A stretch of DNA of 34,054 nucleotides from Syntrophales bacterium. GTDB taxonomy: Bacteria > Desulfobacterota > Syntrophia > Syntrophales > Fen-1087. A program made the position numbers and the translations under genes. Shown here one piece after another: positions 1-34,054 of the stretch (positions are counted from its first letter, which is position 1; every line of letters starts with the position of its first letter). The notes beneath the pieces are model-generated. The model was not told where the DNA came from. It saw only the letters and a list, made by a program, of their open reading frames with translations, and made no database searches. Where the stretch lies: contig JAUSOK010000052.1 in NCBI GenBank assembly GCA_030656035.1, positions 1-34,054 of the forward strand. Direction: 5' to 3'.

Positions 1-34
1 AGATGATTGTGGACGTATATGGAGTCTGTGTTCT

Positions 35-1438
35 TTACCGTCCCCGCCAGCAGCAGAGGCAGAGCTGATCTTCTGCCATGCCGATGGCTTCGATCATGTC
101 TTCAATATGCAGATATTTGAGCGATGTCACATTCAGATCCCGGCGGATCCATTCCACCATCTCCCTGTATTTGTCAGAGCGGTGATCAAGATATTCCTCA
201 ATGTTCTCGATATCGGCGCCCTCTATGGCCCGGATGGCCCGCCGGGAAGCCAGCTCCGATTTGGACCTTGTCGAAGAGGCAAAACTGCAGGGAAACATCA
301 GGGGGGGACAGGCCGGACGGATGTGGATTTCCCGGGCGCCGTTGTCGAGAAGCTTCTTGACGGTGAAGTTCTTCAGTTGCGTCCCGCGCACGATGGAATC
401 GTCGCAGACGATCATCCGGCTGTCCTTGATGACGCCCCGGATAGCACTGAGTTTCATGGTCGCTACAAGGTCCCGGATATCCTGGGATGGCGGGGTGTAA
501 CTCCGGCCGTAACCCGGCGTGTATTTCACGAGCGGCCGCCGGTAGGGAATGCCGGATTCAATGGCGTATCCGATGGCATGACCGACGCCGGAATCGGGAA
601 TCCCGGTGACAAAGTCGGCTTTAACGTCATCGTTGCGGGCCATGGCCCGGCCGCAGCGTTCCCGGGCGTTTTCCACCGTAATCCCCTCATAGACCGATGA
701 GGGATCCCCCGTGTAGATCCAAAGGAAGGCGCAGACGCGTTTTTCGGTGTTTTCGGCTTTGAGGTTTTTCAGTCCCGACAGGGACAGCAGCGTGATTTCA
801 CCGGGCCCCAGATGCTTCACGAAATGGTAGCCGAGATTCGGAAAGGCGCTGACTTCGGTTGCGACGGCAAATCCCCTCTCCCCATAGCTGCCGTTCTCGC
901 CGATGGAAAGAGGAAAGCGGCCGTATTTGTCGCGAGCGGCATAGACGCCTTCGGGGGTCATGATCAGCGCGCAGATTGACCCTTCAATGGCATCCTGCAT
1001 CTTGACGATGCCGTCAACAATCGAGTCGCCCTGATTGATCAGTTTGGCCACCATCTCAACGGTATTGATCCCGCCGCCGGTCATTTCGCTGAAGGACGCG
1101 CCCTCGTCCATGAGTTTTTGCGTGAGCTCTTCCTTGTTGATGATCAAACCGGTTACGGCGATCGCGAAGGTGCCGAACTTGGAACGTACGATCAGGGGCT
1201 GGGGCGATTCATCGTCGATGGCGCCGATCCCCTGGTAGCCGTTCATGCTTTTGTAATCCTCAACGAAACGGGATTTGAATTGCGCCTGGCTGATGCTGTG
1301 AATGCTGTTGTAAAACCCCTGATCTCCGAATACGGATATCCCCCCATTCTCCGTACCCAGGTGCGAATGGTAATCCGTTCCATAAAACAGCGTTTTCGGA
1401 CAATCCTGCCGCGATACAACCCCAAATAAACCACCCAT
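35..1438 (-). CDS. PurF-like amidophosphoribosyltransferase paralogue without the N-terminal Cys
   Basis: This 467-residue protein has the two-domain layout of glutamine PRPP amidotransferase, the first enzyme of purine synthesis: an N-terminal Ntn-hydrolase glutaminase domain (about 1-230) and a C-terminal phosphoribosyltransferase domain with the PRPP loop DDSIVRGTQ at 346-354. Cysteines at 236, 384, 460 and 463 (CLCC near the C terminus) match the positions of the Fe-S ligands of Bacillus-type PurF. The oddity is the N terminus, MGGLFGVVS. Family enzymes start MCG, with Cys exposed as nucleophile after Met removal, and here that residue is Gly. Glutamine hydrolysis by the usual mechanism should be impossible, so it may use ammonia or have another role. 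The start at 1438 is preceded by a GAGG motif, and I saw no upstream start giving Met-Cys. Fold assignment is firm, but whether it makes phosphoribosylamine in the cell is uncertain, so no symbol is given. Confidence 0.85.
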   Translation of the reverse strand: MGGLFGVVSRQDCPKTLFYGTDYHSHLGTENGGISVFGDQGFYNSIHSISQAQFKSRFVEDYKSMNGYQGIGAIDDESPQPLIVRSKFGTFAIAVTGLIINKEELTQKLMDEGASFSEMTGGGINTVEMVAKLINQGDSIVDGIVKMQDAIEGSICALIMTPEGVYAARDKYGRFPLSIGENGSYGERGFAVATEVSAFPNLGYHFVKHLGPGEITLLSLSGLKNLKAENTEKRVCAFLWIYTGDPSSVYEGITVENARERCGRAMARNDDVKADFVTGIPDSGVGHAIGYAIESGIPYRRPLVKYTPGYGRSYTPPSQDIRDLVATMKLSAIRGVIKDSRMIVCDDSIVRGTQLKNFTVKKLLDNGAREIHIRPACPPLMFPCSFASSTRSKSELASRRAIRAIEGADIENIEEYLDHRSDKYREMVEWIRRDLNVTSLKYLHIEDMIEAIGMAEDQLCLCCWRGR

Positions 1439-1522
1439 GGCGTCCTCACAAAATGTCTATAAAAATATAAAGGTTTTACTCATACAACCCATTGAAAAGG
1501 TTGAAGAAAAATATGACAATCA

Positions 1523-2716
1523 CTACTTTGACTTCATGACGGCCGCGTGAATCCGGTCCAGTCCTTTTTCAATATTCGCCATGGACGTGGCATAGGAAAG
1601 ACGGAGGTGATCGTCATGACCGAACTCGCCGCCGGGAATGACCGCCACATTCGCTTCTTCCAGCAGATAGGCGGCCCAATCGGCCGACGTCGTCAGGACC
1701 TTGCCGCCCTGTTTTCTGCCGAGCAGGCCGGCAATGCTCGGAAAGACATAAAAGGCCCCCTGGGGGGCCATGCAGGTGATCCCCGGAATCGCGTTGAGTC
1801 GTTCCACGATGACGTTTCTTCTCTTTTCGAATTCCCTGACCATAGTGATCACAACGGCCTGATCGCCGTTCAGGGCTTCCACGGAAGCCTTCTGGGCAAT
1901 GGAATTTGGGTTCGACGTATTCTGGCTTTGCAGTTTCGTCACCGCGGCGATGATATCCGCCGGTCCGGCGGCGTATCCAATTCGCCAGCCGGTCATGGCG
2001 TGCGATTTGGATAGTCCGTTCACCACCACGGTCAGGTCTTTCATGGCGGGGCAAACGGACGGCACATTCGCAAAGGGCATGCCGTCATAGAGAATTTTCT
2101 CGTAGATGTCGTCCGAAATGACCAGCACGCCTTTGCCTACCAGCACATTCGCCAGCTTTTCCATTTCCGCCGGGCTATAGGCCACGCCGCTGGGATTCGA
2201 GGGGCTGTTGATGATCACGGCCCGCGTCCTTTCGCCAATGGCTGCCTCCAGATGCGCCGGCTGAATCTTAAATCCCTCGGAAGATTTCGTTTCCAGGATA
2301 ACCGGCTTTGCGCCGGTCAGAATCACGATATCCGGATAGGAGACCCAGTAGGGCGAGGGAATAATCACTTCGTCGCCCTCTTCAAAGAGCACCTGCGCCA
2401 GATTATAGAGGGTATGCTTTGCGCCGCAGGATACGGCGATCTGGGTCCGGTTGTAGCTCAGGCCATTATCCCGCTCAAGCTTGCCGATGATGGCGTCCTT
2501 GAGTTCGTCGATACCGCCGACGGGGGTATATTTTGTGAAGCCCGCTTCAATGGCCCGGATGGCCGCCTGCTTGACATTATCCGGCGTGTCAAAGTCCGGT
2601 TCGCCGGCGCCGAATCCGATGATATCCCGGCCCTCTGCCCGCAGGGCATTGGCCTTCATGGTGATTGCCAGCGTGGGCGACGGCTTGATGGCGTTGATGC
2701 GATCTGTCAGCTTCAT
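1523..2716 (-). CDS. Aspartate-type aminotransferase (class I PLP enzyme)
   Basis: A fold-type I, PLP-dependent aminotransferase of about 397 residues, in the Ib aspartate/prephenate aminotransferase group typical of many bacteria. It would exchange amino groups between aspartate (or prephenate) and 2-oxoglutarate in the cytosol. Visible marks are the N-terminal IKPSPTLAIT, GAGEPDFDTP, the NSPSNPSGV segment, SDDIYEK, and the PLP-binding lysine in GLSKSHAMTGWRIGY (Lys237 from the chosen start). I prefer the ATG at 2716, because relatives begin MKL. A GTG at 2722, two bases after the coaD stop, lies closer to the AAGGAA ribosome site and would add two residues. The gene directly follows coaD and is probably co-transcribed with it. 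Exact substrate preference cannot be read from the sequence. Confidence 0.9.
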   Translation of the reverse strand: MKLTDRINAIKPSPTLAITMKANALRAEGRDIIGFGAGEPDFDTPDNVKQAAIRAIEAGFTKYTPVGGIDELKDAIIGKLERDNGLSYNRTQIAVSCGAKHTLYNLAQVLFEEGDEVIIPSPYWVSYPDIVILTGAKPVILETKSSEGFKIQPAHLEAAIGERTRAVIINSPSNPSGVAYSPAEMEKLANVLVGKGVLVISDDIYEKILYDGMPFANVPSVCPAMKDLTVVVNGLSKSHAMTGWRIGYAAGPADIIAAVTKLQSQNTSNPNSIAQKASVEALNGDQAVVITMVREFEKRRNVIVERLNAIPGITCMAPQGAFYVFPSIAGLLGRKQGGKVLTTSADWAAYLLEEANVAVIPGGEFGHDDHLRLSYATSMANIEKGLDRIHAAVMKSK

Positions 2717-2724
2717 AATCACTA

Positions 2725-3213
2725 TTATTCCTTGCCCTTTGCAAATATTTGCTCAAGTCTTTCATTAACAATATCAGGCACCAGTCCCTTGACGGATCCG
2801 CCCAGGCTGGCCGCCTCCTTGATCAGATTGGAACTCGTATAAAACCACTGATAGCCCGTCATGAGAAAAACGGTCTCGACGTCGCGGTTCAGGCGTCTGT
2901 TGATCAGGGCCATCTGAAACTCGTATTCAAAGTCTGAAACAGCCCGCAGTCCCCTGAGGATCACATTGGCATTCACACTTTTCACATAATCGACCAGCAG
3001 GCCGGTGGAGCAGTCAACCCGGACATGATTATCCTTGATGACGGCGCGCACCAGGTCCATTCTCTCCTGAACGGAAAAGAGGGAGGCCTTGTTCGGGTTG
3101 TAGGCCACAAGGATGATCAGTTCGTCAAACATCCTGCGCGCGCGCGTGATAATGTCTAAATGTCCATTCGTAACGGGATCAAAAGAACCGGGATAGACTG
3201 CAATTTTTTTCAT
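2725..3213 (-). CDS. coaD: Phosphopantetheine adenylyltransferase
   Basis: CoaD transfers AMP from ATP to 4'-phosphopantetheine, giving dephospho-CoA, the next-to-last step of coenzyme A synthesis. The 162-residue length is normal for this cytosolic hexamer. The nucleotidyltransferase signature is clear: YPGSFDPVTNGHLDI, with the catalytic His18 of the T/HxGH motif. RGLRAVSDFEYEFQMA follows, and near the C terminus YTSSNLIKEAA corresponds to the conserved ISSS-type loop. The start at 3213 has an AGGACGG ribosome site. It is the first gene after a candidate promoter that overlaps the end of rsmD, with the aminotransferase gene behind it. Confidence 0.97.
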   Translation of the reverse strand: MKKIAVYPGSFDPVTNGHLDIITRARRMFDELIILVAYNPNKASLFSVQERMDLVRAVIKDNHVRVDCSTGLLVDYVKSVNANVILRGLRAVSDFEYEFQMALINRRLNRDVETVFLMTGYQWFYTSSNLIKEAASLGGSVKGLVPDIVNERLEQIFAKGKE

Positions 3214-3289
3214 GATAACCGTCCTGTTGATATTTTTTTTCTAACTTGCCTGCAGCAACAGGGCCTCCTCCGCCCGATGGATGCGGCAA

Positions 3290-3317
3290 ACCATACTTAT
3301 CTGCGTCTATTTGTCAA
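3290..3317 (-). promoter_or_regulatory. Candidate sigma-70 promoter for coaD and the aminotransferase gene
   Basis: On the minus strand a perfect TTGACA (3317-3312) is followed after 16 bases by TATGGT (3295-3290), about 75 bases before the coaD start. The -35 box overlaps the last codon region of rsmD. The -10 box matches four of six consensus bases. This is a prediction from sequence only. Confidence 0.45.
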
Positions 3318-3868
3318 TCTCTTTTCTTGAAAAAAGACAGGATCGTATCGCCGTACTGTCTCTGATCGGTCAGAACAAATTGTCCGGACTCATCAACCGC
3401 TGCGGCTTCACGGACTGAATGCTGAACGGCCAAAAGACCGTCCTTTTCCATCAAGGATCCATTTCGAAGATGTTCCAGGGTCAGGCTTACGATTCCCCGC
3501 TCATAAGGCGGATCGGCAAACAGAAGATCAAAGGTTTCAGACCTCTTGACCAGTCTCTGAATCGCCTTGATGAAATCGGACGCCAGGATTTCACCTTTGC
3601 CGCCAAAACCGCATGTTTCTATATTTCTGCCGATGGCGTCAATCAAAGCCCGATTGTTTTCAACGAACACGGCCTTGAGAGCCCCTCTGCTCAGGGCTTC
3701 GAGTCCCATGCTTCCCGTCCCGGCAAAGAGGTCGAGAAATGTTTTGCCGTCAACAATCCCGATGATGTTGAAGAAAGCCTCCTTGATACTGTCGGCGGTC
3801 GGCCGGACGGCGGATTTTCCCGGGATGAACAGACGTCTGCCCCTGGCATCGCCGCCGATAATTCTCAT
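3314..3868 (-). CDS. rsmD: 16S rRNA (guanine966-N2)-methyltransferase RsmD
   Basis: RsmD methylates N2 of G966 of 16S rRNA during small-subunit assembly. From the start MRIIGGDARGRRL the protein has 184 residues, the usual size. The SAM-binding motif LDLFAGTGSMGLEALSRG lies at 45-62, and the catalytic motif IV FADPPY ends at about 122. The open frame extends 28 codons further upstream, into the end of asd. The start at 3868 is chosen because it gives the family N terminus and forms an ATGA overlap with the asd stop codon, so translation is probably coupled. I see nothing unusual in it. Confidence 0.95.
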   Translation of the reverse strand: MRIIGGDARGRRLFIPGKSAVRPTADSIKEAFFNIIGIVDGKTFLDLFAGTGSMGLEALSRGALKAVFVENNRALIDAIGRNIETCGFGGKGEILASDFIKAIQRLVKRSETFDLLFADPPYERGIVSLTLEHLRNGSLMEKDGLLAVQHSVREAAAVDESGQFVLTDQRQYGDTILSFFKKRD

Positions 3869-4884
3869 CCCAGATAGTCCCTGATGAGAATTTCCGCAAT
3901 CTGGACGGCGTTGAGCGCGGCGCCCTTCCTGAGGTTGTCGGAGACGACCCACATATTGATCCCGTTGGCAATGGATTCGTCTTCCCGAATGCGCCCCACA
4001 TATGTGTCATTATGGCCCACCGCGTCGATCGCCATGGGATAGCGTCTCTGTGCGGGATCGTCGATGACCTGAACGCCGGGCGCCCGGGACAGCAGTTCCC
4101 TTACTTGCGCCGGCGTGATCTTTCGTTCCGTTTCGATATTGATCGATTCGGAATGGGCGTAGAACACCGGCACACGCACTGTTGTCGCCGTTACCGCAAT
4201 GGAAGGATCATTCATGATCTTTCTTGTCTCATTGACCATCTTCATCTCTTCCTTGGTGTACCCATTGTCGAGGAAGACGTCGATCTGCGGCAGACAATTG
4301 AAGGCGATCTGATAGGGATAGACCTTCACGACCGGTTCCCGACCGGACAGGATCGCACGGGTCTGGTCTTCCAGTTCGTCGACGGCCTTCTTTCCGGTCC
4401 CGGAAACTGACTGGTAAGTGGAAACCACAATCCGCTTGATCCGGACGGCGTCGTGGATGGGCTTCAGGACCACAACCATCTGAATGGTCGAACAGTTCGG
4501 ATTGGCAATAATACCCTTTTTTTTATACTGGCCGATGGCTTCGGCGTTGACCTCCGGGACGACCAGCGGAATCTCCGGATCCATCCGAAAGGCGCTCGTG
4601 TTGTCGATTACGACACACCCGGACCGGGCGGCAATGGGCGCAAATTTTTCGCTGATGCTCCCCCCTGCGGAAAAAAGACCGACCTGAACGCCGTCAAAGG
4701 AATCCTCGTTCAGAACTTCTACCTTAACGGATTTTCCCCTGTATTCCAGAGACTTGCCGAGAGAGCGCGCGGAAGCAAGCAGCTTCAGTTGACCCACGGG
4801 AAAGTCTCTTTGCTCCAGGACCCGGATCATTTCGTTGCCGACTGCGCCGGTGGCGCCGACGACGGCTACACTGAATGTTCTCAT
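3865..4884 (-). CDS. asd: Aspartate-semialdehyde dehydrogenase
   Basis: Asd reduces aspartyl-4-phosphate with NADPH to aspartate-4-semialdehyde, the branch point to lysine/diaminopimelate, threonine and methionine. The 339-residue protein begins MRTFSVAVVGATGAVG, a Rossmann NADP-binding glycine motif, and carries the active-site cysteine in NPNCSTIQM (Cys131). The segment VFYAHSESINIE supplies substrate-binding and general-base residues typical of the family. Its length and motifs fit the Gram-positive-like/deltaproteobacterial Asd branch rather than the longer enterobacterial form (inference). Its stop overlaps the start of rsmD. A terminator upstream separates it from pssA, so it should have its own promoter in 4885-4932, but none was clear. 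Confidence 0.96.
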   Translation of the reverse strand: MRTFSVAVVGATGAVGNEMIRVLEQRDFPVGQLKLLASARSLGKSLEYRGKSVKVEVLNEDSFDGVQVGLFSAGGSISEKFAPIAARSGCVVIDNTSAFRMDPEIPLVVPEVNAEAIGQYKKKGIIANPNCSTIQMVVVLKPIHDAVRIKRIVVSTYQSVSGTGKKAVDELEDQTRAILSGREPVVKVYPYQIAFNCLPQIDVFLDNGYTKEEMKMVNETRKIMNDPSIAVTATTVRVPVFYAHSESINIETERKITPAQVRELLSRAPGVQVIDDPAQRRYPMAIDAVGHNDTYVGRIREDESIANGINMWVVSDNLRKGAALNAVQIAEILIRDYLG

Positions 4885-4933
4885 AAAACACCAACTCCAA
4901 CTCCAGATTTTTTATTTGCTCTTCATGTACATT

Positions 4934-4968
4934 AAAAATGGTGCGCTGCGGATTTCCCGGAACGCACC
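4934..4968 (-). terminator. Intrinsic terminator after pssA
   Basis: The arms GGTGCG (4940-4945) and CGCACC (4963-4968) enclose further CGG/CCG pairing. Read on the minus strand the hairpin is followed by ATTTTTA. It lies about 80 bases downstream of the pssA stop codon and would separate pssA from asd. On the plus strand a T run also follows, so it could act in both directions. A second small dyad, GGCGGG/CCCGCC (4985-5010), sits between it and pssA. Confidence 0.6.
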
Positions 4969-5048
4969 CTTTTTCTCTTCGCAGGGCGGGATCGCAAAGC
5001 GCAACCCGCCGTTCCCATCCAAGGCTGCCCAGCCCTCAGGGAGCAGCG

Positions 5049-5837
5049 CTATTTTTCCATCAGCCCCGTTTCTTCCTGATGATGAGCCTGCTTTTCCTGG
5101 CCTGCCTGCTTTCTCCGGCTTAGCTTGTAAATCAGCCACACCGGTCCGGACAGGGCATACCCAAAACTGAAGGTAAAGATCATGATCTGCGTTTCCGCAA
5201 TCACAATGATCAGGATCACAACGATCAGCACAAAGGACATGAAGGGTTTTTTGGCGAAAAAATTGAGATCCTTGAAGCTGTAGTACTTGATGCTGCTGAC
5301 CATGAGCAGGGCGACGGCGATCGTCCCGATGAGAATCGACAGGTTGTTAAACTGTCCTTCCCCGTCCAGTTTAAAATAAAGCAGCACCGTTGTCGCAATC
5401 ACGGCGGCGCCTGCCGGAATGGCAAGGCCGTTGAACACCTTGCTGTCAATGATCGCGGTCTGAACATTGAAGCGGGCCAGCCGCAGCGCGCCGCACGTGA
5501 CAAAGAGAAACGCCGCCAGCCATCCCCATTTCCCGAATGACAACAAAGCCCAGTGATAAGACAGAATCGCCGGGGCCACACCGAAGGCAACCAGATCGGC
5601 CAGGGAATCGTATTCGGCGCCGAATTTACTCGTGGTTCGCGTCATGCGGGCAATCCGTCCGTCCAGACCGTCAAAGACCATGGCAAGCAGAATCGCCCAG
5701 GCTGCGATTTCATACAGACCCTTCGTGGATGCAATGATGGAATAAAAACCGGAAAAAAGGCTTGCCGTGGTGAAGAGGTTGGGCAAGATGTAAATCCCCT
5801 TCTTCATCTGGTCTTTGCGAAACCTGTATCTCTTCAT
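5049..5837 (-). CDS. pssA: CDP-diacylglycerol--serine O-phosphatidyltransferase
   Basis: PssA, a membrane-embedded CDP-alcohol phosphatidyltransferase, joins serine to CDP-diacylglycerol to give phosphatidylserine and CMP. The 262-residue protein holds the complete family signature D-G-x2-A-R-x8-G-x3-D-x3-D: Asp59, Gly60, Ala63, Arg64, Gly73, Asp77 and Asp81. Several hydrophobic segments follow, ending in a basic tail (about 235-262) rich in Lys, Gln and Glu. Its start forms a four-base ATGA overlap with the stop of psd, the next enzyme of the pathway. That neighbour supports serine as the substrate rather than glycerol phosphate or inositol. A later Met at residue 11 is a possible alternative start. 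Confidence 0.93.
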   Translation of the reverse strand: MKRYRFRKDQMKKGIYILPNLFTTASLFSGFYSIIASTKGLYEIAAWAILLAMVFDGLDGRIARMTRTTSKFGAEYDSLADLVAFGVAPAILSYHWALLSFGKWGWLAAFLFVTCGALRLARFNVQTAIIDSKVFNGLAIPAGAAVIATTVLLYFKLDGEGQFNNLSILIGTIAVALLMVSSIKYYSFKDLNFFAKKPFMSFVLIVVILIIVIAETQIMIFTFSFGYALSGPVWLIYKLSRRKQAGQEKQAHHQEETGLMEK

Positions 5838-6481
5838 GACAGACCTCCAATCGGCGTCTCTCCCGCCCGGACCCTGTCGCCCGGTTTGACCATGACGACG
5901 GTATCGACAGGCAGGAGAACTTCTACACGTGAGCCGAACCGGATCAGCCCGATGCGCTCACCCTTTTCTACCATCATGCCCTCATTGACCCAGCACACAA
6001 TGCGCCGCGCCACCAATCCGGCGATCTGAATCATCCCGATCGCGCGTCCATCGTCCATCCGGATGACCAGCCCGTTGCGCTCGTTATCCGAAGACGCCTT
6101 GTCCAGGTTCGCCGACAGGAATTTTCCCTCGTAATAGCGAATGGTTTCAATGCGCCCGGTGCAAGGAACCCGATTCACGTGGACGCTGAAGACATTCATG
6201 AAGACGCTGATTTTCCGCAAAGGCCCCGCCATCAGCTCATGATCCCGAATCTCTTCGATCTTGATCACCTCGCCATCCGCCGGCGAAATGACGAGCTTTT
6301 CGCCCGGAGGCGTCTTTCTTTCAGGATTACGGAAAAACCAGATGATAAAAGCTGTAAGAAGCAGCAGGAGAAATGCGGTCCAGCGGGGCGCGAAAGAGAA
6401 AGCGATAAGGGTAAAAAAGGCGGATACAATGATGAAGATATACCCCTCGCGTGCGATGATGCTGTCATGTCTTTGGTTCAT
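5834..6481 (-). CDS. psd: Phosphatidylserine decarboxylase, short type
   Basis: Psd converts phosphatidylserine to phosphatidylethanolamine at the inner membrane. This is the short form (215 residues), with an N-terminal hydrophobic hairpin (about 13-50) that anchors it. Conserved segments include VISPADGEV, FMNVFSVHVNR (the histidine region) and the self-cleavage site RFGSRVEV, where Gly183-Ser184 would be split to create the pyruvoyl cofactor on Ser184. The gene overlaps both neighbours by four bases, the small DUF465-like gene upstream and pssA downstream, which suggests tight co-translation of the two phospholipid enzymes. Confidence 0.95.
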   Translation of the reverse strand: MNQRHDSIIAREGYIFIIVSAFFTLIAFSFAPRWTAFLLLLLTAFIIWFFRNPERKTPPGEKLVISPADGEVIKIEEIRDHELMAGPLRKISVFMNVFSVHVNRVPCTGRIETIRYYEGKFLSANLDKASSDNERNGLVIRMDDGRAIGMIQIAGLVARRIVCWVNEGMMVEKGERIGLIRFGSRVEVLLPVDTVVMVKPGDRVRAGETPIGGLS

Positions 6482-6699
6482 GTCTGATACTTGTCCAGTA
6501 TCCTTATTATTTTTTCCTTTTCGCGCAATTTTCGCTTCTGAAGATTCTTCCGCTCGATCTGCTCTTCCGGCATCAGATAGCGGCGCCGGTTCAATGCTTC
6601 CAGCATCCCCTTCAGTTTTCTGTGCTCGTTTACATGTTTTTGGAGTTCGGCATCCTGATGAACAATCTGTTCAATCAAAAGTATTTCAGCCCTGTCCAT
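6478..6699 (-). CDS. Small DUF465/YdcH-like coiled-coil protein
   Basis: A 73-residue, highly charged protein predicted to be almost entirely helical: LLIEQIVHQDAELQKHVNEH, then a short turn with MPEEQIERK, then a Lys/Arg/Glu-rich second helix. The layout (an EH-x-L first helix, a PEE-type turn, and a second helix rich in Leu and Lys) fits the DUF465 (YdcH) family, whose function is not established. Translation is probably real, because its stop overlaps the psd start (ATGA) and it sits 27 bases after tsaB in a compact run of genes. Family assignment is moderate, and no function is proposed. Confidence 0.7.
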   Translation of the reverse strand: MDRAEILLIEQIVHQDAELQKHVNEHRKLKGMLEALNRRRYLMPEEQIERKNLQKRKLREKEKIIRILDKYQT

Positions 6700-6726
6700 C
6701 CGTTCTCCCTTGCACCCGGTTCACTT

Positions 6727-7452
6727 CTACCTGAATCCCTGAGGCTTGTCAATCTCAGATGTCTCCTGCCGGATAGAGCGTTCCGCCTCAGAGGGGCGCA
6801 GGTAGCAAGGGGTGAATGTGAGCAGATCCAGCCGCCGTCCTTGTAGAAATTGATCCCGCGCCAGCACTGCGGCCGCCGCCGCCCGGACATGGTTCTGGCG
6901 CCCCTCGGCAATGCAGGCCGCCGATGCATATCGTGCATGGATCCGCTGCGCGTATTTTACGGCCCCATCCCCGAGGAAAATAATATCGCCCTTCAGTTCC
7001 TTGAGCCATCGGTCCACATCGACAACCTGCTCCGCAGTGGTCCGCTTCACTGCCGGACCGGCATCCGGACGGTATAATGCCGTATAAACTTGATTTTTCT
7101 GGGCATCGAGCATCGGGCAGATCATCTGCTGACCGACAAGTGCCGCATTGAGCGCCAGAGCCTCCAGGGTCGAGACCCCGACCACCGGCTTTCCGGTTGA
7201 CAGGGCGAGCCCCTTGATCGTTGCAGCGCCGATGCGCAAACCCGTGAAAGAGCCGGGACCGATGGTCACTGCAAAAAAATCCATTTCATCGGGTTGAAAA
7301 CCGGCCAGACGCAAAGCCTGTTCAACTGCCGGCATGAGAATTTCGGAATGATGGCGGCCGTTGTCGACAAAAATATCCGCCCGGAGCATGTCGTCCGCAA
7401 CAACGGCGATACTCACTGTTTTCTGGGATGTGTCGATGGCTAATATCTTCAC
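6727..7452 (-). CDS. tsaB: tRNA t6A37 biosynthesis protein TsaB
   Basis: TsaB is the non-catalytic, actin-like-fold partner of TsaD in making N6-threonylcarbamoyladenosine at position 37 of ANN-decoding tRNAs. The 241-residue protein starts MKILAIDTSQKTVSIAV and carries HHSEILMP and the strongly conserved IGPGSFTGLRIG segment, followed by GLALSTGKPVVGVSTLEALA. The C-terminal half is variable, as in the family. It lies 12 bases after rseP on the same strand. tsaC, tsaD and tsaE are not in the window. Confidence 0.93.
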   Translation of the reverse strand: MKILAIDTSQKTVSIAVVADDMLRADIFVDNGRHHSEILMPAVEQALRLAGFQPDEMDFFAVTIGPGSFTGLRIGAATIKGLALSTGKPVVGVSTLEALALNAALVGQQMICPMLDAQKNQVYTALYRPDAGPAVKRTTAEQVVDVDRWLKELKGDIIFLGDGAVKYAQRIHARYASAACIAEGRQNHVRAAAAAVLARDQFLQGRRLDLLTFTPCYLRPSEAERSIRQETSEIDKPQGFR

Positions 7453-7464
7453 GATTCGAAAGCG

Positions 7465-8568
7465 TTACTTGCCGGTGAAAAACTTCGTAAAATCATCTAC
7501 CGCCTTGATATTCAGACGGTCGATATCTATTATGAAAACAAAGATCATGAGAATAATCAGCAGCACGAAGCCCACCTGATTGGCCATCTCCCTCCATTTT
7601 ACGCTGACCTCGCTGCCTTTGACGATCTCAATGAAATAAAAAAGCAGGTGCCCCCCGTCCAGGACCGGAACAGGCAGAAGATTGAGGATCGCAAGATTGA
7701 TGCTGAGCAGGGCCATGAAGAGGATAAAAGGAACAACCCCCTCTCTGGCCTGTGTACCGGCCATCTGGGCGATCAGGATCGGCCCGCCCAGAGTTTTCGG
7801 CGAAATCACCCCTTCCACGATTTTCACGATGCTCAACAGAGTCAGCCTGCTGATCAGCCAGGTCTGCTTGAGGCTGACCCAACCGGCTTCCAGGGGATTC
7901 ATGCGTTCGATGACAGTTTTGGCTGCCGGTGAAATCCCCAGTTTGTATGAATCCACTTCTTCGCCGAAGATGTTTTTCGATTTCTGCAATTTCGGTTTGA
8001 CCGTTACATCCTGACGGATACCGTCTCTGTTGAAGAAAATTTTCAGCGTCCTTCCCTCGCTGGCGCCGATGGTTTCGGCCAGCCGGGACCATCGGGAAAC
8101 CTTCACGCTGTCGATGGCGATGATCACATCCCCCTCTTTCAGGCCGGCCTCATAAGCCGCCGAATTTTCCTGGACCGTACCGATCGTGCTCGTCAGTGTG
8201 GGAATGCCGACCATGTAAACGACGGTGAAAATCATGATTGCGAGCAGAAAATTGAAAGCGGGACCGGCCGCGACGATCACGATCCGCTTGAGGACGGGCT
8301 GTCTGCTGAAGGACCGCTGCTGTTCTTCTTCCGATAGGCCTTCCACATCCGATTCCCCAAGCAGCTTCACATAGCCGCCCAAGGGGATTGCAGACAGGAG
8401 ATATTCGGTTTCTCCAATCTTTTTTCCAAAAAGCTTCGGCCCGAATCCAAGGGAAAATTTCAATACCCCCACGCCTGATTTTTTGGCTGCGATAAAATGT
8501 CCGAATTCATGGGCAAAAATGAGCACGCCCAGCAAAATGATCATCGATACAATACTGATTCCAATCAA
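7465..8568 (-). CDS. rseP: Site-2 protease RseP, inner-membrane zinc metalloprotease
   Basis: RseP cuts transmembrane segments of anti-sigma factors and signal peptide remnants within the inner membrane. Zinc ligands are visible: HEFGH at 20-24 in the first membrane segment, and LDG at 303-305 (third ligand Asp304) in a later one. GGYVKLLGE marks the membrane-entrant loop. One PDZ domain is recognisable at about 110-190 (NSAAYEAGLKEGDVIIAIDS), where E. coli RseP has two. The 367-residue length fits single-PDZ members. The start overlaps the dxr stop by four bases. The match to this protease group is strong, but its actual targets are unknown. Confidence 0.93.
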   Translation of the reverse strand: MIGISIVSMIILLGVLIFAHEFGHFIAAKKSGVGVLKFSLGFGPKLFGKKIGETEYLLSAIPLGGYVKLLGESDVEGLSEEEQQRSFSRQPVLKRIVIVAAGPAFNFLLAIMIFTVVYMVGIPTLTSTIGTVQENSAAYEAGLKEGDVIIAIDSVKVSRWSRLAETIGASEGRTLKIFFNRDGIRQDVTVKPKLQKSKNIFGEEVDSYKLGISPAAKTVIERMNPLEAGWVSLKQTWLISRLTLLSIVKIVEGVISPKTLGGPILIAQMAGTQAREGVVPFILFMALLSINLAILNLLPVPVLDGGHLLFYFIEIVKGSEVSVKWREMANQVGFVLLIILMIFVFIIDIDRLNIKAVDDFTKFFTGK

Positions 8569-9728
8569 TGGCTGATCTCCTTGATAATATTATCGGCCTC
8601 CTGCCTGGACCACCGGTCTGCTTCGAGGATCTCTTCCAGACCGGGCGACGACAGCCAACGGTGGCGCGACAGGGCTTCCGAAATGACAACAGGCAGTTGT
8701 GTAAATTTAATTTTTTCCTGCAGGAAGGCTTCCACCGCTGTCTCATTGGCCCCGTTCAGGACGACGGGCAGCGTGCCGCCGGCGCGTCCGGCATCTATCG
8801 CGAGCTTGAGGCAGGGAAACCGGCCCGGGTCGGGTTCAAAAAATTCAAGCGGCGTCGCCCTCAGAAAATCCAAAAAGACGCCCTGATTGGGCATCCTCGA
8901 AGGGAATGACAGGGCATAGGCAATGGGTATCCGCATGTCGGGAATGCCCAACTGGGCCATGACGGAACCGTCAACGAATTCAACCATCGAATGGATGACG
9001 CTCTGGGGATGAACCAGCACATCGATCCGGTCGATGTCCAGGCCGAACAGCCATTTGGCCTCGATGATTTCAAGCCCCTTGTTCATCATGGAGGCGGAGT
9101 CGATGGTGATCTTCCGGCCCATCTCCCAGTTCGGGTGCTTCAGGGCGTCGGCGGGCGTGACCTGATCAAGTTGCGCCCTGGAAAAGGTGCGGAACGGTCC
9201 TCCGGATGCCGTCAGGATGATTCTGCGGACGTCCTGCTCCCGCTGACCGCTGAGACACTGAAAGACAGCACTGTGTTCACTGTCCACGGGCAGGATCCGA
9301 ACGTTCTTTTCCCGGGCTTTTTCAATGATCAGGTGTCCCGCTGTAACCAGGGTTTCCTTATTGGCAAGGGCGATGTGCTTTCCGGCGTCGAGGGCCTCCA
9401 GGGTTGGAACCAGCCCTGCGGATCCGACCATGGCCGAAATGACCATTTCCGCCTCCGGAACGCGGGCGACCTCCCGGTATCCCTCCGGCCCCCAGAGAAT
9501 TTCGGTCCGGCAATCGGGCGACAGAAGCTTCTTCAATCTGACTGCGTGCGTTTCATCCATCACGGCGGCGACCAGGGGGCGAAACTGCTCGATCTGGATC
9601 TTTAGCAGGTCGATATTTCTTCCTGCCGCAAGACCGACGACACAGCACTGCATCTTGTTTTGCGATACCACGTCCAGGCTGTTGACGCCGATAGAACCGG
9701 TTGATCCGAGAATGGATAACTTTTTCAT
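8565..9728 (-). CDS. dxr: 1-deoxy-D-xylulose-5-phosphate reductoisomerase
   Basis: Dxr (IspC) rearranges and reduces 1-deoxyxylulose 5-phosphate with NADPH to 2-C-methylerythritol 4-phosphate, the committed step of the non-mevalonate isoprenoid route. The 387 residues include the NADPH loop LGSTGSIGVNSLDVV at the N terminus, the metal-binding and substrate segment LPVDSEHSAVFQCL, SASMMNKGLEIIEAKWLF with second-shell ligands, and NGANETAVEAFL near the C terminus. It overlaps both cdsA and rseP by four bases. Its product feeds the undecaprenyl chain made by UppS, whose gene is two places upstream in the same run. Confidence 0.97.
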   Translation of the reverse strand: MKKLSILGSTGSIGVNSLDVVSQNKMQCCVVGLAAGRNIDLLKIQIEQFRPLVAAVMDETHAVRLKKLLSPDCRTEILWGPEGYREVARVPEAEMVISAMVGSAGLVPTLEALDAGKHIALANKETLVTAGHLIIEKAREKNVRILPVDSEHSAVFQCLSGQREQDVRRIILTASGGPFRTFSRAQLDQVTPADALKHPNWEMGRKITIDSASMMNKGLEIIEAKWLFGLDIDRIDVLVHPQSVIHSMVEFVDGSVMAQLGIPDMRIPIAYALSFPSRMPNQGVFLDFLRATPLEFFEPDPGRFPCLKLAIDAGRAGGTLPVVLNGANETAVEAFLQEKIKFTQLPVVISEALSRHRWLSSPGLEEILEADRWSRQEADNIIKEISH

Positions 9729-10531
9729 TGTATTAAGAAAATGTAATAATAGTAAACAAATGGCGCAATAAAGATCAGGCAGTCCAGCCGATCCAGGATG
9801 CCGCCGTGTCCCGGCAGGATGGCGCCGGAATCCTTAACCCCGGACGCTCTTTTCAGGGCCGACTCGCAGAGGTCGCCCAGTTGTCCCAGGATGCTGCCGA
9901 AAAAACCCAGGGACGCAGCATGGAGGATCGGAAGCGCCGGAAAAAAGAGCTGTTTGAAGATGATACATCCCGCTGTGCTGCCGACGATCAGGCCGATGGT
10001 CCCCTCCACGGTCTTGTTGGGACTGACGAGGGGCAGAATTTTCTTTTTTCCGAAATATTTTCCTACGTAGTAGGCGGTCACATCGCCGGAGAAAGCCAGC
10101 ACCAGCAGAAAAAAGATCCACAGCACCCCCTGATCAAAACGGCGGATCAGGATGAAATAGGACATCATCAGAGGGACATACATGAACCCGAGGATCAGTT
10201 TTCCCACGGGTAGAATATCAAAATGAGTTTCCTTGATTCTTAAAAGATAGGTAAAAAAGACCAGCAGCACCGAAAAACTAAGCAGGGCCAGCAGCAGTTG
10301 CATGTTGCCGAGATAAAAGGTCAAAGGAATCAAACACCCGATCACCATTCCTTCCGCCTTTTCCCGCAGGTGTCCCGTTCCGAAAGCAATTTGATGATAT
10401 TCGTAAACGCCCATCAGAATAATCCCGACGATCATGGCGGAAAACAGGGCATCCGACCCGAAGAAAATGACGGTAAACAGCAGCGGGACGGCGATGATCG
10501 CCGTAAGCCAGCGTTTCAGGTGCGATGTCAT
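9725..10531 (-). CDS. cdsA: Phosphatidate cytidylyltransferase
   Basis: CdsA makes CDP-diacylglycerol from CTP and phosphatidic acid, and so supplies PssA. The 268-residue protein is a polytopic membrane protein with about seven or eight hydrophobic segments. The C-terminal signature is present: GDVTAYYVGKYFGKKK, then SPNKTVEG, and KDSGAILPGHGGILDRLDCL, where the acidic residues bind metal. Four-base overlaps with uppS (upstream) and dxr (downstream) place it in a translationally coupled chain. Confidence 0.96.
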   Translation of the reverse strand: MTSHLKRWLTAIIAVPLLFTVIFFGSDALFSAMIVGIILMGVYEYHQIAFGTGHLREKAEGMVIGCLIPLTFYLGNMQLLLALLSFSVLLVFFTYLLRIKETHFDILPVGKLILGFMYVPLMMSYFILIRRFDQGVLWIFFLLVLAFSGDVTAYYVGKYFGKKKILPLVSPNKTVEGTIGLIVGSTAGCIIFKQLFFPALPILHAASLGFFGSILGQLGDLCESALKRASGVKDSGAILPGHGGILDRLDCLIFIAPFVYYYYIFLIQ

Positions 10532-11277
10532 GCTCTTTGATCCTTTTGAATCTGATCACTGGTCAGACCAAAACGCCTTTCCCGGCGCTGATACTCGGCA
10601 ATCGCCTTAAAAAGTTCGTCCCGGTTGAAATCGGGCCAGAGGACGTCGGTAAAATAAAACTCCGTGTAGGCGGATTGCCAGAGCAGAAAATTACTGATCC
10701 GGTATTCACCGCTGGTGCGGATGAGCAGATCTGGATCGGGCAGGCCGGCAGTATAGAGATAATCCGGAAAAATGTCTTTTGAAATGCCATGAAGGGACAG
10801 CTTGCCGGCATGAACATCCAGAACCATCTTTTTAAAGGCCGCGATGATTTCATCCCGACCTCCATAACTCAGGGCCAGATTGAGTGTCATGTCCCGATTA
10901 TGCGCCGTTTTAGCCATGGTTTCCTGCAGGGTGCTTTTGATGGGCTCCTTCAAGGCCTCCGTATCGCCGATGGTCGTCAGACGGATTCCGGTTTCAAGCA
11001 GTTCCCGGAGTTCCGAATGCAGGTATTCCTCCAACAGGCGCATCAGGGCATTGACTTCATGTTCCGGCCGAAGCCAGTTTTCCGTCGAGAAGGCATAGAG
11101 GGTCAAAACCTTGATGCCGATTTCCCGGCAGGCCCTCACGGTCGTCCGGACCGCTTCCGCCCCTTTCTTATGTCCGGAAATGCGCCCCATGGCATGCTGC
11201 TGAGCCCACCGGCCGTTTCCATCCATGATGACGGCGATGTGGCGGGGCAGCTTCTGAAGGTCGATATCACTCATCAT
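10528..11277 (-). CDS. uppS: Undecaprenyl diphosphate synthase (cis-prenyltransferase)
   Basis: UppS extends farnesyl diphosphate with eight isopentenyl units in cis to form undecaprenyl diphosphate, the lipid carrier for cell-wall and surface polysaccharides. All family motifs are present in 249 residues: MDGNGRWA with catalytic Asp19, GHKKGAEAVR, LYAFSTENW, SYGGRDEI, and RTSGEYRISNFLLWQ followed by AYTE. Two adjacent ATG codons open the frame, with a GAGGGG sequence about 14 bases upstream. The second Met (11274) is equally possible. It is the first gene of the uppS-cdsA-dxr-rseP chain, and a terminator upstream separates it from frr. Confidence 0.97.
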   Translation of the reverse strand: MMSDIDLQKLPRHIAVIMDGNGRWAQQHAMGRISGHKKGAEAVRTTVRACREIGIKVLTLYAFSTENWLRPEHEVNALMRLLEEYLHSELRELLETGIRLTTIGDTEALKEPIKSTLQETMAKTAHNRDMTLNLALSYGGRDEIIAAFKKMVLDVHAGKLSLHGISKDIFPDYLYTAGLPDPDLLIRTSGEYRISNFLLWQSAYTEFYFTDVLWPDFNRDELFKAIAEYQRRERRFGLTSDQIQKDQRA

Positions 11278-11363
11278 GAGACCGGATTTCCCCTCGTTTG
11301 CGTGGCCTGCATGTCCATGCTCTCCTGGCTACCATAATCAACTGCAAGTTACAACAGGTCTTT

Positions 11364-11392
11364 AAAAAAACGGGGAGCCGCAAGGCTCCCCG
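11364..11392 (-). terminator. Intrinsic terminator of the rpsB-tsf-pyrH-frr group
   Basis: A perfect nine-base stem CGGGGAGCC (11371-11379) and GGCTCCCCG (11384-11392) with a GCAA loop (TTGC on the minus strand) is followed on the minus strand by seven T. It lies 27 bases after the frr stop codon and is a textbook Rho-independent terminator. Confidence 0.9.
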
Positions 11393-11419
11393 CTATCTAT
11401 TGTCTATGCGGACCGGGCC

Positions 11420-11977
11420 TCAGATCTGCATGATTTCCTTTTCCTTGGCAGCAAGGATCACGTCTGTTTTTGCGATGTCTTTGTCCATAAGCTTCTTGAC
11501 TTCCTCCTGCTGCGTAAACATCTCGTCTTCGGAAATGACATTGTCCTTTTTTAGAATCTTGAACTTTTCATTGGCATCCCGCCTGGCATTTCTCAATTTG
11601 ATTTTGCACTCTTCCGCCGATTTCCGGACAATCTTGACCAGATCCTTCCGACGCTCTTCCGTCAGCTGCGGGATGGCAAGCCGGACCAACTTTCCATCGT
11701 TGGTCGGCATCAGGCCAAGATCCGACTTCTGGATCGCCTTCTCGATGGCCCCAATGGCGCTGACATCCCAGGGCGAGATCAGGATAAGGCGGCTTTCAGG
11801 TATGGAAAGACTGGCGACCTGGTTCAACGGCGTTGATGCGCCGTAATAATCAACCTTGATCCCGTCCAGCAAAGACAGGGACGCCCGCCCCGTTCGGACT
11901 TTATTAAAAGATTTCTCCATCGACTGAATGGATTTTTCCATATTTTCTTTCAGTTCCTTAAAAATCGCATCTTTCAT
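11420..11977 (-). CDS. frr: Ribosome recycling factor
   Basis: RRF works with EF-G to split the post-termination ribosome. The 185-residue length is exact for the family. Recognisable segments are [34 protein letters not shown] near the N terminus (triple-helix arm) and a basic helix with [25 protein letters not shown]. Its ATG overlaps the pyrH stop by four bases. It is the last gene before a strong terminator, completing the common bacterial order rpsB-tsf-pyrH-frr. Confidence 0.98.
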
Positions 11978-12696
11978 TGTTCACCTCCTACGGCAGTTCC
12001 GATGGCCTGTCCGCAAATCACACCTTTGATATTTCCGCTTTTCAAAAGATTGAAAACCACGATGGGCAATCGATTATCACGGCACAGGGATATGGCCGTT
12101 GCATCCATCACGCTCAGGCTTTTCGTCAGGACATCGGTATAGCTGATTTTTTTGAACAATCTGGCATCGGGAAATTTCACGGGGTCGCGGTCATAAACCC
12201 CATCAACTTTCGTCGCTTTGATGATCACATCGGCCTTGATCTCAACCGCGCGGAGCGCTGCCGCCGTGTCGGTCGTAAAAAAGGGATTGCCGGTCCCCCC
12301 GGCGAAGATCACCACCCTGCCCTTTTCCAGGTGCCGGATGGCCCTTCTCTGGATGAAGGGTTCGGCAACTTCCCTCATTTCAATGGCCGACTGAACCCGG
12401 GCGACCACATCAATGGTTTCCAGTGCGCTCTGCAGAAGCAGGCTGTTCATGACCGTCGCCAGCATTCCCACATAATCCGCCATGGTTCGGTCCACACCAC
12501 GGCTACTGGCTTCCAGTCCACGGAAGAGATTGCCTCCCCCGACGACAACTCCCATCTGCACGCCGAGCGCGACGACCTCTTTAATCTCTCCGGCGATTTG
12601 ACCCACAACCTCCGGATCAATGCCGAAGAGGCGCTTTCCCATCAGCGCCTCGCCGCTGAGCTTCAGAAGTACTCGACGATAAACCGGTTTTTCCAT
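11974..12696 (-). CDS. pyrH: Uridylate kinase
   Basis: PyrH phosphorylates UMP to UDP with ATP and is the bacterial UMP-specific member of the amino-acid-kinase superfamily. The 240 residues begin with [15 protein letters not shown] (phosphate loop), and then show [47 protein letters not shown] and [10 protein letters not shown]. These are the family motifs in the expected order. It lies 23 bases after tsf and overlaps frr. Nothing unusual was seen. Confidence 0.98.
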
Positions 12697-12719
12697 TCGT
12701 TAAGATTATTCTACGCGTG

Positions 12720-13316
12720 TTAATCGACGCCCAGTTGAAACCGCGCAAACCGCCTGATGACGATATTTTCACCGGTTTTGGCGATCAGGTTGCTGATCAG
12801 GGTTCCAACCGTGATATCGGTATTTTTTATGAACTTCTGATCGACAAGGCACACATCTTCATAATATTTTTTAAGTTTTCCTTCGATAATCTTGTCCCAA
12901 ATCTTCTCTGGTTTCTTTTCGGCCGCGAGCTGTTCCCGGTAAATGGATTTTTCACGCTCCAGGGCTTCCGGAGGAATTTCATCGGCCCTCACATAGACCG
13001 GATTGGAGGCCGCCACATGCATGGCAATATCCCTGGTCATGGTTAGAAAATCTTCTGTTTTTGCCACAAAATCCGTTTCACAATTGACTTCCACCAGCAC
13101 TCCGATTTTACCGCCCATGTGAATATAGGAGGCAACGGCGCCATCCTTGGCCGCTTTGGACGAGCGCTTCGTCGCCGCAGACATCCCCTTCTTCCGTAAA
13201 TAATCAATGGCCTTTTCAAAGTCGCCGCTTGCGGCCGCCAGGGCCTCTTTGCAGTCCATCATGCCGGCGCCCGTCTTGACCCGCAATTCCTTAACCATTT
13301 CTGATGTGATGTTCAA
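12720..13316 (-). CDS. tsf: Elongation factor Ts, short form
   Basis: EF-Ts exchanges GDP for GTP on EF-Tu. The UBA-like N-terminal domain (about 1-50; ELRVKTGAGMMDCKEAL, ALAAASGDFEKAIDYLRKKG) and the TDFV motif (NCETDFVAKTEDF) that contacts EF-Tu are intact. At 198 residues it is the short version with a single core subdomain and a C-terminal module, as in many non-gamma bacteria, and not a truncation: the frame ends in a normal FARFQLGVD tail. It follows rpsB after a 106-base spacer containing a stable hairpin. Confidence 0.97.
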   Translation of the reverse strand: MNITSEMVKELRVKTGAGMMDCKEALAAASGDFEKAIDYLRKKGMSAATKRSSKAAKDGAVASYIHMGGKIGVLVEVNCETDFVAKTEDFLTMTRDIAMHVAASNPVYVRADEIPPEALEREKSIYREQLAAEKKPEKIWDKIIEGKLKKYYEDVCLVDQKFIKNTDITVGTLISNLIAKTGENIVIRRFARFQLGVD

Positions 13317-13347
13317 TGGATGCTACCTCCTGAATCTTTTTTGCGAA

Positions 13348-13415
13348 AAGTGCCAGAATGCCCCGCTCTGTGAGCGGGGTTCTTCACTTTTTGGAACCGA
13401 TATTCGCCGGCACTT
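13348..13415 (-). other. Hairpin in the rpsB-tsf spacer
   Basis: CCCCGCTC (13361-13368) and GAGCGGGG (13372-13379) form a perfect eight-base stem with a three-base loop. An outer pair, AAGTGCC (13348-13354) with GGCACTT (13409-13415), can enclose it. On the minus strand no T run follows, so it is not a normal terminator. It might lower read-through or act as an RNA-processing or stability element between rpsB and tsf. Confidence 0.4.
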
Positions 13416-13422
13416 CTATCCA

Positions 13423-14235
13423 TCAGGCCGATTCATGATGTTCATGCTCTTTCGTTTCGATGCTTTCAGGAATATCGGCTTCGGAAACATCCTCTTCCTT
13501 GCCAACTTCCGGCGTACGCTTCTTGTCGCTTTCCGCCTGCAGTCGCTCTTCCATGCGTTTCTTGCCCTCCAGGACGGCATCTGCCATTTTCGACGCAAAC
13601 AGCTTGATCGCCCGGATGGCGTCGTCATTGCCGGGAATGATATAATCGATGTCATCGGGATCGCAGTTCGTGTCCACCATGGCGACGATCGGAATCCGCA
13701 ACTTTTTCGCCTCATTCACGCCGATGAGTTCGCGTTTCGGATCGACGACGAAAAGACCGCCCGGATAGCCTTTCATGTTCCGGATGCCGCCTAAAACCTT
13801 CTCCAGTTTGTCCTTTTCTTTCTGCAGCTTCAGAATTTCCTTTTTCGGGAAGGCTTTGATACTGTCATCGGCTATCATTTTATCCAGTGTGTTCAAGCGG
13901 TCGATGCTCTTCTTGATGGTCGTGAAGTTCGTCAGCATCCCGCCCAGCCAGCGCTGATTCACATAGGGCATGCCGCACCGCTGCGATTCCTCGCGGATGG
14001 ATTCCTGCGACTGTTTCTTGGTCCCTACAAAGAGGAGCTCACGGCCATCGGCTACCATCTCGACAATGAAATTATAAGCGGACTGAAACAGAGCCACCGT
14101 CTGTTGGAGATCGATGATGTAAATGCCGTTGCGCGCCCCGAAAATGTAGGGTTTCATTTTGGGATTCCATTTGTTGGTCTGGTGACCGAAATGGACCCCC
14201 GCTTCAAGTAACAACTTCATTGAAATGCTTGCCAT
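13423..14235 (-). CDS. rpsB: 30S ribosomal protein S2
   Basis: S2 binds the 30S head-platform junction near S1. The N-terminal signature [23 protein letters not shown] and the segments [26 protein letters not shown] and VVDPKRE, with [13 protein letters not shown], are all present. At 270 residues it carries a C-terminal tail (about 235-270) rich in Glu, Asp and His, longer than in E. coli S2 and variable across bacteria. An AAGGAG ribosome site lies before the ATG. It opens the rpsB-tsf-pyrH-frr group. Confidence 0.98.
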
Positions 14236-14363
14236 GTTCCATACTCCTTATCTGTTGTGTTTTTTCCGCCACCTCCGTCGTGTCAACCGGTTACATTCCT
14301 TGATGAAATGCACACGCCGGCCAATCGGGAAATGTGTGAAATCTGTTGAGAAATAACATATGC

Positions 14364-14391
14364 ATCATGAATAATCAAGATAAAAAGTCAA
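14364..14391 (-). promoter_or_regulatory. Candidate promoter upstream of rpsB
   Basis: On the minus strand TTGACT (14391-14386) is followed after 16 bases by CATGAT (14369-14364), in an AT-rich stretch about 130 bases upstream of the rpsB start. The -10 match is weak, so the exact boxes are uncertain, but the 227-base spacer between argJ and rpsB is the natural place for this promoter. Confidence 0.3.
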
Positions 14392-14462
14392 TGTTTTTAC
14401 ATTTGGGCGAGAAAAGCTGATCATGGAAAAAAAGCTCTATGGGGAAATATTTCACGCAGCCG

Positions 14463-15662
14463 TTATGTATGGTAGTGAGCATTGATTTTGACATAATCAT
14501 AGGAAAGATCCGAGGTGTAAAGACAGAACGACTTTGCCCCCATGTCGAGCTGGATGCGAAGGCGAAGCGTTTCTTTGCTCATGATTTGCCGCAACTTTTT
14601 CATATCCCTCGCTACGCCTCGCCCCTGCTTGAAAACGGCTGTTTCCTCAAAATAAACATCAACTGCGTCAACAGGCAAGGGAATGCCCGCAGACCCGGCC
14701 GCGGCAATGATTCTGCCCCAGTTCGGGTCCTGGCCGAAACAAGCCGTCTTGAAAAGATTGGAATTGGCAATGGCATAGGCAATCTTTCTTGCATCGCTAC
14801 ACGTTCGGGCGCCCTGGACGTCAATCCGGATCATCTTGGTGGCCCCTTCTCCGTCTCTGACCATGGACTGTGACAACTCCGACAGAACGCCAACCAGCAT
14901 CTCCTGAAAAACGGGCAAAGACTTCGAGCGGTTCGTGATGACGGGGTTTCCGGCCGCACCATTGGCCAGAATGATGGCCGTGTCATTGGTGCTCATGCAC
15001 CCGTCGACCGAAACGGCATTGAAGCTTTGATCGACGGCTCTGCGGAAAATCCGATCCAGGGCGGCGCCATCGACATGGGCATCGGTCATTACGTAAGCCA
15101 GCATCGTGGCCATGTGCGGCTCAATCATCCCCGCACCCTTTGCCATGCCGCAGAGTGTGATTTCCCTGGCGCCGATCCGGCCTTTTCTGATGGCGATTTT
15201 CGGAAAACGGTCCGTGGTCATGATCGCCTCTTCCGCATCCGAAACGCCTTCCGGCCTCAACCCCTTGATCAGCTTATCCAGGCCGGATTCAATCTTTTTT
15301 ACGGGAAGCCGGTGGCCGATCACGCCCGTGGAGGCCACGAGAACAAGGTCATCCTGAATGTTAAGTCTTTTTGACAGGGCCGCCGATGTGGCCCGTGCGT
15401 CGCCATAACCTTCCGGACCGGTAGCGGCATTGGCATTTCCGCTGTTGGTCAAAATAGCCTGGGCGCGTCCCGATTTGATCCGCTCCATATCGAGCAGAAC
15501 CGGCGCCGCCTTGAAGACGTTGGTGGTAAATACGGCAGCGGCCGTCGCCGGCACAGTCGAATAGATCAGGGAAAGATCCTTCTTGCGGTCTTCCTTGATG
15601 CCGGCATGGATGCCGTTGGCCAGGAATCCGGGAACAACATATGCTTCCTGTTCTATCTTCAT
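14463..15662 (-). CDS. argJ: Bifunctional ornithine acetyltransferase / N-acetylglutamate synthase
   Basis: ArgJ moves the acetyl group from N-acetylornithine to glutamate, recycling it in arginine synthesis. Some members also acetylate glutamate from acetyl-CoA. The 399-residue precursor contains the self-cleavage site GMAKGAGMIEPHMATML, where Thr186 becomes the N-terminal nucleophile of the beta chain after cutting between Ala185 and Thr186. Other conserved parts are TNSGNANAATG, ASTGVIGHRLP and GQDPNWGRI. The open frame runs 45 codons further upstream into the end of secA. The ATG at 15662 is chosen because a GAGGGG ribosome site precedes it and MKIEQEAYVVPGF matches the usual N terminus. 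Whether it is mono- or bifunctional cannot be told from sequence alone. Confidence 0.95.
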   Translation of the reverse strand: MKIEQEAYVVPGFLANGIHAGIKEDRKKDLSLIYSTVPATAAAVFTTNVFKAAPVLLDMERIKSGRAQAILTNSGNANAATGPEGYGDARATSAALSKRLNIQDDLVLVASTGVIGHRLPVKKIESGLDKLIKGLRPEGVSDAEEAIMTTDRFPKIAIRKGRIGAREITLCGMAKGAGMIEPHMATMLAYVMTDAHVDGAALDRIFRRAVDQSFNAVSVDGCMSTNDTAIILANGAAGNPVITNRSKSLPVFQEMLVGVLSELSQSMVRDGEGATKMIRIDVQGARTCSDARKIAYAIANSNLFKTACFGQDPNWGRIIAAAGSAGIPLPVDAVDVYFEETAVFKQGRGVARDMKKLRQIMSKETLRLRIQLDMGAKSFCLYTSDLSYDYVKINAHYHT

Positions 15663-15723
15663 ATCCCCTCTTATTGAAATCTTTTCACAGCCGCTGCAAA
15701 ATGATTCGCAAGCGGAGATCCTT

Positions 15724-18243
15724 TCACTTTCCACAGCATTTCTTATACTTTTTACCGCTGCCGCATGAGCAGGGATCATTCCGGCCGATCTTGTCATGCT
15801 CCCGCTTGACGGTTTTGGGTTCCGGCGTGTCTTCGCCCCTGCTCATGATATAATCCTGTCGCTGCTTTTCCTGCATTTCCTCAATCTCTTGATCGCGCTG
15901 GATCTGAACACCGCACAGCTTCAGCAGCGTCTCGGCCTTGATGCGGTAGATCATTTCCATGAACATGGAGTAGCCTTCCTTCTGATACTCCCGGGCAGGG
16001 TCCTTCTGTCCGTACCCCCTCAGGCCGATCCCCTCCTTCAGGTGATCCATGGCCAGCAGATGATCCTTCCACTGGGAGTCGATGGATTGCAGCATGATCA
16101 TTGTCATGAGATGATGCATCAGGGCCTCGCCGAAGTTCTCCTCCTTCTTCTTCAGATGGCCTTTGACGGCGGCGACAATGACTTCTTCGATTTCTTTTAT
16201 GCCGAGACCCTTTTCCGGATCACAGAGATTGAGCTTCAGGAAAAACTGTTTGTAAATCGCGTCATCGAGTCCTTTGAGGTTCCACTCTTCCGGGTGCTGC
16301 TTTTCCTCGATAAAGTCAGGGATCAATTCTTCCACAACCTCATCGAGCATTTCCTCGATATCTTCCCACAACTGCTCGCCCCGCAGCACTTTTTTGCGCT
16401 GTTCGTAGATAACCTGTCGCTGGCGGTTCATCACGTCATCGTATTCGAGCAGATGCTTGCGCATGTCGAAGTTCTGCCCCTCCACGCGCTTCTGGGCATT
16501 TTCGATAGCTTTCGAAATCATCTTGTGCTCGATGGGCTCGTTCTCCTCAATGCCGATCTTGTCCATAATCCCGGAAATTCTCTCAGCCCCGAATATCCTG
16601 AGGAGATCGTCTTCCAGAGAGAGATAGAATCTTGAAGAGCCGTTGTCGCCCTGTCTTCCCGAACGGCCCCGGAGCTGGTTGTCGATGCGCCGGCTCTCAT
16701 GCCGTTCCGTCCCGAGGATATGAAGGCCGCCCAGATCGGCCACGCCTTCTCCCAGCTTGATATCCGTGCCCCGGCCCGCCATATTCGTGGAGATCGTCAC
16801 CGCACCCCTCTGGCCGGCCGCGGCGATGATTTCCGCTTCCCGTTCGTGGTGCTTGGCGTTGAGAACATGATGCTTGATCCCTGTACGGGTCAAATATTTG
16901 CTGAGCAGTTCCGATTTTTCAATGGAAATAGTCCCGACGAGAACAGGCCGTCCCGCCTCATACATTTCCCTGATTTCCTCGATGACGGCGTTGAACTTCT
17001 CCTGTTCCGTTTTGTAGATCACATCGGTGTGATCCTCCCGGATCATGGGCATGTTTGTGGGCGCCACGAGCACTTCCAGCTTGTAGATTTTATCGAACTC
17101 CGTCGCTTCCGTATCGGCGGTTCCGGTCATGCCGGCCAGTTTCTTGTACATTCTGAAGAAATTCTGGAAGGTGATGGAAGCCAGTGTCTGGTTCTCGCGT
17201 TCAATCTTGACCTTTTCCTTTGCTTCGAGCGCCTGATGCAAGCCGTCGCTGTAGCGCCTGCCCGGCATCACCCTTCCCGTGAATTCATCGACAATGATGA
17301 CCTCCCCGTCCTTAACGACATAATCCACATCCCGCCTGAAAAGGGAATGGGCCTTGAGGGCCTGGTTGGTATGGTGGAGCAGTTCGATATTCTTGGGGTC
17401 AAAGAGGTTTTGTACCTTGAGATAGGTCTCGACGCGGGCCACGCCCTCTTCCGTCAAAACGACGGTGCGGCTCTTTTCTTCAACGGTATAATCCTTATCC
17501 CTGCGCAGGCGGGGGATGATCTGATTGATCTGGTAGTACTTGTCGGTCGATTCTTCGGACGCGCCGGAAATGATCAGCGGCGTCCGGGCCTCATCGATCA
17601 GAATGCTGTCCACCTCGTCCACGATGGCATAATGGAATTCACGCTGGACATAATCCTCCAGCGTGAATTTCATGTTGTCGCGCAGGTAATCAAAGCCGAA
17701 TTCATTATTTGTTCCGTAAGTAATGTCGCAATGATAGGCATTGCGCCGCTCATCATCATCAAGACCATGAACGACCACGCCGACGCTCATGCCCAGCATG
17801 CGGTAGATGGGCCCCATCCATTCCGCATCCCGCCGGGCCAGGTAATCATTGACGGTGATCAGATGGACGCCCCGGCCCGTCAGGGCATTCAGATACATAG
17901 GCATGGTGGCCGCCAGGGTCTTTCCTTCACCGGTCTTCATTTCCGCAATCTTGCCTTCGTGCAGGACCAGCCCGCCCAGGATTTGAACATCGAAAGGCCT
18001 CATGTTCACCGTTCGCCGGGCTGCTTCGCGGACAACGGCAAAGGCTTCGGCCATGATGTCATCGAGCGCAGCGCCCTGGGCCAGCTTTTCCCGGAAATAG
18101 GGCGTCCTAAGTGCCAACTCGGCATCCGTCATTTTTGCAACGGACGCTTCCAGATCATTGACTTCGTGCAGAGTCAACGATAACCGCTTCATTTCACGTT
18201 CATTCTTGCTGCCGATAAATTTTCTGACGATGGCTCCGAACAT
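15724..18243 (-). CDS. secA: Preprotein translocase motor ATPase SecA
   Basis: SecA drives unfolded preproteins through the SecYEG channel with ATP. The 839-residue protein has Walker [15 protein letters not shown] (TGEGKT at 104-109), DEVD at 209-212, [31 protein letters not shown], the second nucleotide domain with [10 protein letters not shown] and RGRSGRQGD, and the C-terminal zinc domain (Cys825, Cys827, Cys836, Cys837) that binds SecB or ribosomes. Length and domain order are typical. It is preceded by an unusual leader with terminator-like and alternative hairpins, and argJ follows 61 bases after it. A long open frame on the opposite strand (16699-18183) is only a by-product of its codon use. 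Confidence 0.98.
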
Positions 18244-18255
18244 TTCTGATCCTTT

Positions 18256-18281
18256 AAAAAAAGCCGGTATCTTTAACCGGC
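18256..18281 (-). terminator. Terminator-shaped hairpin directly before secA (possible attenuator)
   Basis: Read in the secA direction, GCCGGT, a seven-base loop and ACCGGC are followed immediately by seven T. Then come AAAGGATC and the secA start 12 bases after the T run. Because it lies between the candidate promoter and the gene, it would stop secA transcripts unless the hairpin is prevented from forming. Confidence 0.55.
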
Positions 18282-18327
18282 GTTAACGAAAACGCCACAG
18301 ACGACCTGATATCGGTCGTCTGTGGCG
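18276..18327 (-). promoter_or_regulatory. secA leader: 14-base-pair hairpin and overlapping alternative stem
   Basis: CGCCACAGACGACC (18293-18306) and its exact complement at 18314-18327 make a perfect 14-pair stem with a seven-base loop. In the secA sense, the end of this stem (GGCG, continuing as GGCGTT) can instead pair with AACGCC, which contains the first bases of the terminator stem. The three hairpins are therefore mutually exclusive in sequence, as in attenuators. No leader peptide was seen, since the candidate transcription start falls next to the first stem. Confidence 0.45.
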
Positions 18328-18331
18328 AGCA

Positions 18332-18358
18332 TTTATAATAAGTATTGTCGAAGGTCAA
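18332..18358 (-). promoter_or_regulatory. Candidate sigma-70 promoter for secA
   Basis: On the minus strand TTGACC (18358-18353) is followed by TATAAA (18337-18332) with a 15-base spacer, slightly short. Transcription would start around 18325, at the foot of the 14-pair hairpin, leaving an 80-base leader before secA. Confidence 0.45.
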
Positions 18359-18455
18359 GCCGTCAATTACATGGCCCCTATTTTTTACCTTTCATAACAT
18401 CTGGAGAATTTGAGATGTACAGGGCGACTTTACGCATTTAGCAGGCATTCTCTTG

Positions 18456-18485
18456 TTGACATATAAGGTTGTATTATCCTATGCT
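18456..18485 (+). promoter_or_regulatory. Candidate sigma-70 promoter facing the BREX genes
   Basis: A perfect TTGACA (18456-18461) and TATGCT (18480-18485) are separated by 18 bases. It points toward brxA but lies about 440 bases from it, with a terminator-like hairpin in between. It may therefore drive the operon with a long leader, a small RNA, or a lost gene. Confidence 0.4.
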
Positions 18486-18840
18486 AATTTTGTAAAAAAA
18501 GCAAATTCTTATCTAATATCTAATAAAGAGGTTCATCCTGTTGATGCATATTTCCTCAATAAATCTGTGAAGAAGACAGGTATCTAAGGATAGCAAATAC
18601 AACTCTACACCATAACCATTCGGACGAATTCATTGACTTCGGTTTGAAAGGTGCAAATGCGTGACAGCCTGTTTTAGTTCATTTTGAGGCTGATTGATTT
18701 CACTGAAGATTTATCCATCTGTCTTTCGTTTCATAGTAGCATTCTTCTGTAAATCGTGATAATTAAGGCGGTCTCTGTAAACTGGTAATTATAACTTGCG
18801 GGTCTATAACCATGCGTGAGTGTACCATGTACTGATTACT

Positions 18841-18882
18841 AAAACCCCGTTACTCCAGAAGAGAACGGGGTTTTGTGTTTTT
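18841..18882 (+). terminator. Strong intrinsic-terminator hairpin upstream of brxA
   Basis: AAAACCCCGTT (18841-18851) and AACGGGGTTTT (18864-18874) form a perfect 11-pair stem, extended inward by CTC/GAG after one bulged A. TTTTGTGTTTTT follows on the plus strand. It ends about 40 bases before the brxA start. No plus-strand gene precedes it, so it may end a small RNA or work as an attenuator in the BREX leader. Confidence 0.65.
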
Positions 18883-18906
18883 AACGTACATTCAGGCCGT
18901 ACACAC

Positions 18907-18926
18907 AGGAGGTAACGTCAATCTTG
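18907..18926 (+). promoter_or_regulatory. Ribosome site that fixes the TTG start of brxA
   Basis: AGGAGGT at 18907-18913 is nearly ideal and lies ten bases before the TTG at 18924. No ATG or GTG lies at a suitable distance in this frame, so TTG is the likely start. Confidence 0.7.
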
Positions 18927-19571
18927 AACCAAGGTAATAAATTACTTCCTGATCCTTATCGTCTCAGCTTTACATCCGTATCCCTTCGTCCCGATTTGGC
19001 TCGAATTGCTGCCGATGCTTATCTTGCCTGCGGAACGTGGGCAGGTGCGCGGCAGCAGGTGCTCGCAAATAATGCCTTCCAAAGCCGAACAAAGACATCC
19101 CTCCAGAGAATGGAGCGGGAGATCCGTACGCGTCTGGAACTCCTCACGAAGGATCAGATTGCGTTACTTGCCGGGGGTACGAGTGAAGAAAGGGCAGCGA
19201 TGGCATGGCTGGCTGCTACAAAGTACGCCGCCCTGGTCCGCGAATTTGCCGCTGATGTATTGAGAGGCAAGTTGGCGGATTTTGATTTGGTACTTCGGCC
19301 TTCGGACTATAATAATTTCATTGCCGCCAGGCTTCCCTCCCATCCGGAGTTGGGTGAACTGACCGAATCAAGTAGTAGAAAGGTTCGGAATGTTCTGTTA
19401 TTGATGCTCATGGAGGCTGGAATGATTCGAGAGGAAAACGGGGAACGACGGATCACTCGCCCCATACAGACGCAACGGGTCATTGACAGCATCGTCGCCG
19501 ATGATGCACAGTATCTCGCCGGATTCCTATGGTCCGATGAGGAAATCGCCGCCATTCGGAAAGGCAAATGA
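18924..19571 (+). CDS. brxA: BREX protein BrxA (DUF1819)
   Basis: A 215-residue protein of the DUF1819/BrxA family, a small helical, DNA-binding-type BREX component (the DNA binding is family knowledge). Segments supporting the call are YRLSFTSVSLRPDLARIAADAYL near the N terminus, a helical TKYAALVREFAADVLR, SSSRKVRNVLLLMLMEAGMI and the C-terminal ITRPIQTQRVIDSI. It starts at TTG with a strong ribosome site and overlaps brxB by the ATGA arrangement. As first gene of the operon it lies just behind a terminator-like hairpin. Its precise role in defence is not known from sequence. Confidence 0.9.
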   Translation: MNQGNKLLPDPYRLSFTSVSLRPDLARIAADAYLACGTWAGARQQVLANNAFQSRTKTSLQRMEREIRTRLELLTKDQIALLAGGTSEERAAMAWLAATKYAALVREFAADVLRGKLADFDLVLRPSDYNNFIAARLPSHPELGELTESSSRKVRNVLLLMLMEAGMIREENGERRITRPIQTQRVIDSIVADDAQYLAGFLWSDEEIAAIRKGK

Positions 19572-20182
19572 AAAATTCACAGGAACAGCTTTTTCAAATT
19601 CTCAGCCACCCGGACTTCTTGGCGATGAAGGGTTTGGCAAATGAGGTGCCCATTTTCATTCAGACCTACCATCCTGGGGATGAAGATAAGATGGAGCAGA
19701 CCGTCGCCGCCATCATAGCAAGGCTGAGAAAAGAGGGGATTTCTGTGGCCGTCGTTGATCTTTTTGATATGGTCCTCGATCTCCTCTCGTCCTCTGGCCG
19801 CTTTGATAAGGCCATCGAAAGCGAACCCGCCATGCCAAAACGCAAGATGCTGGAGATGCTGAATAACGTGGCTGATCCGAAGACCCGGCTTATCCCCCGG
19901 CTCTCCAAGATCATCGGTGTACCGGACATTAAAGTCAGCCTGATCAAGGGCGTGGGGCATGTCTATCCGTTCCTGCGAACCCACACCATTCTTGAGTCCC
20001 TGCAACCGGCCATGATGAAACATCCCATTGTCATGTTTTTCCCCGGCGAGTACACCCATGAAGAGAGTGGGGCCTCACAGTTACGCCTCTTCGGGCAGCT
20101 TATTGATCCACCTCAGAGCCATAGGTTCACGAGGGCTTACTATCGCGCATTCAATCTCGATCACTATAGGATAACCCAATGA
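19568..20182 (+). CDS. brxB: BREX protein BrxB (DUF1788)
   Basis: This 204-residue protein belongs to the DUF1788/BrxB family, always found beside brxA in type 1 BREX. The family-like C-terminal block FPGEYTHEESGASQLRLFG and the preceding KGVGHVYPFLRTHTILESLQ are visible. No catalytic motif is evident, and it is thought to act as a structural partner in the BREX complex. It is joined to brxA and brxC by four-base overlaps at both ends, which points to coupled translation and matched amounts of the three proteins. Confidence 0.9.
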   Translation: MKNSQEQLFQILSHPDFLAMKGLANEVPIFIQTYHPGDEDKMEQTVAAIIARLRKEGISVAVVDLFDMVLDLLSSSGRFDKAIESEPAMPKRKMLEMLNNVADPKTRLIPRLSKIIGVPDIKVSLIKGVGHVYPFLRTHTILESLQPAMMKHPIVMFFPGEYTHEESGASQLRLFGQLIDPPQSHRFTRAYYRAFNLDHYRITQ

Positions 20183-23100
20183 AAATCCATGAACTCTTCA
20201 GAAAACCCGTGGAACGCCCAATCGAGGGAGTCATCAAAGCGGACGATGATCGCTACCTTCAGACCGAGGTTGAGGAATATGTCATCACCGGTGAAATCCG
20301 AAGGGGGTTGGATGAATTGGCCAACCGTTACCTTAACGAGCCAAACGCCAACGGCGTGTGGATCTCCGGATTCTTCGGTTCGGGGAAGTCCCATCTCTTG
20401 AAGATCCTTTCCCTGGTCTTGGAGAACCGGGCCTTGCCAGGAGGCGAGACCGCCGCCCAGCTCATCCTGCCCAAGATAGACGATGAGATCGTACAGGGAG
20501 ATCTGCGGCTGGCGGCAGCCGTTCCCTCCCGCAGTTTGCTCTTCAATATCGATCAGAAGGCAGATGCAATCGGGGGCGACTCGACCGCGCCCATTCTGGA
20601 GGTATTCGTCAAGGTTCTCAACGAACTGCAAGGATACTATGCGAAGCAAGGACACATTGCCGAGTTTGAGTGCGACCTGGATTCTCGTGGCGAATTGGAA
20701 GATTTCAAAAAGACCTATGCCGACATCAGCAAGCATTCCTGGGAGGAAGACCTCCCCGTCATCGAAACCCTGGAAAACGAGACCTTTGCCAACGCCTACT
20801 CAAAGCATTCCGGAAAAACATACGAGGAGTGTTTGAAACTCTTCGACCGCAAGAGGGATGGCTATAAGGTTTCCATTCAATCGTTTGCCGAGCGGGTAAA
20901 GGCATATATTCAAAGGCAGGTTCCTGGGTTTCGCCTGAATTTCTTCGTAGACGAGGTTGGGCAATTCATCGGGCAGGACTCCAAACTCATGCTCAATCTC
21001 CAGACTGTGACAGAAACCCTTGCCACGGTCTGCAATGGGCGTGCCTGGGTGTTCATTACCTCCCAGGGTGATTTGCAGAAGGTCCTGATCAATTTTCGGC
21101 CAGAACTGCGTCAGGACGTCAGCAAGATCGCCGGACGCTTCAAGACCCAGCTAACCCTTACGAGTGCGGATGTGCGCGAGGTTATCCAGAAGCGCCTGCT
21201 GGCAAAGACGGAAGACGAACCGCCTGTCTTGACGGCGATCTATGACCGCGAACGCGATAACATGCAAACCCTCTTCCGCTTCGGTGACGGTTCGATGGAG
21301 TTCAAGGGGTGGCGGGGCAGCGATGAGTTTTGCGGTTTCTACCCCTTCCATCCTTATCAATTCGATCTTTTCCAGAAGGCCATAGTGCGACTCTCGGAAC
21401 ACGACGCCTTCACAGGCAAGCACACGGCTGTCGGCGAACGCTCCATGTTATCAGTTTTCCAGGATGTTGCAAAGAAGTTGATCAATCAAAATGTCGGCGC
21501 ACTCGCCCCGTTTGATCTGATGTTCGACGGTATCGCGGCCTCTATCCGTGGCGACTTCCAGACCTCCGTCCGCCAGGCGGAGAGGCAGTTGGACAATCCC
21601 GTCGCGAAACGTATCCTCAAGGCCCTGTTCCTTTTGAAATGGGTCCGAGAGTTCAAGGCAACGCCACGCAACATCGCCATACTTCTCATCGATAAGCCGG
21701 AGGTCGAAATCGCGGCCCATGAAAAAGCGGTCCGTGAGGCACTCAACCTCCTCGAAACCCAATCCTACCTCCAGCGGAACGGGGAGTTCTACGAGTTCCT
21801 GACTGACATGGAAAAAGATATTGAGGTTGAGATCAAGAACACTGAGATCGAGGAGTCCCAGCTTATGAAACTCCTCGGCGACATTATTTTTTCAGATGTG
21901 CTCCGCGATCCAAAAATCCGCTATGAAGGCAATTACCAGGACTACACCTATGCCCGGCGTCTTGACGATCAACTGGTGGGCAAGGATGCGGACGTGAGCA
22001 TCAATGTCATCACCCCCGATCATCCAAACCACGACAGCCTCAACGCCTTGATAGCCCAGAACACCGGCAAGGCCGAACTTCTTGCCGTCCTGCCCGCCGA
22101 CAATCGGCTCATCGACGAGGCCCGTCTCTATCTGAAAACTCAGAAATACATCCAGCAGAACACCGGCGCAGGGATCGAGGAAACGCGGCGATCCATTCTC
22201 ACCGAACGTGGTCAGCAAAACGGCAAACGTCGTAGCGATCTACAAGTCCGCTGTACCGAATTGCTCAGCAAGACCCCGCTGTATCTGAATGCGTCAAAGC
22301 TGGAAAACGTAGGCGAAGGAGATACCCGCAACCGCTTCGCCAAAGCCGCCCAGGAACTCATCCGCTTCGCCTATCCGAGTTTGAAGATGCTAAAAGGAGT
22401 CTTTGACGAGACGACATTGTCCAAAACTCTGCTCGACCCCAGCGATCTACTGGAAGGGATTGACCATACCCTGTCTGAGGCAGAACAGGAAATCCTGACC
22501 TATGTTGCCCGCAATCAGAATATCGGGGAGCGGGTCTCCGTGGAGGAGATCATTCGTCAGTTCGGGAAACGGCCCTACGGCTGGTATCCTATGGCTGTAC
22601 TTACTTTTGTGGCGCGTTTGTTCCGTCTCGGGAAGGTGGAGTTGCGCACAACCGACCTCCTGGATGCGCGGGCCGCCCTGGAAGCGCTGAAAAATACCCA
22701 CCAGCGCGGTGCAGTGCGTGTCCGGTTACAGGAACAGTTCAGCCCCGCTACTGTGGCAGCCTTGAAACGGTTCCATCAGGAGTTTTTCGACCAGATCAAC
22801 GATGCCACTGACGCCCGTTCAGTAGCCCAGCTTACATCCGAGATGCTGACCAAGGAAGCCCGAGAGTTGCGAGCGTTGCTTGACCAGCAAAGCCGTTACC
22901 CATTTTTGGGAAATCTCGAACCGGTAATCCGCAGCATCGAGGACTTGGGGGGCAAGTATTTCACCTATCTCCTCAACAACCTGGCCGATTTTCAGGACGA
23001 GTTGCTGACAGCCAAAGGCGATTTCCTTGATCCGATCAAGGCTTTTATGAAGGGGCCACAGCGGAAGGTTTACGACGAAGCGATGACCTTTCTTCGGGAA

Positions 23101-23691
23101 GAGGAAGCCAACTTCGCCGAAGTATCCACTGAAGATATTGCCCCTCTCCGGCTCTTGGCGACATCCGTCGCACCGTTCCGAGGCACTGTCATTCCCGATG
23201 CCAAGGCAGCCGTGACCCGTGTTCGCGCTCTGATCGACGCGAGGCTGGCTGAAGAGCGCCTGCAAAGTATGGCAGTCCTCGAAGAGCATGAGACGAAACT
23301 GAAGACAGTGCCAGAGTTTGCCGGGCTCGACAATGCACAAAAGGCCCAGGTGCTTCAAAAATCTGACGAGATCAAACAAACCTTGCAATCAGCCCGGTTT
23401 ATCAGCGCCATTCGGGATCGTCTGGCCCGTTATACATCAACGGATTATCCGGCCCAACTCACCTTACTGAACCGGTTGGTGACCCCACCTGCTCCCCCCG
23501 GCGGTTACCCTGGAAATGCGGGTGGAGAGCCTCCAAGGGTGGCTGAGCCACGTTTCATACCTGCGACCAGCCTGAAAGCCGAATGCGGCCTGCCGTATGT
23601 CACCACTGAGGCGGATCTCGATAGATGGCTGGCCGCTTTACGCAAAATTGCCCTGGCTGAGATAAAAAAGGGCACACGGATCAGTCTGTGA
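20179..23691 (+). CDS. brxC: BREX protein BrxC (PglY-like large P-loop ATPase)
   Basis: A 1170-residue ATPase of the BrxC/PglY family (DUF6079-type). Walker A is GFFGSGKSHL (64-71 for the core) and Walker B is FFVDEVGQF (Asp258, Glu259). A GRFKTQLTLTSADVREVIQKR segment follows in the AAA-like part, and the long C-terminal half is mostly helical. Near the C terminus (about 1098-1120) a Pro/Gly-rich stretch, PPAPPGGYPGNAGGEPP, looks like a flexible linker before the final about 50-residue block. Type 1 members are usually around 1200 residues, so it is full length. It overlaps brxB by four bases and ends seven bases before pglX. It probably forms the motor of the BREX complex (inference from its ATPase core). 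Confidence 0.93.
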   Translation: MKIHELFRKPVERPIEGVIKADDDRYLQTEVEEYVITGEIRRGLDELANRYLNEPNANGVWISGFFGSGKSHLLKILSLVLENRALPGGETAAQLILPKIDDEIVQGDLRLAAAVPSRSLLFNIDQKADAIGGDSTAPILEVFVKVLNELQGYYAKQGHIAEFECDLDSRGELEDFKKTYADISKHSWEEDLPVIETLENETFANAYSKHSGKTYEECLKLFDRKRDGYKVSIQSFAERVKAYIQRQVPGFRLNFFVDEVGQFIGQDSKLMLNLQTVTETLATVCNGRAWVFITSQGDLQKVLINFRPELRQDVSKIAGRFKTQLTLTSADVREVIQKRLLAKTEDEPPVLTAIYDRERDNMQTLFRFGDGSMEFKGWRGSDEFCGFYPFHPYQFDLFQKAIVRLSEHDAFTGKHTAVGERSMLSVFQDVAKKLINQNVGALAPFDLMFDGIAASIRGDFQTSVRQAERQLDNPVAKRILKALFLLKWVREFKATPRNIAILLIDKPEVEIAAHEKAVREALNLLETQSYLQRNGEFYEFLTDMEKDIEVEIKNTEIEESQLMKLLGDIIFSDVLRDPKIRYEGNYQDYTYARRLDDQLVGKDADVSINVITPDHPNHDSLNALIAQNTGKAELLAVLPADNRLIDEARLYLKTQKYIQQNTGAGIEETRRSILTERGQQNGKRRSDLQVRCTELLSKTPLYLNASKLENVGEGDTRNRFAKAAQELIRFAYPSLKMLKGVFDETTLSKTLLDPSDLLEGIDHTLSEAEQEILTYVARNQNIGERVSVEEIIRQFGKRPYGWYPMAVLTFVARLFRLGKVELRTTDLLDARAALEALKNTHQRGAVRVRLQEQFSPATVAALKRFHQEFFDQINDATDARSVAQLTSEMLTKEARELRALLDQQSRYPFLGNLEPVIRSIEDLGGKYFTYLLNNLADFQDELLTAKGDFLDPIKAFMKGPQRKVYDEAMTFLREEEANFAEVSTEDIAPLRLLATSVAPFRGTVIPDAKAAVTRVRALIDARLAEERLQSMAVLEEHETKLKTVPEFAGLDNAQKAQVLQKSDEIKQTLQSARFISAIRDRLARYTSTDYPAQLTLLNRLVTPPAPPGGYPGNAGGEPPRVAEPRFIPATSLKAECGLPYVTTEADLDRWLAALRKIALAEIKKGTRISL

Positions 23692-23698
23692 GGAAACG

Positions 23699-26600
23699 AT
23701 GAATTTGAACGCTCTCAAGAATTTCGCTCCGAACGTCCGCCGCCAGTTGATCGAAGCCGTCGGACGGAAACTCGATTTCGTCCTCACCGGTGACACGCCC
23801 GACCTGCGAGAAAAGGCGAAACAAAGGATGAGTATCAAGGGGAAGGCGGAAAAGGATCGCCCTGGCCTCATTGAGCGCGTTGCCTACACCTGGTTCAACC
23901 GTCTCGCCGCCCTGCGCTTTCTCGATGCTCGGGGATGGCATCCTTTCCTCTGCCGCGTCATTACCCCAGTTAATGAGGAAGAAACCCAACCGGAAATACT
24001 GAAACTCACCCGCAACGGTGCTCTTCCCACCGAACTTGGCCCATTTACCGATGCTGTCCGGATCAACGACCTCCTCGACGGGCGAATACCATCGGCAGAT
24101 CCCCAGGGGGAGGTGTACCGTCATCTTGTCCTGGCTGCCTGCCGCTATTACCACAATCTTATGCCGTTTCTCTTTGAGGCGCTGGACGACGAGACCGAAC
24201 TTCTCCTACCTGACGACCTTCTTACTGAGCATTCCGTTGCCCAAGGCTTCCGCAGTGCGATCACCGATGGCGACTGCGCCGAGGTGGAGATCATCGGTTG
24301 GCTCTACCAGTTTTACATCGCGGAAAAGAAAGACCAGGTCATGGCTCGTAAGAGCGCTGTGCCTACCGAGGACATCCCCGCCGTCACCCAGCTATTCACG
24401 CCGCACTGGATTGTCCGCTACCTCGTCGAGAACTCCCTTGGCCGCCTCTGGCTACTGAATCGCCCCGGTTCCCGGCTCCGCAAGCATATGCCCTACTACA
24501 TCGAGGGCGAACCCGACACCGGCTTCCTCAAAATCACCAAACCAGAGGAGATCCGTCTGCTCGACCCCGCCACCGGCTCCGGGCACATGCTCACATACTC
24601 GTTTGACCTTCTCTATCTTATCTACGAGGAGGAAGGCCACGCGCCCAGCGAGATTCCCGGCCTCATCCTACGGCATAACCTCTTTGGCCTGGAAATCTGT
24701 CCACGGGCAACCCAGCTTGCGCAGTTCTCCCTCGTCTGCAAGGCTCGTGAGAAATCCAGAGTAGCTTTCCGTAATCCCGTCCAGCCGCAAGTAATGTGCC
24801 TTGAAGATGTAGAAATTGCGTCTCAGGAGATGACCGACTTCCTTCGTCTGCCCAGCCTGTGCGAACTCTTTACGGAAAAGGTCCTGCGTCAGATCCACCA
24901 GTTCCGTGAGAATACCTCGACATTCGGGTCGCTCATTCAGCCTGTGCTGACAGCAGCGGAAATGACCACCCTCAAGTCCCGGTTAGCAATGGTAAGCCCA
25001 GGTGCTGACCTCCTTCTCAATGAAACCCACCGCAAGGTCCTCTGCGCTATCGATCAGGCAGAGATGCTCTCGCAACGCTATCACGTCGTCGTGGCCAATC
25101 CGCCGTATATGGGTAGTGGCGGAATGAACGGGCGGTTGGGGACATGGGCGAAGGACAATTACCCGGACAGCAAATCTGATCTCTTTGCGATGTTTATTGA
25201 GCGTAATCTTGATCTGGTAGTGCAGCAGGGGGCGGTTGCCATGATCACCATGCAGAGTTGGATGTTCCTTTCATCGTTTGAGAAACTTAGAGTTAATCTC
25301 CTTGGAAAAGAAACAATTCTATCTATGGCACATCTGGGGGCAAGGGCATTCGACAGCATCGGCGGAGAGGTGGTTTCGACAACCGCATTCATCTTGGAAC
25401 ATGCGAACCGGCCTGAATACAAAGGTGGATATCTACGACTCGTCGATGGTGATTCCGAAGCCGAAAAACAAGCCCTCCTAAAATCTTCGCTACCCACTGA
25501 CAACTTTCCACTGCCAACCGGTTTTTTCCGTGCATCCACAGCCGACTTTAAGAAAATACCCGGATACCCGATCGCATATTGGCTATCGCCTACAATTAGG
25601 AGAGCGTTCAATAATAAAAAAATAGGCGATTTCTTTGCCGTGAAAGAAGGGTTGGGAACGCGTGATGACAGTCGCTTTCTCAGGAATTTCTGGGAGGTAG
25701 ATCGAATAAAAATCCGGCTTACGGATGAAAATAATAAGTGGGTACCTGTTGATAAAGCCGGGGGATATAGAAAGTGGTTCGGCAACACTTTGACCGTAAT
25801 GAACTGGGAAAACAATGGGGCAGAAATAAAAAACTTTGAGAAGTCCGTCCCAAGAAACACACAATATTTTTTCAAACCAGCAGTATCTTGGGGAAAAGTT
25901 TCGACGGGCAGACCTTCATTTAGGTGGAGACCAAGTTTGTTCGCATTTGTAGATGCTGCTCCATCAGCTTTTGGGAAGGATCTTGAAAAACTTGTTGCCG
26001 CACTCAACAGCAATGCCGTCAGTACTCTTCTGAAGATACAGGGGGGGACAATCAACGTCACTGTTGGTCTTGCTAAAAGTCTCCCGATTCCCGGAGTGAC
26101 GAGTGATGGTAATGCACGTGCCTGCATAGATTTTTGCAAAAAGGATTGGGACTTCTACGAAACCTCGTGGGACTTCAACAACTTGCCGCTGCTGTATCCC
26201 GACTACCGCCAGCAAACGCTTAAAGCCACATACATCAAACTCCGCACCCACTGGCGCGAGATAACTCTGGAGATGCAGCGCCTCGAAGAAGAAAACAACC
26301 GCATCTTCATCGAAGCCTACGGCCTGCAAGAGGAACTGACCCCCGACGTCCCTCTGAACGAAATCACCATGACCTGCAACCCCCATTACCGTTACAGTGA
26401 TAAGAAGAGCGAGGAAGAGCTGGAATCCCTGCTTTTGGCCGACACCTTGAAGGAGTTCCTCTCCTATGCCGTCGGCTGTATGATGGGCCGCTACTCCCTC
26501 GACGCGCTGGGATTGATCCTCGCGAATACCGGGGACACCCTGGAGCATTACCTCGCAAAGGTCGGCAAGCCCTTCGATCAACTCACTTTCACCCCCGATG

Positions 26601-27187
26601 CCGACGGCATCCTTCCCGTCCTTGATGGTGAGTGGTTCGAGGACGACATTGTGGCTCGAACCCGCGACTTCCTTCGCCTCACGTTCGGCGAGGCCACCTT
26701 GGAAGAAAATCTCCGTTTCATCGAGGAATCCCTCGGCAAAGACCTGCGCAAATACTTTCTCAACGACTTCTCCAAAGACCACGTCCAGACCTATAAAAAA
26801 CGCCCCATCTACTGGCTGTTTCAAAGCCCGAAGAAGGGATTTTCCGCCCTCATCTATCTGCACCGCTACACCCGCGACACCGTAAACGTCTTGCTAAACA
26901 GCTATCTACGAGATTACCTGCATAAGCTACGCTCCCGCATTGAGCATCTGGAGCACGTCCAGGCCACCAGCGAAAACGCCCGAGAAAAGACGGCGGCCCG
27001 CAAGGAGAGCGACGTTCTCAAGAGGAACCTCCACGAATGTGAGGAGTACGAGCGAGAGATTATCCTCCCGCTCGCCCAACAGCGAATCGAACTGGACCTT
27101 GATGACGGCGTTAAGGTAAACTATCTCAAATTCGGCAAAGCCCTTGCCCCCATTCCTGGCCTGGCGGCCAAAGAGGAGGACGGATGA
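23699..27187 (+). CDS. pglX: BREX adenine-N6 DNA methyltransferase PglX (type 1)
   Basis: PglX marks host DNA by N6-adenine methylation of a non-palindromic site and is also needed for defence. In 1162 residues the SAM motif LLDPATGSGHML lies at about 286-297, and the catalytic NPPY is at 467-470, followed by MGSGG. The part after the catalytic motif (about 520-810) is where target recognition is expected. Its DNA is markedly AT-richer than either side: 25561-25620 has 25 G/C in 60 and 25681-25740 has 23, against 38 in 24361-24420 and 34 in 26161-26220. This suggests replacement of the specificity part by recombination. GAGGAAA precedes the start. The recognised sequence cannot be predicted from here. 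Confidence 0.95.
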   Translation: MNLNALKNFAPNVRRQLIEAVGRKLDFVLTGDTPDLREKAKQRMSIKGKAEKDRPGLIERVAYTWFNRLAALRFLDARGWHPFLCRVITPVNEEETQPEILKLTRNGALPTELGPFTDAVRINDLLDGRIPSADPQGEVYRHLVLAACRYYHNLMPFLFEALDDETELLLPDDLLTEHSVAQGFRSAITDGDCAEVEIIGWLYQFYIAEKKDQVMARKSAVPTEDIPAVTQLFTPHWIVRYLVENSLGRLWLLNRPGSRLRKHMPYYIEGEPDTGFLKITKPEEIRLLDPATGSGHMLTYSFDLLYLIYEEEGHAPSEIPGLILRHNLFGLEICPRATQLAQFSLVCKAREKSRVAFRNPVQPQVMCLEDVEIASQEMTDFLRLPSLCELFTEKVLRQIHQFRENTSTFGSLIQPVLTAAEMTTLKSRLAMVSPGADLLLNETHRKVLCAIDQAEMLSQRYHVVVANPPYMGSGGMNGRLGTWAKDNYPDSKSDLFAMFIERNLDLVVQQGAVAMITMQSWMFLSSFEKLRVNLLGKETILSMAHLGARAFDSIGGEVVSTTAFILEHANRPEYKGGYLRLVDGDSEAEKQALLKSSLPTDNFPLPTGFFRASTADFKKIPGYPIAYWLSPTIRRAFNNKKIGDFFAVKEGLGTRDDSRFLRNFWEVDRIKIRLTDENNKWVPVDKAGGYRKWFGNTLTVMNWENNGAEIKNFEKSVPRNTQYFFKPAVSWGKVSTGRPSFRWRPSLFAFVDAAPSAFGKDLEKLVAALNSNAVSTLLKIQGGTINVTVGLAKSLPIPGVTSDGNARACIDFCKKDWDFYETSWDFNNLPLLYPDYRQQTLKATYIKLRTHWREITLEMQRLEEENNRIFIEAYGLQEELTPDVPLNEITMTCNPHYRYSDKKSEEELESLLLADTLKEFLSYAVGCMMGRYSLDALGLILANTGDTLEHYLAKVGKPFDQLTFTPDADGILPVLDGEWFEDDIVARTRDFLRLTFGEATLEENLRFIEESLGKDLRKYFLNDFSKDHVQTYKKRPIYWLFQSPKKGFSALIYLHRYTRDTVNVLLNSYLRDYLHKLRSRIEHLEHVQATSENAREKTAARKESDVLKRNLHECEEYEREIILPLAQQRIELDLDDGVKVNYLKFGKALAPIPGLAAKEEDG

Positions 27188-29676
27188 AGCGCATCCACGA
27201 CAGCCTCCGGCAGGTTCTTGGCCGACATCGCCTCGTTTTCTGGTATGACGGTGAGGGAGATTGGGCCAAGGAATTTGAGACTTTTACCGCTGATGACGTT
27301 GAGAAGGTGCGCGTAGAGAATAACGAGTTCGGCGTGAAGGTGCGCATCCTGCGCCATCCAGATCGAAATACGCGGTTTCTGCTTTATTTCCCCAGCCCCC
27401 GGCCAAACGATGCGGACAACTGGCTCCTCGACCTTCTCCTTCAGGGCCATGAATACAAGGCAGACCGGGCCTCTTTGGCGTTGCAGGATACCGGCCTTTC
27501 CTATGACTTCCATCACGTCGTCGAACAGCATCTTCCCTTTTTCAACGCACAGAAACGCATCGAGGCCCTCCGGGGAATCTTGGACAAAGATGATGACGCA
27601 GACGCCGTCCGCCTGAAGATGATGGCCGTCCTGGCTGGGACCGCCCCGGATGTGGATACCCTGCTCCTGCATTTCCTTCGGGAAGCGTCTCTGGCATCGC
27701 TTTTTGACCCTCTGACCGAAGCGCTGGGTCCGGCTGAATTGGTGGGCGACTTCTGGAAGGGAGTAGCAGCGCTTTTCAGCTACACCGCTGATGAACCGAC
27801 GCTTGTGGATTTTGCTGTGAGTCTTTTCCGAGGGACCAATCCATTGGAGACTTCGGCCTCGTTAAACCCCCACGGACGGGTTTTTCTTCAGAGATGGAAG
27901 GACAGCCAGAGTCACGCTGATACTTTCCGGCATTGGTCTACTCGTCTGGAGGCGGATCTTCACGTCGAAGCCCGATTGGAGTCGCTCTCAGACATTACCA
28001 TCATCCTGGATGCGGATGAGTTTCCAGTTTTCGAGAAGAAGATCATTCATTCGCTTTGCCGTTCATTCGAGGCGGGTGCAGGCAAAGAAGCAATCCTTCC
28101 GATCATTCAGCGCCGCCGCCGTTCGTTCTGGTATCCGACCCATGAGCACGGTTATAGAGCCTTGGAGCTGGCAGTGGAATTACGGGAGCTGGTCGCGGGA
28201 GCAGAGCTGACTGTGGGCGCCTTGGATGAAGGTCTTACCCGGTACACCCAAAGCTGGTGGCGGATCGACATGGCCTACCGTCGGTTCTGGTTCCACCTGC
28301 GCCACTATGCACAGACCAATTTGATGGAGAAGACAGCCGCCTGGGTGGAGAAGACCTATGTGAACAATTTTCTTCTTCCCCTGACGGACTGCTGGAGCGA
28401 CCGAATCCGGGAGCTGTCCCGGTGGTCGTCGGAGGTCCTTCCCCCACAAACGGCGTTCTTCGATCGCTACGTGCAACCGTTCCTGGAAAAAGGTCAGAAG
28501 GTCTTTGTGGTGATCTCCGACGCCCTGCGCTACGAGGCGGCCTGTGAATTTGCTGCCACTCTGAGAAATGAGGATCGGTGGACATGCGAAGTGGAGGCTA
28601 TGCTCGGTGCGCTGCCTTCCTACACACAGCTTGGGATGGCGGCACTCCTTCCCGGCAAGACCCGTGAAATAGACGGGTCCACCGGCAACGTGATCTTGGA
28701 CAGTCGCAGCACCATCGGAACACAAAACCGCAGCGAGATCGTCAAAGCCAAGACCAACGGAAGAGGCATCGCCCTACAGGCGGAGCAGTTTCTGGAACTG
28801 AACACCAAGACCGAGGGCCGCGCCCTGATGCGCGATCACGACGTGGTTTACATCTATCACAATGCTATTGACGCCGTGGGGGATTCCGTTTCTACGGAGG
28901 CTCAGACCGTGGATGCCGTCGAGCGTGCTTTTGGCGAATTGATGAGGATTCTCAAGAAAATTGCCAACATCAACGCCACGAATATGATTTTGACTTCGGA
29001 TCACGGGTTCCTCTTCCAGCAGGAGGCCGTGGCTGAAGGCGATATGGCCACCCTGCCGCAGGCGACGGAATGGACCTACAGAAACCGGCGTTTTGCTATC
29101 GGGACGAAAGTGCAAAACGGTCCAGGAGTGAAACTCTTCCTGGCTGCCGATCTCGGCTTGACCGGGAAATGGACGGCTGCCTTTCCTCTTTCCCTGGGAC
29201 GCTTCCCATTGCAGGGATCTGGAAAACGATATGTTCATGGTGGGATAACACCCCAGGAGGTCGTTGTGCCCGTACTACGCATCCACAAGGCACGCGCCAG
29301 TGACACCAGCCGGGTTGAGGTGGATGTGCTCCGGATGCCGTCGAAAATTACGACCGGCCAGGCCAGTTTCGCACTTTATCAGGAGCAGCCGGTTGATGAC
29401 AAGATTCTTGCGCGACAACTTCGGATAGGGTTGTTCTCCAAAGATGGTGCGCCCCTCTCTGAGGTCCGTAGCGTTTCCTTTGACTCTGGCGACAGCGAGG
29501 CCCGACGGAGAGAAACGAATATAGTTCTCGCGCTCTCCCGGAACGCTGACGCTTTCAATAACCAGGAGATCGAACTGCGCATGGAAGAGACATTGCCGGG
29601 GACCAATCAGTCGGTCGTTTACAGGAGTTATACACTCAGATTACAAAAACCATTTGGGAGCGATTTTGATGAATGA
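27184..29676 (+). CDS. pglZ: BREX protein PglZ (BrxZ), alkaline-phosphatase superfamily
   Basis: PglZ is the common signature protein of all BREX types. This 830-residue form matches type 1 in length. The PglZ domain lies at about 430-680, with the metal-binding motif VFVVISDALRYEAA (Asp near 446) and the second metal site ILTSDHGFLFQ (TSDHGF at 604-609), in the arrangement of alkaline-phosphatase-like enzymes. A C-terminal beta-rich segment begins after HGGITPQEVVVPVLRIHKA. The true substrate is unsettled, and nuclease or phosphodiesterase activity has been considered for the family. The start overlaps the pglX stop by four bases with a GGAGGACG ribosome site, and its end overlaps brxL by eight bases. 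Confidence 0.95.
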   Translation: MKRIHDSLRQVLGRHRLVFWYDGEGDWAKEFETFTADDVEKVRVENNEFGVKVRILRHPDRNTRFLLYFPSPRPNDADNWLLDLLLQGHEYKADRASLALQDTGLSYDFHHVVEQHLPFFNAQKRIEALRGILDKDDDADAVRLKMMAVLAGTAPDVDTLLLHFLREASLASLFDPLTEALGPAELVGDFWKGVAALFSYTADEPTLVDFAVSLFRGTNPLETSASLNPHGRVFLQRWKDSQSHADTFRHWSTRLEADLHVEARLESLSDITIILDADEFPVFEKKIIHSLCRSFEAGAGKEAILPIIQRRRRSFWYPTHEHGYRALELAVELRELVAGAELTVGALDEGLTRYTQSWWRIDMAYRRFWFHLRHYAQTNLMEKTAAWVEKTYVNNFLLPLTDCWSDRIRELSRWSSEVLPPQTAFFDRYVQPFLEKGQKVFVVISDALRYEAACEFAATLRNEDRWTCEVEAMLGALPSYTQLGMAALLPGKTREIDGSTGNVILDSRSTIGTQNRSEIVKAKTNGRGIALQAEQFLELNTKTEGRALMRDHDVVYIYHNAIDAVGDSVSTEAQTVDAVERAFGELMRILKKIANINATNMILTSDHGFLFQQEAVAEGDMATLPQATEWTYRNRRFAIGTKVQNGPGVKLFLAADLGLTGKWTAAFPLSLGRFPLQGSGKRYVHGGITPQEVVVPVLRIHKARASDTSRVEVDVLRMPSKITTGQASFALYQEQPVDDKILARQLRIGLFSKDGAPLSEVRSVSFDSGDSEARRRETNIVLALSRNADAFNNQEIELRMEETLPGTNQSVVYRSYTLRLQKPFGSDFDE

Positions 29677-31831
29677 TGAACCTTTACCCAATTCGGACGA
29701 AACACCGGAACCTCTGGATCTGACACCGGCCAAACTTAGCACTCTTGATCGGAAGATTCTTGAGTATTTTCCAGGGCTGGTGGTTCGTAAAGACCTGACC
29801 AAGGGGCTCAAGCAGAACGCAATCGTCCCGACCTATGTTCTTGAATATCTTCTGGGCCAGCACTGCGCCACAGATGATACCGCAGCACTTGAAGCGGGAC
29901 TGGAAAGTGTCCGGAAGATACTGGCAAGGCACTACGTGTACCGGAACCAGTCAGAACTGGTGAAATCCACGATCAAAGAAAAGGGCAACCACAAAATCAT
30001 TGATAAAGTCACTGTGGAGTTGAATGATAAGGGTGGCTACTACGAGGCTAAGTTTTCTAACCTTGGGCTGACAAAGGTGCCTGTTCCTGATGATTTCGTT
30101 CGTCGCCATCCGAAACTACTCGTCGGTGGCATCTGGTGCATTACGGACTTGACCTATGAGATTACGGAAGACCGGAAGTCCAGCCCTTGGCAGATCGACG
30201 CGCTGAAACCGATCCAGGTATCGCGAATTGATTTCGAGGAGTTCGTAAAAGCCCGTAGCCATTTCACATCGGATGAATGGTTGGGCCTCCTGATGCAGAC
30301 AATCGGTTTCAACCCGGAGGTCCTGAGCCGCCGGGCAATGTTCCTTTTTCTCCTCCGCCTCATTCCCTACTGCGAACACAATTACAACCTCATCGAGTTG
30401 GGGCCGAAAGGAACGGGGAAATCTCACATCTACGCAGAGTTTTCTCCGAACGGCATCCTGATTTCAGGTTCCGAGGTCACGACGCCGAAACTCTTCGTGA
30501 ACAATTCTAACGGTCGCATAGGCCTTGTAGGATACTGGGACTGTATCTGCTTTGACGAGTTCGCAGGCAAAGATAAAAAGGTGGACAAGGGTCTCGTGGA
30601 CATAATGAAGAACTACATGGCCAACAAATCCTTTTCTCGCGGTATCGAACAGTTGAGCGCCGAGGCTTCGATGGTCTTCATGGGCAACACGAAGAAATCC
30701 GTCCCTTATATGCTCAAGCATTCCCATTTCTTTGAACCGCTTCCCGATGAATATATCGACTCTGCCTTTCTGGATCGCATCCATGCTTACAGCCCCGGTT
30801 GGGAATCCCCCGTCATCAGCAGCGAACTCTTTTCCGCTGGTTACGGGTTCATTGTGGATTACCTTGCAGAGACCCTCAAGCACCTGCGCAACGAAGATTT
30901 TACCGGGAACTATAAAGCGCACATGGAAATCGCTTCAGAATTGTCCACCCGCGACGAGACGGGCATTGAAAAAACCTTCTCGGGCCTGATGAAACTTATC
31001 TATCCCGATGGTAATTGCAACGAGGCGGAGTGTGAGGAGATGCTGCGGTTCGCGATGGAGGAGCGGCGTCGGGTTAGAGAGCACATCCTGCGCATTGACG
31101 ACACGTTCGCGCCGCATGATTTCATTTATCGCCGTATATCAGACGGAAAGCTGCTGACGGTCCTCACGCCGGAAGAGGTTCAGTACCCCGCCTTTTTTCG
31201 GAGACCATCCAAAGAGGCATCGGAAGAAGAAGCAGGCACGCGAGAGGGTGCTGAACAAACAGCGGGAACAGAAGACCACTCTGCACCTGACCCAGCAAAG
31301 CCCACTTCTTCCGGCGGCGTTTCATTGGGCGCTGGCCAGGTATCAGTTCCCCTCCAAGGTCACTTGACCATTCCCGAAAATGCCCGTGGCTGGAGTTATC
31401 GCCGTATCTTTGCCAACCACTTACAAGGGGCGCGAAGAATCATCGTCCAAGACCCTTACATAAGGCTTTTCTTTCAGGTCCGCAATCTTATGGAATTTCT
31501 GCAAATGGTCCATGAACTGGTGCCGGAAGGGGATGAGATGGAGGTTCATCTGGTAACACAGTCCGATCCCGGCACATGTGAAAAGCAAGAGGAGTTTCTC
31601 CGTCAGATTGTGGAATCCTTCACCGGCTCCCGTGTGAGTTTTTCTTGGGAACTGAGCCACAGCCCCAACTTTCATGCCCGCAGTGTAGAAACCGACACAG
31701 GCTGGAGAATCTCCCTGGATCGCGGTCTCGACATGTTCCAGAAGTTTGAAAGCGGCGCGTTCTCTCTCGAAGCAGGTGTCCAGGAAGCCCGGATGATGCG
31801 GGGGGCTGAGATCACATACCTGAAGCAATGA
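29669..31831 (+). CDS. brxL: BREX AAA+ protein BrxL with a C-terminal MIT_C (PLD-like) domain
   Basis: The first about 530 of 720 residues are a standard BrxL: N-terminal domain (LDRKILEYFPGLVVRKDL), then an AAA+ core with Walker A GPKGTGKSHIYAEF at about 245-252, SGSEVTTPKLFVNN, Walker B CICFDEFAGK and an AFLDRIH segment. A low-complexity linker (about 515-560, rich in Glu, Ala, Thr and Pro) follows. The last about 155 residues do not resemble the Lon protease domain of classic BrxL. They match MIT_C, the phospholipase D-like end of MITD1-type proteins: GWSYRRIF, IIVQDPYIRLFFQVRNLMEF, VHLVTQSD, then FHARSVETDTGWRISLDRG and LDMFQ. The ATG at 29669, with GGGAG upstream, is preferred over a TTG at 29654. 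Confidence 0.9.
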   Translation: MNDEPLPNSDETPEPLDLTPAKLSTLDRKILEYFPGLVVRKDLTKGLKQNAIVPTYVLEYLLGQHCATDDTAALEAGLESVRKILARHYVYRNQSELVKSTIKEKGNHKIIDKVTVELNDKGGYYEAKFSNLGLTKVPVPDDFVRRHPKLLVGGIWCITDLTYEITEDRKSSPWQIDALKPIQVSRIDFEEFVKARSHFTSDEWLGLLMQTIGFNPEVLSRRAMFLFLLRLIPYCEHNYNLIELGPKGTGKSHIYAEFSPNGILISGSEVTTPKLFVNNSNGRIGLVGYWDCICFDEFAGKDKKVDKGLVDIMKNYMANKSFSRGIEQLSAEASMVFMGNTKKSVPYMLKHSHFFEPLPDEYIDSAFLDRIHAYSPGWESPVISSELFSAGYGFIVDYLAETLKHLRNEDFTGNYKAHMEIASELSTRDETGIEKTFSGLMKLIYPDGNCNEAECEEMLRFAMEERRRVREHILRIDDTFAPHDFIYRRISDGKLLTVLTPEEVQYPAFFRRPSKEASEEEAGTREGAEQTAGTEDHSAPDPAKPTSSGGVSLGAGQVSVPLQGHLTIPENARGWSYRRIFANHLQGARRIIVQDPYIRLFFQVRNLMEFLQMVHELVPEGDEMEVHLVTQSDPGTCEKQEEFLRQIVESFTGSRVSFSWELSHSPNFHARSVETDTGWRISLDRGLDMFQKFESGAFSLEAGVQEARMMRGAEITYLKQ

Positions 31832-32074
31832 GGGGCCAATCAGTTGCTCAATAATACCAATGATAGCCGGGGATTTTTCTCCTCCCAGCCCCGCACCACC
31901 TGGCATGTTGGCGGCCCTTGATACAATTGTAGTGGGCAGAAAGCCTGTTTGAGATAAAAAAATGGCGGAACTCTAACTTAACCTGTGGTACAAGTATCGG
32001 GGGAAGTCACTTGGAAAATTCGCCTTATCGAAGAGAAATTCATGAAACGCATATGAGATCCGGAGGGCGTGTAA
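31832..32074 (+). other. Spacer between brxL and the AAA/DUF4276 pair
   Basis: 243 bases without a supported gene. A short open stretch starting at a GTG (31985-32056, 23 codons) has no ribosome site and is not called. No strong terminator or promoter was found, so read-through from the BREX operon is possible. A good ribosome site, GGAGGG (32062-32067), precedes the next gene. Confidence 0.5.
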
Positions 32075-33181
32075 ATGGCTAATTCACTGGACAAGTTGAC
32101 AATACGTGGGTTCAAGTCCATCCGGTCCTTGGAGAATTTTGAACTCAAAGACCTGAACATCTTCATTGGCGGCAACGGCGCCGGTAAGAGCAATCTGGTT
32201 GAATTCTTTCGACTGCTGCGAAAGGTCATTGACGGCAACCTTGATGAATACATTCGCTCTGGCGGCGGAATCAGCGATTTCCTCTTCAATGGCCGGAAAG
32301 TGACGTCACAAATCGAATTCGAAGCACGTTTTGGTGTTCGCGGTTATCGCTTCAATATAAAGTCTGGTCCATCGGAAAATTGTTTGCTTACAGATGAAGC
32401 CCGTTACTACAAGCTTGGACAAACTGGTTGGTGGAATCTGGGTGACAGCCCAGACGGTAAATCGTTGCTGGTAAAAGAAGCAAAGGGTGATTCATCGGAC
32501 AGCAAATACAGCAGGCCGGTTTATGATGCGATTTCTTCGTGGCAGATCTATCACTTCCATGATACCAGCGCCACGGCAGCAATGAGGCACTATGAAATAA
32601 TCCAGGACAATAAAGTGTTGCGTTTTGATGCTTCCAACATCGCTCCTTATCTGCTGCGACTCAAAACCGAGCACCCAGATGCGTATCGGGAAGTTCTGAA
32701 TTCGGTACGGCTGGTGATGCCCTTTTTCGATGATTTTCTTCTGGATGTGACAGAATTTGGAGAAAAACAGAAAGTTAATCTTTCCTGGCGGCAAAAGGGC
32801 TCGGATTACCCCATGCAGCCTTATCATTTTTCCGATGGTTCTATCCGTTTCATTTGCCTCGCAACAGCGTTGCTTCAACCGAAGCCGCCTTCAACAATCA
32901 TTATTGATGAGCCCGAACTGGGTCTGCATCCGTCCGCAATCGCCATCTTAGCCGAACTGATCCAAAACGCTTCCAAGCGGACGCAATTGATCGGGGCCAC
33001 ACAATCCCCCGCTCTGATAGATTATTTCGGCGTTGAAGATGTAATTGTAGTCAACCGCAAAGATGGTGCTTCAACCTTTGAGAGACTGCATGAAAAGGAC
33101 TTTAACGTGTGGCTTGAAACCTATTCTGTCGGCGAACTCTGGAGCAAGAATGTCATTTCCGGAGGACCTGTCTATGAGTGA
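32075..33181 (+). CDS. SMC/ABC-type AAA ATPase (AAA_21-like), defence-module candidate
   Basis: A 368-residue ATPase of the RecF/OLD/SMC-like group. The N terminus ITIRGFKS-type strand (LTIRGFKSIRSLENF) leads to Walker A GGNGAGKS at 32-39. The ABC signature is FSDGSIRF, Walker B is TIIIDEPELGLHP (Asp278, catalytic Glu279), and the switch histidine position is Gln in ATQSPALIDYF, a variation known in this group. There is no coiled-coil arm and no Toprim domain in the protein itself. The partner gene starts inside its last codons (eight-base overlap), so the two are surely made together. In OLD, Gabija and PARIS systems such ATPases sense phage and control a nuclease-like partner. A similar role is inferred here, not shown. 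Confidence 0.85.
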   Translation: MANSLDKLTIRGFKSIRSLENFELKDLNIFIGGNGAGKSNLVEFFRLLRKVIDGNLDEYIRSGGGISDFLFNGRKVTSQIEFEARFGVRGYRFNIKSGPSENCLLTDEARYYKLGQTGWWNLGDSPDGKSLLVKEAKGDSSDSKYSRPVYDAISSWQIYHFHDTSATAAMRHYEIIQDNKVLRFDASNIAPYLLRLKTEHPDAYREVLNSVRLVMPFFDDFLLDVTEFGEKQKVNLSWRQKGSDYPMQPYHFSDGSIRFICLATALLQPKPPSTIIIDEPELGLHPSAIAILAELIQNASKRTQLIGATQSPALIDYFGVEDVIVVNRKDGASTFERLHEKDFNVWLETYSVGELWSKNVISGGPVYE

Positions 33182-33860
33182 TTATGTTGAAATCGTGGCT
33201 CTTGTGGAGGGGCCTACCGAAAAAATCTTCATAGCGGACATATTGGTGCCCTACCTGGCTGGGCATAGTGTTTTTATGACACCGATTATTATTTCCAAGC
33301 CGGGTCAGAAGGGCGGGGATGTCAGATTTGCTCGGGTGAAGAATGATATCGAGCTTCATCTGAAGCAACGGCGAGACACCTATCTAACGCTTTTTGTGGA
33401 TTACTATGGGATTAAAAGCGATTGGCCAGGGTTAGAAGAAGCGAAACGGCAATCCACTCCAAGTAAAAAAGCAGAAAAAATCAATAGTGAAACAAAAGCC
33501 CAAGTGAACAAGCTTTTTGGAACCTGTGGTTCGGACAGGCGATTTATTCCCTACGTCGCCATACACGAATTTGAAGCGTTGCTTTTCAGTGAACCACAAA
33601 AACTCGCCGAGCTGTTACATGTATCCCCGTCCAAAATTAACAAGATTCTTGCAGAATGCGGTGAACCAGAGAATATCGACGATTCACCAATGAGAGCGCC
33701 ATCCAAGAGACTGGAAGACCTTTCGGATCAATTCAAAAAGACATTGACGGGTATTGCGATTGCCAAAGCAATTGGCTTGACGAAAATTCGAGAGAGTTGT
33801 CCAATCTTCAATGGTTGGCTAACGGCTGTTACTAAGTTGAAAGGCGCATCCCATGGTTAA
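33174..33860 (+). CDS. DUF4276 protein, Toprim-like partner of the AAA ATPase
   Basis: A 228-residue DUF4276 family protein. The N terminus IVALVEGPTEKIF carries the Toprim-like glutamate (Glu12), KPGQKGGD follows, then the metal-site-like strand LFVDYYGIKSDWPG (Asp76) and HEFEALLFSEP (His131, Glu132, Glu134). These are the conserved points of the family, which is widely found beside AAA_21 ATPases. The frame is open 37 codons further upstream, but the ATG at 33174, behind GGAGGACC, gives the family N terminus and overlaps the ATPase stop. The acidic residues suggest a metal-dependent nuclease, by analogy with OLD-family Toprim domains and with AriB of PARIS, but no activity is proven. Confidence 0.85.
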   Translation: MSDYVEIVALVEGPTEKIFIADILVPYLAGHSVFMTPIIISKPGQKGGDVRFARVKNDIELHLKQRRDTYLTLFVDYYGIKSDWPGLEEAKRQSTPSKKAEKINSETKAQVNKLFGTCGSDRRFIPYVAIHEFEALLFSEPQKLAELLHVSPSKINKILAECGEPENIDDSPMRAPSKRLEDLSDQFKKTLTGIAIAKAIGLTKIRESCPIFNGWLTAVTKLKGASHG

Positions 33861-33939
33861 CTTGCGAGAACAGCTTGCTCATTTCCAAAAGAAAGCTGCT
33901 ACAAAAAAAATTAGGCTCCTCGCTAAAATGTATGGGTAA
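33853..33939 (+). pseudogene. Third ORF of the AAA/DUF4276 module, cut off at the IS junction
   Basis: An ATG at 33853 overlaps the end of the DUF4276 gene and opens a frame of 28 codons (MVNLREQLAHFQKK..., basic and helical). Its stop TAA (33937-33939) falls inside the probable first bases of the insertion sequence, so at least 27 codons come from the original DNA and the rest is lost or lies beyond the IS. The overlap with the preceding stop is the main support. No family can be recognised from so short a piece, and it may also be chance. Confidence 0.35.
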
Positions 33940-34054
33940 CCCGGTTCGGAACATGATAGAGGTCCGTCATCAAGGAATGAGAAAGGTTGATACGGATCAT
34001 CATGAGAGACACGGATTTATTTCAGTTGGCATTGGGTTTGACACCGCCATGGCA
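33934..34054 (+). mobile_element. Left end of an ISL3-type insertion sequence
   Basis: The transposase start at 34002 resembles ISL3-family proteins. The element's left end is placed at GGGTAACCCGGTTCGG (from 33934), because the sequence changes character there and ISL3 elements commonly begin with GG(G/C)T. The AT-rich eight bases just before (AAATGTAT) would fit the eight-base target duplication of this family. The right end lies outside the window, so neither the inverted repeat nor the duplication can be confirmed. Confidence 0.6.
34002..34054 (+). CDS. ISL3-family transposase, N-terminal fragment cut by the window edge
   Basis: Only 17 complete codons are present, reading MRDTDLFQLALGLTPPW, which is the characteristic N terminus of ISL3-family transposases. 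The rest continues beyond the window. The catalytic DDE residues cannot be checked, so it is unknown whether the element is intact. Confidence 0.7.
   Translation, partial: MRDTDLFQLALGLTPPW

Follow-up and report, generated by a model that had tools for sequence, protein, structure and literature searches.

What does BrxL do in BREX defence when its Lon-like end has been exchanged for something else? The job of this protein is unsettled, given that E. coli and Acinetobacter require it to resist phage and Salmonella does not (PMC11341690), and the brxL gene of a 34,054-nucleotide stretch of Syntrophales DNA (here called the window) raises the question in a particular form, as a first-pass annotation had read the end of its product as an MIT_C/PLD-like domain in place of a Lon protease. 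Here, we establish the domain, its predicted fold, its linker, its operon and its conserved site, and weigh whether the domain cuts DNA, binds phosphates without cutting, or tethers the ring to a membrane.

The BREX operon and the tail of BrxL

The window holds a complete type 1 BREX operon at 18924-31831, in the order brxA, brxB, brxC, pglX, pglZ and brxL, with all genes on the forward strand.

18924-19571, forward strand: brxA (PF08849, E 1.7e-36)
19568-20182, forward strand: brxB (PF08747, E 1.5e-30)
20179-23691, forward strand: brxC (NF033441, 1027.8 bits)
23699-27187, forward strand: pglX, BREX-1 N6-adenine methyltransferase (NF033452, 1288.7 bits)
27184-29676, forward strand: pglZ, BREX-1 type A (TIGR02687, 644 bits)
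29669-31831, forward strand: brxL, 720 amino acids, by Pfam, NCBIfam and PADLOC matches (ATG at 29669, stop at 31829-31831)
31205-31342, forward strand: linker within brxL, amino acids 513-558, of low complexity, rich in E/A/G/S/P/T and predicted disordered
31388-31825, forward strand: MIT_C (PF16565) PLD-like domain of brxL, by Pfam, AF2 and Foldseek

Immediately downstream of brxL, at 32075-33860, an AAA_21 ATPase and a DUF4276 protein correspond to PADLOC HEC-01A/B, an OLD/PARIS-like pair accompanying the BREX operon.

The brxL product runs from BrxL_N (Pfam E 1e-46) through an MCM-like AAA+ core (BrxL_ATPase, E 2.4e-122) and a disordered linker to MIT_C. Its core is the normal one that had been described: TIGR02688, the NCBIfam model of the BrxL core, scores 579 bits against a cutoff of 329, indicating that the N-terminal part and AAA+ core are present, and the same parts are common to Acinetobacter BrxL (8emc, 8emh; residues 23-476, E 9.5e-141), whose tail, in contrast, is Lon-like and inactive. 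TIGR02653, which represents full-length Lon-type BrxL, stays below its cutoff (567 against 628) with an alignment that ends at the core, at position 456 of 675, and Pfam gives no Lon family match in the protein; this BrxL is therefore not of the Lon type. MIT_C matches the tail with E 1.7e-34 and 119 bits against a 25-bit cutoff, over positions 1-142 of the 142-position profile. Because this is the sole MIT_C match in the window's own genome (a 1.98-Mb draft), and a profile search of 14 control genomes gave none, the match is not due to chance. A phmmer search of the PDB with BrxL found human MITD1 (E 4.9e-16), and PADLOC PDLC02508 matches the protein end to end in a profile search (residues 23-719, E 1.8e-298), though that model has no named C-terminal domain.

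The low-complexity linker was likewise borne out, with pLDDT below 50 over residues 513-558 of the full-length AF2 model before the tail becomes confident again, and it is among the least conserved parts of BrxL (mean column conservation 0.19 at 516-563 versus 0.6-0.75 in core and tail). The full-length model has low confidence in the AAA+ region (pLDDT below 50 at residues 240-359) and was used for the linker and tail only. A separate AF2 model of the tail, built from 53 sequences, reached a mean pLDDT of 94.8, and the first five Foldseek matches to it in the PDB were MITD1 (4a5z/2ymb; E 2.9e-15, TM 0.86), followed well behind by mouse Zucchini (E 2.8e-4, TM 0.36) and then phospholipases D, with no Lon among the 50 matches listed. 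On this model the tail is predicted to adopt the PLD-like fold of MITD1. A Lon-like domain diverged past recognition, as its position and the Lon-related family name of TIGR02653 might suggest, is so improbable beside the MIT_C match, the top structural rank of MITD1 and the lack of Lon in Pfam and in the listed Foldseek matches that we reject it. The comparison of PF16565 with Lon by profile and structure, proposed as a check in the first-pass annotation, hence placed the tail in MIT_C, and the motifs from which the domain had been recognized lie where they had been reported (GWSY..F at 31388-31411, DPYIR at 31451-31465, VHLVT at 31544-31558, HARSVETD at 31673-31696, RGLD at 31721-31732).

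What did not hold was the impression that the architecture is unusual. A PADLOC model for it exists (PDLC02508), and 'Expanding the landscape of BREX diversity' (NAR 2026, gkag035; PMC12839542) reports that Lon is replaced by a C-terminal 'HKD-endoDNase' (HRD) in 1030 of 2913 type 1 BrxL proteins; that paper credits the first report of such a domain to Li et al. 2025, and its text does not contain MIT as a whole word. The architecture of BrxL with a PLD-type tail is thus already known, and the window protein, which fits the published BrxL-HKD class by the description of that class (a PLD-type tail with HRD in place of Lon), is one more member. Our additions are the identity of the tail with the MITD1 domain, a doubt over its activity, and a third clade of carriers (clade C).

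Distribution of the tail across BrxL lineages

The survey of the architecture that had also been proposed found BrxL with MIT_C in many phyla, on both type 1 and type-4-like BrxL. A BrxL ATPase match occurs in 38 of the 395 genomes surveyed from the window's phylum; seven genomes (the window's included) have a BrxL ending in MIT_C, and two more have tail fragments. A wider scan of genomes turned up at least 568 relatives, and the best 80, which were kept, come from Verrucomicrobiota, Cyanobacteriota, Bacteroidota, Pseudomonadota, Chlorobiota, Spirochaetota, Planctomycetota, Chloroflexota, Fibrobacterota and others; the window BrxL groups mainly with sequences from Verrucomicrobiota. Plasmids carry 25 relatives with the domain, some under the record name 'MIT C-terminal domain-containing protein'. 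Phage genomes gave no match to the domain, and the matches on viral contigs are BrxL tails, except for fragments and one odd join (L031), so that they likely represent islands or prophages rather than phage genes.

The core tree of BrxL, which has long branches and a midpoint root, requires at least three changes of the MIT_C label. Clade A includes the window BrxL and belongs to type 1 with PglZ of type A; clade B (L002, L014, L015, L038, L039) is also type 1, and the PglZ of the one member tested scores under all curated cutoffs; clade C (L004, L006), for its part, is joined to short type-4-like BrxL, such as that of L164, which has BrxP and a BREX-4 PglZ. A, B and C are again separate groups in the domain tree, from which we conclude that tails have mostly stayed with their cores ever since, and the three clades could reflect either independent gains or one old gain followed by losses. 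MIT_C on three separate BrxL clades was not found in the literature searched. Type 4 BrxL is described as having no C-terminal extension (PMC12839542), whereas here a type-4-like clade carries MIT_C.

BREX-like loci in two phyla (L161, G072:C44; L162, G373:C65; L202, G942:C10) encode an N6-type methylase, an SspC/BrxC-like ATPase without an NCBIfam match, a very divergent PglZ, and a BrxL that carries MIT_C on a core nearest to type 4; L202 additionally has an SspB-like protein and a small P-loop protein. No BrxP was seen in the stretches of these loci that were read. Such loci, in which the third of the MIT_C-bearing clades is found, seem to represent an undescribed BREX-like type, and seem to be an exception to the published description of type 4 BrxL.

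A BrxL core is also present in 118 of the 127 ORFs with the domain, and the other nine are mostly fragments or odd joins, with two clear exceptions. One is a 952-aa dynamin-family GTPase ending in MIT_C on a Thiodictyon plasmid (L012:5607-8462), the only membrane-type partner seen; the other, on a Paenarthrobacter plasmid (L016:4128-5483), joins an IF2_N domain, a linker and MIT_C in one protein, with no BREX genes among its annotated neighbours. A 1070-aa protein (L200:7098-10307, G959) has a clade-C-like MIT_C in its first half, after an N-terminal part and before what by eye are Sel1-like repeats. Divergent MIT_C-like domains with an HDR motif occur in a 1963-aa protein with an MrfA Zn-binding domain (L177:6701-12589, G307) and in a protein of 313 aa encoded next to an ATPase-like gene (L201:7765-8703, G925), which may point to a broader family of HDR-type PLD domains in defence loci. 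Weak MIT_C matches in L011 and L173-L176 fell below the cutoff and were discarded, L011 resembling by eye an ABC-transporter ATPase. The plasmid of Hymenobacter sp. BRD67 (L013) carries a decaying BREX locus, with brxL split into several ORFs, the MIT_C part still an open frame, and a short PglZ ORF adjoining the broken gene. Two further BrxL tails (L157, G331; L158, G329) are nearer to true Lon and retain its Ser motif (KEGSSAG and KEGPSAG), with GGIQQK at the expected place of the catalytic Lys motif of Lon, GGxKEK.

A conserved site common to BrxL tails and human MITD1

Three stretches of the tail hold conserved polar residues.

31451-31486, forward strand: DPYIR...Q..N (D595, Y597, R599, Q603, N606), a cluster of conserved polar residues behind an early strand of the core
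31673-31696, forward strand: HxRxxxxD motif (H669, R671, D676; HARSVETD), located where PLD enzymes have their HKD motif
31721-31732, forward strand: RGLD (R685, G686, D688), conserved and, by strand order only, in place of GSxN

D595, Y597, R599, Q603, N606, H669, R671, R685, D688 and R708 are each retained in 122 or more of the 124 prokaryotic domains (H669 and R671 each in 123), a conservation that exceeds the need of a mere spacer. Key residues are lost in four BrxL tails, with His replaced by Gln in L103 and L190, Arg by Cys in L021, and R685 by Cys in L189. The PLD superfamily motif is HxKxxxxD(x6)GSxN, and the BrxL tail has HxRxxxxD instead and lacks GSxN. By strand order in the model, H669-x-R671-xxxx-D676 appears to precede a strand pair like that which follows HxKxxxxD in PLD enzymes. 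The single-unit PLD enzymes Zucchini/PLD6 (4ggk, 4ggj) have the fold and, by strand order, the position of the H-x-basic motif in common with the tail, but they carry HxK and GSxN where the tail has HxR and RGLD, and the structural match is weak (TM 0.36-0.42). At the profile level no link from the tail to classical PLD enzymes was found in the PDB, MITD1 being the sole significant match.

The relationship to MITD1 is close. Clade B tails are 50% identical to the human protein over 143 residues (E 4.4e-38), and the window tail is 29% identical. We compared the twelve charged, amide, His or Thr columns retained in at least 93% of the 124 prokaryotic domains, and ten are the same in human (D595, R599, Q603, N606, T630, H669, R671, R685, D688 and R708, numbered from Met1 of BrxL), as are Y597 and W679; the two that differ are the first His of the domain, which falls in a gap of the aligned human fragment, and Q691, which is Lys in human. 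Human MITD1 (4a5z, 2ymb) thus has the fold (TM 0.86) and nearly all conserved residues in common with the BrxL tail, and differs in what precedes them: an N-terminal MIT domain, which binds ESCRT-III in a protein that works in cytokinesis, is absent from BrxL, where Pfam gives BrxL_N and BrxL_ATPase and the AAA+ ring stands instead. The domain tree places human MITD1 as the sister of clade B (99/84), and with a single eukaryotic sequence and no outgroup no direction of transfer is readable. The identity of the BrxL tail with the MITD1 domain is not stated in the literature searched, and in the open-access literature we found no paper joining BREX or BrxL with MIT_C, or MITD1 with horizontal transfer.

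Cutting, clamping or tethering

PLD-type active sites are usually built from two units. The explanation that we prefer begins with the BrxL core, which, following published work on ring assembly and DNA binding, would load onto DNA as an ATP-dependent ring. In Acinetobacter such a ring binds DNA, and the Lon-like tails join two rings tail to tail (PMC10164562). With the Lon-like tail replaced by a PLD-like MIT_C on a flexible linker of about 45 residues, the MIT_C domains would pair near the equator of the chamber, an arrangement that suits a tail-to-tail pair, and their HRD site would act on the backbone phosphates of DNA. DNA held in the ring might then be cut once BREX has marked it as foreign, catalysis being the weakest step. 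We give this explanation as a whole slightly less than an even chance, and hold that MIT_C in BrxL is a working phosphodiesterase, as the retained residues suggest, with confidence that falls just short of even. In its favour are the PLD fold, for which Zucchini is the best match after MITD1, and the order of motif and strands. Partners of the domain are mostly DNA-facing, including a weak MIT_C-like match beside an MrfA Zn-binding (helicase-type) domain, and the same function for the BrxL tail has already been proposed in print (PMC12839542). Against cutting stand the lack of GSxN, the four tails that lost a key residue, and human MITD1, which has the same site and for which two reviews describe membrane binding only (PMC6015221, PMC9776629).

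The same paper that proposed the nuclease regards the Lys-to-Arg change as 'conservative', one that 'likely preserves its enzymatic activity' (PMC12839542). Lys-to-Arg in HKD is, however, the substitution by which human PLD1 (K898R; PMC2739277) and PLD2 (K758R; PMC12743522) are standardly made lipase-dead, and since the same change inactivates both enzymes, the published argument cannot be relied on in its present form; the literature searched makes no link between the change in BrxL tails and these mutations. The tail may instead be non-catalytic, pairing rings and clamping the DNA backbone or another phosphate ligand uncut, a reading that we hold to be possible and somewhat less probable than cutting. 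It would make MIT_C the successor of an equally inactive Lon-like tail, which is devoid of catalytic residues and makes ring-to-ring contacts (PMC10164562, PMC12839542), and it agrees with the loss of activity in PLD1 and PLD2, with the loss of His or an Arg in some members, and with the nearly whole site kept by MITD1, a protein known for binding. Yet natural HxR families may have adjusted around Arg, and near-total conservation of H, R, R and D together with DPYIR-Q-N, over many phyla and in human, exceeds the usual demand of binding.

The first-pass annotation had suggested tethering to a membrane or to nucleic acid, and it is the nucleic-acid half that fits better. To our knowledge, bacteria generally lack PI(4,5)P2. 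An MIT_C that bound the membrane in the way that MITD1 binds PI(4,5)P2 membranes would tether the BrxL ring and let it meet phage DNA at the site of entry. Two points speak for this, namely the identity of roughly 30-50% with human MITD1, which binds membranes through its PLD-like domain (PMC6015221; PI(4,5)P2 in PMC9776629), and the same domain on a bacterial dynamin-like GTPase (L012). Nearly all bacterial copies, however, sit on a DNA ring, and we consider the membrane role unlikely. Net charge was dropped as a sign of membrane versus DNA binding, as the bacterial and human domains, both of negative charge, differ little in acidity (about -5 and -4). DNA is favoured as the target because the domain sits on BrxL, an ATP-driven DNA-binding ring, in the great majority of ORFs, and a PLD-like module that faces DNA, and may be a nuclease, is more probable than a membrane tether.

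A working nuclease on about one third of BrxL proteins would recast the question of the BREX effector for those proteins, and a dead domain would overturn the published nuclease reading. The 50% identity with MITD1, together with its nearly full site, suggests that a eukaryotic cytokinesis protein is linked to bacterial defence, and allows both questions to be tested in parallel. That the tail of human MITD1 came from a bacterial BREX BrxL tail, and that the HRD-type site in both is an active, Arg-type PLD phosphodiesterase, is a long shot by our reckoning; were it true, a human cell-division protein would carry an overlooked enzyme of bacterial immune origin.

Follow-up and report, generated by a model that had tools for sequence, protein, structure and literature searches.

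A HEC-01 ATPase-DUF4276 pair preceded by a putative methyltransferase relic lies behind a BREX operon in a Syntrophales bacterium

Results

The locus and its two-gene unit

The window, by which we mean the whole stretch of DNA analyzed, is a single contig of 34,054 nt. It contains a type I BREX operon with its full gene set, brxA, brxB, brxC, pglX, pglZ and brxL, in order (18924-31831), followed on the same strand by an ABC-type ATPase gene and a DUF4276 gene (Table 1). The original prediction placed this pair behind the operon with an eight-base overlap and without a clear terminator in between, and both points hold: the two reading frames overlap as described, and the intergenic gap contains no terminator-like site. 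The only promoter-like match in the gap (31900-31927) is at the level expected by chance for the region scanned. At the upstream boundary of the BREX locus, the minus strand carries two strong terminator-like hairpins (18263-18327). The C-terminus of BrxL is a PLD-like domain (31388-31825; PF16565, E 1.7e-34), consistent with published BrxL-HKD nuclease fusions (PMC12839542). The contig ends 194 bp past the DUF4276 gene in a repeated element, probably an insertion sequence, that has a second copy on contig C172 (98% over 141 bases) and, elsewhere in the same genome, three partial matches; we take the frame that begins at 34003 to resemble the start of a transposase. No known RNA family was found near the pair, and no tRNA gene was found in the window.

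Table 1. Features of the BREX operon and of the gene pair behind it
Feature	Position	Strand	Description or basis
brxA	18924-19571	+	PADLOC, Pfam
brxB	19568-20182	+	PADLOC, Pfam
brxC	20179-23691	+	PADLOC, Pfam
pglX	23699-27187	+	PADLOC, Pfam; 4-bp overlap with pglZ
pglZ	27184-29676	+	PADLOC, Pfam
brxL	29654-31831	+	PADLOC BrxL (E 1.9e-298), Pfam; start codon uncertain
brxL-ATPase gap	31832-32074	+	243 bp
Scar	32012-32074	+	Putative decayed last 20 codons and stop of a type III-like methyltransferase: WKIRLIEEKFMKRI*DPEGV*
ABC-type ATPase gene (HEC-01A)	32075-33181	+	368 aa; PADLOC, Pfam, conservation
DUF4276 Toprim-like gene (HEC-01B)	33174-33860	+	228 aa, ATG at 33174; PADLOC, Pfam, predicted structure
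Overlap of ATPase and DUF4276 genes	33174-33181	+	8 bp, ATGAGTGA
Repeated element at contig end	33861-34054	.	Same-genome repeat matches

The pair is of a kind already known, the candidate defense system HEC-01A/HEC-01B of PADLOC (PADLOC-DB 2.0.0), which corrects the original view that it was not identical to any known system. The HEC-01A model PDLC04175 matches the ATPase with E 9.9e-137 (Pfam AAA_21, E 2.8e-39) and the HEC-01B model PDLC04188 matches the DUF4276 protein with E 4.5e-73 (Pfam DUF4276, E 1.7e-53), so that the adjacent HEC-01A and HEC-01B genes by which PADLOC defines the system are both present, with matches of nearly full length. The HEC candidates are said to go back to a 2024 preprint by Payne. 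That preprint is cited in PMC12255303, and the acronym stands for Hma-embedded candidate, in reference to genes found between those of the Hma (helicase, methylase, ATPase) system (PMC12111858, PMC12988326). HEC-01 itself receives a bare mention in PMC12724379; the literature searched yielded no phage assay for HEC-01, no description of its mechanism and no paper on DUF4276. By description, a close counterpart is HEC-04/IbfA, which likewise combines an ABC ATPase with a TOPRIM domain but as one fused protein; HEC-04 was identified by the same embedding approach, has phage phenotypes and is reported to defend E. coli (PMC12111858).

Three known systems were considered and rejected. The pair resembles PARIS in gene order, an ABC ATPase gene preceding a Toprim gene, with AriB among the best structural matches of the DUF4276 protein (see below), but the DUF4276 sequence matches no AriB model at E 0.001, only HEC-01B models, and the AriA model PDLC02980 matches the ATPase within the general AAA_21 range (E 2.8e-32), where the HEC-01A model is far better. 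Gabija was set aside because the ATPase and Toprim parts are two ORFs and no helicase gene lies between brxL and the contig end, and single-chain OLD because the two parts are on separate ORFs.

The two genes form a conserved unit. Scanning 84,980 species genomes gave 583 DUF4276 loci, of which 80 were kept; loci from this and the other searches are cited by L numbers. An ATPase homologue lies upstream of DUF4276 in 75 of these 80 loci from other genomes, and a start codon fits exactly at the offset of -8, corresponding to an 8-bp overlap, in 54 of the 75 pairs. Among the five loci with no upstream ATPase, three begin at a contig edge (L046, L052, L087) and one has 98 bases of upstream sequence (L074), leaving L115, with 3.2 kb upstream and no ATPase, as a true DUF4276 orphan. 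An independent HMM search within the same phylum gave a similar picture, with an ATPase in 29 of the best 30 loci, window included, and the thirtieth beginning at a contig edge. In Candidatus Electrothrix (L075) both proteins are fused into one of 598 aa. The arrangement exceeds chance and the two genes travel together. The window pair is under purifying selection, with dN/dS values for the two genes of 0.12 and 0.14 against L040 and of 0.14 and 0.08 against L039. One ATPase, on contig 56 of Xenorhabdus lircayensis (L093), is split over two frames, and an intact pair lies on contig 67 (L061).

Judged by its sequence, the ATPase is an ABC-type enzyme with intact motifs, which we take to be a Walker A motif at G32-S39, an SDG signature at S253-G255 and a Walker B motif with D278-E279 (DEPELGLHP). 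In the region of T309-S311 (32999-33007), a Gln is found in all 75 of the 75 ATPases that have a residue at the H-loop position, presumably where many ABC ATPases carry the H-loop His.

Predicted fold and active site of DUF4276

The predicted structure of the DUF4276 protein (pLDDT 88.7, pTM 0.86) supports the proposal that it is Toprim-like. Its best PDB matches are class 2 OLD Toprim domains (6nk8, Z 8.9; 6njv, 8.7; 6njw, 8.6; 6njx, 8.5; rmsd 4.4-4.7), followed by AriB of PARIS (8ux9, Z 7.8, rmsd 4.3) and GajA of Gabija (8j4t, Z 6.9, rmsd 4.2). The assignment draws on the top rows being consistent with one another, not on any single strong score: the first six all belong to OLD, AriB or GajA, with 160-179 residues aligned, and the best unrelated row has Z 6.8. 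Foldseek also ranked OLD domains first, with E values of 1.7e-3 and 2.8e-3, none reaching 0.001, and a PDB sequence search gave chance-level matches only (best E 0.024). Taken with the conserved acidic residues described below, DUF4276 is predicted to be a nuclease with a class 2 OLD-like Toprim fold. For the L075 fusion, the DUF4276 part was modeled at above 90 pLDDT and the ATPase part mostly below 70, and we therefore did not use that model to describe an interface between the two.

The acidic residues of DUF4276 occur in the order seen in class 2 OLD (E400, E404, D455, T506/E508 in BpOLD). In BpOLD, metal A is bound by E400, D455 and D457 and metal B by E404, T506 and E508, with K562 (PMC6755086). 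Order and spacing, rather than superposition, make E12, E16, D76 and E132/E134 the probable equivalents of these ligands, and metal B may be bound by E132/E134. The residues named in the original prediction, Glu12, Asp76 and Glu132/134, are conserved: in a set of 29 rows, comprising P0002 and 28 loci found by an HMM search that used no sequence pattern, E12, D76 and E134 are invariant (29/29) and position 132 is Glu or Asp throughout (29/29). The larger 81-row alignment is less suited to positions 131-134, whose conservation there is partly built in by the HE[FY]E element of the locus scan pattern, an effect of which the 29-row set is free. Other residues are not general in the 29 rows and are lost in distant members, namely E16 (19/29), K178 (16/29) and K189 (19/29). 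In 79 of 81 DUF4276 rows the Toprim DxD motif has Tyr or Phe in place of its second Asp, which we regard, at the level of sequence, as a real departure from the OLD site; together with the division into two separate proteins it distinguishes the pair from class 2 OLD and Gabija. Two alignments, A6 and A8, were left out because MAFFT had placed DUF4276 rows over the ATPase part, in A6 as judged by row identities.

A relic of a methyltransferase gene precedes the ATPase

The TAA that ends the scar abuts the ATG of the ATPase gene, and the scar contains a GGAGG that can serve as the ATPase ribosome-binding site. Because its reading frame is broken by a stop, we read the scar as a relic. A conserved 50-bp stretch before the ATPase had been considered as a promoter or leader; this was dropped in favor of a gene remnant. 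The encoded peptide matches the C-terminal residues of type III-like methyltransferases at L108, L190, L191 and L192. At L108, such a methyltransferase gene lies 10 bp before the pair. A scar-like peptide also precedes the ATPase in L039, L042 and L044. DNA similarity between the window and L040 spans 32033-33830, covering the pair plus roughly 40 bp ahead of it; similarity to L042 and L044 begins upstream at 32021-32022.

To score this resemblance, a matrix was built from four methyltransferase ends, hand-aligned at their C-termini, after the idea had been formed on L039, L042, L044 and the window. Across 67,990 six-frame positions of the window it scores 33.8 at 32012 and 17.2 at the next best position, and it picks the equivalent place in L039, L042 and L044, whereas L040 and L050 give no such result. 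Scores of at least 20 precede 6 of 99 ATPases (L108, L039, L044, the window, L088 and L042); L108 is among the four sources, so its own score is not evidence, and without it 5 of 98 ATPases reach 20 or more versus none of 1994 random stretches. In L088 (Planctomycetota), a 249-aa ORF upstream of the pair (97-846) has a methyltransferase-like end and is perhaps a longer mod remnant.

A decayed methyltransferase end lying directly at the ATPase start codon suggests that the window copy probably came from a mod-pair-res operon. Its arrival at BREX would have been separate from that of five pairs embedded in BREX loci elsewhere (L104, L160, L164, L166, L171), and the tree agrees, placing the window pair and those five in different clades (100/100). 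This tree omits the short rows L046, L078, L080 and L087, the duplicates L163 and L172, and the distant loci L175, L179, L180, L182, L184, L186 and L189; ten further distant loci with no match to the close-family HMM were never in it.

Relatives sit in restriction operons, plasmids and ordinary surroundings

DUF4276 is patchily distributed, occurring in 69 of 395 genomes of the phylum and absent from the one same-genus and one same-family genome searched. The viral_contigs collection gave 15 pattern matches with one true relative, a fragment, and 50,697 phage records gave none. Two gammaproteobacterial pairs used as DNA queries had no match in E. coli genomes.

Several relatives are nested in type III operons. 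On Aeromonas plasmid pE31A (L192) the order is SNF2-mod-ATPase-DUF4276-res, with 1-bp overlaps, whereas in E. coli pEC316_2 and Priestia p6_CACC119 mod is followed directly by res without the pair. The same nesting recurs in L120, L121 and several gammaproteobacterial chromosomes, and pE31A (NZ_CP067418.1; L120, L192) has DUF4276 at three sites, of which two or more lie within distinct type III-like operons. Among nearest neighbors, type III methyltransferases account for 7 of 61 upstream genes and type III restriction enzymes for at least 5 of 72 downstream genes, and no type III gene was seen among 110 control genes in the best 25 of 44 families, a listing that may have missed a single weak one. 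The control regions came from 8 genomes, the PADLOC tallies cover the best 25 of 73, 112 and 44 families, and the upstream tally uses 61 of 62 genes, the broken ATPase piece of L093 being left out.

A second recurrent place is directly ahead of pglZ-brxL. In L160, L164 and L166 the pair lies immediately 5' of these genes (L164 is cut at the contig edge). The order is brxC, a 279-aa gene, pglX, pair, pglZ, brxL in L171 and pglX, an AbiD-like gene, pair, pglZ, brxL in L104 (Myxococcales). The pglX/pglZ slot that holds the pair in L171 is empty in the BREX operon of the window. The BREX locus of L104 (2334-15236) additionally stacks a Septu PtuA-like ATPase ahead of pglZ-brxL. DUF4276 and BrxL occur together in 13 of the 395 genomes, within about 3 kb of each other in five, window included; with the window excluded, linkage is found in 4 of 12 genomes versus 0.13 expected within 10 kb (P 6e-6, using rounded genome sizes).

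The pair is not specific to BREX, being found also in type III operons, on plasmids and at housekeeping sites. BREX lies within the flanks of one (L104) of the 80 nearest relatives, many of whose flanks are short, and none was seen beside the nearest relatives of the window (L039-L044, L047), whose flanks are partly short. These nearest relatives come from several phyla and look like lone insertions among housekeeping-like genes, a label judged partly by eye from protein beginnings, and many neighbors across the family are ordinary genes. The pair is also present on two plasmids with no restriction-modification system listed beside it: pTR11_2, which is small and mobilizable, and one from P. 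salmonis that has terminase and holin genes. Downstream of the pair in L039 are an SbcD-like gene and a large P-loop gene. Six Chloroflexota loci (L097, L105, L109, L110, L114, L117) have a gene of ~600 aa downstream on the opposite strand; these are probably the six CitMHS/TrkA-C members in the tallies, and the pair seems to occupy one fixed place there.

Discussion

The position of the pair raises the question of what an OLD-like ATPase and a predicted nuclease would be doing behind a BREX operon. We think there is about an even chance that it is a mobile HEC-01 module, made of an OLD-ABC sensor and a Toprim nuclease, that backs up restriction-type systems or BREX by a PARIS-like logic without being PARIS. 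The pair would once have resided inside a mod-pair-res operon and would have left it carrying the final mod codons, in which the ATPase ribosome-binding site lies; it would then have spread between genomes and come to lie behind brxL. In PARIS, Ocr is detected by AriA, whereupon AriB cleaves tRNA (PMC12839542, PMC12409363), and by analogy the HEC-01 ATPase would hold and release its partner: it would assemble, keep the Toprim nuclease inactive and respond to some mark of infection, most likely the blocking of the neighboring methyltransferase or restriction complex by a phage protein, upon which the activated nuclease would cut nucleic acid, either tRNA or DNA, and stop the infected cell. We infer this trigger, target and outcome, and prefer a blocked methyltransferase as the trigger because an adenine methyltransferase, Mod or PglX, is common to the restriction systems that host the module and because Ocr binds PglX (PMC11341690). 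In Salmonella, PARIS itself sits inside a BREX locus, and no activating condition was found for it there (PMC11341690). Against a backup role we count that the window copy is not internal to the operon but lies 243 bp behind brxL with its own ribosome-binding site, and that its nearest relatives, in flanks that are partly short, showed no BREX and have neighbors that look like housekeeping genes.

A free-standing abortive-infection module of OLD/PARIS type, with a trigger of its own unrelated to BREX and adjacent to brxL by chance in a defense region, is a serious alternative that we consider probably wrong. The nearest relatives of the window stand alone, the DNA homology to L040 is limited to the pair and the short stretch before it, the pTR11_2 and P. 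salmonis plasmids have the pair by itself, and the window falls in another clade than the five BREX-embedded pairs; against it speak placements before pglZ-brxL and between mod and res that recur far above chance. The plasmid copies, together with the patchy distribution and the tight gene overlap, are also what one would expect of a toxin-antitoxin or addiction unit whose ATPase keeps the nuclease in check and whose main effect is to stabilize its carrier element, a toxin-like logic also seen in AriA/AriB ("AriA antitoxin" in PDB molecule names). That the pair is embedded in restriction operons and is nearly lacking in the viral collections searched points instead to defense and makes addiction as the main role quite improbable, although the two ideas are compatible.

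An ABC ATPase and a Toprim protein also occur together in RecF/RecR. A RecFR-like accessory of DNA repair or recombination, with a RecF/SMC-like ATPase and a Toprim partner, would suit the few repair-related neighbors, such as the SbcD-like and P-loop genes of L039, but a patchy distribution, restriction-operon contexts and top structural matches to OLD, AriB and GajA render it very improbable.

The preferred reading, a mobile module that backs up restriction-type systems or BREX, departs in part from the original prediction of a backup for BREX. What stands is that placement before pglZ-brxL recurs and that the general idea of OLD-ABC ATPases with TOPRIM partners as BREX backup is in print (PMC12839542); what does not stand is a role specific to BREX, given the type III, plasmid and housekeeping sites. 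Mostly housekeeping contexts had been named as grounds for rejecting the prediction, and such contexts prevail in the immediate clade of the window, though not across the whole family. The OLD-ABC/TOPRIM effectors of PMC12839542 embody the same idea and the same class of neighborhood, and neither "DUF42..." nor HEC appears in its main text. The pair is conserved and looks functional, and to the original prediction this analysis adds its family name, the fold evidence, the recurrent place before pglZ and, as a new finding, the scar. Relatives of the pair are nested in restriction operons, in contrast to the window copy, which is not embedded and carries a methyltransferase relic.

We speculate further, while thinking it unlikely as a whole, that HEC-01 guards adenine methyltransferases and is nomadic. 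Stationed beside Mod in type III systems and beside PglX in at least one BREX system, it would detect phage DNA mimics or inhibitors taking hold of the methyltransferase and fire its Toprim nuclease, and it would hop from one unrelated restriction system to another as a cassette of two genes, retaining the end of its former methyltransferase gene as a ready ribosome-binding site. If the preferred reading of a mobile module is right, a backup defense cassette moves between unrelated restriction systems and leaves a readable molecular scar. Moreover, one sensor over both type III restriction-modification and BREX would imply a shared trigger, an anti-methyltransferase protein, that can be sought. 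For the family, DUF4276, a domain of unknown function, gains from the predicted structure a likely fold and a likely active site.
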